Assembly: GCA_947625285.1 (NCBI GenBank)
Contig: CANQNS010000003.1
Coordinates: 62,001 to 126,000 of the forward strand
Source: an uncultured Oscillospiraceae bacterium
GTDB taxonomy: Bacteria; Bacillota; Clostridia; Oscillospirales; Oscillospiraceae
Direction: 5' to 3'
Length of the DNA: 64,000 nt
Numbering within the stretch: position 1 is the first letter of the stretch; every line of letters begins with the position of its first letter. Shown here in pieces: positions 1 to 64,000 of this stretch. Both the position numbers and the translations under genes were made by a program. A model generated the notes under the pieces. That model saw only the letters and a list, made by a program, of their open reading frames with translations, made no database searches and was not told the origin of the DNA.

Positions 1-309
1 AACGCCAAGAAGGAGGCGGAATCCGTCCGCAAGATGGCGGAGGAGCGGGCCCGCAAGCTGGTGGACGAGCAGGAGGTGGTCCGGGCGGCCAAGGCCCGCG
101 CCGAGGAGCTGGTCGCCACGGCGGACAACAAGGCCAGGGAGCTGCGCCGCGCCGCCAACGCCTATGTGGCGGAGTCCCTGCAGGGCGCGGAGGAGTCCGT
201 CGCCACGGCGTTGGACATCGTGCGTAAGTCCCGCGCCCGGTTCCGCAGCGCGGCTGCCAGCAGCGGCTTCGCCCCCCAGCCCGAGGAACGGGAGCAGCGG
301 GAGCAGTAA
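1..309 (+). CDS. C-terminal part of a coiled-coil, ATPase-like hypothetical protein (5' truncated)
   Basis: The frame is open from the first base of the window and stops at 307-309, so only about 102 C-terminal residues are seen. They are almost entirely charged and Ala-rich helix (many K/E/R/A heptads such as AEERARKLVDEQE), with no recognisable catalytic motif, and end in a Glu/Gln/Arg-rich tail. Such short coiled-coil proteins, often labelled ATPase or DivIVA-like, occur near coaD in Clostridia, but that neighbour is outside the window and the role is unknown. A strong terminator follows the stop codon. Confidence 0.6.
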   Translation, partial: NAKKEAESVRKMAEERARKLVDEQEVVRAAKARAEELVATADNKARELRRAANAYVAESLQGAEESVATALDIVRKSRARFRSAAASSGFAPQPEEREQREQ

Positions 310-324
310 AACTGCATCTCCATT

Positions 325-358
325 AAAACAGCGTCTGGCGATCGCCAGACGCTGTTTT
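325..358. terminator. Bidirectional intrinsic terminator
   Basis: A perfect 34-nt palindrome (16-bp arms, AT centre) begins with an A-run and ends with a T-run. It sits between the convergent coiled-coil gene and galT, so it can stop transcription from both sides. Confidence 0.9.
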
Positions 359-374
359 TTACGTTTCTGTGCTT

Positions 375-1862
375 TTATTTGACGCTCTCCACGAAGCGGA
401 GGAAGGCTGCCTGGCCGGCGGGGGTGCGTTTATAGACCCCCGCGTGCTCCAGCACCTGGGCGAACACCTTGCCCACCTCGTCCTGCAATATGGGCAGGGC
501 GTTTTCCGCAGTGAACGTATACTTCTCCCGGAGCTCGCCGGCCCAGGGCGCGTGCTTGGCGAGGGTCTCGTCGGCCCGGATGTCGTCCCCTTTCACCAGC
601 GCGTCCGCCAGAGCTGCCAGCTCCGTTTTCAGCCGGGCGGGGAGGACGGCCAGGCCCATCACCTCGATGAGACCGATGTTCTCCTTTTTGATGTGGTGCA
701 GCTCCTGGTGGGGATGGAAGATGCCCAGGGGGTACTGCTCCGTGGTCCTGTTGTTTCGCAGCACCAGGTCCAGCTCGAACCGGCCGGACCGCATCCGGGC
801 GATGGGGGTGATGGTGTTGTGGGCGGTCCCCTCCGTCTCCGCCAGGATGTCCGCGGCGGGGTCCGAATAGGCCCGCCAGGCCAGAAGGAGCTTATCCGCC
901 AGCTCCACCAGCCGGTCCGGGTCCTCGGCGCGGATGCGCAGCACGCTCATGGGCCACTTCACGATCCCGGCCTCCACGTCCGTAAAGCCGGGGAATGCGA
1001 CGGCTTTCTCCACCGGCGCCCGCTCCATGGCGAAGGTGTACCGGCCGCCCTGGAAGTGGTCGTGGCTCAGGATGGAGCCGCCCACGATAGGCAGGTCCGC
1101 GTTGCTGCCGATGAAGTAGTGGGGGAAGCGGCGCAGAAAGTCCATCTGTTTGCGGAAGGTGGACCGGTCGATCTTCATGGGGATGTGCCGGGAGTTGAGG
1201 ACGATGCAGTGCTCGTTGTAGTACACATAGGGGGAGTACTGGAAAAACCAGTCCTGCCCGTCCAGGGTCAGGGGGATCAGCCGGTGGTTCTGCCGGGCGG
1301 GGTGGTCCAGCCGTCCGGCGTAGCCCTCGTTCTCGGCGCAGAGCTGGCAGGCGGGGTAGGCGTTCTGGGGCGCGGCCTTGGCGGCGGCGATGGCCCGGGG
1401 GTCCTTCTCCGGCTTGGACAGGTTGATGGTGATGTCCAGGTCACCGTACTCGGTGGGGGCGATCCACTTCATGTCCTTTGCGATGCGGTAGCGGCGGATG
1501 TAGTCCGTGTCCTGGGAGAAGGTATAATACCAGTCCGTGGCGGCCTCCGGGCTCTGGGCGTACTTCTTCCAGAAGATGTGGCGCACCTCGCTGGGGCGGG
1601 GGGTCAGCAGGCCCATGAGCTCCGTGTCCAGCAGGTCCCGGCTGGCTGTGCCCGGCTCGCACCGGCCGCTTTCCACGGCCCAGTCCAGGATGTCCCGCAA
1701 AATGTCCTCCAGGGGCCGCTCCGGGCCGGGATCTGGGGCCTCCCAGCGGTCCAGGCCCAGGGCGTTCAGCAGCCGGTTGGCGGCCCAGACCCTGTCGTCG
1801 GCGGTGATGAGGCCCTTTTCAAGACCGTAGCGGACCAGCTCCGCGATGTAGGTATCTATCAT
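375..1862 (-). CDS. galT: UDP-glucose--hexose-1-phosphate uridylyltransferase
   Basis: A 495-residue protein of the longer Firmicutes GalT class. It exchanges UMP between UDP-glucose and galactose-1-phosphate in the Leloir pathway. The histidine motif HDHFQGG lies at residues 267-273, and a Cys/His-containing stretch (NAYPACQLC) at about 168-175. The length matches full-length class II GalT. It is the last gene of a minus-strand gluQRS-galK-galT run, 14 bp after galK, so it is probably cotranscribed with galactokinase. No galE or galactose transporter is nearby. The start ATG at 1862 is the first methionine after the galK stop. Confidence 0.95.
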   Translation of the reverse strand: MIDTYIAELVRYGLEKGLITADDRVWAANRLLNALGLDRWEAPDPGPERPLEDILRDILDWAVESGRCEPGTASRDLLDTELMGLLTPRPSEVRHIFWKKYAQSPEAATDWYYTFSQDTDYIRRYRIAKDMKWIAPTEYGDLDITINLSKPEKDPRAIAAAKAAPQNAYPACQLCAENEGYAGRLDHPARQNHRLIPLTLDGQDWFFQYSPYVYYNEHCIVLNSRHIPMKIDRSTFRKQMDFLRRFPHYFIGSNADLPIVGGSILSHDHFQGGRYTFAMERAPVEKAVAFPGFTDVEAGIVKWPMSVLRIRAEDPDRLVELADKLLLAWRAYSDPAADILAETEGTAHNTITPIARMRSGRFELDLVLRNNRTTEQYPLGIFHPHQELHHIKKENIGLIEVMGLAVLPARLKTELAALADALVKGDDIRADETLAKHAPWAGELREKYTFTAENALPILQDEVGKVFAQVLEHAGVYKRTPAGQAAFLRFVESVK

Positions 1863-1876
1863 GTGCTATGTACTCC

Positions 1877-3157
1877 TTACGCGATCTTGGCTCCGCCCAC
1901 CGGGCGGATGGACAAAACATGGCAGGAACCCTGGCCCAGCACTGCCTCCGCCGAGGCGGTAAAGGCGTCCAGCATATCCAGGGGCACGAAGGCCTGGGCC
2001 GTGCCGCCGAAGCCGCCCCCGTGGACCCGGACCGCGCCCCGGCCGTTCAGCAGCCGGCCGCACCAGGCGATGGCCAGCATCAGCTCCTGGTTGGCCGTCT
2101 GGCCCGTGGGGACCACGTTTTGCAGATACAGGGCCGAGGACCGGCCGGAATCGGACACCAGGCGCAGAAAGTCCTCGAAATCCCCCGCCTTCAGGGCCAT
2201 GGCCTGGGCCAAGGCCCGCTGGTTCTCGTCGAAAAAGTGCATGGCCCGCAGCACGGCCCGGTCCCCGGCCTGGGTCCGCAGGGCCGGGATGGCGGCGGCG
2301 AAATCCTCCTCCGGCACGTCCCGCAGCACCTCCTTGCCAAAGTAACGGCTGATTGTGCGCAGCTCGTCGGTGATGGCGGCGTACTCCGCCGTCAGATCCC
2401 CGTGGCCCGCGCCGGAGTCCAGGATGCACAGGGCGTGGCCCATGGCCCGCAGGTCCAGGTCGATCCGCTCCACCAGGGGCGCGGCCGGGTCGTTGAAGTC
2501 GATGGCGACCACGCCCCCCACGGAGGAGGCCGTCTGGTCCATGAGGCCGCAGGGCTTGCCGAAGTAGACGTTCTCCGCGTACTGGCCGATCTGGGCGATC
2601 TGGACCGGGTCGCATTTGCCGGAGAAGAACAGGTCGTTCACCGCCGTGCCGATGAGGACCTCAAAGGCCGCGGAGGAGGAGAGGCCGCTGCCGCCGGGCA
2701 CGTCGGACACCACATAGGCGTCCAGGCCGGCCCCGGAAAAGTCGCAGCCCAGGTCCGCGAACCGGGCCGCCACGCCCCGGACCAGGGCGGCGGTGGTGTT
2801 CTGCTCGTCCGGCTTCGCGGACAGGTCGTTCAGCGGTATCTCCACCATAGGATAGCCCTCGGACATGACCCGCAAAAGGCCGGTGTCCGTCCTGGCCGCG
2901 GCGGCCAGGTCGTCCAGGTCCACCCCGGCGGCCAGGACCCGGCCGTGCTGGTGGTCGGTGTGGTTGCCGCCCAGCTCCGTGCGGCCGGGGGCGGAGAAAA
3001 AGGCTTCCGCCGGACGGTGGAAGGTCCCGGCGAATTTGTCCAGAACATAGGCGTAGCGCGCCTTCTGCCGGTCCAGCTTTGCCGGGCCGTAGAGCGCGAG
3101 GAGCTGGCCGTCCAGCGCACCGGAGGTCAGACGCTCCCGCAGCGGATTGCGTTCCAT
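1877..3157 (-). CDS. galK: Galactokinase
   Basis: A GHMP kinase of 426 residues that phosphorylates galactose at C1. The galactokinase signature GRTELGGNHTDHQ is at 58-70; the usual form is GRvNLIGEHTDY, and the Gly-Asn variant is common in clostridial members. The ATP-binding loop PGGSGLSSSAAF is at 154-165, and the C-terminal GGGFGG motif is near residue 380. An AAGGAG ribosome binding site lies directly upstream of the ATG. It is placed between gluQRS and galT on the same strand with short gaps. The pairing with galT gives two of the three Leloir steps. Confidence 0.95.
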   Translation of the reverse strand: MERNPLRERLTSGALDGQLLALYGPAKLDRQKARYAYVLDKFAGTFHRPAEAFFSAPGRTELGGNHTDHQHGRVLAAGVDLDDLAAAARTDTGLLRVMSEGYPMVEIPLNDLSAKPDEQNTTAALVRGVAARFADLGCDFSGAGLDAYVVSDVPGGSGLSSSAAFEVLIGTAVNDLFFSGKCDPVQIAQIGQYAENVYFGKPCGLMDQTASSVGGVVAIDFNDPAAPLVERIDLDLRAMGHALCILDSGAGHGDLTAEYAAITDELRTISRYFGKEVLRDVPEEDFAAAIPALRTQAGDRAVLRAMHFFDENQRALAQAMALKAGDFEDFLRLVSDSGRSSALYLQNVVPTGQTANQELMLAIAWCGRLLNGRGAVRVHGGGFGGTAQAFVPLDMLDAFTASAEAVLGQGSCHVLSIRPVGGAKIA

Positions 3158-3172
3158 AGCTTTCTCCTTTTA

Positions 3173-4129
3173 TCAGTCGAGATTTTGAAGGCCGGGGAAG
3201 TTTTCCAGGGAAATATCGTCCGTGGGCACCCTGGCCCAGTCGAACACAGGCAAAAGCTCCTCCGGCCGGACGGGCTCCGGCGCGGGAAGCAGTCCCGCCA
3301 GACAGGCCAGCTCACCCACCAGCACGCGGGGGTCATATTCCCGCCGCAGGGCCTGGGTGCTGCGGCTGCCCAGCCGCTTGGACAGCTTTTCTCCGTTCCT
3401 GTCCCCGGTGATAAGGGGCAGGTGGCAGTACTCCGGCGGCGTGCCGCCCAGGGCGCGGATGAGCCAGCTCTGCCGGGGGGCGGAGGACAGAAGGTCCCGG
3501 CCCCGGACCACCCGGGTCACCCCCATGCGCATATCGTCCACGCTCACCGCCAGCTGATAGGCGTACACCCCGTCCGCCCGGCGGATGATGAAGTCCCCGC
3601 CCTCCCGGGAGAGGTTTTGGGCGTAAAGGCCGTAATGGCCGTCCGTCACCGCTACGGTCTCGTCCGGGACCCGGACCTTCCAGGCGGGGGGCCGGTCCGA
3701 GGCCAGTCTGGCGGCCCGCTGGGCGTCGGTGAGGCGGGAGCACTGGCAGTTGAGGTCCCGGACGGCCTCGCCGGGGTGGGGCGCGCTGGCCGCCAGACGC
3801 TGGGCCCGGCTGCACCAGCAGGGGTACACCAGCCCCCGGTCCTCCAGGGCGCGAAAGGCGTCGGCGTAAAGGTCCGTTCGGGCGGACTGGCAGTAGGCCG
3901 GGTCCGGGTATCCCTCGTCCCAGTCCAGCCCCAGCCACTGGAGGTCCTCCGCCAGTGCCTGGGCGTAATCTACGCTGGTGCGGGCCGGGTCCAGGTCCTC
4001 CATCCGGAAGATCATCCGCCCGCCGTGGGCACGGCAATCCAGCCATGCCAGGAGCATGGCAAGCAGGTTCCCCATGTGCATATATCCCGACGGGCTGGGC
4101 GCGAACCGGCCCACATACGGTCTGTCCAT
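3173..4129 (-). CDS. gluQ: Glutamyl-queuosine tRNA(Asp) synthetase
   Basis: A 318-residue truncated glutamyl-tRNA synthetase paralogue (GluQRS) that attaches glutamate to queuosine in tRNA-Asp. The HIGH-like motif is PSGYMHMGN (13-21) and the KMSKS-like motif is KLSKR (248-252). The catalytic Rossmann domain is present and the anticodon-binding domain is absent. Two Cys pairs (CWC and CQC) between about residues 110 and 150 fit the family zinc-binding insertion. The predicted promoter (4136-4163) would start the transcript at or next to the ATG, so the message may be leaderless. It heads the operon with galK and galT, an unusual partner for sugar genes. Confidence 0.9.
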   Translation of the reverse strand: MDRPYVGRFAPSPSGYMHMGNLLAMLLAWLDCRAHGGRMIFRMEDLDPARTSVDYAQALAEDLQWLGLDWDEGYPDPAYCQSARTDLYADAFRALEDRGLVYPCWCSRAQRLAASAPHPGEAVRDLNCQCSRLTDAQRAARLASDRPPAWKVRVPDETVAVTDGHYGLYAQNLSREGGDFIIRRADGVYAYQLAVSVDDMRMGVTRVVRGRDLLSSAPRQSWLIRALGGTPPEYCHLPLITGDRNGEKLSKRLGSRSTQALRREYDPRVLVGELACLAGLLPAPEPVRPEELLPVFDWARVPTDDISLENFPGLQNLD

Positions 4130-4135
4130 ACCACC

Positions 4136-4163
4136 ATTATAATGGTTTTTGGCCGGTTGTAAA
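4136..4163 (-). promoter_or_regulatory. Sigma-A promoter of gluQ-galK-galT
   Basis: On the minus strand, -35 TTTACA (4163-4158), 16-nt spacer and -10 TATAAT (4141-4136). The start codon begins at 4129, only 6 nt past the -10, so initiation is expected at about the A of the ATG. Confidence 0.7.
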
Positions 4164-4183
4164 GGAAGAAATCGCCGCCGCCC

Positions 4184-4212
4184 TTGACAGAAATACGCCG
4201 GTCAACTAAAAT
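4184..4212 (+). promoter_or_regulatory. Sigma-A promoter of pgsA
   Basis: TTGACA at 4184-4189, 17-nt spacer, TAAAAT at 4207-4212. It is divergent from the gluQ promoter and 37 nt before the pgsA start codon. Confidence 0.8.
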
Positions 4213-4249
4213 GTGGGTGCTTGATCCAAAGGACAAAAGGAGGGGGCCT

Positions 4250-4792
4250 ATGAATCTGCCCAACAAGCTGACCGTCGCCCGGATCGCCATGACCGCGCTG
4301 ATGGTCCTGTTCCTGCTTTTGAACGGCCCGGTCTGGGCCTGGCTGGCGGCAGCCATGTACATAGCCGCGTCGCTGACGGACTTTTTTGACGGGCGCATCG
4401 CCCGCAGCCGGGGCCTGATCACCAACTTCGGCAAGTTCATGGACCCGCTGGCGGACAAGATCCTCAATTACTCCGTCATGATCGTGCTGATCCCGGAGCG
4501 GCTGATCCCGCCGGTGGCGTTGGTCGTCATCCTGTTCCGGGAGTTCGTGGTGTCCGGCATCCGGCTGTCCGCCGCGGAGCAGGGCCGGGTGGTGGCCGCC
4601 AACATCTGGGGCAAGCTGAAGACGCTGGTCCAGGACCTGTCTCTGGTGGCGATCCTGATCCTGCGGGCGGTGGACGTGGCCTGGCTGGAGGCCCTGGCGG
4701 CCGCGCTGCTGTGGGTCTGCGTGGGGCTCACGGTGATCTCCGGCGGGGTGTATGTGTGGCAGAACAGGGACGTTCTGCGGGACGCGGACTGA
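4250..4792 (+). CDS. pgsA: CDP-diacylglycerol--glycerol-3-phosphate 3-phosphatidyltransferase
   Basis: A 180-residue integral membrane enzyme that makes phosphatidylglycerophosphate. The CDP-alcohol phosphotransferase signature D-G-x2-A-R-x8-G-x3-D-x3-D is complete: D47, G48, A51, R52, G61, D65, D69. About five hydrophobic segments follow the family layout. The start at 4250 is chosen because it follows a strong AAGGAGGG site. An upstream in-frame codon at 4184 lies inside the -35 box of the promoter and cannot be used. It is monocistronic, with its own promoter and a strong terminator. Confidence 0.93.
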   Translation: MNLPNKLTVARIAMTALMVLFLLLNGPVWAWLAAAMYIAASLTDFFDGRIARSRGLITNFGKFMDPLADKILNYSVMIVLIPERLIPPVALVVILFREFVVSGIRLSAAEQGRVVAANIWGKLKTLVQDLSLVAILILRAVDVAWLEALAAALLWVCVGLTVISGGVYVWQNRDVLRDAD

Positions 4793-4799
4793 CGAACGA

Positions 4800-4856
4800 A
4801 AAAAGGCCCCTGAGGACAGATGAGGCGCATGCCTCACCGCCCTCAGGGGCCTTTTT
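4800..4856. terminator. Bidirectional terminator with nested hairpin
   Basis: Outer arms at 4801-4815 and 4840-4856 form a GC-rich stem bounded by A- and T-runs. Inside it, TGAGGC (4821-4826) pairs with GCCTCA (4831-4836), giving a stacked, cruciform-like structure. It separates convergent pgsA and the peptidase gene. Confidence 0.85.
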
Positions 4857-4866
4857 ATGTCCGCTG

Positions 4867-6681
4867 TCAGACGCCGCCGGTCAGGCGGGTCAGCTCCTCC
4901 ATCAGCGGCGCGCATATCTCTGCCACGGCGTTTTCCTCCGTGAACAGCCGCAGTCCGCACTTGGGCAGCACGGTCATATACCCGTCCGTATAGGCGTCCG
5001 CGTTCAGGACGGCCTTCCAGGCCCGCACCCCGGAGGCGTAGTCCTGCCGGGCCAGGTCCCATATCTGGATGGCGGCCAGGGAGGACACGGCGTAGCTGAT
5101 ATAGTACAGGGGATTTTCAAAGGTGTGGCTCACATAGACCCAGCCGTAATTCGTCTCATAGGGCTCGTACTGGCCGTACTCCACGCTGATCTGGGCGAAG
5201 AGCCGGTTCATGTCCTCCAGGGTCATATCCGGCTGGGCGTAGACCCGCCGCTGGAACTCGTCGAAGATGCACCCGTCGATGATCTGCTCCATCTGTGCGC
5301 CCAGCACCAGGAACCGGGCCGTGTCCGCGCCCTGGGTATATATCTCGCCGTAACGCTCCGTGCAAAGAAGCTCCAGCCCGGTGGAGTGGATCTCCATCAG
5401 GTCGATGCTGCCCACGGAGGTCAGCAGGTCGGGGGTGGGGTCATAATAGGCTTTGGTGAAGTGGCCGAACTCATGGGTGAGGGTCTTGAAGTCAAAGCAG
5501 TCGCCGGAGATGGCGTTGAAGATCAGCGGGCAGTCATAGCCGCTGAGGGTGATGGTGTAGCCGCCGGGGAAGGCGTTGGGGCTGTCATTGAGCCGGCACA
5601 GGCCGTGCTCGGCCATGAACTGCCAGGGCTCCGTCAGGATGGGGTCGATCTGCTGGATGACGCGGCCCAGCGTTTCGATCTGCTCGTCGGCGGACAGCGC
5701 CGGCTGCACGGTGTCGGCGGCGTTCCACAGGTCGCTGTAGTAGGTGTCCGCGAAGTACTGCCGGGCCACCGGCTTCACCGCGTCGCAGAGCACCTGGGCG
5801 TCGGCGGTGGTGTAGTCCCGGCCATAGAGCTGCTCATAGGCCATGTCGGAATAGGTGTCATAGCCGTTGATGTCCGCCATCTCCGCCCGGAGCTGTACCA
5901 GCTCCAGGAAGATGGGCCCCACCTGGTCGTTGACGGCCTTCTGCAGACCGTAAAAGACCTCCAGATAGCCGTAATAATCGTTGTTGGCAAGGTTCACGCC
6001 CTGGTAGCCGTTTATCATGTCCGGGGTCCAGGTCTCGCCCAGGTAAACGTATGTCACGTCCCCGGCGGCGGCCATGGCGGTGTAGTACTGGTCCACCAGC
6101 TCCGCCTCCCGGGCCACCAGCTCCGCCTCCCGGTCGGTCATGGGGGTGTAATCCTCAAAGACGGCGGCGGCGTCCCGGCCCACGTGCTGGGAGAAGGCGT
6201 CCGCGCAGGGGCCGTCCATGATGGCGGAGCAGGCGGTGGAAAGGGCGTCCCCGGCCTCGGTCAGCAGGGTGTCGCAGTAGATGCGCTCGTCGGACCAGTA
6301 GGGGTCCGTCACGTCGTCGCAGTAGTGGACATAGGCCACGGAGTCCATGGTGTCGATGCGGATGAATTCCCGGCGCAGCTCCCCGTAAAGCTCCAGCACG
6401 GCGGCCTTGTCCTCGCCGGCGGCCAGCTCCGTGAGCTGGTCCGTCCGGTCGTAGAAGCTCTGCGGGTCATAGTGCTCGTATGTCATGTCCTCCCAGTCCG
6501 TGCCGGCGCGGGGGAGGAAGGCGTCCGTGGGCGCGGCGGTGGGCAGAGGCTCCGGGGCGGTCATGGCCGCCGTCTGCCGGGCCTGGGACGTCCGGGAGAA
6601 GATGTCGTGGACGCCCAGTATGTCCAGCGACGCGTTCAGCGTTGTGACTACGGCCATAATGAGCGATATGACGGCTTGCAT
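4867..6681 (-). CDS. M3 family (oligoendopeptidase-type) zinc metallopeptidase, membrane-anchored or secreted
   Basis: A 604-residue peptidase with the zinc motif HEFGH at 403-407 and a downstream metal-ligand Glu near 430 (DLMEIHS), as in thimet/PepF-like enzymes. Unlike cytosolic PepF, it starts with a hydrophobic stretch (about residues 2-17) with no clear lipobox, followed by a Pro/Ala/Thr-rich linker to about 60. This suggests a signal anchor and action outside the membrane. Sequence C-terminal to the zinc site (YETNYGWVYVSHTFENPLYYISYA) fits the M3 helical bowl. It is monocistronic, with a promoter-proximal palindrome at 6719-6735. Confidence 0.85.
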   Translation of the reverse strand: MQAVISLIMAVVTTLNASLDILGVHDIFSRTSQARQTAAMTAPEPLPTAAPTDAFLPRAGTDWEDMTYEHYDPQSFYDRTDQLTELAAGEDKAAVLELYGELRREFIRIDTMDSVAYVHYCDDVTDPYWSDERIYCDTLLTEAGDALSTACSAIMDGPCADAFSQHVGRDAAAVFEDYTPMTDREAELVAREAELVDQYYTAMAAAGDVTYVYLGETWTPDMINGYQGVNLANNDYYGYLEVFYGLQKAVNDQVGPIFLELVQLRAEMADINGYDTYSDMAYEQLYGRDYTTADAQVLCDAVKPVARQYFADTYYSDLWNAADTVQPALSADEQIETLGRVIQQIDPILTEPWQFMAEHGLCRLNDSPNAFPGGYTITLSGYDCPLIFNAISGDCFDFKTLTHEFGHFTKAYYDPTPDLLTSVGSIDLMEIHSTGLELLCTERYGEIYTQGADTARFLVLGAQMEQIIDGCIFDEFQRRVYAQPDMTLEDMNRLFAQISVEYGQYEPYETNYGWVYVSHTFENPLYYISYAVSSLAAIQIWDLARQDYASGVRAWKAVLNADAYTDGYMTVLPKCGLRLFTEENAVAEICAPLMEELTRLTGGV

Positions 6682-6708
6682 GCTGATCCCTCCCGGTGAT
6701 AAGTACGG

Positions 6709-6735
6709 ATTATAGTTTGCGCCGGCAGCCGGCGC
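6709..6735 (-). promoter_or_regulatory. Peptidase promoter -10 and overlapping palindrome
   Basis: A minus-strand TATAAT (6714-6709) has no good -35 partner. The region just upstream of it holds a palindrome with 8-bp arms (6719-6726 and 6728-6735) around one base. This may be an operator or activator site. Confidence 0.45.
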
Positions 6736-6802
6736 CTATCCATCGCAATCTTATCATATCGCGGCGAAATTGTAAATCGCTCCGGGGGAAGTTTTCGGCC
6801 GG

Positions 6803-6831
6803 TTGACATTCCCTATTTCCCCGGTTATAAT
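6803..6831 (+). promoter_or_regulatory. Consensus sigma-A promoter of the MATE gene
   Basis: TTGACA (6803-6808), 17-nt spacer and TATAAT (6826-6831): a perfect consensus promoter. Its -35 box contains the first possible upstream start codon, which rules out the longer reading frame. Confidence 0.9.
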
Positions 6832-6862
6832 GTCGCTTACTGTGCGTAAAGGAGGTCTGGCT

Positions 6863-8272
6863 GTGGACGGAAACGGTCTGCGCAGGTACATCGGCGACCG
6901 GCGTTTTTACCGCCGGGCGTTATCGGTGGCGCTGCCCATCATGCTGCAAAATGTGGTGACGAACTTAGTCAACCTTCTGGATAATATAATGGTAGGCCAG
7001 ACAGGCACCGCCTCCATGAGCGGCGTTGCCATCGTGGGGCAGCTTTTCTTCATCTTCAACCTGGTGATCTTCGGCACCGTGTCCGGCCCGGGCATCTTCT
7101 GCGCCCAGTTCTGGGGCGCGGGACAGGAGAGGAGCTTCAAGGCGGCGTTCCGCTTCAAGCTGTTCACGGCGGGGGCCATGTGCCTGGCCTGCATGGGCGC
7201 GTTCCTGCTCTGGGGAGAGCGGCTCATCGGCTATTACATCACCGGCGGCGAGAGCGAGTCGGCGGAGGTGATGGGCTACGCGCTGGGGTACCTGCGGGTG
7301 ATGCTGTGGGGGATGATCCCCTTCGCGGTGTCCATGGCCTACGCCACCACGCTGCGGGAGGCGGACCGGGGACTGGTGCCCATGCTGTCGAGCTGGCTGG
7401 CGGTGGTGGTGAACCTGGTCCTGAACTGGGTGCTCATCTTCGGCAGACTGGGCGCGCCGGCCCTGGGGGTCCGGGGCGCGGCCATGGCGACGGTGACCGC
7501 CCGGTTCGCGGAGGCGGCGGTGAATATCCTCTGGAGCCACAAAAACGCGGACAAGGTCCTGTTCACCCGCCGCATGTTCGAGGGCGCGCCCATGGGCCGG
7601 GCCATGTTTTGGGACATGACCCGCCGGAGCCTGCCCCTGACCGCCAACGAGGCGTTGTGGTGCGTGGGCTCGGCCATGCTCAACCAGATCTATTCCACCC
7701 GGGGCATCATGGTCATGGCCGCGCTGAACATCGCCTATGTGCTTTTCGACGTGTTCACGGCGGTGGCCTTCAGCCTGGGCACCGCCATCGGCATCATCGT
7801 GGGCCAGGAGCTGGGCGCGGGCGAGACAGAGCGGGCCGTGGATACGGACCGAAAGCTGCTGGTGATGGAGGTGGCCCTGGCGGCGGCGGTGGGCCTGGTG
7901 ATGGCGGGGCTGTCGGCCCTGTTCCCCCGGTTTTACAACACCACGCCCCAGGTCCGGGCCCTGGCCGGGCGCATCATCTGCGTCATGGCGGCCATGCTGC
8001 CCTTTGAATGCCTGTCCAACGGCTGCTACTTCACCATGCGCTCCGGGGGCCGGACCCTGGTGACGTTTTTGTTCGACAGCTGCTTCTCCTGGGCGGTCAA
8101 CGTGCCGGTGGCCTGGCTGCTGGCCCATCGGACCGGCCTGGACATCCTGGCGGTCTACGCGCTGAGCGTCAGCACGGTGCTTATCAAGGATGTGGTGGGC
8201 GTGATCATGGTCCGGCGGCGTTATTGGGTCAATTCGCTGGCCGGAGAGACCGGGCCGGGCAGGGGAATGTGA
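6863..8272 (+). CDS. MATE family multidrug/cation antiporter
   Basis: A protein of about 469 residues with twelve predicted membrane segments in two MatE repeats. It starts SVALPIMLQNVVTNLVNLLDNIMVG, the typical first helix with an Asn-rich face. It exports cationic drugs or metabolites using a Na+ or H+ gradient; the substrate cannot be told from sequence. The GTG at 6863 is preferred because it follows AAAGGAGGT and lies downstream of the consensus promoter. The in-frame codon at 6803 is inside the -35 box. No regulator or terminator is adjacent; the next gene has its own promoter. Confidence 0.92.
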   Translation: MDGNGLRRYIGDRRFYRRALSVALPIMLQNVVTNLVNLLDNIMVGQTGTASMSGVAIVGQLFFIFNLVIFGTVSGPGIFCAQFWGAGQERSFKAAFRFKLFTAGAMCLACMGAFLLWGERLIGYYITGGESESAEVMGYALGYLRVMLWGMIPFAVSMAYATTLREADRGLVPMLSSWLAVVVNLVLNWVLIFGRLGAPALGVRGAAMATVTARFAEAAVNILWSHKNADKVLFTRRMFEGAPMGRAMFWDMTRRSLPLTANEALWCVGSAMLNQIYSTRGIMVMAALNIAYVLFDVFTAVAFSLGTAIGIIVGQELGAGETERAVDTDRKLLVMEVALAAAVGLVMAGLSALFPRFYNTTPQVRALAGRIICVMAAMLPFECLSNGCYFTMRSGGRTLVTFLFDSCFSWAVNVPVAWLLAHRTGLDILAVYALSVSTVLIKDVVGVIMVRRRYWVNSLAGETGPGRGM

Positions 8273-8321
8273 CAAATAGTAAAAAATTCCCCGCATTTTT
8301 AAAAAAAGTAAAAGAATCTCG

Positions 8322-8350
8322 TTGACAAGACCCGGTATTGATGATAGAAT
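8322..8350 (+). promoter_or_regulatory. Sigma-A promoter of the surface protein gene
   Basis: TTGACA (8322-8327), 17-nt spacer, TAGAAT (8345-8350). A leader of about 80 nt precedes the CAGGAGGT site and the ATG at 8437. Confidence 0.85.
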
Positions 8351-8436
8351 TGTAACCGAATCCAGTAGGAAAAAACAAGAAGTAACAAAAAGATTACATG
8401 ACGCGGAATGGACTTGGATTCAGGAGGTAATGCCTT

Positions 8437-11145
8437 ATGAGAAAAGTATGGAGCACGCTTGTTATATTGGCTATCCTGGTGGGGATGCTCGTGTGCATGG
8501 GCGCAGAGGCTTCCGCCGAGGAGGGCCCCAGGGGTCTGGCGATCGTTGCCGTTTCCGGCGGCGCGCTGGACGCCGATCAGATCACGATGATCCGCCAGAG
8601 CGAGGATATGTCCGGCAAGGACGTGGTCGTCATCAACGTGGACGCCCTGGAGGGGTCCGCGGATGGGTATGACTACGTCTATGCTGCGGAGCAGAAGGAG
8701 GGGAACGTCCTCTATCCGGGGATGGAGATCCTGCCTATCTATGAGCTGACCGAGAACGCGGAGACCAAGTGCAAGGTGGTCCTGCTGCCGGTGGGCGCGG
8801 GCGACGATGTCACTGCCGAGAGCCTCAACGAGAAGCTGAGTGCCGCCGTCACTGACGAGACGACCGTTATCGTGTCCATCGCCATCGCTCCCGCCGGGAC
8901 CGCTGTGCAGGCGGCTGTGGATTCCACCGCCGTCAAGGTCCTGACCTGCGGCGAGACCGAGGCCAGCGGTGACAGTCTCATCAAGGTGGGCGGCGACGAG
9001 ACCAACCCCGTCAGCGTCATCACCGTGAATACCACCGGCCTTGAGACTGTGACCGCCATGGCTAAGCCCGAGGCTGTGGGCACGGGTGTCGGCCCGCAGG
9101 AGACCCAGACCTACACCGTCAGCTTCCAGCCCGGCGAGGGCGCGACTGGCGAGATGGCGGCTGTCACCGTCAACGCGGGAGAGGACTATGAGCTGCCCCA
9201 GTACTGCGATTTCTCCCATGACGGCTATACCTTCATCGGCTGGAGCATCGACGGCACGGAGTACAAGGTCTTTGACCCGGCGGAGTGGACCTATACCACC
9301 CAGACCGTGAAGGTCGAGGGCGACATCACCGCTACCGCTCTGTGGCAGGCCCAGGCGGTCCAGTACAGCGTCAGCTATATGCCTGGCGAGATCGAGGGCG
9401 TGGAGATCACCGGCGTGATGACCCCCTTCACCATGGACCAGGGCGCCAGCTATGCGCTGCAGGGCTGCGGCTTCGCCGCGGAGGGCTATGAGTTCCAGGG
9501 CTGGCAGATCGACGGCGGCGAGACCAAGCAGCCCGGCGATACCGTCACCGTGAACAGCGATATGACCGCCACGGCCACCTGGGCCAAGTCCAGCGTGCCG
9601 GTGGACACTGGCGTGAGCGACAAATATACCGTCATCTTCCACTCCGGTCTGGAGGACGTTGGCGACTTCACCGCGTCGGATAAGGCGATGGGCGAGACCA
9701 TCATCCTGTCGGATCTGGCTGTGGACGATCTCTTCGGCGTGGCTCCCGAAGGCGTCTGGCCTCCCGAGGGCAAGACCTTCAAGGGCTGGAAGCAGACCGC
9801 CGGCGAGGGCGCGGGCGACGAGATCAAGGCCGCCGGTACGGAGATCAGCGTGAACGGCAACATGGAGTTCACCGCCCAGTGGGAGGACGCCGAGACGGAC
9901 GTGCCCCCTCAGGCTGATCTGACCGTCAGCTATAAGTACAACGAGGAGACCATCACGGACGAGGTCAAGTATTCGGCCAACAGCGCGGTCACGCTGCGTA
10001 TCTTCGCGGAGACCGGGTTTACCGCCGCCGCCCCCGAGGGCCAGATGTTCAAGGCCTGGAAGCTGGGCGAGACCGAGTACGCCGAGGGCTCGGCGTATAC
10101 CATCGGCTCTGAGAGCGTGACCTTTGAGGCCGTTTTCCAGGATATCCCCGCGGAGAGCTTCACCGTCACCTTTGACGCCAACGGCGGCTCCGGCACGGTC
10201 GCCGCCATGACGGCGGCCCCCAACGGCATCATCACGCTGCCCGGCGGCAGCACCCTGACGGCTCCGTCCACGAGCCAGGGCTTTGCCGGCTGGAAGATCG
10301 GTGAGCAGACCTATCTGCCCGGCGCCCAGTACACCGTTACCGCCAGCGTCACGGCGTTGGCCCAGTGGAGCGAGCTGCAGGACGCGGGGGGCCAGGTGGA
10401 CACCCTGAAGTGGACCAAGGGCGGCACCGACGCGCTGACGGCCACCTTTGCCGCCGCCATCGACACCGTTAAAATGGACGGAACGCTGCTGGTCGCCAAC
10501 ACCCACTATCATCTGACCGACGACAACAAGACGGTCCAGTTCTACAACGACTACCTCAACAGTCTGACCGAAGGCAACCACACCGCCACCATCACCTTTG
10601 GCTTGACCCAGGGCGGCGTGGCTCCGGCGGCTGTGTATGCGCCGAAGGATATCCCTCTGTATATCTCCGCCGATCCCAATAAGGAGGCCGCTCCCACGTC
10701 CCTGCAGTACACCTGGAACGACAGGACCCAGCCTCTGACCATCAACATCCCGGCTTCCGAGGGCACTCCCACCGCGCTGCAGATCGACTACGGCTCCAAG
10801 GGCGGCCTGCGGGCGCCCCAGGGCAACACCAACTATACCGTCAGCGGCAGCACCCTGACCCTGCAGCCGGACCTGGTGAACAAGAACAACGGCGGCTCCT
10901 GGCCTGCCGGCCAGTATGGCTTCAAGGTCATCACCAACAGCGGGGCCAACCCCTATATGCGGATCACGCTTACGTCCGCTCCCACTAACACCAACCCCAA
11001 CCCCAACACATCGGGCGGCACGTCCCCTGTGACGGGCGATACCAACAACGTGGTCCTGTGGATCGTGCTGCTGGCAGTGCTGGTGCTGGCTCTGGTGGTC
11101 GTGATCGTCATCATGGTGAAACGCCGCAAGAACGGCCGCGGCTGA
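8437..11145 (+). CDS. Large cell-surface protein with InlB-type B-repeats and a sortase sorting signal
   Basis: 902 residues. Signal peptide 1 to about 27 (EASA cleavage), N-terminal domain about 28-215, then five diverged Listeria-Bacteroides (InlB B) repeats at about 225-660. Each repeat has the pattern YxVxF..G, GYxFxGW and a closing T-A-x-W. An X2-like immunoglobulin-fold module follows at about 665-730 (VKMDGTLL, LNSLTEGNHTATITFG). The C terminus carries SPVTG (863-867), a hydrophobic helix and KRRKNGRG, a complete wall-sorting signal of the (S/N)PxTG class known for clostridial sortase B. Adhesion or wall anchoring is inferred; no sortase is in the window. It is monocistronic, with a consensus promoter and a strong terminator. 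Confidence 0.9.
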   Translation: MRKVWSTLVILAILVGMLVCMGAEASAEEGPRGLAIVAVSGGALDADQITMIRQSEDMSGKDVVVINVDALEGSADGYDYVYAAEQKEGNVLYPGMEILPIYELTENAETKCKVVLLPVGAGDDVTAESLNEKLSAAVTDETTVIVSIAIAPAGTAVQAAVDSTAVKVLTCGETEASGDSLIKVGGDETNPVSVITVNTTGLETVTAMAKPEAVGTGVGPQETQTYTVSFQPGEGATGEMAAVTVNAGEDYELPQYCDFSHDGYTFIGWSIDGTEYKVFDPAEWTYTTQTVKVEGDITATALWQAQAVQYSVSYMPGEIEGVEITGVMTPFTMDQGASYALQGCGFAAEGYEFQGWQIDGGETKQPGDTVTVNSDMTATATWAKSSVPVDTGVSDKYTVIFHSGLEDVGDFTASDKAMGETIILSDLAVDDLFGVAPEGVWPPEGKTFKGWKQTAGEGAGDEIKAAGTEISVNGNMEFTAQWEDAETDVPPQADLTVSYKYNEETITDEVKYSANSAVTLRIFAETGFTAAAPEGQMFKAWKLGETEYAEGSAYTIGSESVTFEAVFQDIPAESFTVTFDANGGSGTVAAMTAAPNGIITLPGGSTLTAPSTSQGFAGWKIGEQTYLPGAQYTVTASVTALAQWSELQDAGGQVDTLKWTKGGTDALTATFAAAIDTVKMDGTLLVANTHYHLTDDNKTVQFYNDYLNSLTEGNHTATITFGLTQGGVAPAAVYAPKDIPLYISADPNKEAAPTSLQYTWNDRTQPLTINIPASEGTPTALQIDYGSKGGLRAPQGNTNYTVSGSTLTLQPDLVNKNNGGSWPAGQYGFKVITNSGANPYMRITLTSAPTNTNPNPNTSGGTSPVTGDTNNVVLWIVLLAVLVLALVVVIVIMVKRRKNGRG

Positions 11146-11178
11146 CAAGGCCGTAAGCAAAGCAAATCACTGATCGGG

Positions 11179-11208
11179 AAGGGCCGTGGATGATCCCACG
11201 GCCCTTTT
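11179..11208 (+). terminator. Terminator of the surface protein gene
   Basis: An 11-bp GC-rich stem (11179-11189 with 11196-11206) is followed by a short T-run. Confidence 0.85.
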
Positions 11209-11232
11209 CCAGACACTGAAAGGCGGGAGCGG

Positions 11233-12864
11233 ATGAAACGGCGCATACATAATGAATATTTGAGAAGGGCGGCCGCGCTGCTTCTCTGCGGGGCGTTGGT
11301 CTGCCTGTCCGGCTGCCACAAGGAGCCGGAGGTGGCCGAGGTCCAGGCGGGGGAGGAGCTGTCCATCGCGGTGACGGATATGCCCGACTCCCTCAACCCC
11401 CTTTACGCCACGTCCCGCCTGGCGGAAGAGTTCTTTCTGCTGGTGTACGACCCGCTGTGGCGCATCGACGCCAACGGCCAGCCGGTGAGCTGTCTGGCGG
11501 AGGATTACAGCCTCTCCAGCGACCAGCTCACCTGGACCATCCGGCTGCGTAAGGACGTGAGCTTCTCCGACGGCGTGCCTCTGACCTCGGCGGATGTGAA
11601 GTACACTTACGAGACCATGATGGTAAACTCCCAGATATTCGACCCCTGCTTTGACGGCGTCCGGGAGATACGCTGCCCCGACGACTATACCGTGGTTATC
11701 ACCACGGACTATGTGAAGGGCGATATGCTCTTGAACCCGGTGCCCATCCTGCCCCGGCATATCTGGATCGAGCAGTCGGACCTGCGCAGCTTCACCAACG
11801 ACGAGCTGATCGGCTCCGGCCCCTTCCTGCGGCAGATGGTGGACACCGGCCCCCAGGAGACAAGCTGGATATTCCAGGCCCGGTCCAATTACTTCGGCGG
11901 CGCGCCCGCTCTGGGCTCGGTTCGCTTCGTGTTCTACTCCACCGAGACCATAGCGGGGCGGGCCCTGTCCTCGGGGGAGGTGGACGCGGCCTTCGGCCTT
12001 TCGGACGTGCAGCTGACCACCCTGGAGGGGGTGCCCGGCGTGCGGCTGATCCAGTCCTATCTGCCCGGCTCCGACGTGTGGGGTGTGGCCTTCAACACCC
12101 GCCGGCCCTATTTCAGCACCGCGCCCATGCGGATCATGGTGGAGTATTGCACCGACCGGGCGTGGATGCTGTCCATGTCCTCCGGCGAGGCGGGCATGAC
12201 CGGCAGCGTCTGGGCGTCCCCCGGCGCAAGCTACTTCAACGGGAACGTGAACATCCGGGGCATGAATCCCATGGACGCGCAGAGCATCTGCTACACGGCG
12301 GGGTACTATGACCAGGACCAGGACGGGATGCTGGAGGATATGGTAACAGGCGATCCCCTGGTGCTGAATCTTTATACCAGCTCCCAGGACAGCTGGTCCT
12401 CCACGGCGGCCACCATTTTGATGGACGGCCTGGCCGCCATCGGCGTGGATGTGGACCTGAAGGTGGTGGACGGGCCCGTGACAAGCGCGTGCACCCCCAA
12501 GGGGAACTGGGATATGTGCATGCTGTCCTGGCGGGGCAGCGTCAACCCCGTCCTGGCGGCCAAACGCTTCTGCGCCGCCCAGAACAGCCTCACCGGCTGG
12601 TCCAGCGACGCCTATGAGGAGACATACCGGCAGCTTTGCGTCGCCACGGACGATATGGCGAAGCAGAACGCGGCCTATCAGCTCCAGCAGATCGTCTATG
12701 ACGAGTCCCCCTATATGGTGCTGATCTATCACAGCGATATCCAGGCCATCCGGGACGATCTGTGGACCGGCTTCGACGAGATACTGGAGGCGTCCGGGGG
12801 CGTGTTCGGCATCGGCAGCGTGGACGCCTATATGTGCATAAAGCCCGCGGGGAGCGGGGACTGA
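11233..12864 (+). CDS. ABC transporter substrate-binding lipoprotein, family 5 (peptide/nickel type)
   Basis: A 543-residue SBP_bac_5 protein. The N terminus has a basic segment, a hydrophobic stretch and the lipobox LSGC (cysteine near residue 30), so it should be lipid-anchored outside the membrane. Family features include the early DSLNPLYATS motif, DYSLSSDQLTWTIRLRKDVSFSDG and a long C-terminal lobe. OppA-like proteins bind peptides, but this one has no permease or ATPase genes beside it, so it may serve a distant transporter or act as a receptor. It lies 15 bp before an aminotransferase gene on the same strand, probably in one transcript. Confidence 0.9.
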   Translation: MKRRIHNEYLRRAAALLLCGALVCLSGCHKEPEVAEVQAGEELSIAVTDMPDSLNPLYATSRLAEEFFLLVYDPLWRIDANGQPVSCLAEDYSLSSDQLTWTIRLRKDVSFSDGVPLTSADVKYTYETMMVNSQIFDPCFDGVREIRCPDDYTVVITTDYVKGDMLLNPVPILPRHIWIEQSDLRSFTNDELIGSGPFLRQMVDTGPQETSWIFQARSNYFGGAPALGSVRFVFYSTETIAGRALSSGEVDAAFGLSDVQLTTLEGVPGVRLIQSYLPGSDVWGVAFNTRRPYFSTAPMRIMVEYCTDRAWMLSMSSGEAGMTGSVWASPGASYFNGNVNIRGMNPMDAQSICYTAGYYDQDQDGMLEDMVTGDPLVLNLYTSSQDSWSSTAATILMDGLAAIGVDVDLKVVDGPVTSACTPKGNWDMCMLSWRGSVNPVLAAKRFCAAQNSLTGWSSDAYEETYRQLCVATDDMAKQNAAYQLQQIVYDESPYMVLIYHSDIQAIRDDLWTGFDEILEASGGVFGIGSVDAYMCIKPAGSGD

Positions 12865-12879
12865 GGAGGGAACGGCAAG

Positions 12880-14019
12880 ATGAAACTGACCTTGAACAGC
12901 GCGGCGGAAAAGGAGCAGCTTTCCGGCATTCGGCGTTTCACCGCCTTTGTCAAGCAGACGCCGGGGACCATCGGCTTCACCATGGGCGAGCCGGATCTGA
13001 ACACCGACGAGAGCATCAAGTCGGCCGTCGTGTCCGCCCTGGAGGCAAACGAGACCCACTATCCCCCCGGCAACGGCCTGCCCTCCACCCTGGAGGCCAT
13101 CTCCGCCTTCGAGGCGGAGAAGTTCGGCCTGAGCTACTCCCCGGAGGAGATCATCCTCACCGTGGGCTCCACGGAGGGGATATTCGTCACCCTTGCCACC
13201 GTGCTGAACCCCGGCGACGAGGTCATCATCCCCACCCCCGCTTTCAGCCTCTATGAGTCCATCACCCGGCTTTTCCGGGCCGTGCCGGTGTATCTGCCCA
13301 CGGAGGATAACGGCTTTCAGGTGGACCCGGAGGCCCTGAAAAGGGCCATCACCCCCCGGACCAAGGCGCTGGTGCTCAACTCTCCCAACAACCCCACCGG
13401 CGTCGTCTATACGAAAGAGACTATGGACGCCATCCATGACGTGCTGAAAGATAAGCCCATTTTCGTGCTGTGCGACGATGTGTACCGGGCGTTGGTCTAT
13501 TCCGGGGAGTTTCACAGTTTTGCCGCGTATCAGGATATGCGGGACAGGATCGTGGTGGCGCAGAGCCTTTCCAAGCCCTACGCCATGACCGGCTGGCGGC
13601 TGGGGTACGTGCTGGCGGACGCGCCCCTGCGGGAGCGGCTGCAGGTGTTCCACCAGTACTGCGTCACCTCCGCGCCGTCGGTGCTGCAGCGGGCCTGCGT
13701 GCAGGCCCTGGGGACGGACGTGACGGGCACCAGGGAGCTTTTCCAGAAGCGGCGGGACTATGTGTACGGCCGGCTCGCCGCCATGGGCTGGGACGTGACG
13801 AAGCCCGAGGGGGCCTTTTATATGTTCATCCCCACGGGGAAGTACGACGGCGACTCCCTGCGGTTCTGCCGGCGGCTGGTGACGGAGGCCGGCGTGGGCG
13901 TCGTCCCCGGCGTGTACTTCGGCACGGAGGGCTATATGCGCATGAGCTACTGCTATTCCGATGACGAGCTGAAAGAGGGCCTGGACCGGCTGGAAAACTG
14001 GGTCAACGCCCAGAAATGA
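12880..14019 (+). CDS. Class I/II pyridoxal-phosphate aminotransferase
   Basis: 379 residues, fold type I. Signatures in order: MGEPDLNTDESI (N-terminal substrate loop), TVGSTEGIF (cofactor phosphate), LNSPNNPTG (Asn near 170), CDDVYRALVY (Asp/Tyr), and SLSKPYAMTGWRLGY with the PLP lysine near residue 230. The C-terminal Arg region (YMRMSYCYS) binds the substrate carboxylate. It resembles aspartate/aromatic aminotransferases of the PatA/AspC group. The exact amino acid is not determined by sequence. It follows the binding lipoprotein closely, which may indicate amino-acid or peptide catabolism. Confidence 0.92.
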   Translation: MKLTLNSAAEKEQLSGIRRFTAFVKQTPGTIGFTMGEPDLNTDESIKSAVVSALEANETHYPPGNGLPSTLEAISAFEAEKFGLSYSPEEIILTVGSTEGIFVTLATVLNPGDEVIIPTPAFSLYESITRLFRAVPVYLPTEDNGFQVDPEALKRAITPRTKALVLNSPNNPTGVVYTKETMDAIHDVLKDKPIFVLCDDVYRALVYSGEFHSFAAYQDMRDRIVVAQSLSKPYAMTGWRLGYVLADAPLRERLQVFHQYCVTSAPSVLQRACVQALGTDVTGTRELFQKRRDYVYGRLAAMGWDVTKPEGAFYMFIPTGKYDGDSLRFCRRLVTEAGVGVVPGVYFGTEGYMRMSYCYSDDELKEGLDRLENWVNAQK

Positions 14020-14030
14020 GCCTCGCAGAG

Positions 14031-14166
14031 TTCGGCTCCACAGAGCCGAATAAAGTTGGATCGTTTTTCCCGGCGACATGCGCGTCGGGAAAAACTCTTA
14101 TCGGCCGCAAACGCGAACGTCCCCGCCTTTTTGGCGGGGACACTTTGCGCTGCAGCGGGCCGCAGC
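14031..14166. repeat. Cluster of four tandem hairpins, possible structured RNA or dispersed element
   Basis: Four separate hairpins follow the aminotransferase stop: arms 14031-14038/14043-14050; about 14063-14072/14087-14096; 14119-14127/14133-14141 (perfect 9 bp, T5 loop); and 14149-14153/14162-14166. A fifth, the terminator at 14172-14204, completes the set. The region is too structured for an ordinary spacer. It may be a small RNA, a REP-like element or serial terminators. Confidence 0.5.
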
Positions 14167-14171
14167 TAAAT

Positions 14172-14204
14172 AAAAAAACAAGCGGCACAGCCGCTTGTTT
14201 TTTT
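14172..14204. terminator. Bidirectional terminator between the aminotransferase gene and ireB
   Basis: A perfect stem (14178-14186 with 14190-14198) is flanked by an A7 run and a T7 run. The ireB stop codon lies in the T-run. Confidence 0.9.
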
Positions 14205-14445
14205 ATTTCTGTAGATAGGAGGAGACGAGTTCCTGTAGAAGATCGTCCCGGTCCAACCGGCCGATGAGTGCGCGGGCGTTGTTGTAGTTGGTGATGTATG
14301 TGGGGTCTTCGGAGAGGATGTAGCCAACGATCTGGTTGATGGGGTTGTAGCCCTTCACCAGCAGCGCGCTGTACACGCTGGACATGATCTCCCGGATCTC
14401 CGCGCTGTGGTCCACGACCTTGAACTTGCGGGTGGATTCCTCCAT
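14203..14445 (-). CDS. ireB: IreB family regulatory phosphoprotein (UPF0297)
   Basis: 80 residues, the normal length for the family (YrzL in Bacillus). The conserved core KGYNPINQIVGYILSEDPTYI and the N-terminal Thr-rich MEESTRKF are present. In Enterococcus, IreB is phosphorylated on N-terminal threonines by the PASTA kinase IreK and affects envelope stress tolerance; the same is inferred here. A strong AAAGGAGG site precedes the ATG. In most Firmicutes it sits in front of ruvX, but here it is followed directly by a terminator, so it is expressed alone. Confidence 0.93.
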   Translation of the reverse strand: MEESTRKFKVVDHSAEIREIMSSVYSALLVKGYNPINQIVGYILSEDPTYITNYNNARALIGRLDRDDLLQELVSSYLQK

Positions 14446-14478
14446 GCTCGTTTCCCTCCTTTACATTTAGTCAATGCT

Positions 14479-14487
14479 ATTATAGCA
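14479..14487 (-). promoter_or_regulatory. Extended -10 promoter of ireB
   Basis: Minus-strand TGC-TATAAT (14487-14479) is an extended -10 element with a weak -35. It lies 33 nt before the start codon. Confidence 0.6.
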
Positions 14488-14529
14488 TAAACCGCGCAAA
14501 GAAGATGTTACAAAAATATTAAATTTCCC

Positions 14530-16908
14530 TCAGCGGATGCTGACGCCGTGCTGGTCGGCCAGGGCCTTCAAAATGGCGTTCATGGTCTCGGCGGTATGCT
14601 CCTCGGTGAGCGTCTGGTCCGGGGCCCGGAGGGTCAGGGAAAAGGCCACGCTCTTTTGTCCGGCGGGGATGGGCGCGCCCTTGTACACGTCGAACAGCTT
14701 CACATCCTCCAGATAGGGCCTGCCGGCGGCGGCGATGGTGTCCGTCAGCGCGGCGACGGTCACGTCCTCGCCGCAGACCAGGGCGATGTCCCGGCTGACG
14801 GCGGGGAAGCGGGGCAGGGCGGTGAACACCCGCTCCGGCCCCTGATGGGCCCGCATGGCGGGGATGTTCAGCTGGGCGTAAAAGCTCTTGTGGTCCAGGC
14901 CATAGCTCTCGCATACGGTGGGGTGGACCTGGCCGATGACGCCGATGGCCTCGCCGCCGGCGCAGACGCGGGCGCAGCGGCCCGGATGGAAGGAGGGATC
15001 CCCTGTCTCGGCGGAGTAGGTCACGTTCTCGACCCGCATATCCTTCAAAATGGCCTCCACGCAGCCCTTCAACTGGAAGAAGTCCGCGCTGCCGCCATAC
15101 TCGCCCAGCATCAGCCACTGTACCTCGTCGGCCAGAGGCCCGTCGGCCTGGGGATAGTACGCCGTGGCCCGCTCATAGAGCCGCACGGCGGGGTTGCGCT
15201 TGGCGGCGTTGGTAGCCATGACCTCCAGCATGGAGGGCATGGTGGTGGTGCGCATGACGCTCCGATCCTCGCCCAAGGGGTTTTGGATCACCAGGGCATT
15301 GCGCAGGGGGGAATCGGCGGGGAGCCGGATCTTGTCCCAGGCGGTGCGGCTGCCGAAGGAGTAGGTCAAAATGGCGTTGAAGCCCATGGCCTGGCAGAGA
15401 CTGGCCAGGCGGTTGTCGAACCGCTGCTTCTCGCTCCAGCCGCCCTGGGCGGTCTTGCCCCGGAGCATGGTGGGCTCCACCACGTCGTAGCCGTAGAACC
15501 GGGCCACCTCCTCGGCGATGTCGGCATAATGCTCGATGTCGCTGCGCCAGGAGGGGACGTGGATGGCGCTGCCCTGGACCGTGAAGCCCAGCTTCTCCAG
15601 CACTCTCACCATGTAATCCCGGCTGATGTCCGTGCCCAGCAGGGCGTTGACCTTCTCCGGCTCCAGAGCCACGGTCTTTTCCACGTGAGGCGCGGCCACC
15701 ACGTCGATCATGCCGTCTATCACGTCGCCCGCGCCCAGCATCTCCACCAGCTCGCAGGCCCGCTGGACCGCGGGGATGGTCCCCTCCGGGTCCAGGCCCT
15801 TCTCGAACTTGCCGGAGGCGTCCGTGCGCATCCCCAGGGCGATGGCGGTCTTGCGGATGGAGGTGCCGTTGAAGTTGGCGGACTCGAACACGATGCAGCT
15901 GGTGTCGTCCACGATCTCGGAGTTGCCGCCGCCCATGACGCCGGCCACGCCGATGGGCCGGGCGACGTCCGCGATGACAAGCATATTCTCCGTGAGAGAG
16001 CGGGTGTTGCCGTCCAGGGTCATGAGGGTCTCTCCGGGGGCCGCCCGGCGCACGACGATCTTATTGCCCTCCACGCAGCTATAGTCAAAAGCGTGCATGG
16101 GCTGGCCGTACTCCTGCATGACATAGTTGGTGATGTCCACGATGTTGTTGATGGGCCGGATGCCGCAGGCCCGCAGCCGCCGGCGCAGCCAGGCGGGGGA
16201 GGGCTCGATCTTGATGTTTTTCACCATCCGGGCGGTGTACCGGGGGCAAAGCCGGGGCTCGTCGATCTGGACGGTCAGGTAGTTGTTGATATCGTCCCCG
16301 GAGCCCTTTACGACGGGGGTGGGGACGCGCAGCTCCGTGCCGAAGGTGGCGGCCGCCTCCCGGGCCAGGCCGATGATGCTCAGGCAGTCCGGCCGGTTGT
16401 TGGTGATCTCGAATTCCACCACGCTGTCCCCCAGGCCCAGGACTTTCTTGATGTCGTCCCCGGGCTCGGCGGGCTCGCGCATGATGAAGATGCCGTCCTC
16501 GATGGCGTAGGGGTAGTCGTGGGTGTCCAGGCCCAGCTCGCCCAGGGAGCAGAGCATCCCCTCGCTCATGACGCCCCGGAGCTTGCTGGAGCGGATCTCC
16601 TTGCCGCCGGGCAGCTTCGACCCGTCCAGAGCCACGGGCACCATGTCGCCCACGGACACGTTCTGCGCGCCGGTGACGATGGTAAGATCGTGGGCCTGGC
16701 CCACGTCCACCTTGCACACCCACATATGGTCGGAGTCCGGGTGGGGGCTCATGAAGGTGACCTTGCCGGCCACCACGTTCTCTATGCCGTCGCCGGTGTG
16801 GGTGACGCCCTCCACCTTGGAGCCGGACATAGTCATGGCCTCGCAGAACTCCTTGTCGGAGACCGCGACGGCGGTATAGTCATTCAGCCATTCTCTTGAA
16901 AGGTCCAT
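14530..16908 (-). CDS. pheT: Phenylalanine--tRNA ligase beta subunit
   Basis: 792 residues, the full length of bacterial PheT. Domains in order: N-terminal B1 with the tRNA-binding OB fold (about 40-150, DSDHMWVCKVD), B3/B4 editing domain (about 210-390), B5 DNA-binding-like domain (about 400-475), the pseudo-catalytic core, and the C-terminal anticodon-binding FDX-ACB domain (about 700-792, FPAVSRDIALV). With PheS it forms the alpha2-beta2 synthetase that charges tRNA-Phe. It lies 18 bp behind pheS in a two-gene operon. An AT-rich motif shared with the 30.1-kb intergenic region follows its stop codon. Confidence 0.97.
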   Translation of the reverse strand: MDLSREWLNDYTAVAVSDKEFCEAMTMSGSKVEGVTHTGDGIENVVAGKVTFMSPHPDSDHMWVCKVDVGQAHDLTIVTGAQNVSVGDMVPVALDGSKLPGGKEIRSSKLRGVMSEGMLCSLGELGLDTHDYPYAIEDGIFIMREPAEPGDDIKKVLGLGDSVVEFEITNNRPDCLSIIGLAREAAATFGTELRVPTPVVKGSGDDINNYLTVQIDEPRLCPRYTARMVKNIKIEPSPAWLRRRLRACGIRPINNIVDITNYVMQEYGQPMHAFDYSCVEGNKIVVRRAAPGETLMTLDGNTRSLTENMLVIADVARPIGVAGVMGGGNSEIVDDTSCIVFESANFNGTSIRKTAIALGMRTDASGKFEKGLDPEGTIPAVQRACELVEMLGAGDVIDGMIDVVAAPHVEKTVALEPEKVNALLGTDISRDYMVRVLEKLGFTVQGSAIHVPSWRSDIEHYADIAEEVARFYGYDVVEPTMLRGKTAQGGWSEKQRFDNRLASLCQAMGFNAILTYSFGSRTAWDKIRLPADSPLRNALVIQNPLGEDRSVMRTTTMPSMLEVMATNAAKRNPAVRLYERATAYYPQADGPLADEVQWLMLGEYGGSADFFQLKGCVEAILKDMRVENVTYSAETGDPSFHPGRCARVCAGGEAIGVIGQVHPTVCESYGLDHKSFYAQLNIPAMRAHQGPERVFTALPRFPAVSRDIALVCGEDVTVAALTDTIAAAGRPYLEDVKLFDVYKGAPIPAGQKSVAFSLTLRAPDQTLTEEHTAETMNAILKALADQHGVSIR

Positions 16909-16926
16909 TTTCTATCCTATCCTCCT

Positions 16927-17952
16927 TCAGAACTGCTCCAAAAAGCGCACGTCGTTTTCAAAGAGCAGCCGCAGGTCGCTGATGTTGTAGCGGAACATGG
17001 CAAGCCGGTCAGAGCCGAAGCCGAAGGCAAAGCCGGAATATCTGTCCGTGTCGATGCCGCAGCCGGCCAGGACCTTGGGGTGGACCATGCCGCCGCCCAG
17101 CAGCTCCACCCAGCCCTCGCCCTTGCACACGGGGCAGCCCGCGCCGTGGCACTTGAAGCACTCCACGTCCATCTCGCAGCTGGGCTCGGTGAAGGGGAAA
17201 TGGTGGGGGCGGAAGCGGGTGCGCAGATCGCTGCCGTACAGCCGGTGGACAAGCTCGTTCAAGGTCCCTTTCAGGTCCCCGAAGGTGACGCCCTCGTCCA
17301 CCACCAGGCCCTCGATCTGGTGGAACATGGGGCTGTGGGTGGCGTCCACCTCGTCCTTGCGGTAGACCCGGCCCGGGGCGATGATGCGGATGGGCAGAGG
17401 ATAGGTCTCCATCACATGGATCTGCACGGGGCTGGTCTGGGTCCGCAGCAGCACGGAGTCGTCGTCGGTGAAGTAAAAGGTGTCCTGCCGGTCCCGGGCG
17501 GGGTGGCCTTCGGCGGTGTTGAGCTTGTCGAAGTTGTAGCTTGCCAGCTCCACCTCCGGGCCCTCGGCGATGGTGAAGCCCATGCCGATGGCGATCTCGG
17601 AAAACTCGTTGATGACCCGGGTCAGAGGGTGCTCCCGGCCGATGGCCACCGGCGTGCCGGGGATGGTAACGTCCTCCCGCTCGGCGGCCAGACGCATCTC
17701 CAGGGCCTTATCGGCCAGAGTCTTGCGCCCGTCCTCCAACGCCTGGGTCAGCTCCTCCCGGATGGAGTTGGCAAGCTGGCCCATCCTGGGCCGTTCCTCG
17801 GCGGACAGGCCCCCCATCTGTTTGAGCATGGCTGTGAGCTCGCCCTTTTTGCCCAGGTACTTGACCCGCACGGCCTCCAGCGCGTCCAGCGCGTCCGCCT
17901 GGCGGATGGCCTGCAGGGATGCCTCCCGCAGCTGCCGCAGTTTTTCTTCCAT
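16927..17952 (-). CDS. pheS: Phenylalanine--tRNA ligase alpha subunit
   Basis: 341 residues, standard for PheS. The N-terminal coiled coil (about 1-85) is followed by the class II catalytic core, with motif 2 near FHQIEGLVVDEG and motif 3 in GFGSDRLAMFRY near the C terminus. The start at 17952 is chosen over an in-frame methionine at 18006 because it follows an AAGGAG site, gives the family N terminus (MEEKLRQLREAS), and the longer start lies next to the -10 region. The predicted leader is only about 60 nt, with no room for a T-box, which many Firmicutes use to control pheST. Confidence 0.97.
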   Translation of the reverse strand: MEEKLRQLREASLQAIRQADALDALEAVRVKYLGKKGELTAMLKQMGGLSAEERPRMGQLANSIREELTQALEDGRKTLADKALEMRLAAEREDVTIPGTPVAIGREHPLTRVINEFSEIAIGMGFTIAEGPEVELASYNFDKLNTAEGHPARDRQDTFYFTDDDSVLLRTQTSPVQIHVMETYPLPIRIIAPGRVYRKDEVDATHSPMFHQIEGLVVDEGVTFGDLKGTLNELVHRLYGSDLRTRFRPHHFPFTEPSCEMDVECFKCHGAGCPVCKGEGWVELLGGGMVHPKVLAGCGIDTDRYSGFAFGFGSDRLAMFRYNISDLRLLFENDVRFLEQF

Positions 17953-18017
17953 GGTCGATCTGCTCCTTGCATATCCATACGATTTGAAAATTGAAGTAAA
18001 AAACACGCTAACCTTAT

Positions 18018-18046
18018 TTTATAACATAAAAACCCTCTTTTAGCAA
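18018..18046 (-). promoter_or_regulatory. Sigma-A promoter of pheST
   Basis: On the minus strand, TTGCTA (18046-18041), 17-nt spacer, TATAAA (18023-18018). It is back-to-back with the nnr promoter. Confidence 0.7.
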
Positions 18047-18058
18047 CTATAATTGAAA

Positions 18059-18087
18059 TTGACGGATTTTTTCCGGGGGATTATAAT
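18059..18087 (+). promoter_or_regulatory. Sigma-A promoter of nnr-lipoprotein-alr-ndoA
   Basis: TTGACG (18059-18064), 17-nt spacer, TATAAT (18082-18087), 26 nt before the nnr start codon. Confidence 0.8.
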
Positions 18088-18113
18088 ACTGACGATACAA
18101 CGGAGGACGCATC

Positions 18114-19631
18114 ATGGAGCTATCAGACGCGAAAAGGATGAAGGCGGCGGACGAGAAGGCCGTCCGCGAGCGGGGCATACCGTCTTTGAAGCTGATGGAG
18201 GCGGCGGCGACGGCCTTGGCGGAGGCGGCGGCGGAGCTGGCGGGCGAAAACCGCTCCGCCGTGGTCTTCTGCGGACCTGGCAACAACGGCGGCGACGGCA
18301 TCGCCGCGGCCCGTATTTTGATGGATATGGGCTTTTCCGTCCGGGCCTTTCTGGTGGGCGGCCGGGAGAAGATGACCGAGGACGCACGGGCCATGGAGCG
18401 GGAGCTGCAATCCGCCGGCGGGACCCTGGAGGACTTTCGGGCGGCGGACGAGAGCGTGGACGAGAGCGTGAAGGCTGCCGGCGTGCTGGTGGACGCCCTG
18501 TTCGGGATCGGGCTGTCCCGGCCCCTGGCCGGCGACGCGCTGGCGGCGGCAGGGCTCATGAACGGCTCCTGCGTGCCGGTGGCGTCGGCGGACATACCCA
18601 GCGGCGTGTCGGCGGACACTGGCGCCGTGCCGGGCCAGGCGGTGAACGCCGCCTGCACGGTGACGTTCTCCATGGCAAAGCCCGGCCACTTCGTGGAGCC
18701 CGGCTGTACATACCGGGGCCGGCTGAGGACGGCGGACATCGGCATCCCGGCGGACATCCTGGCCGGGGCCGGGTGCGGCCTGTACGCCATCCACGGCGCG
18801 GACCTGGCCCTGCCCCGGAGAAAGCCCCTGACCCACAAGGGGGACTACGGCAAGATCCTCATTTTGGCCGGAAGCGTGGGATATACCGGCGCGGCGGCCC
18901 TGTGCGCCCGGGCTGCGGTCAGGGCCGGAGCGGGACTGGTCTATCTGGCTGTCCCGGCGGATATATATGAGATAGCGGCCGCCAAGAACGACGAGGCCAT
19001 GGTGTTCCCGCTGCCGGGCAATCAGGACGGCCGGTTCGGCCGGGGCGCGGCAAAGGCGGCGGCGCGGCGGCTGGACGAGTGCGACGTGTGCGTGATCGGG
19101 CCCGGCCTGGGCCGGGACGCGGATACCGCCGCGCTGACGGCGGCGGCGCTGCGCGCCGCGCCCGGTCCCGTGGTGGCGGACGCGGACGCGCTGTGGGCCA
19201 TCGGCAGGGACCTGTCCCTTTTGCGGCAGGCGGAGGGACCCGTGGTGCTGACGCCCCATGAGGGGGAGTTCGCCCGGCTGCTGGGCCGGCCTGTGGGCGA
19301 CCGGCTGGCGGACGCCATGGCCTTTGCCAAGGACCATGGCTGCGCCCTGGTGCTGAAAGGCCACCGGACCATCTGCGCCTTCCCGGACGGGAAGGGCTAC
19401 GTCATCGACGCGGGCGGCCCCGGCATGGCGTCCGGCGGCACCGGGGACGTGCTGGCGGGGGTGCTGGGGGGCCTGCTGGGCCAGCTTCCGCCCCGGCGGG
19501 CGGTGGTGACCGGCTGCTGGCTCCATGCCCGAGCCGGGGACCTGGCGGCGGAGAGGTACGGCGAGTACGCCCTGAAGGCCGGGGACATACTGGAGTTTCT
19601 GCCGGAGGCGGAAAAGGAGATCATTCGATAA
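18114..19631 (+). CDS. nnr: Bifunctional NAD(P)H-hydrate epimerase / ADP-dependent NAD(P)H-hydrate dehydratase
   Basis: 505 residues joining two repair enzymes that restore damaged NADH and NADPH hydrates. The N-terminal YjeF_N epimerase (about 1-215) has the cofactor loop CGPGNNGGDG and the DALFGIGLSR motif. The C-terminal ribokinase-fold dehydratase (about 230-505) has KILILAGSVGYTGAA, an HEGEFARLLG stretch and the C-terminal GMASGGTGDVLAG anion hole and catalytic Asp. The start is preceded by CGGAGG. It heads an operon with a lipoprotein, alr and ndoA, matching the ydcC-alr-ndoA order in Bacillus. Confidence 0.95.
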   Translation: MELSDAKRMKAADEKAVRERGIPSLKLMEAAATALAEAAAELAGENRSAVVFCGPGNNGGDGIAAARILMDMGFSVRAFLVGGREKMTEDARAMERELQSAGGTLEDFRAADESVDESVKAAGVLVDALFGIGLSRPLAGDALAAAGLMNGSCVPVASADIPSGVSADTGAVPGQAVNAACTVTFSMAKPGHFVEPGCTYRGRLRTADIGIPADILAGAGCGLYAIHGADLALPRRKPLTHKGDYGKILILAGSVGYTGAAALCARAAVRAGAGLVYLAVPADIYEIAAAKNDEAMVFPLPGNQDGRFGRGAAKAAARRLDECDVCVIGPGLGRDADTAALTAAALRAAPGPVVADADALWAIGRDLSLLRQAEGPVVLTPHEGEFARLLGRPVGDRLADAMAFAKDHGCALVLKGHRTICAFPDGKGYVIDAGGPGMASGGTGDVLAGVLGGLLGQLPPRRAVVTGCWLHARAGDLAAERYGEYALKAGDILEFLPEAEKEIIR

Positions 19632-19642
19632 GGAGCGTACAC

Positions 19643-20203
19643 ATGCGGAAAACGGTCGTTTCCGCACTGATGATGATCCTGCTGCTCCTGCCGGGATGCG
19701 GGGAGCGGGAGGCGCGATTGCAGGAGGGCTTCGGCACGCTGCGCCAGACGGTCACGGACGCCGGGAGCATCCGCTTCCAGGCGGCGTTGACCGCGGACTA
19801 CGGGGAGGTCGTGGAGGACTATACCCTGGCCGCGTCCTATGACGGACAGGAGACAGTGGTGGAGGTGCTGGCCCCGGAGCTCATCGCCGGGGTGAAGGCC
19901 CGGGCCCTGCGGGGAGAGACCTCCGTGGAGTACGACGGGGCCATCCTGGGGGCCGGACCTCTGGACGGGGAGGGCCTGACGGCCATGAGCGCGATCCCGG
20001 TGATGCTGGACGCGCTGGCCAGCTCCTATGTGGAGCTGCTGTGGTGGGACGGGGACTATATCGCCGCCCGGCTCTATGTGGGGGAGACCTCCGTGGTGAC
20101 GGTGTGGCTGGACCAGAACAGCTTCGCTCCCACGGCCATGGAGGTGGCCTCGGAGGGCCGGACCGTTATCAAGAGCATCATCACCGGCTGGGAGGCCGGC
20201 TGA
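19643..20203 (+). CDS. LolA-like (YdcC-type) lipoprotein
   Basis: 186 residues. The signal peptide ends in the lipobox LPGC (cysteine near residue 20), so the protein should be anchored outside the membrane. The rest is beta-rich, with the pattern YGEVVEDYTLAASYDGQETVVEVLAPE and a later VVTVWLDQNSFAPTAMEV. This resembles the LolA/LolB-like fold of Bacillus YdcC, a lipoprotein also encoded immediately before alr. Its function is not established; the conserved position beside alanine racemase hints at an envelope role. It lies 11 bp after nnr and 26 bp before alr. Confidence 0.75.
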   Translation: MRKTVVSALMMILLLLPGCGEREARLQEGFGTLRQTVTDAGSIRFQAALTADYGEVVEDYTLAASYDGQETVVEVLAPELIAGVKARALRGETSVEYDGAILGAGPLDGEGLTAMSAIPVMLDALASSYVELLWWDGDYIAARLYVGETSVVTVWLDQNSFAPTAMEVASEGRTVIKSIITGWEAG

Positions 20204-20229
20204 GAGCAAGATACGAAGGAGAGAGAAAG

Positions 20230-21351
20230 ATGCTGGACGCGAAAAAGAGGACCTGGGCGGAGATCGACCTGGGGGCCATCGAGCACAACTACCGGGTCAT
20301 GCGGGCCAAGCTGACCGCCGGCTGCCGGTATCTGGGCGTGGTGAAGGCCAATGCCTACGGACACGGGGCGGTGCGTGTGTCCCGGCTGCTGGAGGAGCTG
20401 GGCTGCGACTATCTGGCGGTGGCCTGTCTGGACGAGGCATTGGAGCTGCGGCAGGCCGGCATAAAGCTGCCCATCCTCATTTTGGGCTATACCGCGCCGG
20501 AATACGCCCCGGCGCTGGCGGAAAACCACATCACCCAGGCGGTGGGGAGCCTGGCCGCCGCCCAGGCCATGGACGCCGCCCTGGCGGGCACGGGCCTTTC
20601 TCTGAAGGTCCATTTGAAGCTGGAGACCGGCATGGGCCGGACGGGCTTTCGGGCCTACGGCCCGGACGCCTTGGACCAGGCCGCCCAGGCCATGGCCCTG
20701 CCCAACCTGCGCCCGGAGGGCGTGTTCACCCACTTCTGCGTCTCCGATGGCGAGGCGGGGGTGCGGGAGTTCACCTGGGAGCAGTTCAAGCGGTTCCGGG
20801 AGGGCTTCGCCGCCCTGGAGGACAGGGCGGGCCGGCGGTTCGAGATACGCCACTGCACCAACTCCGGGGCCATGCTGTCCTTCCCGGAGACCTACATGGA
20901 CATGGTCCGGCCCGGCGTGGCCCTGTACGGGTTGTATCCCGGCCCGGATAAGGGGGGCATCGACCTGATCCCCGCCATGAGCCTTTTTAGCCGGGTGGCC
21001 TACGTGGAGCGGCATGAGCCCGGCGACACCATCAGCTACGGCCGGACCTTCACCGTGGAAAGGCCCAGCGATATCGCCGTGCTGCCCATCGGCTACGCGG
21101 ACGGCCTGCACCGGGCCCTGTCCAACAAGCTCGCGGTGGACTTCTCCGGCCGACGGGCCCGGCAGGTGGGCCGCATCTGCATGGATATGTGCATGGCGGA
21201 CGTGACGGGCCTGGGCGTCAAAAGCGGCGACGTGGCGGAGATCTTCGGCAAAAACGTCCCGGTGGGGGAGGTGGCGGACCTAGCCGGCACCATCCATTAT
21301 GAGCTTCTGTGCGCCGTGAGCCCCCGGGTGAGCCGGGTATATGTGCCCTGA
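20230..21351 (+). CDS. alr: Alanine racemase
   Basis: 373 residues. It interconverts L- and D-alanine for peptidoglycan. The N-terminal barrel contains VVKANAYGHGA with the PLP lysine near residue 40, followed by LEMGRTGF-like KLETGMGRTGF. The C-terminal domain contains the catalytic tyrosine in ISYGRTF (near 265) and the RICMDMCMADVT signature. The ATG at 20230 follows AAGGAG; longer in-frame starts run back into the lipoprotein gene and are rejected. Typical length and operon position. Confidence 0.97.
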   Translation: MLDAKKRTWAEIDLGAIEHNYRVMRAKLTAGCRYLGVVKANAYGHGAVRVSRLLEELGCDYLAVACLDEALELRQAGIKLPILILGYTAPEYAPALAENHITQAVGSLAAAQAMDAALAGTGLSLKVHLKLETGMGRTGFRAYGPDALDQAAQAMALPNLRPEGVFTHFCVSDGEAGVREFTWEQFKRFREGFAALEDRAGRRFEIRHCTNSGAMLSFPETYMDMVRPGVALYGLYPGPDKGGIDLIPAMSLFSRVAYVERHEPGDTISYGRTFTVERPSDIAVLPIGYADGLHRALSNKLAVDFSGRRARQVGRICMDMCMADVTGLGVKSGDVAEIFGKNVPVGEVADLAGTIHYELLCAVSPRVSRVYVP

Positions 21352-21440
21352 CGCGGTATAAAATCAGACCCTTCGTGGGAGAATACAGGTATGTCCGTAC
21401 ATAGAATGTAACGGGCGACTCTTTCACGGAAGGTGCGCAC

Positions 21441-21803
21441 ATGACAAATCCGGTTCGACGCGGAGACATCTTTTATGCCGATCTCAGCCCCGTGGTGGGC
21501 TCGGAACAGGGCGGCCTGCGGCCGGTGCTCATCATACAAAACGATACGGGCAACCGCCACAGCCCCACGGTCATCGCGGCGGCGATCACTTCCCAGGTAG
21601 GGAAGGCGCGGCTGCCCACCCACATCGAGATCCAGGCCCCCGACAGCGGCCTGACCCGGGACAGCGTGATACTGCTGGAGCAGATACGCACCCTGGACAA
21701 ATCCCGTCTGCGGGAGCGGATGGGCAAGCTGTCCGGCGCGGCCATGACCCGGGTGGACGACGCCATCGCCGTCAGCTTCGGGCTGAACCAGTCTCTGTCG
21801 TAA
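21441..21803 (+). CDS. ndoA: Type II toxin endoribonuclease MazF/EndoA family
   Basis: 120 residues, close to the 116 of Bacillus NdoA. Its MazF core is intact: [31 protein letters not shown], an [14 protein letters not shown] stretch, and [14 protein letters not shown] with the conserved Arg and Thr. MazF proteins cut single-stranded mRNA at short motifs. In Bacillus and many clostridia a ribbon-helix-helix antitoxin gene separates alr from ndoA. Here the 89 bp between alr and this gene has no open frame able to encode one. The toxin may be controlled by an unlinked antitoxin. A terminator follows. Confidence 0.93.
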
Positions 21804-21809
21804 ATCGTG

Positions 21810-21848
21810 ACCCCCGTTCATATGCTTTGGTATATGAATGGGGGTTTT
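21810..21848 (+). terminator. Terminator of the alr-ndoA operon, overlapping the next gene's ribosome binding site
   Basis: The 14-bp stem 21810-21823 with 21832-21845 (one G-U pair) has an 8-nt loop and a short T-run. The G-run in its 3' arm (21840-21844) is the only Shine-Dalgarno-like sequence for the gene starting at 21852. Confidence 0.8.
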
Positions 21849-21851
21849 GTT

Positions 21852-22205
21852 ATGCAGATACCGATCTATATCGACGGGAACCAGGAGGGCACGCTGACGG
21901 TGGAGCGGCAGGGGGCCGTGACGGTGATGCGGGCGGATATGCGGGACGTGGGCCGGGTGGTGCGGCTTTCCGTGTACGGGGAGAAGTGCGGCTATCTGGG
22001 GGTGCCGGAGCCGGAGGGAGGCCGCCTGCGGCTGACCCGGCGGTTCTCGCCCATGGAGATGGCCCGCTTTCCCCAGTCCCCCCGGTACGCCGCCGAAAAG
22101 CCCATGGACAGCAAAAAGCCCGCGCCGCCGCCAAAGCGGACCGAGGAGGACCCGGAGCCGAAGCGTCATGTGCTCTGGATGGGGGGCAAGCCCTATTATT
22201 TTTGA
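21852..22205 (+). CDS. Small hypothetical protein with Pro-rich tail
   Basis: 117 residues, not recognised. The first part (about 1-60) is beta-rich (MQIPIYIDGNQEGTLTVERQG, VVRLSVYGEKCGYLGVPE). The middle is basic and the end is a Pro/Lys/Glu-rich linker finishing in HVLWMGGKPYYF. There is no signal peptide or membrane helix. Codon use matches neighbouring genes, which supports a real gene. The start is uncertain: 21852 uses a G-run inside the preceding terminator as ribosome site, and 21834 is also in frame. The stop lies in a palindrome that overlaps the promoter of the next gene. Confidence 0.6.
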   Translation: MQIPIYIDGNQEGTLTVERQGAVTVMRADMRDVGRVVRLSVYGEKCGYLGVPEPEGGRLRLTRRFSPMEMARFPQSPRYAAEKPMDSKKPAPPPKRTEEDPEPKRHVLWMGGKPYYF

Positions 22206-22234
22206 TATACAAATCAAAAAACTTGTGTTATACT
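22199..22234 (+). promoter_or_regulatory. Extended -10 promoter with overlapping palindromic operator for the nucleoside phosphorylase gene
   Basis: TG-T-TATACT (22226-22234) forms an extended -10. Directly upstream, a perfect inverted repeat with 8-bp arms and a 6-nt spacer (22199-22206 and 22213-22220) covers the -35 position. That is where a repressor of nucleoside catabolism might bind. Confidence 0.55.
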
Positions 22235-22299
22235 GGGTAAAACCAGGGCGATTTTCACAAAGGATATGACGGCTTTGCCGTGAAACGGAGGTACGCGAT

Positions 22300-23604
22300 A
22301 TGCGGATGAGCGACCTGATCATGAAAAAACGCGACGGCGGCGTCCTGACGGACGAGGAGATCCGCTGGATGATCGACGGCTACACAAAGGGGGACATCCC
22401 GGACTATCAAATGAGCGCCATGTGCATGGCGATCTTCTTCGCCGGCATGGACATGGACGAGACATATGCGCTGACTATGGCTATGCTGGACTCCGGGGAG
22501 CGGATCGACCTGTCCGGCATCCAGGGGGTGAAGGCCGACAAACACTCCACCGGCGGCGTGGGGGACAAGACCAGTCTGCTGCTGTGTCCCATGGTGGCGG
22601 CCTGCGGGGTGAAGATGGCGAAGCTGTCCGGCCGGGGCCTGGGTCATACCGGCGGCACCATCGACAAGCTGGAGAGCTTTGCGGGCTTCTCCGTGGAGAT
22701 GACGGACGAGCAGTTCATCCGGCAGGTGAACCAGGTGGGCTTCGCCATCGCCGGCCAGACCGCGGACATCTGCCCGGCGGACAAAAAGCTCTACGCCCTG
22801 CGGGACGTGACCGGCACGGTAGCCAGCCTGCCGCTGATCGTCAGCAGCATTTTGTGCAAGAAGCTGGCGGTGGGCGCGGACGTGATCGTGCTGGACGTGA
22901 AGTGCGGCTCCGGGGCCTTCATGCAGACGGAGGAGGCCGCCATGGGGCTCGCCAACGCCTTGGTGGAGGTGGGCCGCCGGGCCGGCAAGAAGGTGGTGGC
23001 CGTGGTGACGGACATGGACGAGCCGCTGGGGGCCACCGTGGGCAACGCCATCGAGGTCCACGAGGCCCTGGCTACCCTCCGAGGCGAGTACCGGGGGGAG
23101 CTGATGGAGCTGTGCCTGGCTCTGGGGACCCAGATACTGCGGGAGAGCGGCGTGGCGGCGGACGACGAGACGGCCCGCGCCATGCTGGAAAAGGCCGTGG
23201 AGAGCGGCGCGGCCCTGGAGCGGTTCGCGGCCTTCGTCAAGGCCCAGGGCGGCGACAGCGCGGCGGTGTACGACAAGTCCCTGCTGCCGCTGGCGCCGGT
23301 GCGGAAGGACGTTTTGGCGGACCGGGCCGGGTATGTGAAGCACATCCAGGCCGAGGACGTGGGCCTGGTGAGCATGCACCTGGGCGGCGGCCGGGCGGCC
23401 AAGGGGGACGACATCGACCCGGGCGTGGGCGTGGCTCTGTACAAAAAGGTGGGCGACGCCGTAGCCGCCGGGGAGCGGCTGGGCACGGTCTTTGCCCGGA
23501 CGGAGCAGGCGGCGGACCAGGCGGCCGGGATGCTCCTGGACTGCTATGAGATCGTCCCGGAAAAGGTGGAGCGGGCCCCCTACGTCAAGGGCGTGGTGAA
23601 GTGA
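22300..23604 (+). CDS. pdp: Pyrimidine-nucleoside (thymidine) phosphorylase
   Basis: 434 residues, the family length. It splits thymidine, uridine or deoxyuridine with phosphate for salvage. Signatures: KHSTGGVGDKTSLLL phosphate-binding loop (about 80-94), KLSGRGLGHTGGTIDKLES (about 108-126, the phosphorylase signature), and DVKCGSGAFMQTEEAA (about 190-205). The C-terminal alpha/beta domain is complete. The ribosome site ACGGAGG precedes the ATG at 22300; a second ATG two codons later is also possible. deoA is an equally valid name, since specificity cannot be read here. It has its own promoter and a strong terminator. Confidence 0.95.
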   Translation: MRMSDLIMKKRDGGVLTDEEIRWMIDGYTKGDIPDYQMSAMCMAIFFAGMDMDETYALTMAMLDSGERIDLSGIQGVKADKHSTGGVGDKTSLLLCPMVAACGVKMAKLSGRGLGHTGGTIDKLESFAGFSVEMTDEQFIRQVNQVGFAIAGQTADICPADKKLYALRDVTGTVASLPLIVSSILCKKLAVGADVIVLDVKCGSGAFMQTEEAAMGLANALVEVGRRAGKKVVAVVTDMDEPLGATVGNAIEVHEALATLRGEYRGELMELCLALGTQILRESGVAADDETARAMLEKAVESGAALERFAAFVKAQGGDSAAVYDKSLLPLAPVRKDVLADRAGYVKHIQAEDVGLVSMHLGGGRAAKGDDIDPGVGVALYKKVGDAVAAGERLGTVFARTEQAADQAAGMLLDCYEIVPEKVERAPYVKGVVK

Positions 23605-23630
23605 CCGCCGTGGCGGGGGAAGCAGAGCAT

Positions 23631-23664
23631 ATGGGACCTGTTTTGCGGCAGGTCCCATTTTTTT
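23631..23664 (+). terminator. Terminator of the nucleoside phosphorylase gene
   Basis: A perfect 10-bp stem (23631-23640 with 23649-23658) is followed by T7. Confidence 0.95.
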
Positions 23665-23691
23665 GTAACGATTTGGCCGCTGAGTTGTCTA
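23664..23691 (+). promoter_or_regulatory. Putative ECF-sigma autoregulatory promoter
   Basis: TGTAAC (23664-23669), a 16-nt spacer and TGTCTA (23686-23691) match the bipartite pattern of Firmicutes ECF promoters (TGTAAC or TGAAAC with CGTCTA). It is placed 28 nt before the sigma factor start, so the sigma factor probably activates its own operon. Confidence 0.65.
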
Positions 23692-23718
23692 ATAAGCGAC
23701 CCGGAAGGAGGTGGGGCC

Positions 23719-24228
23719 ATGGAGCGAAAAGGGAAGAAGCCCGAGCTGACGGAGCGGGAGCTGTGCGCGGAGTATGAGGCCGTATATCACTACGCTCTGA
23801 GTCTCTGCCGCGGCGAGGCCGACGCCCAGGACGTGACCCAGGAGACATTTCTCCGGGCCATGACCGCCGCCGGGGATTTCGCGGGCCAGAGCAGTCTCTA
23901 TACCTGGCTTTGCGCCATCGCCAAGAACATCTGGCGCAACCGCTGTAAAAAGCTGGGCCGGGAGCTGCCCCTGGACTGGGACGCCGACCCGGGCGGGGCC
24001 GGCATAGAGCAGGCGGCGGAGGAACGGGACCTGTTCATGGCGGTGCACCGGGCCCTGCACGCGCTGGACGAGCCCTACCGGGAGGTGTTCTCCCTGCGGG
24101 CCTACGGGGAGCTCTCCTTCGGGGAGATCGCCGGCCTGTTCGGGAAAACGGAGGGCTGGGCCCGGGTCGCCTACCACCGGGCGCGAAAGGCGATACTGGA
24201 GACATTGCGAAAGGATGGGAGACTATGA
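23719..24228 (+). CDS. ECF-type RNA polymerase sigma factor
   Basis: 169 residues. Region 2 (about 15-80) contains YHYALSLCRGEADAQDVTQETFLRAM and the promoter-melting stretch SLYTWLCAIAKNIWRNRCKK. Region 4 (about 112-165) contains LDEPYREVFSLRAYGELSFGEIAGLFGKTEGWARVAYHRARKAI, a normal helix-turn-helix. It directs RNA polymerase to envelope or antimicrobial stress genes in related systems; the signal here is unknown. Its stop overlaps the anti-sigma start by 4 nt (ATGA), showing translational coupling. Confidence 0.94.
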   Translation: MERKGKKPELTERELCAEYEAVYHYALSLCRGEADAQDVTQETFLRAMTAAGDFAGQSSLYTWLCAIAKNIWRNRCKKLGRELPLDWDADPGGAGIEQAAEERDLFMAVHRALHALDEPYREVFSLRAYGELSFGEIAGLFGKTEGWARVAYHRARKAILETLRKDGRL

Positions 24229-25067
24229 ACGAACAAAAAAACGCCCCCCTGTCCTGCGCCGTGGCGCGGGACCTGCTGCCCCTTTACCACGACGGGGTAG
24301 TCAGCGACGAGACCCGGTCGGCGGTGGAGGAGCACCTGGCGGGGTGCCCGGACTGCCGGAAGGAGTACGAGGCTATGCAGGCGGCCCTCCCCGGGACGGC
24401 GGGGGAGGCCGGGTCCGCCCTGAGCCGGTTCCGGGCCATGATGCGCAGACAGAAGCGGAAAAAGATCATTGCCGTCATCCTGGCGGCGGTGCTGGCGGCG
24501 GCCGCCGCCATGGGGGCCGTCGCCGCGCTGAGCCAGTGGTATATCGTGCCGGTGAGCGCGGATGAGCTTGAGGTCAGGGACGTCTGCCTGATCGACACGC
24601 CGGAGGGGGAGAGGGTCTTCGTCCGCTGGTCCTACACCTATGGCGGATCGTCTGCTACCAAAAGCCGGATATCAGACGGCGGCCATACCGTCAACATTGA
24701 GATGAAGCATCCCGTGCTGGAATGGGTAAGCGTAAAAGGACATGAGAGAAGCGCTTTCTGGTTCGTGCCCGTGGAGGGGAAGATCGACGCCGTGACCTTC
24801 AACGGGGAGACCGTCTGGACAGCAGAGGATGAGACCCGGAAGTCGCCTGGCTATGTGAGAGCTTTCTGGGACTGGGAACAGACGCTGCACGATCCGGAGG
24901 GCGGGGCCGCGGGCTATGACTTCGCGGACGACTATGTATATCTGCTGTTCCCGGACGGCCACGAGGAATACTGGTCCTACGACGGCCAGCTCCTGGATGA
25001 GCCCCCGGCGTCCCCCGAACAGGAGCTGGACTGGAGCCTGGAAGCGCCGCCTCCCGTGGAGGAATAA
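24225..25067 (+). CDS. Membrane anti-sigma factor with zinc-finger (zf-HC2) domain
   Basis: 280 residues. The N-terminal ZAS/zf-HC2 domain has Cys11 and the H37-x3-C41-x2-C44 motif (HLAGCPDC), expected to hold the sigma factor. A basic stretch (RRQKRKK) precedes one transmembrane helix at about 82-105. The exported C-terminal domain of about 175 residues is rich in Trp/Tyr and beta strands and resembles no family I can name. It is probably the stress sensor, and it ends in a Pro/Glu-rich tail. Transcribed with the sigma gene and followed by a terminator. Confidence 0.88.
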   Translation: MNEQKNAPLSCAVARDLLPLYHDGVVSDETRSAVEEHLAGCPDCRKEYEAMQAALPGTAGEAGSALSRFRAMMRRQKRKKIIAVILAAVLAAAAAMGAVAALSQWYIVPVSADELEVRDVCLIDTPEGERVFVRWSYTYGGSSATKSRISDGGHTVNIEMKHPVLEWVSVKGHERSAFWFVPVEGKIDAVTFNGETVWTAEDETRKSPGYVRAFWDWEQTLHDPEGGAAGYDFADDYVYLLFPDGHEEYWSYDGQLLDEPPASPEQELDWSLEAPPPVEE

Positions 25068-25075
25068 AATAGAAG

Positions 25076-25099
25076 AGCACCCCGACCGGGGTGCTTTTT
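25076..25099. terminator. Terminator between the anti-sigma gene and spoVAE
   Basis: A 9-bp stem (25076-25084 with 25087-25095) and a T-run. It separates convergent genes. Confidence 0.85.
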
Positions 25100-25101
25100 C
25101 T

Positions 25102-25473
25102 TTAATACTTTTCCTTGCTCTTGAAGATGGTCGCCACGATGATGCCGAAAAAGACGGCGGCGCAGATACCGCCGGCGGCGGCGGTAAAGCCACCGGTGAA
25201 GGCGCCAATGACGCCCTTTTCCGCCACGGCCTCCTTCACGCCCTTGGCAAGAAGGTTGCCGAAGCCGGTCAGGGGCACGGTGGCGCCCGCCCCGGCCCAG
25301 TCCGCCAGAGGCTGGTACAGGCCCACGGCCCCCAGTACCACGCCCGCCACCACATAGGCGGTCAGGATGCGGGCCGGGGTCAGCTTAGTCAGGTCGATGA
25401 GCAGCTGTCCCACCAGGCAGAACGCGCCGCCCACCAGAAATGCTTTCAGAAATGTCATTACGGTCTCGTTCAT
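25102..25473 (-). CDS. spoVAE: Stage V sporulation protein AE
   Basis: 123 residues with about four membrane helices. The family core LKAFLVGGAFCLVGQLLIDLTKLTPARILTAYVVAGVVLGAVGLY matches SpoVAE (SpoVAEb) proteins. These take part in dipicolinic acid and Ca2+ movement across the inner spore membrane during sporulation and germination. It lies 3 bp after spoVAD in a two-gene unit. Expression is expected in the forespore. Confidence 0.92.
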   Translation of the reverse strand: MNETVMTFLKAFLVGGAFCLVGQLLIDLTKLTPARILTAYVVAGVVLGAVGLYQPLADWAGAGATVPLTGFGNLLAKGVKEAVAEKGVIGAFTGGFTAAAGGICAAVFFGIIVATIFKSKEKY

Positions 25474-25476
25474 AGG

Positions 25477-26496
25477 TCAGCACCTCGTATTTTCCAGGGC
25501 CACCGCGTGGCAGATGGCGGGGATGCTCTCGCCCTGCTGGTTGGTGGTGGGGCTCATCATGGCCCCGGTGGCGGCGAACAGAAGCCGGTCCCAGTTGTGC
25601 TCCAGCATACCGTGGAGCAGGTGGCCGCACAGCACCGACGCGCTGCACCCGCAGCCGGAGCCGCCGGCGTGGGCGTCCTGGCCGTTGGTGGAGTAGATGA
25701 GCCGGCCGCAGTCCATGTAGCCCACCCCCAGGTCGATGCCGTCGCGCAAAAACAGGTCCGCCAGGATGTGGGAGCCCACCACGCCCAGGTCCCCGGTGAC
25801 GATGGCGTCATAGTAGTCCGGCCCCCGGCCCGTGTCCTTGAAGTGGGCGGACAGGGTCTCGTAGGCCGCCGGAGCCATGGCCGCGCCCATGTTGTTCATG
25901 TCCGTCACCCCCGCGTCGGTGATGACGCCGGTGGTGATGTGGGTCACATAGGGGGCCGGGCCGTCGGCCTTCAATATCAGCGCGCCCGCGCCGGTGACGG
26001 TCCACTGGGCCGTGGGGGGCCGCTGGTTGCCGTACTGGAGGGGGAAGCGGTACTGCCGCTCGGCGGAGCAAAAGTGGGAGCTGGTGGCCGCGGCGGCGAT
26101 GTCGCAGAAGCCGCCGTCGATCAGCATGGCCGCCAGGCTCAGGCTCTCCGCCATGGTGGAGCAGGCCCCGTACAGCCCAAAGTAGGGCACGCCGCACTCC
26201 CGCATGGCGTAGGCCGAGCCCGCGCACTGGTTCAAAAGGTCCCCGGAGAACACGTATTCCACGTCGCTGGGGGTGACCTTGGCCTTGTCGCAGGCGATGG
26301 CGTAGCACATCTTCAGCATGGCGCTTTCCGCCTTCTCCCAGCTCTTGGCCCCGAAGCGGGAGTCGTCGCTCAGATAGTCGAAGTACTTACGCAGAGGGCC
26401 TTCGCCCTCTTTTTTGCCGCCCACGCACGCCGCCGCGGCTACGCCCGGCTGCATGGTCAGGTGGACGGTCTGTTTACCCAATCGTTTCGTTTCCAT
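25477..26496 (-). CDS. spoVAD: Stage V sporulation protein AD
   Basis: 339 residues with a thiolase-like fold (GACSTMAESLSLAAMLIDGG, TNGQDAHAGGSGCGCSASVL). SpoVAD binds dipicolinic acid during spore loading. The start at 26496 gives the family N terminus (METKRLGKQTV). A longer in-frame start at 26556 lies within the ylmH terminator and is rejected. No good ribosome site precedes 26496. SpoVAC, normally encoded just before it, is absent here; the preceding gene is ylmH, ending in its own terminator. A short forespore promoter must lie in the 25-60 bp between. Confidence 0.94.
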   Translation of the reverse strand: METKRLGKQTVHLTMQPGVAAAACVGGKKEGEGPLRKYFDYLSDDSRFGAKSWEKAESAMLKMCYAIACDKAKVTPSDVEYVFSGDLLNQCAGSAYAMRECGVPYFGLYGACSTMAESLSLAAMLIDGGFCDIAAAATSSHFCSAERQYRFPLQYGNQRPPTAQWTVTGAGALILKADGPAPYVTHITTGVITDAGVTDMNNMGAAMAPAAYETLSAHFKDTGRGPDYYDAIVTGDLGVVGSHILADLFLRDGIDLGVGYMDCGRLIYSTNGQDAHAGGSGCGCSASVLCGHLLHGMLEHNWDRLLFAATGAMMSPTTNQQGESIPAICHAVALENTRC

Positions 26497-26520
26497 GGGG
26501 CTAGTTTGCGCCAAACGAGC

Positions 26521-26554
26521 AAAAAAATACGGCCGGGAAGCGCATTTCCCGGCC
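26521..26554 (-). terminator. Terminator of ylmH
   Basis: A perfect 9-bp stem (26531-26539 with 26546-26554) is followed on the minus strand by a T7 run at 26527-26521. Confidence 0.88.
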
Positions 26555-26565
26555 ATAAATGATTT

Positions 26566-27312
26566 TTAAAGATAGATCTCCGCCTCCAGGAAGGTCCTAT
26601 CCTTCCGTGACTGGCCGCCCACACCGGTCACGGCGCCCTTGCCCCGGCCCCGGATGGAGATCACGTCCCCCTGGGATATGGGGGCGTCCACCCGGATGCA
26701 GACGGCGTAGTTGAGACTGACCGCCCCGGCCCGGATCAGCTCCGCCGCGGCGGTGCGGCTGATGCCGAACATATCGCCCGCCACCGCGTCCAGCCGTGGG
26801 CTCTTTACCGTGAAGCGGACCTTCTTCACCCGCCGCTCCGGCACTGGCACGTCCGCCAGAGGGCAGGGGACCGTTTTCAAGCTCACCCGTCCGGCCCGGA
26901 TCAGCTCCCCGGTGAGGAGCTCCTCCACCGACGGCAGACAGAAGATGTAGGCCCGGTCGTCCAGCGCCCGGATGTCGCCGATCCACTCCCGGCGGATGCC
27001 CAGGGCCAGCGCCGCGCCCATGTAGTCCCGGTGGGTGGGCTGGCCGAAATAGGCCGTCGCCTGCACGGCCCGGATATGCTCCGCCGGGTCGAAGTCCTCT
27101 TCCGCCAGCCAGTAGGGCAGAAAGAAGGCGCACTTCCGCTCGCAGTCCGGCCCGCCGCCGTCCAGGCGGAGCGTCACATCCCCGAACCTCTTGGCCCAGG
27201 CGGTCACCTCCGCCTGCTCCGCCATGGTGAGAAAGCCGGTGGACGTGACAACGCTCTGCCGCTGGCAGCGGTCCGCCAGCTCCTCAATACGCTTTTCCAG
27301 TTCCTTTTCCAT
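26566..27312 (-). CDS. ylmH: YlmH-type S4-domain RNA-binding protein
   Basis: 248 residues. The N-terminal two thirds match the YlmH family (FLTMAEQAEVTAWAKRFG, an aromatic FFLPYWL segment, TAYFGQPTHRDYMGAALALGIRREWIGDI). The C-terminal S4 domain (about 175-235) has RLDAVAGDMFGISRTAAAELIRAGAVSLNY. It is usually in the divIVA neighbourhood; in Bacillus it has been linked to ribosome-associated quality control through binding stalled 50S subunits. Here it directly follows the TetM-like GTPase/NYN gene, 66 bp downstream on the same strand. That context suggests a translation-stalling role, which is inference. Confidence 0.9.
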   Translation of the reverse strand: MEKELEKRIEELADRCQRQSVVTSTGFLTMAEQAEVTAWAKRFGDVTLRLDGGGPDCERKCAFFLPYWLAEEDFDPAEHIRAVQATAYFGQPTHRDYMGAALALGIRREWIGDIRALDDRAYIFCLPSVEELLTGELIRAGRVSLKTVPCPLADVPVPERRVKKVRFTVKSPRLDAVAGDMFGISRTAAAELIRAGAVSLNYAVCIRVDAPISQGDVISIRGRGKGAVTGVGGQSRKDRTFLEAEIYL

Positions 27313-27326
27313 ACGATCCCTTTTAG

Positions 27327-27344
27327 GCCCCCTGACGAGGGGGC
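27327..27344 (-). terminator. Hairpin between the GTPase-NYN gene and ylmH
   Basis: A 7-bp GC stem (27327-27333 with 27338-27344) is followed on the minus strand by a weak CTAAAA tail instead of a T-run. It may be a partial terminator, leaving read-through into ylmH. Confidence 0.45.
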
Positions 27345-27378
27345 TGTCGAACGTCTGTGAGACCGGGGGAGAGAATGA

Positions 27379-29934
27379 TCAGTACTGCGACCTCTTTACC
27401 GCCTGGGCAATCTGCTCCAGGACCCGGTCCACCTCGGCCCGGAACTCCCGGGCGGAGGTGCGGAGCACCCCGGAGCGAAAGGCTCCCAGCTGCACCAGCC
27501 GGTCCGAGGTGACGACCCGGACCGTCTCGTTTCTGCCGATGTCGTTCACCAGCCGCTCGATGTACATATCCGCGCTCTCGCCCTCCTTGGTGTAGGCCAC
27601 CCGGACGCCGCCCACGCTGTCCCGGGAGCCCTGGCCGCCAGGGACCTTATAGGCGTCAAAGACCACCGCCAGATCGTTTTTCGTGTAGCCCTGGTAGTTT
27701 GCCAGCATATCCAGCAGCCTGTGCCGGGCCAGGTCCAGGCCCTGTCCCGCCAGGGCCTTCAACTCCTCCCAGGCGAAGATCACGTTGTAGCCGTCCACGA
27801 TGATGTGCTCCTGGGTCCGGCCGGGGCCGGCGTCCGCGCTGGGAGCGCGGTTGACCTGGGGCGCGGCGTACTGCCGGCGGCGGATGGGCCCGAACTCCCG
27901 GACCATGATGGCCTCCAGCTCCGCCTCGTCGATGTCCAGCTCCCGCCGCCGGACCTGGGGCGCGGCCTCCTCCGCCGGCTGGGCGGGGCTTTTCAGGCCG
28001 CTTTCCAGGTGCATATACTCGCTGACCTTGTCCCACTTGACGGTGAAGCCCCCTCCATGGGCGCAGAAAACGCTGTCGGGGGTGTTTTCCAGGTCCGCCT
28101 CCGGGTCGTAGCCCGCGGTCCGGACCACGGCGTCCTGGTCCCGGCAGGGGCGGCAGCCCTCCACATGGCAGGTGAACCGGCCCCGGCCGCCGGTATAGGC
28201 CGCCAGCTGCGCGGCGTAATCGCCCATGGCGGACACCGGGGCCGCGCCCTCCAGAGCCATGCGGCCGTTCCCCGCGGGGACGGGGCTTTCATGGGTCCCG
28301 CCCATGGAGCGGATGTCGGTGATGGCCCGGCCGATCTGGTCGGCGGGCACTTCCAGCCGGAAGGCGTACCAGGGCTCCAGCAGCACGTTCTCGGCCTGCA
28401 TGAGCCCCTGGCGCACCGCCCGGTAGGTGGCCTGGCGGAAGTCGCCGCCCTCGGTGTGCTTTAAATGGGCCCGGCCCGCCAGCAGGGTGATCTTCACGTC
28501 CGTCAAAGGCGCGCCCGTCAGCACCCCCGGATGCTGCTTTTCCGCCAGGTGGGTCAGGATGAGCCGCTGCCAGTTCCGATCCAGCAGGTCCTCTGGGCAG
28601 ACCGTGTCCAGCTCTATGCCGCTGCCCGGCGGGGCCGGCTCCAGCAGCAGATGCACCTCCGCGTAGTGGCGCAGAGGCTCGAAGTGGCCCACGCCCTCCA
28701 CGGGACCGGCGATGGTCTCCCGGTACAGGACCCGGCCCGCGTCGATGTCCACATCCACGTCGAACCGCTCTTTGATAAGACTTTTCAGCACCTCGATCTG
28801 CACCGCGCCCATGAGCTGGACCTGTATCTCCCCGGACGCCTCCTGCCAGAGTATGTGCAGCTGGGGCTCTTCCTCCTCCAGCAGCTTCAGCTTCGGCAGC
28901 ATTACCCGGGCGTCGCAGCCCTTGGGCAGCACGATGCGGTAGCCCATGGCGGGGGTCAGGTATGGCTCGTCCCCGTCCGGCTCCGCGCCCAGGCCCTGGC
29001 CGGGCCAGGTGGCGGAAAGCCCCGTCACCGCGCAGACCCGGCCCGCCGGGACCGCCTCCGCCGTGTCGTACCGCAGGCCGGAATAAAGACGGATCTGGCT
29101 GATCTTTTCCTCCAGCGGCGCCGTCCCCCGCAGAGGCAGATAGCGCACGCCCATCCGCACGGACAGCTCTCCGCCCGTGACTTTCAGATAGGTGAGCCGG
29201 TTCCCCTGGGCGTCCCGGCCGATCTTATAGACCCGCGCCCCGAACGGGGCGGGGCAGGGGGTCGGGACGGCGTACCGCGCCAGACCCGCCAGAAACGCCT
29301 CCACGCCGTCCAGCTTCAGCCCGGAGCCGAAATAGCAGGGGAACAGCTTCCGCTCCCTTATGAGCCGGACGATCTCCCCGTCGGGGAGGGACCCGGCGGC
29401 CATATAGCTCTCCAGCGCGGCCTCGTCCAGCATGGCGGCGGCCTCGTCCCGCTCCGGGAGGGAGGCGGTGAAGTCCACGCAGCCCTCTCCCAGCCGGGCG
29501 CGGATATCCGCCAAAAGCGCGGCCTTGTCCGTGCCGGCCACGTCCATTTTGGTGACGAACAGAAATACGGGGACCTTATACCGCTCCAGCAGGCCCAGGA
29601 TGGTCTCCGTGTGGGCCTGGACGCCGTCCGTGCCGCTGACGACCAGTATGGCATAGTCCAGCACCGGCAGCACCCGTTCCGCCTCCGGGGAGAAGTCCGC
29701 GTGGCCCGGGGTGTCCAGCAGCGTCACCCTGGTCCCGTCCAGGTCCAGCACCGCCTGCTTGGAGAAGATGGTGATGCCCCGGGCCCGCTCCAGGTCATGG
29801 GTGTCCAGGAAGGTGTCCCGGTGGTCCACCCGGCCCAGCTTCCGTATCCGCCCCGTCAGATAGAGCATGGCCTCCGACAGCGTGGTCTTGCCCGCGTCCA
29901 CATGGGCCAGTATACCAATTGTCAGATCCTTCAT
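27379..29934 (-). CDS. TetM/EF-G-like ribosomal GTPase fused to a Rae1/YacP-type NYN endoribonuclease
   Basis: 851 residues. Residues 1 to about 650 are an EF-G-like GTPase of the ribosomal-protection type: G1 AHVDAGKTT (10-18), switch I ERARGITI (49-56), DTPGH (74-78), TKMD (128-131), then domains II-V. A Cys cluster sits at 589, 594, 597 and 624. After a Pro/Ala/Glu linker (about 648-709), residues 710-851 are a NYN nuclease: VDGYNVI (Asp714), FDAY (Asp760), ESADMYIE (Asp789), TSD (Asp811), R-x-SARE. This pattern matches Bacillus Rae1 (YacP), which cuts mRNA in the ribosomal A site. The ATG at 29934 is chosen for its GGAG site; a TTG at 29940 is possible. Drug resistance is unproven; a stalled-ribosome factor is more likely. 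Confidence 0.9.
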   Translation of the reverse strand: MKDLTIGILAHVDAGKTTLSEAMLYLTGRIRKLGRVDHRDTFLDTHDLERARGITIFSKQAVLDLDGTRVTLLDTPGHADFSPEAERVLPVLDYAILVVSGTDGVQAHTETILGLLERYKVPVFLFVTKMDVAGTDKAALLADIRARLGEGCVDFTASLPERDEAAAMLDEAALESYMAAGSLPDGEIVRLIRERKLFPCYFGSGLKLDGVEAFLAGLARYAVPTPCPAPFGARVYKIGRDAQGNRLTYLKVTGGELSVRMGVRYLPLRGTAPLEEKISQIRLYSGLRYDTAEAVPAGRVCAVTGLSATWPGQGLGAEPDGDEPYLTPAMGYRIVLPKGCDARVMLPKLKLLEEEEPQLHILWQEASGEIQVQLMGAVQIEVLKSLIKERFDVDVDIDAGRVLYRETIAGPVEGVGHFEPLRHYAEVHLLLEPAPPGSGIELDTVCPEDLLDRNWQRLILTHLAEKQHPGVLTGAPLTDVKITLLAGRAHLKHTEGGDFRQATYRAVRQGLMQAENVLLEPWYAFRLEVPADQIGRAITDIRSMGGTHESPVPAGNGRMALEGAAPVSAMGDYAAQLAAYTGGRGRFTCHVEGCRPCRDQDAVVRTAGYDPEADLENTPDSVFCAHGGGFTVKWDKVSEYMHLESGLKSPAQPAEEAAPQVRRRELDIDEAELEAIMVREFGPIRRRQYAAPQVNRAPSADAGPGRTQEHIIVDGYNVIFAWEELKALAGQGLDLARHRLLDMLANYQGYTKNDLAVVFDAYKVPGGQGSRDSVGGVRVAYTKEGESADMYIERLVNDIGRNETVRVVTSDRLVQLGAFRSGVLRTSAREFRAEVDRVLEQIAQAVKRSQY

Positions 29935-30047
29935 ACGCAACTCCGTGCCCCATGACAGAAAACCGCCGGACCTTTTGGCTGGTCCGGCGATTCCCTATGG
30001 ATTGAGGACAAAATGAAAAAGATGAAACTGACTCTTGCAAGAATCAT
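29931..30047 (-). promoter_or_regulatory. Leader of the GTPase-NYN gene: short open frame and terminator-like hairpin
   Basis: A 38-codon frame (ATG at 30047) ends in ATGA overlapping the start at 29934. Within it is a strong hairpin (29964-29972 with 29981-29989), followed on the minus strand by GTTTTC. The hairpin lies downstream of the candidate promoter, so it could act as an attenuator. The leader frame has no ribosome binding site, so its translation is uncertain. Confidence 0.5.
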
Positions 30048-30061
30048 TGTACAGACCGTAT

Positions 30062-30091
30062 ATTACAAAATAAAGCAAAAAGCTGTTACAA
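30062..30091 (-). promoter_or_regulatory. Candidate promoter of the GTPase-NYN gene
   Basis: On the minus strand, TTGTAA (30091-30086), 18-nt spacer, TGTAAT (30067-30062). The predicted start is near 30055, leaving a leader of about 120 nt. Confidence 0.45.
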
Positions 30092-30131
30092 AAGTATTAA
30101 ATTTTGTGAAAAGTGCAAAACGCGCCACATC

Positions 30132-30986
30132 TCAGTCAAAGGCGAAGCCCCACCACAGGTCCTCCGGCAGCGGCCCGTCCAGCTCCGGCTCCATGGCCGC
30201 CAGCATGAAGGGGCGGACCTGGCCGGGGGTGGAGAAGAACACGGGGGAGCGGACCACATACTTTTCCGCCGGGAAGATGGCGGCGATGGCGGCGATGTCC
30301 TCCATGCCGTCGCTGTCCGCGTCCAGCAGCTCCGGCACCCGGCAGACGCCGTTGTCCATCTCCACAGCGGCCACATCCCCGTTCAGGGAGAAGAAGCCGC
30401 CGCCAAAGCGGTCGATGTGATAGGATTCCAGGGCCAGATAATTGCCGGTCATGACCGCGTAAGGCCGGCCCCGGAGGATGGATTTCCGCCGCAGATAGTA
30501 TTCCCCGGCGGAGATGGGCGCGGCGGTGGCGGCCCGCACGCCTTTCAGCTCGTCGGGGGTGAACACCGCCTCCCGGACGTAGCTGACCGGCACGCAGCCG
30601 CATGCCTTTTCATAAAAGGGGTACAGCTCCGGCCCGGAGGGGAGCACGCAGGCCGCGTCGGCCCGGCTCAGAGCCAGCTTCGCGCAGGCCCGGTACACCG
30701 CCGTGCCGATGCCCTGCCGGCGGTAGGCCGGGTCCGTTGCCAGAGCATAGGTGTAGATGGTGGAAAAGGACCGGCCGGAGGGCGGGAACAGCAGGGGGCC
30801 CTCCATGATGTACATGGCCGAGACGGGCCTGCCGTCCGCCTCCGCCACCAGGCAGGAGCCGGGCCGCAGGAACAGGGAATGATACTTTTCGATGTAGGAC
30901 GGGTCGTCTCCGAACGCATTCTGCCACAGGGCGGAGAGCTGCGGCCGGTCCTCCGGCCGCCAGGGACGGATAGTATACTCACGCAT
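30132..30986 (-). CDS. GNAT family N-acetyltransferase
   Basis: 284 residues. The N-terminal GNAT fold begins REYTIRPWRPEDRPQLSALW. The acetyl-CoA loop YRRQGIGTAVYRA (about 94-106; R/Q-x-x-G-x-G/A) is intact. The C-terminal half (about 140-284) is a sterol-carrier-like region, typical of the two-domain Eis-like acetyltransferases. The substrate is unknown. Its start overlaps the end of the DUF2156 gene by 8 nt, so the two are translationally coupled. Confidence 0.87.
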   Translation of the reverse strand: MREYTIRPWRPEDRPQLSALWQNAFGDDPSYIEKYHSLFLRPGSCLVAEADGRPVSAMYIMEGPLLFPPSGRSFSTIYTYALATDPAYRRQGIGTAVYRACAKLALSRADAACVLPSGPELYPFYEKACGCVPVSYVREAVFTPDELKGVRAATAAPISAGEYYLRRKSILRGRPYAVMTGNYLALESYHIDRFGGGFFSLNGDVAAVEMDNGVCRVPELLDADSDGMEDIAAIAAIFPAEKYVVRSPVFFSTPGQVRPFMLAAMEPELDGPLPEDLWWGFAFD

Positions 30987-31881
30987 TTGACAGCACCACC
31001 TTATACTTTTCCACCATCCCCACGGGATGATAACTCAACTTGGACTGGCGCAGGGAGGGCCGGCCTGTGTCGTCCTCCCGGTTGATCCACCGCACCTGGG
31101 GGTGGATGGAGCGTATGTACCGGACAAATTCCCGGTTTATCATGGGGTAGGCCCCGTTGATGTCGGCATAGGCCTTTTCAAAGTGGGCGTCGAAGGTGTC
31201 CGGCCGGATCATCTCCCCGATGGAGAAGGCCGCCGCCTCGCCGTCCACCCACAGCACGCCCCCCTCCAGGCCCAGGGGCTCGAAGAAGGCGAAGGCCCGC
31301 TGGATGGCGCGGTATTCGTCGTCGATGCCGTCCCGTCCGTCCTCGCCGCAGGTCTCCATCCACCGGTCCAGCATCCGCCGGCAGGCGGGGATGGCGTCCG
31401 CCGTGAGAGGGGTGAACCGCCAGGCGTTTTCCTGCTCGAAGCGGTGGATGTGGTTGCGCTTGCCGTGCAGGTGTTTGCCGGAGAGGGTGTCCAGGGCCTC
31501 GGCGGCGTAAAGATAGTCCCACAGGTCCCGCTCCGGCGTGATCTGGCAGCAGCCGCCGAGCAGCTCCCGCGCCAGGGGCAGGTGGTCCGCCGTCACGCCC
31601 CGCAGCACCAGGGGAATGCCCTGGGCCGCAGCGTACGCCCGCAGCTCCCCCAGCGCCGGGGACACGTCCCCGCCGCCGATGGGCCAGGCGAAAAAGGGCC
31701 GGTCCTCGTAGCAGAGCATGGTGATCATCCGGTCCCCAAGCCGGCCGACCCGCTGGCGGTATGTCTCGTCCCAGAGGAAGATGTTGCCGAAGTTATAGTC
31801 CGCGCTGGGGGAGTTCTCCGCCAGTACGATGGGGTCTATCCACGTCTTGTCGGCCAAGCCGACAGGGTGCAGTTCAAGCAT
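30979..31881 (-). CDS. DUF2156 (phosphatidylglycerol lysyltransferase C-terminal-like) protein
   Basis: 300 residues with two tandem GNAT-like folds. Family motifs include NFGNIFLW near the start, GKHLHGKRNHIHRFEQENAWRFTPL (about 135-159) and the C-terminal MINREFVRYIRSIHP..RWINREDDTGRPSLRQSKLSYHPVG. MprF-type relatives transfer amino acids from aminoacyl-tRNA to lipids. This protein lacks the membrane flippase domain, so it is a soluble aminoacyl- or acyltransferase of unknown target. It overlaps both neighbours (udg and GNAT) by 8 nt in one operon. Confidence 0.87.
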   Translation of the reverse strand: MLELHPVGLADKTWIDPIVLAENSPSADYNFGNIFLWDETYRQRVGRLGDRMITMLCYEDRPFFAWPIGGGDVSPALGELRAYAAAQGIPLVLRGVTADHLPLARELLGGCCQITPERDLWDYLYAAEALDTLSGKHLHGKRNHIHRFEQENAWRFTPLTADAIPACRRMLDRWMETCGEDGRDGIDDEYRAIQRAFAFFEPLGLEGGVLWVDGEAAAFSIGEMIRPDTFDAHFEKAYADINGAYPMINREFVRYIRSIHPQVRWINREDDTGRPSLRQSKLSYHPVGMVEKYKVVLSNA

Positions 31882-32467
31882 AAAGTTTTTTGATCTCCTG
31901 CTGCAGCGTTTTCAGGTCCACGAAGGTCTCCGGCCGCTTGGAGGGGTCCCGGAGCAGGGCGGAGGGGTGGTACATCGCCATGGCCCGGCGGCCCTCCACA
32001 TCGAACCACTGACCGTGCTCTCTGGTGATGCGAAAGTCCGGCTTGATGTAGGCCATGGCGGCGATGCGGCCCAGAAAGACGAGGATGGACGGGTCCACCA
32101 GCGCGATCTGCCGGTCCAGCCAGCCGATGCAGGCGGCCTGCTCCTCGGGCAGCGGGTCCCGGTTCCGGGGCGGGCGGCACTTGACGATGTTGGCGATGTA
32201 GACCTGGCTCCGGTCCAGGCCGATGATCTCCAGCATGGTGTCCAGCAGCTTTCCCGCCGGGCCCACGAAAGGCTCCCCCTGCAGGTCCTCCTGCTGGCCG
32301 GGGCCCTCTCCGATGAACATCACGTCCGCCCGCTCGTTCCCCACGCCGAACACCAGGTTCTGCCGGGTCCGGGCCAGCTCGCACCGGCCGCAGCCGGCGC
32401 AGTCCGAGCGCAGCTTCTCCCAGCTGTCGGGGGACGCGGCGTTGTTGTCCTTGAAAAAGTCCATCAT
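31874..32467 (-). CDS. Type-4 (iron-sulfur) uracil-DNA glycosylase
   Basis: About 197 residues. It removes uracil from DNA. Motif A is [24 protein letters not shown] (about 50-73) and the C-terminal motif is [15 protein letters not shown] with the catalytic-loop His. Cysteines CAGCGRC near residue 22 and a C-x15-C pair ([18 protein letters not shown], about 92-110) fit the family [4Fe-4S] cluster. The start is one of two adjacent ATGs at 32467/32464, immediately after the ABC transporter stop. Longer in-frame starts lie inside that gene and are rejected. Confidence 0.93.
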
Positions 32468-32468
32468 A

Positions 32469-34454
32469 TCAGTCCAATTCGCTCTGGCCGGTGTAGAGCA
32501 TATAGTACCGGCCCTGCTTATCCAGCAGCTCCTCATGGCTGCCCCGCTCCACGATCTGCCCCTGCTCGATGACAACGATGGCCTGGGCGTTGCGGACGGT
32601 GGAGAGCCTGTGGGCGATGACGAACACGGTCCGGCCCTCCATCAGCGCGTCCATGCCCCGGTCGATGAGCTTTTCCGTGCGGGTGTCGATGGAGCTGGTG
32701 GCCTCGTCCAGAATGAGCACCGGGTGCTTTGCCACGGCGGTGCGGGCGATGGCAAGCAGCTGCCGCTGGCCCTGGGACAGATTCTGGCCGTTGCCGGTGA
32801 TCATGGTTTGATAGCCGTCCGGCAGGCGGGTGATGAAGCCGTGGGCGTTGGCGGACTTGGCCGCGGCGATGCACTCCTCGTCCGTGGCGTCCAGCTTGCC
32901 GTAGCGGATGTTCTCCATGACCGTGCCGGTGAACAGGTTGGTATCCTGCAGCACGATGCCCATGCTCCGGCGCAGGCCGGCCTTTTTGATGTCCTTTACG
33001 TCGATGCCGTCAAAGAGGATGCGGCCGCTGTCGATCTCGTAAAAGCGGTTGATGAGGTTGGTGATGGTGGTCTTGCCCGCGCCGGTGGAGCCCACGAAGG
33101 CGATCTTCTGGCCCGGATCGGCCCAGACGGTGATGCCTTTCAGCACCGGCTTTTCCGGCACATAGGAGAACTGCACGTCCTCCAGCCGGACGCTGCCCCG
33201 GACCTCCCGGAACTCATATGTCCCGTCCGGCCGGGGCATCTTCCAGGCCCAGAAGCCGGTGCGCTCGCCGTGGCCGGTCTCGGTGAGGGTCCCGTCCGGG
33301 GCCCGGTCCACGGTGACAAGGGACACGGCACCGTCGTCCGGCTCCGGCTCATGGTCGATGATGGCGAAGATGCGCTCCGCGCCGGCGATGGCGGAAAACA
33401 GGTTGATGGCCTGGTTCGACATCATGTTGATGGGCATAGTCACCTGCCGGATGTAGTTGAGGTACACCCCCAGCGAGCCGATGGTGAAGCTGCCCGCCAC
33501 GGTCATGAAGCCCCCCAGCACGGCGGTGACCGCGTAGCAGATGTTCATGACGGCGTTCATGGTGGGGAAGATGATGCTGCCCAGGAAGTTGGCGAAGATG
33601 GCGTTTTCCCGGTACTCATCGTTGCACTGGTCGAAGCCGGCCTTGGCCCGCTCCTCGTAGTTGAAGGCCTTTACCACCTTCAGTCCGTCCAGCATCTCCT
33701 CGATGTAGCCGTTCAGCGCGCCCAGGGACGCCTGCTGCTTTTTGAAAAGGATGCGGGAGTACCGGCCGATGCCCCGGACCAGGCCGAAGGACAGAGCGAT
33801 AGTCAGCAGCGTGAGGCAGAAGAGCTTCCAGCTCAGGCTTATCATCAGCGCAACGGTGCCCACGAAGGTGATGATGCCGCTCAAAAACTGCACGATGCCC
33901 TGCTCCAGACACATCTGCACGTTGTCCGCGTCGTTGGAAAACCGGCTCATGAGCTCCCCGTGGGTGTGCTGGTCAAAGAAGCTGACGGGCAGGTCCTGCA
34001 GCGCGGAGAACAGGTCCCGGCGCAGGGCGTTGGTGGCCCACTGGGCCAGGGTCATGCAGGTGCGGGAGGTGAAATAGGTGGCTACCGCGCTGGCCAGGTA
34101 TATGCCGGCCAGTATGCCAAGCTGCCCGGCCAGGGCGGAGAAGTCCTTCTCGGGGCTTTTGATCAGCGGGACGATGTAGTCGTCTATGAGGGGCCGCAGA
34201 TAGTAACTGGCCGCCAGAGAACAGCCGGTGGACACCAGCATCAGCGCCAGCACCAGCACGAACAGGCCCTTGTTCCGGCCGGCGTAGCCCAGCACCCGGA
34301 CCAGGGTGCCCTTCACATCCTTGGGCCGGCGGAAATCCCGGCCGCCGCCGGGGCCGCCCCGGACGTCCTTATAGATCTTCTCGTCGTTCACGTCTACGCT
34401 GTCCACGGCGAGGCGTTCTTTCAGCTGGGCCCAGACGCTCTTTTTCTCAGCCAT
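32469..34454 (-). CDS. Heterodimeric ABC exporter subunit, catalytically complete half
   Basis: 661 residues: six-helix exporter domain (about 60-370) and ATPase domain (about 430-650). Walker A is GSTGAGKTT, the signature is NLSQGQRQ and Walker B is [12 protein letters not shown] with the catalytic Glu. It has a charged N-terminal extension (about 50 residues) and a roughly 50-residue insertion between the membrane and ATPase domains. Both are usual in the second subunit of BmrCD/YheHI-like exporters. It overlaps the partner gene by 8 nt. Drug or peptide export is likely; the substrate is unknown. Confidence 0.93.
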
Positions 34455-36192
34455 TGCTCAAAGCCTCCTCCACCTGCGAAGTGTAGATGTCCCGATAGAT
34501 GGGGCTGGTCTTCATGAGCTGGTCGTGGGTGCCTACGCTCTCCACGCGGCCCTCGTCCAGCACCACGATCTTGTCCGCGCTCACCACGGAGGAGATGCGC
34601 TGGGCGATGATGAACACGGTGGTGTCGGCCAGCTCACGGGAGAAGCTGGCCCGGATGCGGCCCTCCGTGTCGGAGTCCACCGCGCTGGTGCTGTCGTCCA
34701 AAATGAGGATGGCGGGTTTTTTCAGCATGGCGCGGGCGATGCACAGCCGCTGCTTCTGGCCGCCGGAGACATTGGAGCCGCCCTGCTGGATGTAGGTGTC
34801 CAGCCCGTCGGGCATCTGGCTGACGAAGTCCCAGGCCTGGGCGTTTTGCAGGGCGGCGATGATTTCCTGGTCCGTGGCGTCGGCCTTGCCCCAGGCGATG
34901 TTCTCCCGGATGGTGCCGGAGAACAGCACGTTATTTTGCAGCACCATGCCGATCCCGTCCCGCAGATCCTCGATGCGGTAGTCCCGCACGTCCACGCCGT
35001 CCACCAGCACCGCGCCCTCGGACACGTCGTAAAACCGGGGGATCAGATTCACCAGACTGCTCTTGCCGGAGCCGGTGCCGCCCACGATGGCGACCGTTTC
35101 CCCCGGCGCGGCGGAGAAGGTGACGTTTTTCAGCACCGACTCGCCGGTGCCGGCGCGCTTATAGCGAAAGGACACGTTGCGAAATTCCACGCTCCCCCGG
35201 TCCCGGGCGATGGTCCGGCTGGGGGCGTCGGGCTTGCTGACGATGTCCGGCTCCGCGTCCAGCACCTCCGCGATGCGCTTGCCGCAGGCCCGGGAGCGGG
35301 TGTACTGCATCAGCACCATGGAGAACATCATCACGCTCATCATGATCTGGTTCAGATAGCTGATGACCGCCAAAAGCTGGCCGGACTCGATGGTCCCCCG
35401 GGCCACCATCCGGCCTCCGAACCAGTAGATGCACAATGTTACCGCGTTCAGAACGATGGTGGCGAGCGGGCTCATGGCGATGATGACGCCCACGGCCTTC
35501 AAGTTGGCCCGGGTCAGCTCGTCGTTGGCCTTTTTGAATTTCTGCCGCTCATACCGCTGGCGGACGAAGGCCTTCACCACCCGAATGGCGATCAGGTTCT
35601 CCTGGATGTCCGCGTTCATGGCGTCCAGCTTCTGCTGGACGGTGAGGAACAGCTTATCCACCAGCGTCATGACCGTCACGACCCCGATGAACAGCACCGG
35701 CACCGCTATCATATAGATCAGGGCCAGCCGCCAGGAGTAGGTTATCACGATAGTCATAGCCACCAGCAGTTGGAAGGGGGCCTGGATGAAAGTGCGCAGC
35801 ATCATCTGCACCGCCGTCTGCAGCTGCCGCACGTCGCTGGTGGTGCGGGTGATGAGACTGGCGGTGGAGAACCGGTCGATGTCCGCGAAGGAGAACTCCT
35901 GGATGTGCCGGTACATGGCCTGGCGCAGATTGGAGCCGAAGCCGTTGGCGGCCCGGGAGGCGTTCCAGGTGCTGATGAAGCCCGATACCGCGCTGAGCAG
36001 GGCCAGCGCGGTCATGGCAAGGCCGCAGAGGACGATGTACCGCCGGTCGCCGGCGGCCACGCCCTTGTCCACGATGTTCGACATGAGCGTGGGCAGGGCC
36101 AGTGTCACCACTGTCTCCAGCAGAACGAAAATGGGGGTCAGGATCAGAGAATTCCTGTACCTGCCCCAATAGCCTGTCAGGATCTTACGCAT
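34447..36192 (-). CDS. Heterodimeric ABC exporter subunit with degenerate ATP site
   Basis: 581 residues: six-helix exporter domain (about 1-310) and ATPase (about 340-575). Walker A is GGTGSGKSS and the signature is NVSGGQKQR. Walker B reads [12 protein letters not shown], with Asp in place of the catalytic Glu, the mark of the non-hydrolysing site in heterodimeric exporters. Its partner, encoded next, keeps the Glu. The start at 36192 gives the usual N terminus (MRKILTGYW). In-frame methionines further upstream fall in the promoter/operator. A palindrome over the -10 suggests repressor control. Confidence 0.93.
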
Positions 36193-36230
36193 GGGATGGG
36201 GTCTGCTCCTTTCAAAAACGCGCATAACAC

Positions 36231-36274
36231 AACATATTCTAAAGTATGTTACCAAATCCCGCCTGCAAAGTCAA
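36231..36274 (-). promoter_or_regulatory. Promoter and overlapping palindromic operator of the ABC exporter operon
   Basis: On the minus strand, TTGACT (36274-36269), 17-nt spacer, TAACAT (36251-36246). A near-perfect 20-bp palindrome (36231-36250, AACATA...TATGTT) covers the -10 and start site, as expected for a MarR-type repressor. Confidence 0.7.
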
Positions 36275-36308
36275 CATATTGGTGTGAACAGTGTGTAAAC
36301 ACTGGCAG

Positions 36309-36338
36309 TCATAGCCGGGGGGACAGGCCGCATAGACT
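36309..36338 (+). promoter_or_regulatory. Candidate sigma-E promoter of the spoIIIA operon
   Basis: TCATAGC (36309-36315), 15-nt spacer, CATAGACT (36331-36338). The -10 fits the sporulation sigma-E pattern CATAxAxT and the spacing is right. It lies 22 nt before spoIIIAA. Confidence 0.55.
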
Positions 36339-36360
36339 TGTCCCGTAAGGAGGCGGGAGC

Positions 36361-37242
36361 ATGGACGGATTTCAGGCGGCGGCGTCGCTGCTGCCGCCGT
36401 CGCTGCGGCGGGCGGCGGAGTCGCTGGACGCCGACAGCCGGGCGCTGTGCGAGGAGCTGCGCCTGCGCCGGGGCCGGACGCCCACGGCGCTCATCGGCGG
36501 CCGGGAGTACGGCCTGGGGACCGGCCCCTGCACGGAGCGGGACATCCGCTGCGTGCTGGAGGCGGCCTCCTCCGCCAGTCTGCACGCGGCGGACCAGCAG
36601 CTGCGCCGGGGCTTCCTCTCCGCGCCCGGCGGGGTCCGGGTGGGCGTCTGCGGCACGGCGGTGGCCGGCGGGGACGGCATGGCGGGGGTCCGGGACGTGT
36701 CCTCTTTATCCGTGCGCGTGCCCCGGGCCGTGCCCGGCTGCGCCGACGGCATATGGGCCCGGCTGACGGCGGGCGGGTTTTCCTCCACCATCATCATATC
36801 CCCGCCGGGGGCCGGCAAGACCACGCTGCTGCGGGAGCTGGTGCGGCTGCTGTCGACGGCGGGGACGCGGGTGGCGGTGGCGGACGAACGGGGGGAGATC
36901 GCGGACGCCTGGGGCGGGTCCCCCGGCTTTGACGTGGGCCCCTGCACGGATGTGCTGACCGGCGCGGAGAAGGCGCGGGCCGTGCCGCTGCTGGTGCGGG
37001 CCATGAACCCCCAGGTGGTGGCGGTGGACGAGATCGGCGGCCCCGCCGACGGGCGGGCCTTGCTGGAGGCGGCGGGCGGCGGCGTGGCGGTGCTGGCGAC
37101 GGCCCACGGGGCCCGGGGCCGGCGGGAGAGCGAAGTCGTCCGTAAGCTCATGGAGGCCGGGGCGTTTCGCCGGCTGGTGTGGATAGAGGACCGGGCCGGC
37201 ACGCGCCGGTATACGGTGGAGGCGGTGGAGCCGTGCGCGTAG
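36361..37242 (+). CDS. spoIIIAA: Stage III sporulation protein AA (ATPase)
   Basis: 293 residues. A secretion-type ATPase of the GspE/PilT superfamily that powers the SpoIIIA-SpoIIQ channel between mother cell and forespore. Walker A SPPGAGKTTLL is at about 143-153, the Asp-box region VAVADERGEIADAWGG follows, and Walker B-like VVAVDEIGGPAD is near 219-230. The ribosome site is TAAGGAGG. First gene of an eight-gene operon in the standard order. Confidence 0.95.
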   Translation: MDGFQAAASLLPPSLRRAAESLDADSRALCEELRLRRGRTPTALIGGREYGLGTGPCTERDIRCVLEAASSASLHAADQQLRRGFLSAPGGVRVGVCGTAVAGGDGMAGVRDVSSLSVRVPRAVPGCADGIWARLTAGGFSSTIIISPPGAGKTTLLRELVRLLSTAGTRVAVADERGEIADAWGGSPGFDVGPCTDVLTGAEKARAVPLLVRAMNPQVVAVDEIGGPADGRALLEAAGGGVAVLATAHGARGRRESEVVRKLMEAGAFRRLVWIEDRAGTRRYTVEAVEPCA

Positions 37243-37730
37243 CGGGAGCGGCGATACTGACGGCGGCGGGCCTGCTGGCCGGGCTGGCCGCGGTGGACGA
37301 TCTGCGGCGGCGGCGGACGCTCCGGGAGGGCCTGGCGCGGATGCTGACGCTGCTGGGCTTTGAGCTGGAGCGGTTCCGCACGCCTCTGCCGGCCCTGTTC
37401 GGCAAGCTGCCGGAGCAGCTGGAGGGCGAGGCGGCCGCGTTCTGCCGCCGGGTCCGGGACGGGCTCGCCCAGCTGGGGAGCCGGGAGATGGAGGATATCT
37501 GGCGGGAGGCTGTCGCGCCGCTGCCGGCGGAGGAGCGGCGCATCCTGACGCCCTTGGGCCAGGTGCTGGGCCGGTACGGGGCGGAGGAGCAGCTTGCGGC
37601 GGTGGACGCCTGCCGCGGGGAGATGGAACGGGCGCGGGACGAGACAGCGGCCGCGCTGCGGGAGCGGAGCCGGATGTACATAGGCGTCGGCGCCGCCGGC
37701 GCGGCGGTGTTGGCGGTGCTGCTGATGTGA
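37233..37730 (+). CDS. spoIIIAB: Stage III sporulation protein AB
   Basis: 165 residues, resembling type II secretion protein GspF. The N-terminal membrane helix (about 3-20) is followed by a coiled cytoplasmic domain (RRTLREGLARMLTLLGFELERFRTPLPALF) and a C-terminal helix (about 145-165). It probably couples the ATPase AA to the channel. The GTG at 37233 is chosen because it follows GGTGGAG and removes an unlikely Arg/Gly-rich extension; it overlaps spoIIIAA by 10 nt. Confidence 0.92.
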   Translation: MRVAGAAILTAAGLLAGLAAVDDLRRRRTLREGLARMLTLLGFELERFRTPLPALFGKLPEQLEGEAAAFCRRVRDGLAQLGSREMEDIWREAVAPLPAEERRILTPLGQVLGRYGAEEQLAAVDACRGEMERARDETAAALRERSRMYIGVGAAGAAVLAVLLM

Positions 37731-37744
37731 CCGAGGATGACAAG

Positions 37745-37942
37745 ATGGACGTTGATCTCATATTCCGAATAGCGGCGGTGGGCATCCTGGTGGCGGTGCT
37801 GAACCTGCTGCTGACCCGGTCCGGCCGGGACGAGCAGGCGCTCATGACTACCATCGCGGGACTGATCGTGGTGCTGGTGATCCTGGTCCAGCGGATCGCG
37901 GAGCTGTTCGACCTGATCCGGCGGCTGTTCGATCTGGGATGA
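37745..37942 (+). CDS. spoIIIAC: Stage III sporulation protein AC
   Basis: 65 residues, two membrane helices, starting MDVDLIFRIAAVGILVAVLN as in the family. It is a small membrane component of the feeding-tube channel. The ATG at 37745 gives the normal length; a GTG at 37727 overlapping the spoIIIAB stop would add six residues. Confidence 0.93.
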   Translation: MDVDLIFRIAAVGILVAVLNLLLTRSGRDEQALMTTIAGLIVVLVILVQRIAELFDLIRRLFDLG

Positions 37943-38325
37943 CGGTCCTGATCCAAGCGGCGGCCCTGGGCCTGGTGGGGGCGGTGGTGGGACTGCTGCT
38001 GAAGAAGAACGCCCCGGAGCTGGCGCTGGCTCTGAGCCTGGGCATATGCGTGCTGGCGGCGGGACTGGCCTCGGAGCTGTTCACCCAGCTGGGGGAGATC
38101 GTCGATCTGGCCCGGGAACAGACGGGCCTGAGCCCCGCCATCGTGAGCCCGGTGCTGAAATGCGTGGGCGTCGGCGTGGTGACGCGGCTGGCGGCGGATC
38201 TGTGCAAGGATGCGGGACAAAGCGCCGTGGCCTCGGCGGTGGAGCTTTGCGGCGCGGGATGCGCCATGGTGACGGCCCTGCCGCTGCTGCGGTCGCTCTT
38301 ACAGATGATCAGTGAGATATCATGA
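37939..38325 (+). CDS. spoIIIAD: Stage III sporulation protein AD
   Basis: 128 residues, about three to four membrane helices, with the conserved NAPELALALSLGICVL segment near 24-39 and CVGVGVVTRLAADLCKDAGQSAVASAVELCGA near 75-106. Related to SpoIIIAC and part of the same membrane platform. It overlaps AC and AE by 4 nt each (ATGA), so translation is coupled. Confidence 0.94.
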   Translation: MTVLIQAAALGLVGAVVGLLLKKNAPELALALSLGICVLAAGLASELFTQLGEIVDLAREQTGLSPAIVSPVLKCVGVGVVTRLAADLCKDAGQSAVASAVELCGAGCAMVTALPLLRSLLQMISEIS

Positions 38326-39392
38326 GGACTTTTCTGCTTTTTTTGCTGTGCTGCTCCATCCTGGCAACGCCCGCGCTGGCGGCGGAGACGGAGGACGTTG
38401 AAAACGCGCTGCCGGAGTCGGCCCGGGAGATACTGGGGGACGTGAAGGTGTCGGACATGACCTCCGGCGGTGCCTCCGTCTGGGATCGGATCGTGGGTTG
38501 GCTATTCTCGTCGCTGGGCGCGTATGTGTCCTCGGCGGCCCGGAGCGCGTGCGTGGCGCTGGCGGTGACGCTCCTGTGCTCCCTGGCGGGCGCGCTGGGG
38601 GAGAAGGGCAGGACCTGGCCGGTGGTGACGCTGGGGGGCGCGCTGGCTATCCTGGCCGCCTGCGCGGGGGATATGCGCTCGTTTCTGGGCCAGACCCGGA
38701 CGGCCCTTTTGGAGCTGCAGGATTTCTCCCGGGCCCTGCTGCCCACCATCGCCGCCTCCGCCGCGGCGGGGGGCCACGGGGCGGCGGCCGCCGCCCGGTA
38801 CGCGGCCTCGGCCCTTTTCATGGACATCCTCATGGCGGCGGGGGTGCAGGTGATCCTGCCGCTGATATACGCCTATGCCGCCGTCAGCACCGCCGGGGCG
38901 GCCCTGCCCGCCGGGTCCTTGGCGGGGCCGGTGAAGCTGACCGGCTGGGTATGCACCACGCTGCTGACCGCGCTGACTACCGTTTTCACCCTGGCTCTGA
39001 CGGTGACGGGGGCGGTGGCGGGCAGCGCGGACAAGGTGGCCGGGAGCCTTGCCAAGTCCGCCATCTCCGCGGCCCTGCCGGTGGTGGGCTCCATCCTGGC
39101 GGACGCGGCGGACACCTATGTGGCCGGAGCGGCCCTGCTCCGGGGCGCGGTGGGACTGTTCGGTCTGGCGGCGGTGCTGGGGGTGTGCGCGGGGCCGGTG
39201 CTGGGGCTGGGACTGCACTATTTGATGTATAAGGCGGCGGCCTGCGTGGCCGAGCCCTTCGCGGAGGGCCGGCTGGCGGGGCTGCTGGGCAACATCGGCA
39301 CGGCCTACGGCATGGCTCTGGGCCTGGTGGGCAGCGCGGGGACCATGCTCTTTATCTCGATCGTCATATCCGCGGAGGTGGTGGGAGGATGA
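38322..39392 (+). CDS. spoIIIAE: Stage III sporulation protein AE
   Basis: 356 residues, a polytopic membrane protein. The cleavable-type signal (residues 1-20, ATPALA) is followed by an exported segment and about seven hydrophobic helices. The family stretch AGVQVILPLIYAYAAVSTAGAALP is near 170-195. It is thought to form the transmembrane core of the SpoIIIA complex. Slightly shorter than the Bacillus protein. Confidence 0.93.
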   Translation: MRTFLLFLLCCSILATPALAAETEDVENALPESAREILGDVKVSDMTSGGASVWDRIVGWLFSSLGAYVSSAARSACVALAVTLLCSLAGALGEKGRTWPVVTLGGALAILAACAGDMRSFLGQTRTALLELQDFSRALLPTIAASAAAGGHGAAAAARYAASALFMDILMAAGVQVILPLIYAYAAVSTAGAALPAGSLAGPVKLTGWVCTTLLTALTTVFTLALTVTGAVAGSADKVAGSLAKSAISAALPVVGSILADAADTYVAGAALLRGAVGLFGLAAVLGVCAGPVLGLGLHYLMYKAAACVAEPFAEGRLAGLLGNIGTAYGMALGLVGSAGTMLFISIVISAEVVGG

Positions 39393-39859
39393 GACAGTGG
39401 ATCACAGGGGTGACGGCGGCGTCGCTGCTGGCGTCGATCGCCATGGCCCTGACGCCCAAAGGCCGGGTCCGGCAGGTGACGAGCCTGGTGTGCGGGCTCA
39501 TGTGCGCCCTGGCGGTGGCGGGGCCGCTGGTGAAGCTGGATTACAAGGCCCTGGCGTCGGGCGCGGCCCTTTACGCCCAGCGGGCCGAACAGGTGGCCGC
39601 CGACGCGCAGGAGGAGGCAAAAATGCTGGATCGGACATACATACAGGACAGGTGCCAGGCATATATATTAGCCAAAGCGGCCGAGGGAGGGCTCGACGTG
39701 GACGGCGTGCGCCTGCAGGCCCGGTGGGACGAGAGCGGCTGCGTCTGGTATCCCTGGTCCGTGGAGGTGGACGGGGATCGGGACCCGCGCCTGGCGGGCC
39801 TGATCGAATCGGAGCTGGGCATACCGCCCGAGAGGCAGAGCTGGCGGAACGATGGCTGA
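39389..39859 (+). CDS. spoIIIAF: Stage III sporulation protein AF
   Basis: 156 residues. Two N-terminal membrane helices (about 5-22 and 30-48, with the conserved PKGRVRQVTSLVCGL between) are followed by a mixed alpha/beta exported domain ending in PPERQSW. The domain is of the ring-building type. It overlaps the next gene by 8 nt. Confidence 0.92.
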   Translation: MRQWITGVTAASLLASIAMALTPKGRVRQVTSLVCGLMCALAVAGPLVKLDYKALASGAALYAQRAEQVAADAQEEAKMLDRTYIQDRCQAYILAKAAEGGLDVDGVRLQARWDESGCVWYPWSVEVDGDRDPRLAGLIESELGIPPERQSWRNDG

Positions 39860-40217
39860 GAGGAATAAGGCGCTTTTGGAGCGATTGGACCGCTGGAAGT
39901 ATGTGCTTTTGGTGGCCGCCGCGGGCCTGGCGCTGCTGCTGTGGCCCACCGGCCGGACAGACGGACCGGCAACGCTGACGGAGGGAACATCGTTCTCTGT
40001 GGAGGAGGAGCGGCTGGCGTCGCTTCTATCGGCAATGGAAGGGGTGGGGCGCGCACAGGTATTGCTTTCAGACAGCGGTGCGGCGGTGGTATGCCAGGGC
40101 GCGGACAGCGGGACCGCCCGGCTGGATATTACGGAGGCGATACGGCGTTATACCGGGCTGGGCGCCGACAGGATCGTGATTTTCAAAATGAATGAAAGCT
40201 GGAGGGAACAATCGTGA
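39852..40217 (+). CDS. spoIIIAG: Stage III sporulation protein AG (short form)
   Basis: 121 residues. One membrane helix (about 17-33) is followed by a ring-building domain: EEERLASLLSAMEGVGRAQVLL, then directly VVCQGADSGTARLDITEAIRRYTGLGADRIVIFKM. SpoIIIAG of Bacillus is about 229 residues and carries a long beta-triangle insertion between these two halves. Here that insertion is absent, leaving only the core fold. No frameshift is evident, and the neighbouring genes overlap normally. Confidence 0.93.
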   Translation: MAERNKALLERLDRWKYVLLVAAAGLALLLWPTGRTDGPATLTEGTSFSVEEERLASLLSAMEGVGRAQVLLSDSGAAVVCQGADSGTARLDITEAIRRYTGLGADRIVIFKMNESWREQS

Positions 40218-40774
40218 AAAGAAATCTCAAGCGTAACATCGTTGTGATCGCCGTGCTGGTGTTCGTGGGAGCGGCGGTGTACCTGAACTGGTCCTACAAC
40301 AGCCGCTGGGGCACGGCCGATTCCGCCATGGTGGCGGCGGAGGACGCGGCCATGCTGGCGGCCCAGGAGGAGTATCTGACCGCCTCCGCCAAGGAGACGG
40401 ACCAGAACGTGGAGGTGACCGCCTATTTCGACGAGGCCCGGCTCACCCGCCAGTCCTCCCGGGACGAGGCCCTGGACCTGCTGGAGCAGGCCTGCTCCGG
40501 CCAGGACGCCTCCCAGGACGTGATCGACGAGTCCATGCGTCAGATCAACGCCATGGCCAGCTGGAACCTGCAGGAGAACCTGCTGGAAAACCAGCTTCTG
40601 GCGAAAAACTTTGAAGACTGTGTGGTGTTTGTTTCCGATGAGGGCGTCACCGTGGCGGTGCCCGCGCCGGTGGAGGGCCTCACCGACACCCAGGTGGCCC
40701 AGATCACCGAGGCGGTGGTGTCCAACACCGACTATACGGCCCAGTCCCTCAATATCATCGAAGTCACCGAGTAA
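40214..40774 (+). CDS. spoIIIAH: Stage III sporulation protein AH
   Basis: 186 residues. The membrane helix (about 9-27, VVIAVLVFVGAAVYLNWSYN) is followed by an Ala/Glu-rich linker and a C-terminal ring-building domain (about 90-186). This domain binds forespore SpoIIQ (QNVEVTAYFDEARLTRQSSRDEALDLL; NFEDCVVFVSDEGVTVAVP). GTG start at 40214, overlapping the AG stop by 4 nt. Confidence 0.94.
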   Translation: MKRNLKRNIVVIAVLVFVGAAVYLNWSYNSRWGTADSAMVAAEDAAMLAAQEEYLTASAKETDQNVEVTAYFDEARLTRQSSRDEALDLLEQACSGQDASQDVIDESMRQINAMASWNLQENLLENQLLAKNFEDCVVFVSDEGVTVAVPAPVEGLTDTQVAQITEAVVSNTDYTAQSLNIIEVTE

Positions 40775-40802
40775 ACTGCCTCTTTTCTTTTTCGCGGCTG
40801 TG

Positions 40803-40811
40803 TGGTATAAT
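40803..40811 (+). promoter_or_regulatory. Extended -10 promoter of the asp23-nusB operon
   Basis: TGG-TATAAT (40803-40811), with a poor T-rich -35. It separates the vegetative genes from the sporulation operon. Confidence 0.65.
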
Positions 40812-40842
40812 GCTCTCAACCGTGGATTTGGAGGGTAGGGCG

Positions 40843-41202
40843 ATGGCCGAGAATTATATCGTCAAAAAGGAAGAAAAGGGTACGGTCAACATCTCCGAGG
40901 ATGTGATCGCCTTTATGGTGGGCGCCGCCGTCAACGAGGTGGAGGGCGTGGCCGGGCTTGGCAGCCCCAATACCTCGGAGCTGGTGGAGATATTTGGCCG
41001 GAAAAACCCCGTGAAGGGCCTGAAGATCCGCTTCATCGACGAGAAGATCACCATCGACGTGCTCATCGTGGTGAAGTCCTCCGGCAGCATAACCGACACG
41101 GCCCTGCACGTGCAGGACGCGGTCTGCAGCGAGGTGGAGTCCGTCACCGGCATGGACACGGTGGTGAACGTCCACGTAACGGGCATTTCCTTCGACAAAT
41201 AA
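40843..41202 (+). CDS. Asp23/Gls24 (YqhY-type) envelope stress protein
   Basis: 119 residues with the DUF322 core: GTVNISEDVIAFMVGAAVNEVEGVAGL, then VKGLKIRFIDEKITIDVLIVV and VNVHVTGISFD. YqhY homologues sit before nusB in many Firmicutes, and in Bacillus the protein affects acetyl-CoA carboxylase activity. The accBC genes that usually precede it are not here. The ATG at 40843 follows TTGGAGGGT. Confidence 0.9.
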   Translation: MAENYIVKKEEKGTVNISEDVIAFMVGAAVNEVEGVAGLGSPNTSELVEIFGRKNPVKGLKIRFIDEKITIDVLIVVKSSGSITDTALHVQDAVCSEVESVTGMDTVVNVHVTGISFDK

Positions 41203-41220
41203 ACGACCAGCATCACCATT

Positions 41221-41242
41221 GGAGCCCCCGCGCCGGGGCTCC
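41221..41242 (+). terminator. Hairpin between asp23 and nusB
   Basis: An 8-bp GC stem (41221-41228 with 41235-41242) is followed by TTATTG. It is probably a weak or partial terminator. Confidence 0.5.
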
Positions 41243-41262
41243 TTATTGTATTTGGAGGCGTT

Positions 41263-41745
41263 ATGACCAGAACAGCAGCCAGAGAGATCGCCATCCAGCT
41301 GGGCTTTTCCGTGGCCGGGACCGGCCAGGACCCGGCGGCGGCGGTAGAGGCCTTTTTTGAGCCGGAGCACTATGCCACGCTGAAGGCGGAGGGGGACCTG
41401 TACGGGGAGAGACCCTCCAAGCGGGATATGGACTTCATCCGCCGGAGCGTGACCGGCGTGGCGGAGCATAAAGAGGAGCTGGACGGGCTCATCGGCCGCT
41501 ACGCCAAAGGCTGGCGCACCGAGCGCATCAGCCGCAGCGCGGCGGCCATACTGCGCCAGGCCATGTTCGAGATCCTGTACCTGCCCGACGTGCCGGACGC
41601 CGCCGCCATGGACGAGGCGGTGGAGCTTGCCAAGGGCTATGAGGACCCGGACGTGGTGGCCTTCATCAACGGCGTGCTGGGTGGCTTTTACCGGGCCGAG
41701 GTCGCCGGGGGACCGGACGGACAGAAGGATGAGAGCGATGGCTGA
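41263..41745 (+). CDS. nusB: Transcription antitermination factor NusB
   Basis: 160 residues of all-helical NusB fold. TRTAAREIAIQLGFS is followed by a charged loop and the conserved RISRSAAAILRQAMFEILYLPDVPDAAAMDEAVELAKGYEDPDVVAFINGVLGGF (about 87-142). It acts with NusE in rRNA antitermination. The TTTGGAGG site precedes the ATG, and the stop overlaps xseA by 8 nt. Confidence 0.95.
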   Translation: MTRTAAREIAIQLGFSVAGTGQDPAAAVEAFFEPEHYATLKAEGDLYGERPSKRDMDFIRRSVTGVAEHKEELDGLIGRYAKGWRTERISRSAAAILRQAMFEILYLPDVPDAAAMDEAVELAKGYEDPDVVAFINGVLGGFYRAEVAGGPDGQKDESDG

Positions 41746-42943
41746 CGGCGTGTTCACCGTCTCGGAGCTGAACGCCCGGGTGAAGAGCCTGCTGGAGTCG
41801 GACCCCATGCTGGCAAGAGTGACGGTGCGGGGGGAGCTGTCCAACTACAAGGTCTATCCCTCCGGCCACCACTATTTCACGCTGAAGGACGCGGACAGCG
41901 CGCTGCGGTGCGTGATGTTCCGCTCCAGCGCGGAAAAGCTCCGCTTCCGGCCGGAGAGCGGTATGTCCGTCACGGCGACGGGCCGGATCGGCGTGTATCC
42001 CCGGGACGGGGCCTACCAGCTCTATGTGTCGGGCCTGATGCCGGAGGGCGCGGGGGACCTGCAGGCGGCCTTTGAGCAGCTCATGCGGAAGCTGGACGCG
42101 GAGGGCCTGTTCGACCCTGCCCACAAAAAGCCCCTGCCGGCCTATCCCCGGCGGGTGGCGGTTATAACCAGCGACGCCGGCGCGGCGGTGCACGACATCA
42201 TCCGGGTCCTGGGCCGCCGGTGGCCTCTGGCGAAGATACTGGTCCTGCCTGTGCGGGTCCAGGGGGAGGAGGCGCCCCGGGAGATCGTGGGCGCCATCCG
42301 CTACGCGAACCGCTACCAGGTGGCGGACGTGATCATCACCGGCCGGGGCGGCGGGTCCATCGAGGACCTGTGGGCCTTCAACGACGAGGGGGTGGCGCGG
42401 GCCATCTACGCCTCGGAGATCCCGGTCATATCCGCCGTGGGCCATGAGCCGGACAAGACCATCTCGGACTATGTGGCGGACCGGCGGGCCGCCACCCCCT
42501 CCAACGCCGCGGAGATCGCGGGGCCGGACATACGGGAGGTGGCGGAGTGGACCGTCCAGACCGGGACCAGGATGGCGCAGGCCATGGACGGAAGGCTGCG
42601 GCTGCTGCGCCGCCGGCTGGAGGAGCTGTCCGCCCGTCCGGCCCTGACGGACCCGGAGGTGTATCTGGGGGCCAAGCGCATGGCTCTGGATTACGCCCGG
42701 GCCAATCTGGCCGGCGCGGGGGAGAAGCTGACCGGGGACAAACGCCGGGCCTATGTGGCTCTGGCGGCCAAGCTGGACGCCCTCAGTCCCCTGAAGGTGC
42801 TGGGCCGGGGCTATGCCATCGCCCGGAAGGACGGGGAGGCCATCCGCTCTGTGGACGGCGTGTCGCCCGGCGACAGGATCAACGTGAAGCTGACCGGCGG
42901 CAGCGTGGACTGCGCCGTAGAGGAGGTACATCATGGCGAATAA
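41738..42943 (+). CDS. xseA: Exodeoxyribonuclease VII large subunit
   Basis: 401 residues: N-terminal OB fold (about 5-95, VTVRGELSNYKVYPSGHHYFTLKD), catalytic domain (about 115-330, with AVITSDAGAAVHDI, GRGGGSIEDLWAFNDE and SAVGHEPDKTISDYVADRRAATPSNAAE) and a shortened C-terminal helical region. The ATG at 41738 gives the family N terminus (FTVSELNARVKSLL). Longer frames into nusB are rejected. Confidence 0.95.
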   Translation: MADGVFTVSELNARVKSLLESDPMLARVTVRGELSNYKVYPSGHHYFTLKDADSALRCVMFRSSAEKLRFRPESGMSVTATGRIGVYPRDGAYQLYVSGLMPEGAGDLQAAFEQLMRKLDAEGLFDPAHKKPLPAYPRRVAVITSDAGAAVHDIIRVLGRRWPLAKILVLPVRVQGEEAPREIVGAIRYANRYQVADVIITGRGGGSIEDLWAFNDEGVARAIYASEIPVISAVGHEPDKTISDYVADRRAATPSNAAEIAGPDIREVAEWTVQTGTRMAQAMDGRLRLLRRRLEELSARPALTDPEVYLGAKRMALDYARANLAGAGEKLTGDKRRAYVALAAKLDALSPLKVLGRGYAIARKDGEAIRSVDGVSPGDRINVKLTGGSVDCAVEEVHHGE

Positions 42944-43157
42944 GGAAAAGAGCTTCGAGGAGTCTCTGGCCCGGCTGGAGGAGATCGTGAAGCTGCTGGA
43001 AAAGGGCGACGCGCCCCTGGCGGAGAGCCTGGGCCTTTTTGAAGAGGGCGCGGGCCTGATCCGCGCCTGCGGCAAGCTGCTGGACCAGGCGGAGCAGAAG
43101 GTGGTCAAGCTGCGAAAGGGTCCCGACGGGGCCCCGGAGGAGCTGCCCTTTGAATGA
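42933..43157 (+). CDS. xseB: Exodeoxyribonuclease VII small subunit
   Basis: 74 residues with the signature SFEESLARLEEIVKLLEKGDAPLAESLGLFEEGAGLI. It binds the helical tail of XseA. It overlaps xseA by 11 nt and ispA by 4 nt. Confidence 0.95.
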   Translation: MANKEKSFEESLARLEEIVKLLEKGDAPLAESLGLFEEGAGLIRACGKLLDQAEQKVVKLRKGPDGAPEELPFE

Positions 43158-43972
43158 GCGGCATGGACGAGGATAGATACGAATATTACCGCGCCATGGT
43201 GGAGTATTGGCTCCGGGGCCGGTTCACCGACGCCGGCGACGGGGCGGACGGGCTCCGGGAGGCCATGCGCTACAGCCTGCTGGCCGGCGGCAAGCGGGTG
43301 CGGCCGATCCTCTGCCTGGAGTTTGCCAGGCTCTGCGGCCTGGACCCGGAGGACGCGCTGCCCGCCGCCTGCGCGCTGGAGCTGCTGCACACCTACAGCC
43401 TGATCCACGACGACCTGCCCTGCATGGACGACGACGACGAGCGCCGGGGCCGGCCCGCCAACCACAAGCGGTTCGGAGAAACCACGGCGGTGCTGGCGGG
43501 GGACTGCCTGCAGGCGGAGGCGTTCGCCGCCATATGCGACGCGCCCATAGGGGAGGCGGAGCGGGCCCGCTGCTGCCGGATCCTGGCCGCGGCCGCCGGC
43601 GCCGGCGGCATCTGCGGCGGGCAGTTCCTGGACCTGGCGGACGAACCCGCCACGGCGGAGAGCCTGACCGCCATTGACCGGCGCAAGACCGCCGCCCTCA
43701 TGGCCGCCGCCTGCGCCATGGGCGCGGCAGCCGCCGGCGCGGAGCAAAAGACCGTGGACAAGGCCTGGGAGTTCGGCCAGGTGCTGGGCATGGCCTTCCA
43801 GTGCCGGGACGACCTGCTGGACGGGGACGGCTTCTGCGCCCTGCTGGGGCCGGAGGAGTGCCGGACGCTGACGGAGAAGTTCACCCGCCGGGCCCTGGGC
43901 CTGCTGGAGAGCTTCCGGGACGCCGCTTTCCTCCGGGAGCTGACGGAAAAGCTGGCAGGCCGGCGAAACTGA
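43154..43972 (+). CDS. ispA: Polyprenyl (farnesyl) diphosphate synthase, shortened
   Basis: 272 residues. The first Asp-rich motif is DDLPCMDDDDERRG (about 93-106), with LLAGGKRVRPILCLE upstream, GGQFLD near 157, the second Asp motif DDLLD near 218, and KTAALM near 178. The family normally has a loop of about 25 residues after the second motif (LGKxxGSDxxxGKxTY) that helps bind diphosphate. Here the sequence jumps from DDLLDGDGF to CALLGPEECR. The reading frame is continuous. It may still act as FPP synthase, but chain length or activity could differ. Confidence 0.88.
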   Translation: MSGMDEDRYEYYRAMVEYWLRGRFTDAGDGADGLREAMRYSLLAGGKRVRPILCLEFARLCGLDPEDALPAACALELLHTYSLIHDDLPCMDDDDERRGRPANHKRFGETTAVLAGDCLQAEAFAAICDAPIGEAERARCCRILAAAAGAGGICGGQFLDLADEPATAESLTAIDRRKTAALMAAACAMGAAAAGAEQKTVDKAWEFGQVLGMAFQCRDDLLDGDGFCALLGPEECRTLTEKFTRRALGLLESFRDAAFLRELTEKLAGRRN

Positions 43973-44000
43973 AAAGTATTCATTTTGTAATGAAAATATG

Positions 44001-44033
44001 CAAAATACGCCTTGCATTCCAAGGCGTATTTTG
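44001..44033 (+). terminator. Terminator of the nusB-ispA operon
   Basis: A perfect 14-bp stem (44001-44014 with 44020-44033) begins with CAAAA and ends with TTTTG. Confidence 0.9.
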
Positions 44034-44040
44034 TTATGAT
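44012..44040 (+). promoter_or_regulatory. Candidate dxs promoter overlapping the terminator
   Basis: TTGCAT (44012-44017), 17-nt spacer, TATGAT (44035-44040). The -35 lies in the loop region of the upstream terminator. Confidence 0.55.
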
Positions 44041-44093
44041 AATGGGACCTGCGAAGAGAAAAACACGATTTTATCCTAGATGGTGTAACAAGT

Positions 44094-45947
44094 ATGGGCC
44101 TGCTGGAAAATATTCATAGCCCGGCGGATGTGCGCGCACTGCCGCCGGAGGCGCTGGGGCAGCTCTGCCAGGAGATACGGGACTTTTTGATCGGCTCCCT
44201 GTCGGAGCACGGGGGACATCTGGCCTCCAACCTGGGCTCGGTGGAGCTGACCGTGGCCCTGCACCGGGTATACGATACCGGCCGGGACCGGCTGGTGTTC
44301 GACGTGGGCCACCAGTGCTATACCCACAAGCTGCTGACGGGGCGGCAGGATTTCTCCACGTTCCGGGAGATCGGCGGCCTGGCGGGCTTTCCCCGGCCCT
44401 ATGAGAGCGTCCACGACGCCTTTGTGGCGGGCCACGCCTCCAACTCCGTCTCGGTGGCTCTGGGCATGGCCCGCGCCCGGACGGCCCGGGGCGAGGACTA
44501 TGACGTGGCGGCCCTGATAGGCGACGGGGCCTTGAACGGGGGCATGGCCTTCGAGGGCCTGTCCGACGCCGGCCACAGCGGGGAGCCGCTGGTGGTGATC
44601 CTCAACGACAACGGCATGAGCATCAACGAGGGCGTGGGGGGCCTGGCGGATATGCTGGGCCGGATGCGGACGCGGGTGGAGTACATCCAGTTCAAGAAGT
44701 GGTACCGCACGTCCCTGATTCCCTATGTGCCCCGGCTGTCCTCGGTGCTGAGCCGGGCCAAGCGGTGGCTGAAGGAGCGGATCATCCCGGAGAACGTCTT
44801 TGACGACTTCGGCTTTGAGTACATAGGCCCCATCGACGGCCACGACGTCCGCAAGGTGGAAAACGCCCTGCGCTGGGCCAAGGAATACCGGGCCCCGGTG
44901 CTGGTGCACGTCATCACCCAGAAGGGCAAAGGCTTCCCCCCGGCGGAGAAGGCCCCGGAGGCCTTCCACGGGGTGGGCGCCTTCGACGCGAAAAGCGGTG
45001 TGCCCCGGTATACGGGGGAGGACTTTTCCTCCGTGTTTGGCCGGACCCTGACGGAGCTGGCGGGAGAGGACAGGTCCGTGGTGGCTATCACCGCCGCCAT
45101 GAAGGAGGGCACGGGGCTGATCGGCTTCCAGGAGGCCTGGCCCGACCGGTTTTTCGACGTGGGCATCGCTGAGGAGCACGCCTGCGCCATGGCCGCCGGC
45201 ATGGCGGCCCAGGGGCTGAAGCCGGTGTTCGCGGTGTATTCCACCTTTTTGCAGAGAAGCTATGATATGCTGATCCACGACGTGGCCCTGATGGGGCTGC
45301 ACGTGGTGTTCGGCGTGGACCGGGCGGGCATCGTGGGCCGGGACGGAGAGACCCATCAGGGGGCCTTCGACGTGGCGTATCTGTCCAGTGTGCCGGGCAT
45401 GAAGATATACGCCCCCGCCAGCTTCGCGGAGCTGCGGACCATGCTCCGGCGCGCTGTGCTGGAGGACACGGGCCCCGTGGCGGTGCGCTACCCCCGCGGC
45501 GGCGAGGGGTCCTGGCGGGACGACGCCTCCGGCCAGGCGGCGCGGGTGGTGAAGTCCGGCAAGGACGTGACTATCGCCGTCTACGGCACGGAGACAGGCG
45601 AGGCCCTTCTGGCCGCCAGGATGCTGTACGGCAAGGGCGTGGACGCGGAGGTGCTGAAGATCAACACCATCTGTCCGCTGGACCCGGAGCCGGCGCTGGA
45701 CTCGGCGCGCCGGACCGGCGCGCTGCTGGTGGCGGAGGAGGCCTGCGCCGCCGGCTGCGTGGGCGGCAGGCTCCTGGCCGCGGCCGAGCAGGCGGGCATA
45801 TGCCTGCGGGCGGCCAGGCTTATCAATCTGGGCGACGGCGTGCTGGAGCACGGGGACCCGGCCCAGCTGCGGCGGAAGATGAAGCTGGACAGCGGCTCGC
45901 TGTGCCAGGCTGTTTTGGAGATGCTGCATGGCAAAGACGAGACTTGA
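44094..45947 (+). CDS. dxs: 1-Deoxy-D-xylulose-5-phosphate synthase
   Basis: 617 residues, full length. First enzyme of the MEP isoprenoid pathway; it also feeds thiamine and pyridoxal synthesis. The catalytic N-terminal region has FDVGHQCYTHKLLTGR (about 63-78). The thiamine diphosphate motif GDGALNGGMAFEGLSDAG..LVVILNDN is at about 143-175. The pyrimidine-binding domain has FDVGIAEEHACAMAAGMA (about 355-372), and the C-terminal transketolase domain is complete. The ribosome site is weak. Its end overlaps tlyA by 20 nt. Confidence 0.96.
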   Translation: MGLLENIHSPADVRALPPEALGQLCQEIRDFLIGSLSEHGGHLASNLGSVELTVALHRVYDTGRDRLVFDVGHQCYTHKLLTGRQDFSTFREIGGLAGFPRPYESVHDAFVAGHASNSVSVALGMARARTARGEDYDVAALIGDGALNGGMAFEGLSDAGHSGEPLVVILNDNGMSINEGVGGLADMLGRMRTRVEYIQFKKWYRTSLIPYVPRLSSVLSRAKRWLKERIIPENVFDDFGFEYIGPIDGHDVRKVENALRWAKEYRAPVLVHVITQKGKGFPPAEKAPEAFHGVGAFDAKSGVPRYTGEDFSSVFGRTLTELAGEDRSVVAITAAMKEGTGLIGFQEAWPDRFFDVGIAEEHACAMAAGMAAQGLKPVFAVYSTFLQRSYDMLIHDVALMGLHVVFGVDRAGIVGRDGETHQGAFDVAYLSSVPGMKIYAPASFAELRTMLRRAVLEDTGPVAVRYPRGGEGSWRDDASGQAARVVKSGKDVTIAVYGTETGEALLAARMLYGKGVDAEVLKINTICPLDPEPALDSARRTGALLVAEEACAAGCVGGRLLAAAEQAGICLRAARLINLGDGVLEHGDPAQLRRKMKLDSGSLCQAVLEMLHGKDET

Positions 45948-46752
45948 CCAGCGGGTGTTCGAGCTGGGCTGGGCCGAGAGCCGGGAGCGGGCCAAGGCCC
46001 TGATCCTGGCGGGAGCCGTGTATGTGAACGGGGAGAGGCAGACCCGGCCCGGGACGACCCTGGCGGCGGAGGCGGCCGTGGAGCTGCGGGGCGCGAAGCT
46101 GCCCTATGTGAGCCGGGGCGGGCTGAAGCTGGAAAAGGCCCTGGACACGTTTTCCATCGACCCGAAGGACATGGTCTGCGTGGACTGCGGGGCCTCCACG
46201 GGGGGCTTTACCGACTGCCTTTTGCAGCGGGGGGCGCGGCATGTGTACGCGGTGGACGTGGGCTACGGGCAGCTTGCCTGGAGCCTTCGCAACGACGAGC
46301 GTGTCACGGTGATGGAGCGCACCAACGCCCGGAGCCTGACGCCGGATATGTTCGGCGGGGCCATGGACCTGGCGGTGATGGATATGTCCTTCATCTCCCT
46401 GCGGCTGGTGCTGCCGGCGGTGAAGAGCCTGCTGGCCCCGGCGGGGCAGGTGGTGTGCCTGGTGAAGCCCCAGTTCGAGGCCGGACGGGACAAGGTGGGC
46501 AAAAAGGGCGTGGTCCGGGACCCCGCCGTACACCGGCAGGTGCTGGAGCAGTTCATCGCTGACGGGGCGGGCATGGGCTTCGCCCTGCGGGGCCTGACCT
46601 TTTCCCCGGTCCGGGGGCCGGAGGGGAACATCGAATACCTGGCCTGGCTGGATACCGCTGGGCCGGCCATAGACCCGGACTGCGAGGCGGTGGTCCGCCA
46701 GTCGCATGAGACTTTGGCGGGGGACGCCGCGTCGAAGGGAGCGGAGAGATGA
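45928..46752 (+). CDS. tlyA: TlyA family rRNA (cytidine-2'-O)-methyltransferase
   Basis: 274 residues. The N-terminal S4 domain (about 4-63, RLDQRVFELGWAESRERAKALILAGAVYVNG) is fused to an FtsJ-like SAM methyltransferase (CVDCGASTGGFTDCLLQRGA, about 85-104; DLAVMDMSFISLRLVL; CLVKPQFE). TlyA methylates 16S and/or 23S rRNA and affects capreomycin sensitivity in other bacteria. Conserved position between dxs and nadK/argR. Confidence 0.94.
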   Translation: MAKTRLDQRVFELGWAESRERAKALILAGAVYVNGERQTRPGTTLAAEAAVELRGAKLPYVSRGGLKLEKALDTFSIDPKDMVCVDCGASTGGFTDCLLQRGARHVYAVDVGYGQLAWSLRNDERVTVMERTNARSLTPDMFGGAMDLAVMDMSFISLRLVLPAVKSLLAPAGQVVCLVKPQFEAGRDKVGKKGVVRDPAVHRQVLEQFIADGAGMGFALRGLTFSPVRGPEGNIEYLAWLDTAGPAIDPDCEAVVRQSHETLAGDAASKGAER

Positions 46753-47603
46753 AAAAGATCGTTTTATGCCCCAACGCCCGCCGTGACGGCGGATATGCCT
46801 GCACGGAGCAGGTCCGCTCCATGCTGGAGGCGGACGGCTGCCGGGTGGTGGTGAGCCCCGTCTGCGACGAGGGCGGGCCGGCGGCCCCCTTTGAAACGGA
46901 TGAGCTGGAGAGCGCGCTGGAGGGCGCGGACCTGCTTGTCACCTTGGGCGGGGACGGCACCATACTTCGCATCGCGCCCCAGGTCATGCGCCACGACGCC
47001 CCTCTGGTGGGGGTGAATCTGGGCCACACCGGCTTTCTGACGGAGCTGGACCGGGAGAACGTCGCCCTGCTGCGCCAGGCGGCGGCGGGCCGGTTCACGC
47101 CGGTGCCCCGGATGATGCTGGACGTGGAGATACGCCGGAACGGACAAAGGATGTTTTTCGACACCGCCCTGAATGACGCGGTGATCTCCGGCATCGTGCA
47201 GAGCGTACATCTGACCGCCCTGGGGGACGGGGACCGCATATTGGCCTTCTCCGGGGACGGGGCCATCGTCTCCTCGCCCACGGGCTCCACCGCCTACTCC
47301 ATGGCGGCGGGCGGGCCCCTGGTGGAGCCGGGGGCGGAGGCCATCGTGCTGACGCCTATCTGCGCCCATATGCTGGCGGCCCGGTCCTTCGTGCTGGGGC
47401 CGGAGCGGACCGTGACTATCGTTCCCGCCGACGTGAGCGACGGAAGGCGGTGCGTGCTGAGCGTGGACGGCCGGGGCCTTACGGACCTGCTGGACGGGGA
47501 CGAGGTCGTGGTAACGAAATCGAAGTACAGGCTGCTCATGGCGGACCTGGGCACCAGGAGCTTTTACGAGACGGCATTTGAAAAATTGGGGGAACGAGAA
47601 TGA
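46749..47603 (+). CDS. nadK: NAD kinase
   Basis: 284 residues. It makes NADP from NAD and ATP. The GGDGTILR motif (about 65-72), the NLGHTGFLTE stretch and the SPTGSTAYSMAAGGP loop (about 177-191) are intact. It overlaps tlyA and argR by 4 nt each. Confidence 0.95.
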   Translation: MKKIVLCPNARRDGGYACTEQVRSMLEADGCRVVVSPVCDEGGPAAPFETDELESALEGADLLVTLGGDGTILRIAPQVMRHDAPLVGVNLGHTGFLTELDRENVALLRQAAAGRFTPVPRMMLDVEIRRNGQRMFFDTALNDAVISGIVQSVHLTALGDGDRILAFSGDGAIVSSPTGSTAYSMAAGGPLVEPGAEAIVLTPICAHMLAARSFVLGPERTVTIVPADVSDGRRCVLSVDGRGLTDLLDGDEVVVTKSKYRLLMADLGTRSFYETAFEKLGERE

Positions 47604-48055
47604 AGACTTCCAGACAGAGCGTGATCCTGGATATCATCGCGGAAGAGAATATCGAGACCCAGGGCCAGATGCTGGAGGCCCTTCGGGCCCGGGGCGTGAC
47701 AAGCACCCAGGCCACCGTGTCCCGGGACATCAAGGAGCTGCGGCTGGTCAAGGAGATCGGCCCCGAGGGCCGCTACCGCTATGTCCAGGCGGACCAGGAC
47801 CCCTCTGGCGAGGCCACCCGCCGGCTGGAGGAGATCTTCCGGGAGGGCTGCGTGGGCTTTGAACACGCCCTGCACACGGTGGTTGTCAAGACCCTGCCGG
47901 GGCTGGCCTCGGCGGTCTGCGCCTCCATCGACGCCATGGGCGACGACTCCATCCTGGGCTCCGTGGCGGGGGACGACACCGCCATCATCGTGCTGCGCAA
48001 CGCCGCCGCGGCGGAGAGGCTCTGCGCCCAGCTCCGCCGGGCATACAAGAGGTGA
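47600..48055 (+). CDS. argR: Arginine repressor
   Basis: 151 residues. The N-terminal winged helix (about 1-70) contains ETQGQMLEALRARGVTSTQATVSRDIKELRLVK. The C-terminal hexamerisation and arginine-binding domain (about 80-150) contains LASAVCASIDAMGDDSILGSVAGDDTAIIVLRN, including the GDD arginine contact. It controls arginine genes, and ARG-box-like sequences lie over the amino-acid importer promoter at 62 kb. Placement before recN is typical. Confidence 0.95.
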   Translation: MKTSRQSVILDIIAEENIETQGQMLEALRARGVTSTQATVSRDIKELRLVKEIGPEGRYRYVQADQDPSGEATRRLEEIFREGCVGFEHALHTVVVKTLPGLASAVCASIDAMGDDSILGSVAGDDTAIIVLRNAAAAERLCAQLRRAYKR

Positions 48056-48061
48056 GCGGCC

Positions 48062-49753
48062 ATGCTCAGGAGCCTCCACATCGAGAATATCGCGGTGGTG
48101 GAGCGGGCGGACGTGGAGTTCCGGCAGGGACTGAACGTGCTGACCGGCGAGACCGGCGCGGGCAAATCCATCGTCATTGACGCGCTGTACGCCGTCACCG
48201 GCGGAAGGACCAGCCGGGAGCTGGTGCGCTCCGGGGCGGACCGGTGCCTGGCGGCCGCCGTGTTCGACGCGGACGCCGCGGGGCCCTGGTGCGCGGAAAA
48301 CGGCGTGGAGCCGGAGGATGGCGCGCTGATCGTCCAGCGGACCGTATCCGCCGACGGCAAGGGCGCCTGCCGGGTCAACGGCGTGCCCGTCACCGTGGGG
48401 CAGCTGCGGGCCCTGGGGGGCCTGCTGGTGGATATCCACGGCCAGAACGACGGCCGGCAGCTGCTGGATGAGAACCGCCACATCGATTATCTGGACGCCT
48501 TTGCCGCCGACACGGCGGAGCAGGATGCCTACCGGGCTGCCTTTGAGGCATACCGGGCCAACGAGCGGGAGATAGAACGGCTGTCCATGGACGACGAGAC
48601 CCGCCGCCGTCTGGCGGAGAGCCTTCAGTACCGGGTCCAGGAGCTGGAGAAGGCCGAGCTGAAGGCCGGCCAGGAGGCGGAGCTGGAGAGCCGCTCCCAG
48701 CTTTTACGCAACGGCGAAAAGCTCCGGGAGGCGGCGGAGGGCGCGTTCGCGGCCCTGTACGGGGACGAGGAGAGCTCCGCCGTGGAGCTGGCCGGTCAGG
48801 CGCGGGGCTATCTGGCCCGGGCCAGGGGCTGGAGCGAGGAGCTGGCGGAGGCGGACAAGTCCGTTGCCGAGGCGGCCAGTCTTTTGCAGGACGCGGCCGA
48901 GCGCATCCGGGACGTGTGGGACAGCCTGGACTTCTCCCCGGAGGAATTTGACCGGGTGGAGGGAAGGCTGGCCCAACTGCGGCGGCTGGAGAAGAAATTC
49001 TCCGTGGTGGACGAGGCGGCCCTGATCGCGCTGTATGAGGAATCCTCCGCCCGGCTGGCGGAGATCGAATACAGCGGCGAGGCCCTGGAACGGCTCTATG
49101 AAAAGCGCGGGACGCTGGCGGCGGACTGCCGGGCCATGGCGGCAAAGCTGACCGCCGCCCGGAAAAAGGCCGGTCTGGACCTGGCGGAGCGGGTCGAGCG
49201 GGAGCTGAAGGAGCTCTCCATGCCCTCGGTCCGGTTCGTGACGGAGCTGGAGCCCCTGGGCGGCGAGCCGGGCTTCGGGCCGAAGGGAGCCGACCAGGTG
49301 CGCTTTCTCATGAGCGCCAACGCGGGCCAGGACCCGGGCCGCATCAGCAAGATCGCCTCCGGGGGCGAGCTGAGCCGGATCATGCTGGCTTTAAAGACCG
49401 TGTTCGGCCAGAACGACCCGGTGCCCACGGCGGTATTCGACGAGATAGACACCGGCGTGTCCGGCGTGGCCGCCAGCCGGGTGGGGGAGAAGCTGGCCCT
49501 CACCGCCCGGCACCGGCAGGTGCTGTGCGTCAGCCACCTGCCCCAGATCGCCGCCATGGCCGACAGCCAGTACGGCATCGAAAAGACCGAGCGGGACGGC
49601 CGGACCTATACCACCGTGACGGAGCTGGACCGCTCCGGCCGCCGCCGGGAGATCGCCCGGCTCATCGGCGGGGACAGCATCACCGATATCACCGCCGCCT
49701 CCGCCGAGGAGCAGCTTGCGGCGGCGGACGCCTGGAAGGCAAAACTGGTTTGA
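48062..49753 (+). CDS. recN: DNA repair protein RecN
   Basis: 563 residues, SMC-like. Walker A GETGAGKSIVIDAL (about 30-43), two coiled-coil arms (about 155-215 and 280-375), ABC signature ASGGELSRIMLALK and Walker B TAVFDEIDTGVSG near 455-467. Acts early at double-strand breaks. It follows argR with a 6-bp gap. Confidence 0.96.
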   Translation: MLRSLHIENIAVVERADVEFRQGLNVLTGETGAGKSIVIDALYAVTGGRTSRELVRSGADRCLAAAVFDADAAGPWCAENGVEPEDGALIVQRTVSADGKGACRVNGVPVTVGQLRALGGLLVDIHGQNDGRQLLDENRHIDYLDAFAADTAEQDAYRAAFEAYRANEREIERLSMDDETRRRLAESLQYRVQELEKAELKAGQEAELESRSQLLRNGEKLREAAEGAFAALYGDEESSAVELAGQARGYLARARGWSEELAEADKSVAEAASLLQDAAERIRDVWDSLDFSPEEFDRVEGRLAQLRRLEKKFSVVDEAALIALYEESSARLAEIEYSGEALERLYEKRGTLAADCRAMAAKLTAARKKAGLDLAERVERELKELSMPSVRFVTELEPLGGEPGFGPKGADQVRFLMSANAGQDPGRISKIASGGELSRIMLALKTVFGQNDPVPTAVFDEIDTGVSGVAASRVGEKLALTARHRQVLCVSHLPQIAAMADSQYGIEKTERDGRTYTTVTELDRSGRRREIARLIGGDSITDITAASAEEQLAAADAWKAKLV

Positions 49754-49766
49754 GGAGAGATGGAAA

Positions 49767-50996
49767 ATGACCCTTTATGACGAACTGACGGCCCGGGGCC
49801 TCATCGCCCAGGTGACGGACGAGGACAAGATCAAAGACCTGATAAACGAAGGCAAGGCCACCTTTTATATCGGCTTCGACTGCACGGCGGACAGCCTGAC
49901 CGCCGGCCATTTCGTGACGCTGACGTTCATGAAGCGGCTGCAGCAGGCCGGCAACAGGCCCATCGCCCTCATCGGTGGCGGCACCACCATGATCGGCGAC
50001 CCCTCCGGCCGGACCGATATGCGCAAGATGCTCACCCGGGAGGCCATCGACCACAACGCCGCGTGCTTCAAGCGGCAGATGGAGAGCTTCATCGACTTTG
50101 GGGAGGGCCCCGGCCAGGCCATGATGGTCAATAACGCCGACTGGCTGCTGGACCTCAATTATGTGGAGCTGCTGCGGGAGGTGGGCGCCTGCTTTTCCGT
50201 GAACAATATGCTCCGGGCTGAGTGCTACAAGCAGCGGATGGAGAAGGGACTTTCCTTCCTGGAGTTCAACTACATGATCATGCAGTCCTATGACTTTTAT
50301 CATATGTTCCAGACCCTGGGCTGCAATATGCAGTTCGGCGGCAACGACCAGTGGAGCAATATGCTGGGGGGCACGGAGCTGATCCGCCGGAAGCTGGGCA
50401 AGGACGCCTACGCCATGACCGTGACCCTGCTGACCGACTCCAACGGCAACAAGATGGGCAAGACCGCCGGCAACGCCGTGTGGCTGGACCCCAACAAGAC
50501 CAGTCCCTACGACTTCTACCAGTACTGGCGCAACGTGGGCGACGATGACGTGATGAAGTGCGTCCGTATGCTCACCTTCCTGCCCATGGACCAGATCGCG
50601 GAGATGGACGCCTGGAAGGACCAGAAGATCAACCAGGCCAAGGAGATCCTGGCCTACGAGCTGACTAAGATGGTCCACGGAGAGGAGGAGGCCGCCCGGG
50701 CCCAGGCCGCCGCCAGGACCCTGTTCGGGGCCGGCGCCGGCGGCGATGACGCCCCCGTGACCGAGCTTGCCGAGGCGGACCTGACCGACGGGGCCATGGA
50801 TATAAAGGCGCTGCTGGTGAAGGCGGGGCTGGTGAAGTCCAACTCCGAGGCCCGGCAGAACATCTCCCAGGGCGGCGTGACCCTGGACGGGGAAAAGGTC
50901 ACGGACCTGTTTTTGTCCGTCAGCGCGGAAAGGCTCCGGGAGGGGGTCCTGCTCCGGCGGGGGAAGAAGAGCTATCGGAAAGTCATTTTGAAATGA
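49767..50996 (+). CDS. tyrS: Tyrosine--tRNA ligase
   Basis: 409 residues, class I. HIGH-region YIGFDCTADSLTAGHFVTL (about 33-51), the tyrosine-site stretch QFGGNDQWSNMLGG (about 191-204) and the KMSKS-like KMGKTAGNAV (about 228-237). The C-terminal S4 domain (about 345-405) follows. The ATG at 49767 gives the family start (MTLYDELTARGLI) and follows GAGGAGA. The gap to recN is 13 bp, so no T-box leader is possible. Confidence 0.96.
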   Translation: MTLYDELTARGLIAQVTDEDKIKDLINEGKATFYIGFDCTADSLTAGHFVTLTFMKRLQQAGNRPIALIGGGTTMIGDPSGRTDMRKMLTREAIDHNAACFKRQMESFIDFGEGPGQAMMVNNADWLLDLNYVELLREVGACFSVNNMLRAECYKQRMEKGLSFLEFNYMIMQSYDFYHMFQTLGCNMQFGGNDQWSNMLGGTELIRRKLGKDAYAMTVTLLTDSNGNKMGKTAGNAVWLDPNKTSPYDFYQYWRNVGDDDVMKCVRMLTFLPMDQIAEMDAWKDQKINQAKEILAYELTKMVHGEEEAARAQAAARTLFGAGAGGDDAPVTELAEADLTDGAMDIKALLVKAGLVKSNSEARQNISQGGVTLDGEKVTDLFLSVSAERLREGVLLRRGKKSYRKVILK

Positions 50997-51041
50997 CGGG
51001 CCGGCGGTAGTTCTTTAAAGAAATATTGTTGCAAAGTAAAC

Positions 51042-51104
51042 GATGTCAATGCGCGGTTTTTGGAGAAACTGTGCATTGACATCATTCATTTAAAGCGATA
51101 GAAT
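51042..51104 (+). promoter_or_regulatory. Promoter of the TrpXYZ-like importer with a large inverted repeat over the -35
   Basis: TTGACA (51076-51081), 17-nt spacer, TAGAAT (51099-51104). An 11-bp perfect inverted repeat (51042-51052 with 51073-51083) has the -35 box in its right arm. The left arm shares 12 identical bases with the -35 region of the liv promoter. Confidence 0.8.
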
Positions 51105-51172
51105 AAGCCTGCTTGATCAGGATGGACAAAGCTGTGTCCGTCCCGCAAATAAGAGTGAAAGGAAATGTCAAA

Positions 51173-52201
51173 ATGAAGAAGATCCTTGCAATCGCTCTGG
51201 CTCTGGTCATGGTCCTGTCTCTGGGCGTCATGGCCTTCGCCGATGAGGAGAGCTACACCGTCGGTATTTGCCAGCTGGTGCCCCATGAGGCGCTGGACGC
51301 CGCCACCCAGGGCTTTAAGGACGCTCTGGAGGAGCTGCTGCCCGGCCAGGTGACCTTTGACGAGCAGAACGCCGCCAACGATCCCGCCACCTGCTCCACC
51401 ATCGTCAACGGCTTCGTGTCCGAGGGCGTGGACCTGATCATGGCCAACGCCACTCCGGCCCTGCAGGCCGCCGCCACTGCCACCGCCGACATCCCCGTGC
51501 TGGGCACCTCCGTCACCGAGTATGGCGTGGCCCTGGGCATCGATGACTTTAGCGGCACCGTGGGCACCAACGTGTCCGGCACCTCCGATCTGGCCCCGCT
51601 GGACGAGCAGGCCGCCATGATCAAGGAGTGGTATCCCGACGCGGAGACCGTGGGTCTGCTGTACTGCTCCAACGAGCCCAACAGCCAGTACCAGGTGGAC
51701 ACCGTCCAGACCGAGCTGGAGGAGCTGGGTTACACCTGCACGCAGTATTCTTTCTCTGACTCCAACGATATGCAGTCTGTGTGCCAGACCGCCGCGGACG
51801 AGTCTGACGTGCTGTACGTCCCCACCGACAACACCGTAGCCTCCAACACCGGCATCGTGGACAACATCTGCAACGGCAAGGTCCCCGTGTTCTGCGGTGA
51901 GGAGGGCATCTGCAAGGGCTGCGGCGTCGCCACCCTGTCCATCAGCTACTACGATCTGGGCTACGCCACCGGCGAGATGGCCGCCAAGATCCTGACCGGC
52001 GAGCAGGACATCGCTGAGACCCCCATCGGCTATGCCGCCACCTTCACCCCCAAGTACAACCCCGCTATCTGCGAGGCTCTGGGCATCGAGGCCCCCGAGG
52101 GCTATGAGGCCGTGGAGCTGGAAGACGGCGCCGAGGAGGAGGCCGAGGCTGAGGGCGAAGAGGCCGAAGCCGACGCTGAGGCCGAGGAGGCCGCCGAGTA
52201 A
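51173..52201 (+). CDS. ABC importer substrate-binding protein, TrpX-like
   Basis: 342 residues of the ABC_sub_bind family (PF04392 type). YTVGICQLVPHEALDAATQGFKDAL opens the first lobe and SVCQTAADESDVLYVPTDNTVASN the second. Related proteins (TrpX) bind tryptophan or other aromatic amino acids. The signal peptide ends in AFA with no lipobox, unusual for a Gram-positive binding protein. The C terminus is an acidic Glu/Ala tail of about 25 residues. The start at 51173 follows GAAAGGA and gives a normal signal peptide. A hairpin after the stop probably lowers expression of the next two genes. Confidence 0.9.
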   Translation: MKKILAIALALVMVLSLGVMAFADEESYTVGICQLVPHEALDAATQGFKDALEELLPGQVTFDEQNAANDPATCSTIVNGFVSEGVDLIMANATPALQAAATATADIPVLGTSVTEYGVALGIDDFSGTVGTNVSGTSDLAPLDEQAAMIKEWYPDAETVGLLYCSNEPNSQYQVDTVQTELEELGYTCTQYSFSDSNDMQSVCQTAADESDVLYVPTDNTVASNTGIVDNICNGKVPVFCGEEGICKGCGVATLSISYYDLGYATGEMAAKILTGEQDIAETPIGYAATFTPKYNPAICEALGIEAPEGYEAVELEDGAEEEAEAEGEEAEADAEAEEAAE

Positions 52202-52238
52202 GGCCGCTTACCGTCTGATACATAAGACGGAATCCAAT

Positions 52239-52275
52239 AAACAGTGGAGAGGGAGTTTTCTCTTTCCACTGTTTT
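52239..52275 (+). terminator. Intercistronic hairpin after the TrpX-like gene
   Basis: Arms 52239-52254 and 52259-52274 (two G-U pairs) are followed by a T-run. Probably a partial terminator. Confidence 0.75.
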
Positions 52276-52334
52276 TGGCGTACTGATTCTCATTTTTTGC
52301 ATTCATCTGCGCACATAAATTAGGGGGAAACTGC

Positions 52335-53285
52335 ATGAGCGGATTCATCAGCGCGCTGCCTGGCGCGGCATCCCAGGGTCTGATCTGGGGCATCATGGCC
52401 ATCGGCGTGTACATCACCTTCAAGATCCTGGACCTGGCCGACCTGACGGTGGACGGCTCTTTCTGCACCGGAGGCGCCACCTTCGTGGTGCTGTTCGGCG
52501 CGGGGGTCCCGGTGCCGGCCGCGCTGCTGGCGGCCTTCGGCGTGGGTCTGCTGGCGGGCCTCGCCACGGGCCTGCTGCACACCTTCTGCGGCATCCCGGC
52601 CATCCTGGCCGGTATCCTGACCCAGCTTGGCCTGTGGTCGGTGAACCTTGCCATCATGGGCATGAAGGCCAACGTGGCTATCAATGTGATCGACCCGAAG
52701 AATCTGGATAAGCTCTGGGTCTCCCTGCGGTTCGTGCAGGACGTGGCAAGCGGCAAGCGGCCTTTCTTCCGGCACCCCATCGTGGTGGTGGGACTTGTGA
52801 CCCTGGCCGTTATCGCCATCCTGTACTGGTTTTTCGGCACGGAACTGGGAAGCTCCCTGCGGGCCACCGGCGCGAACCCCCATATGTCCCGGGCCCAGGG
52901 CATCAACACCGACGTGACAATCGTGCTGGGGCTGATGATCTCCAACGGCCTGGTGGCCCTGTCCGGCGCGCTGCTGGCCCAGTTCCAGAGCTTTGCCGAC
53001 TCCAGCATGGGCAAGGGCGCCATCGTCATCGGCCTGGCGGCGGTGATCATCGGTGAGGCGCTGTTCTCCCGTATCTTCCGCAACTTCGCCCTGAAGCTGC
53101 TGGCGGTGTCCCTGGGCGCGGTCATATACTATGTGGTGATCCAGGCGGTGATCAGCCTCAGCAACATCAACGCCAACTATCTGAAGCTCATTTCCGCCTG
53201 CATCGTGGCGATCTTCCTGTCGGTGCCATACTGGAAGGAAAAGTATTTCACCAAGGCGAAAAAGGAGGTCAAGGCCGATGCTTGA
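52335..53285 (+). CDS. ABC importer permease, TrpY-like
   Basis: 316 residues, eight or nine membrane helices, BPD_transp_2 family as in LivH/RbsC. MAIGVYITFKILDLADLTVDGSFCTGGA opens the domain and GSSLRATGANPHMSRAQGINTDVTIVLGLMISNGLVALSGAL contains the ATPase-contacting EAA-like loop. The AGGGGG site precedes the ATG. The end overlaps the ATPase gene by 8 nt. Confidence 0.92.
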   Translation: MSGFISALPGAASQGLIWGIMAIGVYITFKILDLADLTVDGSFCTGGATFVVLFGAGVPVPAALLAAFGVGLLAGLATGLLHTFCGIPAILAGILTQLGLWSVNLAIMGMKANVAINVIDPKNLDKLWVSLRFVQDVASGKRPFFRHPIVVVGLVTLAVIAILYWFFGTELGSSLRATGANPHMSRAQGINTDVTIVLGLMISNGLVALSGALLAQFQSFADSSMGKGAIVIGLAAVIIGEALFSRIFRNFALKLLAVSLGAVIYYVVIQAVISLSNINANYLKLISACIVAIFLSVPYWKEKYFTKAKKEVKADA

Positions 53286-54072
53286 TATCAACAACATCTA
53301 CAAGACCTTCAACCCCGGCACGGTCAATGAAAAGCGCGCGCTCAACGGCGTGAGCCTGCATCTGGCGGAGGGGGATTTCGTCACGGTCATCGGCTCCAAC
53401 GGCGCGGGCAAATCCACGGTGCTGAACGCCATCGCCGGGGTCTGGTCCGTGGATTCCGGCTCCATCATGATAGACGGCAAGGACGTGACGGCCCTGCCGG
53501 AGCACAAGCGGGCCAAGTATCTTGGCCGGGTGTTCCAGGACCCCATGACCGGCACCGCCGCCACCATGCAGATCCAGGAGAATCTGGCCCTGGCAAAGCG
53601 GCGGGGCGAACGGCGGACCCTGCGCTCCGGCATCACCAAGGCGGAGCAGGAGGAGTACCGGGAGCTTTTAAAGACCCTGGACCTGGGCCTGGAGGACCGC
53701 ATGACCGCCAAGGTGGGCCTGCTCTCCGGGGGCCAGCGGCAGGCATTGACGCTGCTGATGGCTACGCTCCAGCAGCCCAAGCTGCTGCTTCTGGACGAGC
53801 ACACCGCCGCCCTGGACCCCAAGACGGCGGAGAAGGTGCTCGATACCACCGACGCCATCATCAATAAGTATCACCTGACCGCCTTCATGGTCACCCACAA
53901 CATGAAAGACGCCATTGCCCACGGCAACCGGCTCATCATGATGAACGAGGGCAAGATCATCTTCGACGTGGCGGGCGAGGAGAAGAAGAAGCTGACTATG
54001 CGGGACCTGCTGGACAAGTTCGCGGAGATCAGCGGCAGCAGCATCCAAAGCGACAAGGTGCTGCTGGCATAA
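53278..54072 (+). CDS. ABC importer ATP-binding protein, TrpZ-like
   Basis: 264 residues. Walker A GSNGAGKST (about 38-46), signature LLSGGQRQALTLL (about 145-157) and Walker B LLLLDEHTAALD (about 166-177), with His after the usual Glu-Ala position as in this subfamily. Powers the TrpX/Y-like importer; last gene of the operon. Confidence 0.93.
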   Translation: MLDINNIYKTFNPGTVNEKRALNGVSLHLAEGDFVTVIGSNGAGKSTVLNAIAGVWSVDSGSIMIDGKDVTALPEHKRAKYLGRVFQDPMTGTAATMQIQENLALAKRRGERRTLRSGITKAEQEEYRELLKTLDLGLEDRMTAKVGLLSGGQRQALTLLMATLQQPKLLLLDEHTAALDPKTAEKVLDTTDAIINKYHLTAFMVTHNMKDAIAHGNRLIMMNEGKIIFDVAGEEKKKLTMRDLLDKFAEISGSSIQSDKVLLA

Positions 54073-54084
54073 GGCAAAACATCC

Positions 54085-54120
54085 AATAAGGGCGCATGGA
54101 AAACTCCATGCGCCCTTATT
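54085..54120. terminator. Terminator of the TrpXYZ-like operon
   Basis: A perfect 16-bp stem (54085-54100 with 54105-54120) with an AAAC loop and little T-run. It faces the convergent liv operon. Confidence 0.8.
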
Positions 54121-54166
54121 ATCGTTCAAGTATATCTTATTAAGAAGAAATGCCCCTGACCGACGA

Positions 54167-54192
54167 ATGGGGACCTGTTTACAGGTCCCCAT
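54167..54192 (-). terminator. Hairpin at the 3' end of the liv operon
   Basis: A perfect 11-bp stem (54167-54177 with 54182-54192) without a T-run. Its core GGGACCTG/CAGGTCCC is the same as in the terminator at 23631. Confidence 0.55.
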
Positions 54193-54214
54193 CGTCTTTA
54201 GGAGCATTTTGACG

Positions 54215-54916
54215 TCAGCCGCCCAGATAAGCCTTTTTGATCTCGTCGCTCTCCGCCAGCTCCTTGCCGGTGCCGGAAAGGTTGATCTTGCCGGTCTCCA
54301 GCACATAGGCCCGGTCCGCCACGGACAGAGCCATGCGGGCGTTCTGCTCCACCAGAAGGATGGTGGTGCCGGCTTTGTGCAGGGAGACGATGATCTCAAA
54401 GATCTGCTCCACCAGGATGGGAGCCAGGCCCATGGAGGGTTCGTCCAGCATCAGCAGCTTGGGGTCCGACATGAGGCCACGGCCCATGGCAAGCATCTGC
54501 TGCTCGCCGCCGGAGAGGGTGCCGGCCACCTGACGGCGGCGTTCCTTCAGCCGGGGGAACTGTTCAAAGACCCGTTCCATATGGTCCGCCACGCCGGAAT
54601 TGGGCTGGGTATACGCGCCCATCTCCAGGTTTTCCTCCACCGTCATGGACAGGAACACCCGCCGGCCCTCCGGCACATGGGCGATGCCCCGCTCCACGAT
54701 CTTGTGGGCGGGAACGCCGCCCAGGTTCTTGCCCAGAAACTCGATGGAGCCGGTCTTGGACCGCAGCAGGCCGGAGACAGTGTTCAATATGGTGGATTTG
54801 CCCGCGCCGTTTGCGCCGATCAGGGTGACGATCTCCCCGTCGTTGACCTCGAAGGAGACGCCCTTGATGGCGTGGATGGCGCCGTAATACACATTGATAT
54901 CGTTGACTTTCAGCAT
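54215..54916 (-). CDS. livF: Branched-chain amino acid ABC transporter ATP-binding protein LivF
   Basis: 233 residues. Walker A GANGAGKST (about 33-41), signature LSGGEQQMLAMGRGL and Walker B LLMLDEPSMGLAP, followed by the LivF-type FEIIVSLHKAGTTILLVEQNARMAL. Smaller of the two ATPases; last gene of livKHMGF. Confidence 0.95.
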   Translation of the reverse strand: MLKVNDINVYYGAIHAIKGVSFEVNDGEIVTLIGANGAGKSTILNTVSGLLRSKTGSIEFLGKNLGGVPAHKIVERGIAHVPEGRRVFLSMTVEENLEMGAYTQPNSGVADHMERVFEQFPRLKERRRQVAGTLSGGEQQMLAMGRGLMSDPKLLMLDEPSMGLAPILVEQIFEIIVSLHKAGTTILLVEQNARMALSVADRAYVLETGKINLSGTGKELAESDEIKKAYLGG

Positions 54917-54929
54917 GTCCGCGTCCTCC

Positions 54930-55778
54930 TCACTGCTGCTTGCCCAGATAGGCCTCGATGACTACGGGGTTGGACTGGATATCCTCCGCAGTGCCCTTGG
55001 CGATCACCTGGCCGAAGTTCAGCACGCAGATGCCCTCGCAGATGCCCATGACCAGGTTCATATCGTGCTCGATCAGCATGACGGCGATGTGGAATGTGTC
55101 GCGGATCTTGACGATGTTCTCCATCAGCTCCGCGGTCTCAGAGGGGTTCATGCCGGCGGCCGGTTCGTCCAGCAGCAGCAGGCTGGGGTTGGTAGCCAGG
55201 GCCCGGAGGATCTCCAGACGCCGCTGGGCGCCGTAGGGCAGGGAGCCGGCAAGGGCCTCGGCGGTGTCCTCCATGTTGAAGATGCTCAAAAGCTCCATGG
55301 CCCGCTCACGGGCGATGCGCTCGCTGCGGAAGAAGCTGGGCAGGCGCAGAACGCCTGACAGGGTGCTGTAGTTCATCTCGCCGTGCAGGCCCACCAGGAT
55401 GTTCTCCATGACGGACATATTACCGAAAAGGCGGATGTTCTGGAAGGTCCGGGCCACGCCCATGTGGTTGATCTGGGCCGTGGTCTTGCCGGCGGTGTCC
55501 ACCCCGTCCAGCAGGATGGTGCCCCGGGTGGGCTGATAGACCTTGGTGAGCAGGTTAAACACGGTGGTCTTGCCCGCGCCGTTGGGGCCGATCAGTCCGG
55601 CGATCTCCGTCCGGCCGATAGTCAGGTTGAAGTCGTCCACCGCCCGCAGGCCGCCGAAGTCGATGCCCAGGTGACGGCACTCCAGAATGGGCGTCACCGC
55701 CAGGTCCCGCTCGGGGATGATGGAGTTGGTGGGGAGGGGGACCATTTTGCCCTTATGGCTGGGCCTCTTTTCATTCAT
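54930..55778 (-). CDS. livG: Branched-chain amino acid ABC transporter ATP-binding protein LivG
   Basis: 282 residues. Walker A GPNGAGKTT (about 58-66), the LivG-specific GVARTFQNIRLFGNMSVMENILVG stretch, Walker B LLLLDEPAAGMNPSET and the C-terminal MNLVMGICEGICVLNFGQVIAKGTAEDIQSNP. The N terminus carries an extra 25 residues or so before the domain. Overlaps livM by 8 nt. Confidence 0.95.
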   Translation of the reverse strand: MNEKRPSHKGKMVPLPTNSIIPERDLAVTPILECRHLGIDFGGLRAVDDFNLTIGRTEIAGLIGPNGAGKTTVFNLLTKVYQPTRGTILLDGVDTAGKTTAQINHMGVARTFQNIRLFGNMSVMENILVGLHGEMNYSTLSGVLRLPSFFRSERIARERAMELLSIFNMEDTAEALAGSLPYGAQRRLEILRALATNPSLLLLDEPAAGMNPSETAELMENIVKIRDTFHIAVMLIEHDMNLVMGICEGICVLNFGQVIAKGTAEDIQSNPVVIEAYLGKQQ

Positions 55779-56844
55779 TGCCCGCGGCCTCCTTTCTGTG
55801 GGGGATGATCTTGCCGAGCAAGGCCTTGAGCTGGTCGTTGTTGGTAGCCAGCATCACCAGGATCAGCACGATGGCGTACACCAGCATCCGGTAATCCGAG
55901 AACTGGCGCAGGGCCTCCGGCAGCATATACAGCACCACCGTGGCGATGATGGAGCCCCAGATGTTGCCCAGGCCGCCCAGCACCACGTAGACCAGCACCA
56001 AAATGGAGGTGTTGAAGTCGAAGCGGCTGGCGACCAGGCTTCCGTAGTTGAGGCCGTACAGGGCCCCGGCCGCGCCGGCCAGGGCGGCGGAGATCACAAA
56101 GGCCATCAGCTTGTACTTTGTGATGTTCAGCCCAACGCTCTCGGCAGCGATGCGGTTGTCCCGTATCGCCATGATGGCCCGGCCGGTCCGGCTGCGGATC
56201 AGGTTCAAGACGATCACCAGCGTGAGCATGACAAGGATGAAGCCGGCGGGGAAAGAGGAGATCTTGGTGACGCCCACGGCGCCCTGCGCGCCCTTGATGA
56301 TGGCCTTGCCGGTCTCCTCCAGGTGCAGGTCGTTGATGGACTTCAGGCCGCTGATGTTGAACATGATGTGCAGCCCGTGGGAGTCATAGCCCACCAGCAG
56401 GCAGTTTATCAGGTCCTTGATGATCTGGCCGAAGGCCAGAGTGACGATAGCCAGATAGTCGCCCCGGAGCCGCAGCACCGGCACGCCCACGACAAAGCCC
56501 ACCACCACGGCGCACAGCGCGCCCACCGCCAACGCCACGACCAGGCGCAGGGGGGTGGAGGGGATGGTCTCAGCCAGGCTCTGGGCGGCGATGATGCCGC
56601 CGAAGGCTCCCACGCTCATGAAACCCGCGTGGCCCAGGCTCAGCTCGCCGGAGATGCCCACAACCAGGTTCAGGCTCACGGCCATCACGATGAAGCAGCA
56701 GATGGGCACCAGCTGACCGGAGATGGAGCTTGTCAGATGGCCGCCGGTCTGCAGCGCGTACATGATGAGAAACGCCACGGTGACGCCGATGTATGTAGCC
56801 AGATCCACTTTCGTGGTTTTTTTCAGATTTTTCATCTTCGCCAC
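55771..56844 (-). CDS. livM: Branched-chain amino acid ABC transporter permease LivM
   Basis: 357 residues with about ten membrane helices. Family markers are MAVSLNLVVGISGELSLGHAGFMSVGAFGG (about 54-83) and RTGRAIMAIRDNRIAAESVGLNITKYKLMAFVISAALAGAAGALYG (about 220-264). One base separates it from livH. Confidence 0.95.
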   Translation of the reverse strand: MAKMKNLKKTTKVDLATYIGVTVAFLIMYALQTGGHLTSSISGQLVPICCFIVMAVSLNLVVGISGELSLGHAGFMSVGAFGGIIAAQSLAETIPSTPLRLVVALAVGALCAVVVGFVVGVPVLRLRGDYLAIVTLAFGQIIKDLINCLLVGYDSHGLHIMFNISGLKSINDLHLEETGKAIIKGAQGAVGVTKISSFPAGFILVMLTLVIVLNLIRSRTGRAIMAIRDNRIAAESVGLNITKYKLMAFVISAALAGAAGALYGLNYGSLVASRFDFNTSILVLVYVVLGGLGNIWGSIIATVVLYMLPEALRQFSDYRMLVYAIVLILVMLATNNDQLKALLGKIIPHRKEAAGNE

Positions 56845-56845
56845 C

Positions 56846-57724
56846 TCAGACTTTCTCCGGCGCGTACTTGCCCAGCAATCCCGTGGGCTTCACCAGCAGG
56901 ATCACGATCAGCACGGCGAACACGATGGAGTTTGCCAGGGTGGTGGAGATATAGGCCTTAGCCAGAGATTCGATGATGCCCAGCAGCAGTCCGCCGATGA
57001 ACGCGCCGGGGATGGAGCCGATGCCGCCGAACACAGCGGCGGTGAAGGCCTTGATGCCGGGCATGGAGCCGGTGGTGGGCTGCAGGACAGGATAGCTGGA
57101 GCACAGCAGCACGCCGGCGATGGCCGCCAGAGCGGAGCCGATGGCGAAGGTCATGGAGATGGTCCGGTTGACGTTGATGCCCATCAGCTGGGCCGCGCCC
57201 TTGTCTTCGGAGCAGGCCCGCATGGCCTTGCCCAGCTTGCTGTGGTTGACGAAGGCCGTCAGGACCGCCATGATGATGATGCAGACCAGAACGGTGATAA
57301 GAGCCTCGCTGGACAGACCCAGCCGCATCAGGCCCGCCGGCAGGTTGAAGTGGACCACGGAGATGAAGTTCTTCGGCGTGGCGCCCCAAATGAGCTGGGC
57401 GGCGTTCTGCAGAAAGTAGCTGACGCCGATGGCGGTGATCAGCACGGCCAGGGAACCGGCCTGCCGCAAGGGCCTGTAAGCAAGGCCCTCGATCACCACG
57501 CCCAGCACCGTACAGGCCAGCATGGACAGGAGCACCGCCAGGACGGCCGGCAGACCCAGGCTGTTCAGGGCGATATAGCATACGTAGCCGCCCACCATGA
57601 TCACGTCGCCGTGGGCGAAGTTCAGCATCTTGGCGATGCCGTAGACCATGGTATAGCCCAGGGCGATGATGGCGTACACGCTGCCCAGGCTGATACCGCT
57701 GATGAGATAGGTGAAGAATACCAT
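56846..57724 (-). CDS. livH: Branched-chain amino acid ABC transporter permease LivH
   Basis: 292 residues with about eight helices. GSVYAIIALGYTMVYGIAKMLNFAHGDVIMVGGYV (about 13-47) and GKAMRACSEDKGAAQLMGINVNRTISMTFAIGSALAAIAGVL mark the family. Encoded after the binding protein and separated from it by a hairpin. Confidence 0.95.
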   Translation of the reverse strand: MVFFTYLISGISLGSVYAIIALGYTMVYGIAKMLNFAHGDVIMVGGYVCYIALNSLGLPAVLAVLLSMLACTVLGVVIEGLAYRPLRQAGSLAVLITAIGVSYFLQNAAQLIWGATPKNFISVVHFNLPAGLMRLGLSSEALITVLVCIIIMAVLTAFVNHSKLGKAMRACSEDKGAAQLMGINVNRTISMTFAIGSALAAIAGVLLCSSYPVLQPTTGSMPGIKAFTAAVFGGIGSIPGAFIGGLLLGIIESLAKAYISTTLANSIVFAVLIVILLVKPTGLLGKYAPEKV

Positions 57725-57833
57725 AAGGTCACCTCAGTTCTTTGCGTTCAATGAAAACAGGCCGCCGACCGGCCGGAGAGGGGAGAAAAAAGCGTGAAAA
57801 GCATGGGGAAAATACAATGGAAAAATATGGCTT

Positions 57834-57862
57834 GGCTGTCGGAGAAGGATTCCCCGACAGCC
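57834..57862 (-). terminator. Intercistronic hairpin between the binding protein gene and livH
   Basis: A 9-bp stem (57834-57842 with 57854-57862). On the minus strand a T5 run follows about 10 nt later. Probably a partial terminator. Confidence 0.6.
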
Positions 57863-57887
57863 TTGCCGTCAAATCACGGATTCAATA

Positions 57888-59054
57888 TTACTCCTCGGCA
57901 GTCTCAGGCAGCACATACACGCCGTCCTTGATAACCACGGCCATGGGGGCCTTGGAGACCTCGCCGGTATCGGACCAGGTCATGCCCTGGCCGGTCAGGC
58001 CGTCCACGGTGATGGTGGGCATCACGCCGATGAGGGCCTCGCAGATCTCCTCCGCGCTCATGTCGGCAGTGCAGCCGGCCTCCTGGAGAGCCTGATAGAT
58101 GGTGTACATGGCGTCGTAACCGTCAGCGGCGAACTGGTTGGGGGTCTCGCCGTACAGGTCGTTGTAGGTCTTGACGAAGTTCTGGGTCCGCTCGTCCTCC
58201 GCGTCGGCGGAGAAGGGGGTCAGCAGCATGACGCCCTCAGCCAGAGAGGCGTCGAAGTTCTCCACGGACAGGATGCCGTCCATGCCGTCCACGCCGAAGA
58301 AGGTGGGCTCATAGCCGATGGCGTTGGCCTGGGTCAGAATGACAGAAGCGGGGGTGTAGTAGATGGGCAGGAACACCATGTCGGCGCCGGCGTCCTGAGC
58401 GGCGGCCACCTGCACGGAGAAGTCGGTCTGGGTGTCCTCGGTGAAGGTGCCCTCATAGACCACGGTCAGCTCCTTGGCCTGGGCCTCGGAAACGAAGGTG
58501 TCACGGATGCCCTGGGAATAAGCGTCGTCGTTCTTGTAGATGACGGCGATCTGGGCGTCGGGATAGTTCTCAGCCATGTAGTCGGCGGAGGCGATGCCCT
58601 GGTTGGGGTCGGTGAAGCAGACCTGATACATGTTGTCCTTGTCCGCGATGACGTCGGTGGAGGAAGCGGAGGGGGTCAGCATGAAGATGCGGTCGCTGTA
58701 GGCCTCAGCGGAAACGCTGATGCAGGGGGCGGTGGTGACGGTGCCCACGATGGCCTGCACGCCCCAGTCCTTCAGGGCGTTGTAAGCGTTGACGGAGGTC
58801 TCCGCCACGCCGGTGTCATCCTGGGGGTTGAACTCAAACTGGATGCCGCCCAGCGCGTTGATCTCGTCCACGGCGATCTGGACGCCGTTCATGGCGGCGT
58901 TGCCGTAAATGGCAGCCGCGCCGGTCAGGGGGCCGATGCCGCCGATCTTGAAGGTGCCCTCTTCTTCGGCCGCGCTGGCAAAGACAGTGCACATGCTGAC
59001 CAGCATAGTCATGACCACGACGAACGCGATCATTGTCTTGGTGAGCTTTTTCAT
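57888..59054 (-). CDS. livK: Branched-chain amino acid ABC transporter substrate-binding protein
   Basis: 388 residues, Peripla_BP_6 fold: FKIGGIGPLTGAAAIYGNAAMNGVQIAVDEINALGG (about 35-70), VGTVTTAPCISVSAEAYSDRIFMLTPSASSTDV and IAVIYKNDDAYSQGIRDTF. The signal peptide ends in ASA; the nearby cysteine (VSMC) does not form an acceptable lipobox, so the protein may be released rather than lipid-anchored. First gene of the liv operon with its own promoter. The exact ligand (Leu/Ile/Val or other) is not proven. Confidence 0.93.
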   Translation of the reverse strand: MKKLTKTMIAFVVVMTMLVSMCTVFASAAEEEGTFKIGGIGPLTGAAAIYGNAAMNGVQIAVDEINALGGIQFEFNPQDDTGVAETSVNAYNALKDWGVQAIVGTVTTAPCISVSAEAYSDRIFMLTPSASSTDVIADKDNMYQVCFTDPNQGIASADYMAENYPDAQIAVIYKNDDAYSQGIRDTFVSEAQAKELTVVYEGTFTEDTQTDFSVQVAAAQDAGADMVFLPIYYTPASVILTQANAIGYEPTFFGVDGMDGILSVENFDASLAEGVMLLTPFSADAEDERTQNFVKTYNDLYGETPNQFAADGYDAMYTIYQALQEAGCTADMSAEEICEALIGVMPTITVDGLTGQGMTWSDTGEVSKAPMAVVIKDGVYVLPETAEE

Positions 59055-59140
59055 TCTGTTTTACCTCTTTCCATGAATTATATTCCACTGAAGCGGCAGG
59101 CCCCAGATGAAATCAAAATTAATATTATAAAGATATGATA

Positions 59141-59169
59141 AATATAGTGACTTCCCGGTCAAATGTCAA
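59141..59169 (-). promoter_or_regulatory. Sigma-A promoter of livKHMGF
   Basis: On the minus strand, TTGACA (59169-59164), 17-nt spacer, TATATT (59146-59141). An 87-nt AT-rich leader precedes the start codon. Confidence 0.8.
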
Positions 59170-59292
59170 TGCGCCAAAATCATGTTTGTAGAAATTATCA
59201 GCCTGTACCCCAAGGCTCCTTTTTCTTTTTAGTCAATAAAACGAACAAAGAAACGCAAGCCGGCCCGGGATATGCCGGACCGCCTGTGGGCC

Positions 59293-59331
59293 GACGGAAA
59301 ACCGCCCCGGAAAAACCACTTCCCGGGGCGG
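59293..59331 (-). terminator. Terminator of the polar amino acid importer operon
   Basis: A 9-bp GC stem (59302-59310 with 59323-59331) is followed on the minus strand by a TTTTCC tail. Confidence 0.8.
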
Positions 59332-59336
59332 ATATC

Positions 59337-60062
59337 TCACATGAGGACCTTGGCAAGAAATGCCTGGGAACGGTCCGTCTGAGGGTGGTCGAAGAACTCC
59401 TGGGGGGTGTTCTGCTCGGCAATGACGCCTCCGTCCATGAACAGCACCCGGTCGCCCACCTCCTTGGCGAAGCCCATCTCATGGGTGACTACCACCATAG
59501 TCATGCCGTCTTTCGCCAGGTCCTTCATCACGTCCAGCACCTCGCCCACCATCTCCGGGTCCAGGGCGGAGGTGGGTTCGTCGAAGAGCATGACCTCCGG
59601 CTCCATGCACAACGCCCGCACGATGGCGACGCGCTGCTTCTGCCCGCCGGAGAGCTGGCTGGGATAGGAGGTCGCCCGGTCATCCAGGCCCACCCGTGCC
59701 AGCAGCTCCATGGCCTTGGCCTCGGCCTCGGCTTTGGACTTTTTCAGGATCTTCATGGGAGCCAGGGTCAGGTTCCGCATGATAGTCATGTGGGGGAACA
59801 GGTTGAAGTGCTGGAACACCATGCCCATCTTCTGGCGGTACTTATTGATGTCGCTCTTGGGGTCGGTGATGTCCACGCCCTTGAAGGTGATGGTGCCGCT
59901 GGTGGGGGTCTCCAGCAGGTTCAGGCAGCGCAGGAAGGTGCTCTTGCCGCCGCCGGAGGGGCCGATGATGACGACCTTTTCCCCGGGGTAGATATGCTCG
60001 TCGATGCCGTTGAGGACCACATGGTCCCCGAAGGCCTTCGTAAGTCCCTTAACGTCTATCAC
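59337..60062 (-). CDS. Polar amino acid ABC transporter ATP-binding protein (GlnQ type)
   Basis: 241 residues. Walker [10 protein letters not shown] (34-42), the Q-loop [13 protein letters not shown] typical of the family, signature [15 protein letters not shown] and Walker [21 protein letters not shown]. It overlaps the permease gene by 14 nt. Confidence 0.95.
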
Positions 60063-60816
60063 TGGCGCGCAGCCTCCTTTCCAGGATGCTCTGTAAGTAA
60101 CTGAATGCCATCACCATGATAAGGTACATGATCGCGGTGATGATGTAGGGGAACATGGCCTCATAGGTGCGGGCCACGATGGCCTGGGCGAAGTACACGA
60201 CCTCCTTGCCGCCGATAACGCTGATAAGGGAGGTGTCCTTCAAAAGCACGATGAACTCATTTCCCAGAGAGGGAAGGATGGCCTTGAACGCCTGGGGTAT
60301 CACGATGCTCATCATGGTCTGGAAATAGCCCAGACCAAGACTCCGGCCCGCCTCCGCCTGGCCCGGGTCCAGGCTCATGAGCCCGCCCCGGATGATCTCG
60401 GACACATAGGCCCCGGAGTTGATGCCCAATGTCAGCGCGCCCACGAAGGTGAAATTCCGGCTGGAGGAAAAGACCACGAAGCCCATGATCAGCAGCTGCA
60501 CCATCATGGGGGTGCCCCGAATGACGGTCACATAGATCTTGAAGATAAAGTCGATAACTGCCAGCAGGGGATTGTGGGTGCCGGGCCGCTGCTGGGCGTA
60601 GGCCGTGCGGACAATAGCCACGATCACGCCCAGCGCCACGCCGATGGCCAGGGCGATGACGGTCACCTCGATGGTAGCCAGCAGTCCTTCAAAATACTGT
60701 AGCCAGCGACCGTTCATGAACCAGGCCCGGTAGAACTTTAAAAAGAAGCTCTGCCAGCCGCTCAGGTCGGCCGCCGGGATGGCCGACAGGGTCTCGTAAA
60801 GACCGGCGATATCCAT
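60049..60816 (-). CDS. Polar amino acid ABC transporter permease
   Basis: 255 residues, five or so membrane helices, HisM/GlnP family. The first half has [29 protein letters not shown], and the ATPase-contacting EAA loop is [42 protein letters not shown] (about 155-196). The N-terminal 40 residues before the first helix are longer than usual. Confidence 0.94.
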
Positions 60817-60846
60817 AAGCGATTACCTCTTTTCTCGGTGATACAG

Positions 60847-60880
60847 GAAAAAGGGCGGCCTGTTGTGGCCGCCCTTTTTC
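60847..60880 (-). terminator. Intercistronic terminator after the binding-protein gene
   Basis: A perfect 14-bp stem (60847-60860 with 60867-60880) with T5 in the descending arm. Likely a partial terminator that keeps the binding protein in excess. Confidence 0.85.
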
Positions 60881-60889
60881 AAAAGATAA

Positions 60890-61891
60890 TTACTCGGCTA
60901 CGTCAGCACTGACATAGTGGGAAACGATCTCCTCCACCAGACCATTGTCGATCATGGTCTCCAGGACGGTGTTCAGCGCGTCCAGCAGGGCGGTGTTGTC
61001 CTGATCCACGGCCAGGCAGTAATCCTCGGTCACATAAGCGGTGTCCAGGATCTTCAGGCCGGGGTTGGCCGCCACATACTCCTTGGCGGGGCCGTCATCG
61101 ATGACAACCGCGTCGATCTGGCCGTTGAGCAGGGCCTGCACGGCGGTGGCGCCGTTGTCGTAAGCGGTGACATGATCCTCGCCGTAGCCGCCATCCTCAG
61201 GAGTGGCGGAGCAGTAGATGTAGCCGGTGGTACCGCTCTGGGTGCCGATCATCTCGGCATCGGCCAGGTCGTCAACGGTCTTGATCTCAGAGTCTTCGGG
61301 GACGATGACCACCTGCACGCCGGTGGCGTAGCTGGTGGAGAAGTCCATGACCTCGTCGCGCTCCTCGTTGTAGGTCAGGCCGGCCAGCATCATATCGGAC
61401 TTGTTGTCCTGCACCGCGATCAGCGCGGAGGTGAACTCCATGTCGTCGATCTGCAGCTCCAGGCCGGTGGCCTGGGCCAGATACCAGGCGATCTCCACGT
61501 CGATGCCCTCAAAGCCTGTGCCGGCAAAGCCCTCGCCGTCGGCAACCATCTCATAGGGAGGGAAAGCGGCGTTGGTAGCCATGATGAGCTTGCCGTCCTC
61601 GATGGTGGTGAACTCACCCAGATCCAAGTCGGTCAGGTAATCGGGGACCTCAGGTTCCTCGGCGGCGGCCTCCTCGGCGGGCTCCTCAGCCTCCTCGGCG
61701 GGCTCCTCAGCCTCCTCGGCAGGCTCCTCAGCCTCCTCGGCGGGCTCCTCAGCCTCCTCGGCGGGAGCCTCGGCCTCCTCAACAGGAGCCTCGGTGGCCT
61801 CGGCGGGGGCCTCTTCCTTCTTGGCGCTGCTGCAGGCGCACAGGGACAAGACCATCAGCATTGCAAGAGTCAGTGCGATAAGCTTTTTCAT
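60890..61891 (-). CDS. Polar amino acid ABC transporter substrate-binding lipoprotein with acidic repeat linker
   Basis: 333 residues. Lipobox LCAC (cysteine near residue 20), then a linker of about 60 residues made of repeated EEAEEPA units, then an SBP_bac_3 domain (about 90-333: GKLIMATNAAFPPYEM, GIDVEIAWYLAQATGLELQIDDMEF, MMLAGLTYNEERDEVMDFSTSY). The start at 61891 follows GGAAGGA; an in-frame ATG six codons earlier lies on that site. ARG-box-like sequences over the promoter hint at arginine or related substrates, but the ligand is not proven. Confidence 0.92.
   Translation of the reverse strand: MKKLIALTLAMLMVLSLCACSSAKKEEAPAEATEAPVEEAEAPAEEAEEPAEEAEEPAEEAEEPAEEAEEPAEEAAAEEPEVPDYLTDLDLGEFTTIEDGKLIMATNAAFPPYEMVADGEGFAGTGFEGIDVEIAWYLAQATGLELQIDDMEFTSALIAVQDNKSDMMLAGLTYNEERDEVMDFSTSYATGVQVVIVPEDSEIKTVDDLADAEMIGTQSGTTGYIYCSATPEDGGYGEDHVTAYDNGATAVQALLNGQIDAVVIDDGPAKEYVAANPGLKILDTAYVTEDYCLAVDQDNTALLDALNTVLETMIDNGLVEEIVSHYVSADVAE
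61671..61775 (-). repeat. Five 21-bp tandem repeats in the binding-protein linker
   Basis: Units begin at 61671, 61692, 61713, 61734 and 61755. Units 1, 2 and 4 are identical, unit 3 differs by one base, unit 5 by several. Each encodes seven residues of the Glu/Ala/Pro linker, so copy changes stay in frame. Confidence 0.9.
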
Positions 61892-61954
61892 TTTGTTCCA
61901 TCCTTCCAAAAATTTGTCGATCCGTTTTTGTCAGCTTTTTCGGCTGTTGGATGG

Positions 61955-62008
61955 ATTATAATCGCCTTTAAATGAATAAACAATAGGTTATTCACCAAAA
62001 AGTGAATA
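61955..62008 (-). promoter_or_regulatory. Promoter of the polar amino acid importer with ARG-box-like sites
   Basis: On the minus strand, TTGTTT (61983-61978), 17-nt spacer, TATAAT (61960-61955). ATGAATAAACAAT (61972-61984) over the -35 resembles the Bacillus ARG box. An inverted repeat (61989-61995 with 62002-62008) lies just upstream. Confidence 0.6.
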
Positions 62009-62043
62009 TTTTAGCATTTTCTTGCAAGTTATACAAAGTGAAA

Positions 62044-62065
62044 CCCCTTTTCCGAGGAAAAGGGG
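62044..62065 (-). terminator. Hairpin after the glycosyltransferase gene
   Basis: An 8-10-bp stem (62044-62053 with 62056-62065) lies 9 nt past the stop codon on the minus strand, with a short TTT tail. Confidence 0.6.
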
Positions 62066-62073
62066 ATAAATAT

Positions 62074-62826
62074 TCACGAAAAAAGCCGTTCGTCGATGTG
62101 CGGATCGGGGGGTCTGGGGGTATTTTGGGGCTTGCAGCGGGCGCAGGTGAGGCTTTTCGCGGCCAGTTTGAGCATTTTTTTTAAGGTGTATTTGCTCTCG
62201 CCGGCCACCCGGGGGGTGCGGTCGTACTCCACGGTGGCCCATTCCAGGCCCAGGTGGGTGGTCAGGCCCCGGAGGAAGGGGTCGTCCTCATGGTAGAGGG
62301 CCAGCTTGTCCAGGGCGGCGCGGTCCATGAGCCGGAAGTCCGCGTGGTCGTATATGAGCTTCGCGCCGAACAGGTTCATGATATCATAATAAAGGTGGGC
62401 GGTGGTGCGCTTGAAGAACGTGTCCGTGTCCCGCCGGGAGCGGACGCCGCAGACGATATGGAAGCCCTGGGCGTGCTTTCGCAGCATCTCGTCCATGACG
62501 CGGATGTCGTCCTGCAGGTCCGCGTCGATGCTGATGGACACGTCCGCCCGTTCCCGGGCCTCCATGAGCCCGGCCATCACCGCGTTCTGATGGCCCCGGT
62601 TGGGGCGCAGGCTCAGCCCGGCAAAGGCGGGGTCGCTCTCATGCAGGGAGCGGATCAGGTCCCAGGTGCCGTCGGTGGAGCCGTCGTTCACCAGCAGCAC
62701 CCGGCTGTCGGGTCCGGCCAGCCCGGCCTGCTCCAGCTCCGCCAGCTCCCGGCGGAACACCGGCGCGGTCAGGGGCAGGCAGTCCGCCTCGTTATAGCAG
62801 GGCACGACGATGTATAAGGTTTCCAA
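62074..62826 (-). CDS. Family 2 glycosyltransferase lacking the usual membrane anchor
   Basis: About 250 residues. The GT-A domain is complete: YIVVPCYNEADCL, LLVNDGSTDGTWDLI, DADLQDD (the metal-binding motif near 103-109), FKRTTAHLYYDIMNLFG and the ESKYTLKKMLKLA helix. GtrB/DPM1-type relatives continue with two membrane helices; here the sequence diverges after KLAA and stops within 30 residues, with a basic, Cys/Pro-rich tail. No continuation is seen in other frames downstream. It could be a soluble variant or a truncated gene. Start: TTG 62826 has a GAGGTG site; GTG 62835 is also possible. Confidence 0.82.
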   Translation of the reverse strand: METLYIVVPCYNEADCLPLTAPVFRRELAELEQAGLAGPDSRVLLVNDGSTDGTWDLIRSLHESDPAFAGLSLRPNRGHQNAVMAGLMEARERADVSISIDADLQDDIRVMDEMLRKHAQGFHIVCGVRSRRDTDTFFKRTTAHLYYDIMNLFGAKLIYDHADFRLMDRAALDKLALYHEDDPFLRGLTTHLGLEWATVEYDRTPRVAGESKYTLKKMLKLAAKSLTCARCKPQNTPRPPDPHIDERLFS

Positions 62827-62855
62827 AACTGTCACCTCGGGATGTTTTCCATAGT

Positions 62856-62884
62856 ATTATAGTCATTTGTCAGCGCAATTTCAA
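62856..62884 (-). promoter_or_regulatory. Sigma-A promoter of the glycosyltransferase gene
   Basis: On the minus strand, TTGAAA (62884-62879), 17-nt spacer, TATAAT (62861-62856). Confidence 0.75.
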
Positions 62885-62912
62885 CAATAATCAAAAAAGG
62901 CCGGGGAGGCTC

Positions 62913-62940
62913 TTGCAAAAAACAGGTTATGGTATATAAT
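62913..62940 (+). promoter_or_regulatory. Sigma-A promoter of trmL
   Basis: TTGCAA (62913-62918), 16-nt spacer, TATAAT (62935-62940), 42 nt before the trmL start. Confidence 0.7.
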
Positions 62941-62981
62941 GTTAAGGTGCAAATAGTGGAAAAATAGGCGGTTTTGCAGAC

Positions 62982-63485
62982 ATGGCCCTGACCAACAGCA
63001 TCGTTCTTTTCGCCCCGGAGATACCCCAGAACACCGGGGCCATCGCCCGCACCTGCGCCGCCACCGGCGCGAGCCTGCACCTGATAAAGCCCCTGGGCTT
63101 CGACATCTCCGACGCGGCGGTGAAGCGGGCCGGGCTGGATTACTGGCATCTGGTGGACGTGCATGTCTACGAGGATGTGGAGCAGTATCTGGCGGAGAAC
63201 GGGGACGACGGGCTGTGGCTTTTGTCCACCAAGGCCCCCCGGAGCTACGCGGAAGCGGACCTCTCCGGCGGCGTGTCGCTGCTGTTCGGCCGGGAGACGT
63301 CGGGGCTGCCGGAGCCGCTCATGGAGCGGTACCGGGACCGGTGCCTGCGCATCCCCATGCGGCCCAGGGCCCGGAGCCTGAATCTGGCAAGCTCCGCGTC
63401 CATCCTTTTGTATGAGGCCCTGCGCCAGCAGGGATTTCCCGGACTGCTGCAAACGGGGATCATGGCGGTGGCGGAGGAGCTTTGA
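62982..63485 (+). CDS. trmL: tRNA (cytidine(34)-2'-O)-methyltransferase
   Basis: 167 residues, SPOUT superfamily with a C-terminal trefoil knot. Motifs: LFAPEIPQNTGAIARTCAATGASLHLIKPLGF (about 9-40), LLFGRETSGLPEPLM (about 103-117) and RIPMRPRARSLNLASSASILLYEALRQ. It methylates the wobble base of tRNA-Leu isoacceptors. It lies 36 bp before pgk on the same strand. Confidence 0.94.
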   Translation: MALTNSIVLFAPEIPQNTGAIARTCAATGASLHLIKPLGFDISDAAVKRAGLDYWHLVDVHVYEDVEQYLAENGDDGLWLLSTKAPRSYAEADLSGGVSLLFGRETSGLPEPLMERYRDRCLRIPMRPRARSLNLASSASILLYEALRQQGFPGLLQTGIMAVAEEL

Positions 63486-63521
63486 GAAAGTTTAAAAACC
63501 ATATTCATGGAGGAAGACGAT

Positions 63522-64000
63522 ATGAACTACAACAAGAAAAACGTGACCCAGGCGGATGTGAAGGGCAAAAAGGTGCTGCTTCGCTGCGACTTCAACGTTC
63601 CCCGTGACAAGAAGACCAACGCCATCACGGACGACAAGCGCATCCGCGCCGCGCTGCCCACCATCCAGTACCTGCTGGACAACGGAGCCGCCGTTATCGC
63701 CTGCTCCCACCTGGGCAAGCCCGAGGCGGATTTCAACAAGTGGGTGAAAAAGCAGACCGAAAAGGGCAAGGACCCCGCCGAGCTGACGGAGGAGAAGTGG
63801 AAGAAGTCCCTGGACGAGCTGCGGATGGAGCCCGTGGCCGCCCGGCTGGGCGAGCTGCTGGGCAAGCCGGTCATCCTGGCCGACGACGTGGTGGGCCCCG
63901 ACGCCAAGGCCAAGGCCGCGGCCCTGAAGCCCGGCCAGATCATGCTGCTGCAGAACACCCGCTTTGAAAAGGGCGAGACCAAAAACGACCCGGCCTTTGC
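63522..64000 (+). CDS. pgk: Phosphoglycerate kinase (3' truncated by the window)
   Basis: The first 159 residues are visible. KKVLLRCDFNVP (about 17-28, the PGK signature), TDDKRIRAALPTIQYLLDNGAAVIACSHLGKP and the later LLQNTRFEKGETKNDPAFA match the N-terminal 3-phosphoglycerate-binding domain. Between SHLGKP and PVAARLGELLGK is a charged segment of about 33 residues where most PGKs have about 9. The ATG at 63522 follows GGAGGAAG. Glycolysis: transfers phosphate from 1,3-bisphosphoglycerate to ADP. Confidence 0.96.
   Translation, partial: MNYNKKNVTQADVKGKKVLLRCDFNVPRDKKTNAITDDKRIRAALPTIQYLLDNGAAVIACSHLGKPEADFNKWVKKQTEKGKDPAELTEEKWKKSLDELRMEPVAARLGELLGKPVILADDVVGPDAKAKAAALKPGQIMLLQNTRFEKGETKNDPAF

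Follow-up and report, generated by a model that had tools for sequence, protein, structure and literature searches.

An EF-G/Tet-like GTPase fused to a Rae1-type NYN nuclease in Clostridia

A gene of an uncultured Oscillospiraceae bacterium raises the question of why a GTPase built like the tetracycline protection proteins and a nuclease of the Rae1 type should be joined in one polypeptide chain, and what such a chain might do. The gene lies in the window, that is, the whole stretch of 64,000 nucleotides analysed here, and is preceded by a GGAG ribosome site 6 nt upstream of its ATG. The gene and the parts of its product are the following:

27379..29934, minus strand: whole fused gene, 851 aa (ATG at 29934, stop at 27379-27381)
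29272..29925, minus strand: GTPase (G) domain, residues 4-221 (Pfam GTP_EFTU, 151.9 bits)
28744..28941, minus strand: EF-G domain III, residues 332-397 (Pfam EFG_III and AlphaFold2 model)
28393..28737, minus strand: EF-G domain IV, residues 400-514 (Pfam EFG_IV, above cut-off)
28651..28695, minus strand: domain IV loop I region, GVGHFEPLRHYAEVH, residues 414-428 (alignment)
28432..28470, minus strand: domain IV loop III region, AHLKHTEGGDFRQ, residues 489-501 (alignment)
28135..28386, minus strand: EF-G domain V, residues 517-600 (Pfam EFG_C, above cut-off)
28000..28134, minus strand: C-terminal extension of the GTPase, residues 601-645 (end point of unfused relatives)
27805..27999, minus strand: linker (largely disordered in the AlphaFold2 model)
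27892..27927, minus strand: conserved linker helix, residues 670-681, with an ELxxI motif (alignment and AlphaFold2 model)
27388..27804, minus strand: NYN_YacP nuclease domain, residues 711-849 (Pfam, PDB profile match and alignments)

The presence of an EF-G/Tet-like GTPase and an NYN_YacP (Rae1) nuclease in one chain is confirmed. The match to NYN_YacP (PF05991) scores 149.6 bits against a gathering cut-off of 24.6, and that to EFG_III, at 25.7 bits, lies slightly below the cut-off of 27. The G domain contains the P-loop AHVDAGKTT and the DTPGH motif with H78; this histidine is invariant in a 65-row alignment of fused homologues, and other G-domain residues are invariant or nearly so. A scan of genome contigs matched at least 594 stretches, at least 547 of which encode a relative, so the fusion is not an artefact of assembly; the best 80 of these relatives, which include Oscillospiraceae MAGs, Faecalibacterium, Blautia and Lachnospiraceae, were retained for analysis. 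The original prediction had delimited the gene correctly, leaving unstated that it lies on the minus strand, and had named a GTPase and an NYN nuclease, both now matched by Pfam, with G motifs and NYN motifs that are indeed intact in the window protein and conserved in the alignments; its two stated grounds for doubt, a C-terminus that is not NYN and acidic residues that are not conserved, fell away with the score above and with conservation in 118 of 118 fused proteins.

It had also been stated that no characterised protein with this combination was known, whereas the fusion is already in print. According to Atkinson 2015 (PMC4342817), the Tet proteins of ten Clostridiales species acquired a YacP-like NYN domain; that group, as the window protein, joins a Tet-like GTPase and a YacP-like NYN domain in one clostridial chain, and we place the window protein in it by the description, not by the sequences of that paper. 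The same source suggests RNase activity in resistance for the NYN-bearing Tet proteins, as well as an ability to act as RNases on rRNA, and cites the proposal that NYN domains take part in rRNA and tRNA maturation. No other report of the fusion was found by title or start of abstract in the open-access literature. The architecture is already known, and the window protein appears to be a further member. Atkinson 2015 classed the group as Tet, whereas here it falls into a subfamily with domain IV loops of its own, an unfused sister group and a solo yacP that has apparently been displaced.

Each half of the protein resembles better-known proteins only up to a point. The nuclease shares its family and catalytic residues with Bacillus subtilis Rae1/YacP (PF05991; 5mq8, 5mq9), which has been described as an A-site endoribonuclease (PMC6613710), but Rae1 stands alone, as a small protein whose gene adjoins rlmB (yacO) and which has a C-terminal tail, whereas the window domain is tailless and fused to a GTPase. 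With TetM/TetO, the window protein shares the EF-G-like architecture, at 28-30% identity over about residues 1-598, but not the domain IV loops, the C-terminal extension, the linker or the nuclease. With EF-G itself, the GTPase shares domain order and fold but, again, not the loops.

These loops set the GTPase apart. The loop I pattern H(F/Y)EPxxHY(A/S)EV occurs in 121 of 123 fused and in all 28 unfused proteins, the loop III pattern HTxGGD(F/L) in 120 of 123 and 28 of 28, respectively, and most positions of both loops are invariant or nearly so in the 65-row alignment. At the loop III site, TetM/TetO carry SPVSTPADFR; this TPADF loop, present in the fetched TetM/TetO (L177, L178) and in two clostridial Tet-like proteins (L182, L184), was found in none of the 123 fused and none of the 28 unfused proteins, although the length of the loop is kept. 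Also absent from the subfamily are the domain IV loops of EF-G, as seen in three EF-G-like clostridial proteins (L180, L181, L183) that were assigned as EF-G within this analysis. The window protein falls below the NCBIfam cut-offs for both tet_protect (374.3 bits versus 775) and EF-G (240.4 versus 659.4), and its best PDB profile match is TetO, at 391 bits, with EF-G at 376. By these sequence comparisons, the GTPase is a subfamily of its own, with fused and unfused members, that lacks the drug-dislodging loop of TetM/TetO. In TetM, Pro509, which belongs to the TPADF-type loop, is reported to sit in the tetracycline site (PMC8161019), and the triple mutant S508A P509A V510A is reported to be capable of activity (PMC4750697). 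Three genomes of Faecalibacterium prausnitzii carry the fusion (L063, L065, L067), and a survey of this species gives a tetracycline MIC of <=0.5 ug/ml for 22 of 27 strains, which are unmatched to the fusion-bearing genomes (PMC8876097). By these tests, of sequence and of published MICs, the GTPase is Tet-like in build and not a tetracycline protection protein, and, the TetM/TetO domain IV loop being absent, it should not be called one; of its predicted TetM-like character, the domain architecture holds and the TetM/TetO loop is missing. A zinc site in residues 590-645 was considered but is not proposed here, as the full ligand set is not conserved; C597 does not vary in either alignment, and C624 is invariant in 27 rows and present in 90% or more of 65.

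The nuclease domain aligns with residues 4-141 of the B. subtilis YacP/Rae1 chains 5mq8/5mq9 (86.8 bits). D714, N717, D760, D789 and D811 are identical in all 118 aligned fused proteins (121 less L006, L059 and L122, dropped for length), and their equivalents are found in 46 of 46 solo NYN proteins; at other active-site positions, T809 is shared by 114, E793 by 115 and S810 by 116 of the 118. The window protein ends at about Rae1 residue 141, before the tail with its arginine pair, R165 and R166 of B. subtilis by alignment. In the solo proteins, the first arginine is present in 44 of 46 and is followed by R/K in 42 of 46, whereas of the 118 fused proteins 10 have Arg at that position and 81 a gap, with R/K next to it in 14. 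The substitution R166P is listed among the loss-of-function rae1 suppressors of a B. subtilis efp mutant (PMC6613710). Conceivably, tethering to the GTPase has made the tail dispensable, but its loss could instead reflect a changed substrate, and a similar tail is retained by some fused proteins (L060, L066, L071, L072, L073, L076, L080). The tail-keeping rows are mostly labelled Lachnospiraceae or its genera.

The structure of the window protein was modelled with AlphaFold2 on the 65-row alignment, which was chosen from 118 fused homologues (mean pLDDT 85.5, pTM 0.67). Confidence is high across the GTPase and over most of the NYN domain; linker residues 649-669 and 682-705 fall below pLDDT 50. 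Among the 118 homologues, the linker (the equivalent of residues 642-710) measures 63-118 residues, and E672 of its helix is invariant across the 65 aligned rows. A Foldseek search with the whole model returned EF-G structures first and EF-G or EF-2-type structures among the 50 matches listed, a result that covers the GTPase part and is uninformative for the NYN part. The linker looks long enough for a hand-over between domain IV and the nuclease.

To what extent does the fused protein stand in for free Rae1? Among 393 sampled genomes of the class, PF05991 was found in 250, and a domain IV-V profile matched 187 at E 1e-30 or better. Of these matches, 164 were strong, and the 23 weak ones (E about 1e-30 to 1e-36) were set aside. 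Sorting yielded 135 of 393 genomes with the fusion, spread over 26 family codes, and 29 with an unfused GTPase, where "fused" denotes a strong domain IV-V match outside the 29 unfused frames plus PF05991 in the same genome, not a frame-by-frame check, and takes in eight genomes with short or interrupted frames (G044, G062, G071, G172, G185, G190, G235, G295). The unfused GTPases are mostly about 620-730 aa long, and the match stops at profile position 640-644, after the C-terminal extension, in each of 20 unfused loci that were looked at. One of these 20 loci, L161, is split across two frames. Across the phylum, strong matches came from 35 of 398 sampled genomes and comprised 28 long frames and 7 unfused ones, where those 20 of the long frames that lie outside the class were sorted by length alone.

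The original prediction had guessed that a separate yacP would be missing from such genomes, and this is largely what is seen. The genome of the window protein has a single PF05991 match, the fusion itself, and in the class sample no second intact yacP is seen in 134 of the 135 fused genomes; among the 258 non-fused genomes, PF05991 occurs in 115, an upper bound for solo yacP that includes, among the frames listed, one apparent contig-end-cut fused gene (G156, frame 313). The genomes behind these counts are related, and the counts are accordingly non-independent. More than one PF05991 match was found in five of the 135: G284 alone has a second complete solo yacP, in G120, G174 and G208 the second match is under the cut-off, and G370 has two yacP fragments, one of them, at 26.5 bits, barely above it. 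We looked for rlmB and sigH in a selection of 15 genomes, of which 13 carry the fusion. Seven of these 13 have the two genes side by side, and the other six have them apart; in the genome of the window protein, rlmB is on a different contig from the fusion. At the seven rlmB-yacP-sigH sites, there are clear pieces of yacP without an intact frame in G370 and G022 (E 1e-14 and 1e-9), weak and possibly chance traces in G116 and G299 (E 0.004 and 0.01), no meaningful match in G120 and G018, and an intact solo yacP in G284. At six of these seven sites yacP is absent or broken, which is the strongest indication in this analysis that the fused protein either takes over from Rae1 or renders it superfluous. 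The fusion has apparently replaced free-standing Rae1 in many Clostridia.

In a tree of the GTPases, built from 76 of 158 rows, all 41 fused rows used belong to one clade (SH-aLRT 100), which also contains one unfused protein, encoded by the Ligilactobacillus salivarius plasmid pMP118. The simplest history suggested by this tree would be one fusion, followed by one loss of the nuclease after transfer to Ligilactobacillus. In the NYN tree, built from 82 of 164 rows, the 36 fused domains used group together with support 94, with two solo proteins inside the group (L208, L107), a topology compatible with, but not proof of, a single origin of the fused NYN domain. The L208 solo yacP adjoins a sigma factor gene that matches sigH. 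Full-length homologues were found on two plasmid-labelled replicons (among 1353 matching records) and on two phage-labelled contigs (among 109), and the homologue is therefore not strictly chromosomal. A partnership of unfused GTPase and solo yacP that preceded the fusion was considered and rejected: the two co-occur in 22 of 29 genomes (p 0.0005), but the signal stems from one family (f38), outside of which the count is 7 of 14 (Fisher p 0.41).

The best explanation of the fused protein, to which we would give an even chance, is that of a Rae1 gated by GTP, in which the GTPase docks at the A site and clears it, and the tethered nuclease then cuts the mRNA. In this scheme, the GTPase half, from domain G to domain V with the C-terminal extension, would bind the ribosome at the site used by EF-G and the Tet proteins, and domain IV would probe the A site, or clear it, on ribosomes that have stalled or contain something else in place of a cognate tRNA. 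Upon GTP hydrolysis, domain IV would withdraw, and the nuclease, which a flexible linker of 63 residues or more keeps near, would move in and cut the A-site mRNA as free-standing Rae1 does in B. subtilis, with the targeting role of the lost tail passing to the GTPase through tethering. Ribosome binding, the order of events, mRNA as the substrate and GTP gating are all parts that we infer, whereas the domains, the conserved catalytic residues, a GTPase tree in keeping with one fusion, the displacement of solo yacP, the missing or altered tail of most fused proteins and the domain IV loops peculiar to the subfamily come from the sequences themselves. Tet proteins are described as binding in the A site, where they overlap with the sites of EF-G and tetracycline, and as apparently using GTP hydrolysis for their release (PMC8161019). 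The A site being shared by Tet proteins and Rae1, domain IV and the nuclease would hardly fit there together, so docking and cutting should be sequential, and the predicted delivery of the nuclease to the A site holds only in a sequential form or as delivery nearby. Also against GTP gating are the unfused GTPases, all 28 of which carry these domain IV loops too and by implication have a function of their own without a nuclease, and the two solo proteins inside the fused NYN group, which leave a single origin unproven there.

The same unfused GTPases (29 genomes; 28 rows), together with the unfused Ligilactobacillus copy within the fused clade and the long, disordered linker, favour a different reading, namely, that the chain carries two independent activities, an EF-G-like factor for recycling, back-translocation or clearing and an NYN domain for housekeeping RNA processing, and that the fusion merely co-regulates the halves or gives both ribosome proximity. 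We regard this as unlikely, albeit a serious contender. One fusion has been kept across the 26 family codes with its catalytic residues, the linker is never shorter than 63 residues in the 118 homologues, and its conserved helix is missing from the 20 unfused loci inspected, which end before it; that all of these features are kept suggests that the connection itself is under selection. Distinctly less probable is a factor for ribosome or tRNA maturation, in which the GTPase would bring the NYN domain to precursor rRNA or to ribosomal rRNA. Such a role would agree with the rRNA RNase ability suggested in Atkinson 2015 (PMC4342817), with the position of a solo yacP next to the rRNA methylase gene rlmB (L106) and with the report that yacP and rlmB act in one B. 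subtilis pathway (PMC6613710), but Rae1, the closest characterised nuclease, is described in that same report as an A-site mRNA endonuclease, and nothing in this analysis points to precursor RNA. Least probable, and in our opinion a poor candidate, is a ribosomal protection protein against tetracycline or another antibiotic whose nuclease aids resistance, as Atkinson 2015 suggested: the TetM/TetO domain order, the best profile match to TetO, the labelling of relatives in plasmid records as TetM/TetW/TetO/TetS family (including a fused one from Agathobacter rectalis) and the four full-length homologues on plasmid- or phage-labelled DNA are outweighed by the low tet_protect score, the missing TPADF loop, the presence in 135 of 393 class genomes, unlike a sporadic resistance gene, and the mostly susceptible F. 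prausnitzii strains, unmatched to genomes as they are.

If the GTP-gated Rae1 is real, a single polypeptide would tie mRNA cleavage to A-site handling powered by GTP, a connection for which B. subtilis relies on a small nuclease by itself. More broadly, and with somewhat less than an even chance of being right as a whole, this could be a new ribosome quality-control enzyme, a GTPase with its own A-site mRNA endonuclease that would combine GTP-dependent clearing with subsequent destruction of the mRNA, would have supplanted Rae1 across much of Clostridia, gut commensals included, and would be produced from an apparent operon with ylmH, maybe induced through a leader hairpin. The fusion makes testable both the question of how Rae1 is targeted and the role of the unfused Tet-like GTPases, some of which plasmid records annotate as tetracycline resistance proteins; tallies of resistance genes in gut genomes may be counting members of this GTPase subfamily.

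The surroundings of the gene contain the following features:

26566..27312, minus strand: ylmH-like gene, directly downstream (YlmH_RBD match)
26557-26528, minus strand: terminator-like hairpin after the ylmH-like gene
29958..29995, minus strand: GC-rich hairpin with a T tract, its end lying about 20-27 nt ahead of the ATG according to how much of the stem is included
30004..30036, minus strand: 33-nt leader element, preceding the hairpin

The fused gene and the ylmH-like gene, separated by 66 nt, probably form one operon; in B. subtilis, YlmH is reported to take part in ribosome-associated quality control (PMC11317155). By a greedy and hence noisy ORF calling, a ylmH-like gene lies 1-3 genes downstream in 23 of 115 loci and in 11 of 95 more distant ones, and no gene neighbourhood conserved across the fused group was found in the 115 loci. 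The GC-rich hairpin upstream is a possible attenuator through which the fused gene may be induced. Attenuator control is known for tetracycline-type resistance genes, and this feature would count in favour of the resistance reading. Terminator-like hairpins within 120 nt upstream are present in 24 of 116 fused genes, near relatives being counted repeatedly, versus 0.3 expected by shuffling, and are split between near relatives (8 of 22) and others (16 of 94). Nine of the 24 come to within 31 nt of the start and, as this by our reading leaves too little space for a promoter, may be attenuators, whereas many of the others, with promoter room, may end the upstream gene. A leader peptide was rejected, its frame being open in the window and closed in relatives (by eye), and no Rfam family matched the 64-kb window. 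The leader, seen in the lineage of the window, folds much better than shuffled sequences (z -6.3), and its 33-nt element occurs once in its own genome at up to 3 mismatches; the 21-nt core of this element is found exactly in 8 other fetched loci, always shortly upstream of the fused gene.

Seven fused proteins (in L060, L066, L071, L072, L073, L076 and L080; L numbers denote loci fetched from other genomes or records, with positions counted within each locus) retain the Rae1-like C-terminal tail, so that tail loss probably occurred later than the fusion event and, perhaps, on several occasions. The nuclease itself seems to have been lost, following transfer, from a GTPase of the 242 kb plasmid pMP118 that lacks this domain yet falls within the fused clade; it is annotated as a tetracycline protection protein, and its gene adjoins rpsN.

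L176 3986-5920: unfused GTPase, Ligilactobacillus salivarius pMP118

Two genomes that carry the fused gene also contain fragments of solo yacP between rlmB and sigH. In addition, two solo YacP proteins display features of the fused type, namely, IFAW and DAYKV or DGYKV; the gene for the one in L208, which adjoins a sigH-like gene, may mark the fusion's donor lineage.

L218 2701-2990: broken solo yacP piece
L221 1530-1784: broken solo yacP piece
L208 2066-2581: solo YacP, fused-type
L107 1483-2004: solo YacP, fused-type

In the window, the fused gene apparently forms an operon with a ylmH-like gene, which is found close to the fused gene in 23 of the 115 loci. The conserved element preceding the fused gene is present in a single copy in the genome, and, together with its hairpin, is a candidate attenuator or ribosome-site occluding structure; an Rfam search of the window gave no matches.

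26528-27312 (-): ylmH-like gene, then terminator-like hairpin
29955-30036 (-): conserved 33-nt leader element and strong hairpin, immediately 5' of the fused gene's start codon

A fused homologue is also encoded in a phage-labelled gut contig (label unverified), which may represent bacterial DNA or a prophage flank.

L179 5421-7967: fused homologue, MT835563.1

Among the matches listed is a second phage-labelled record of this kind, MT835514.1.
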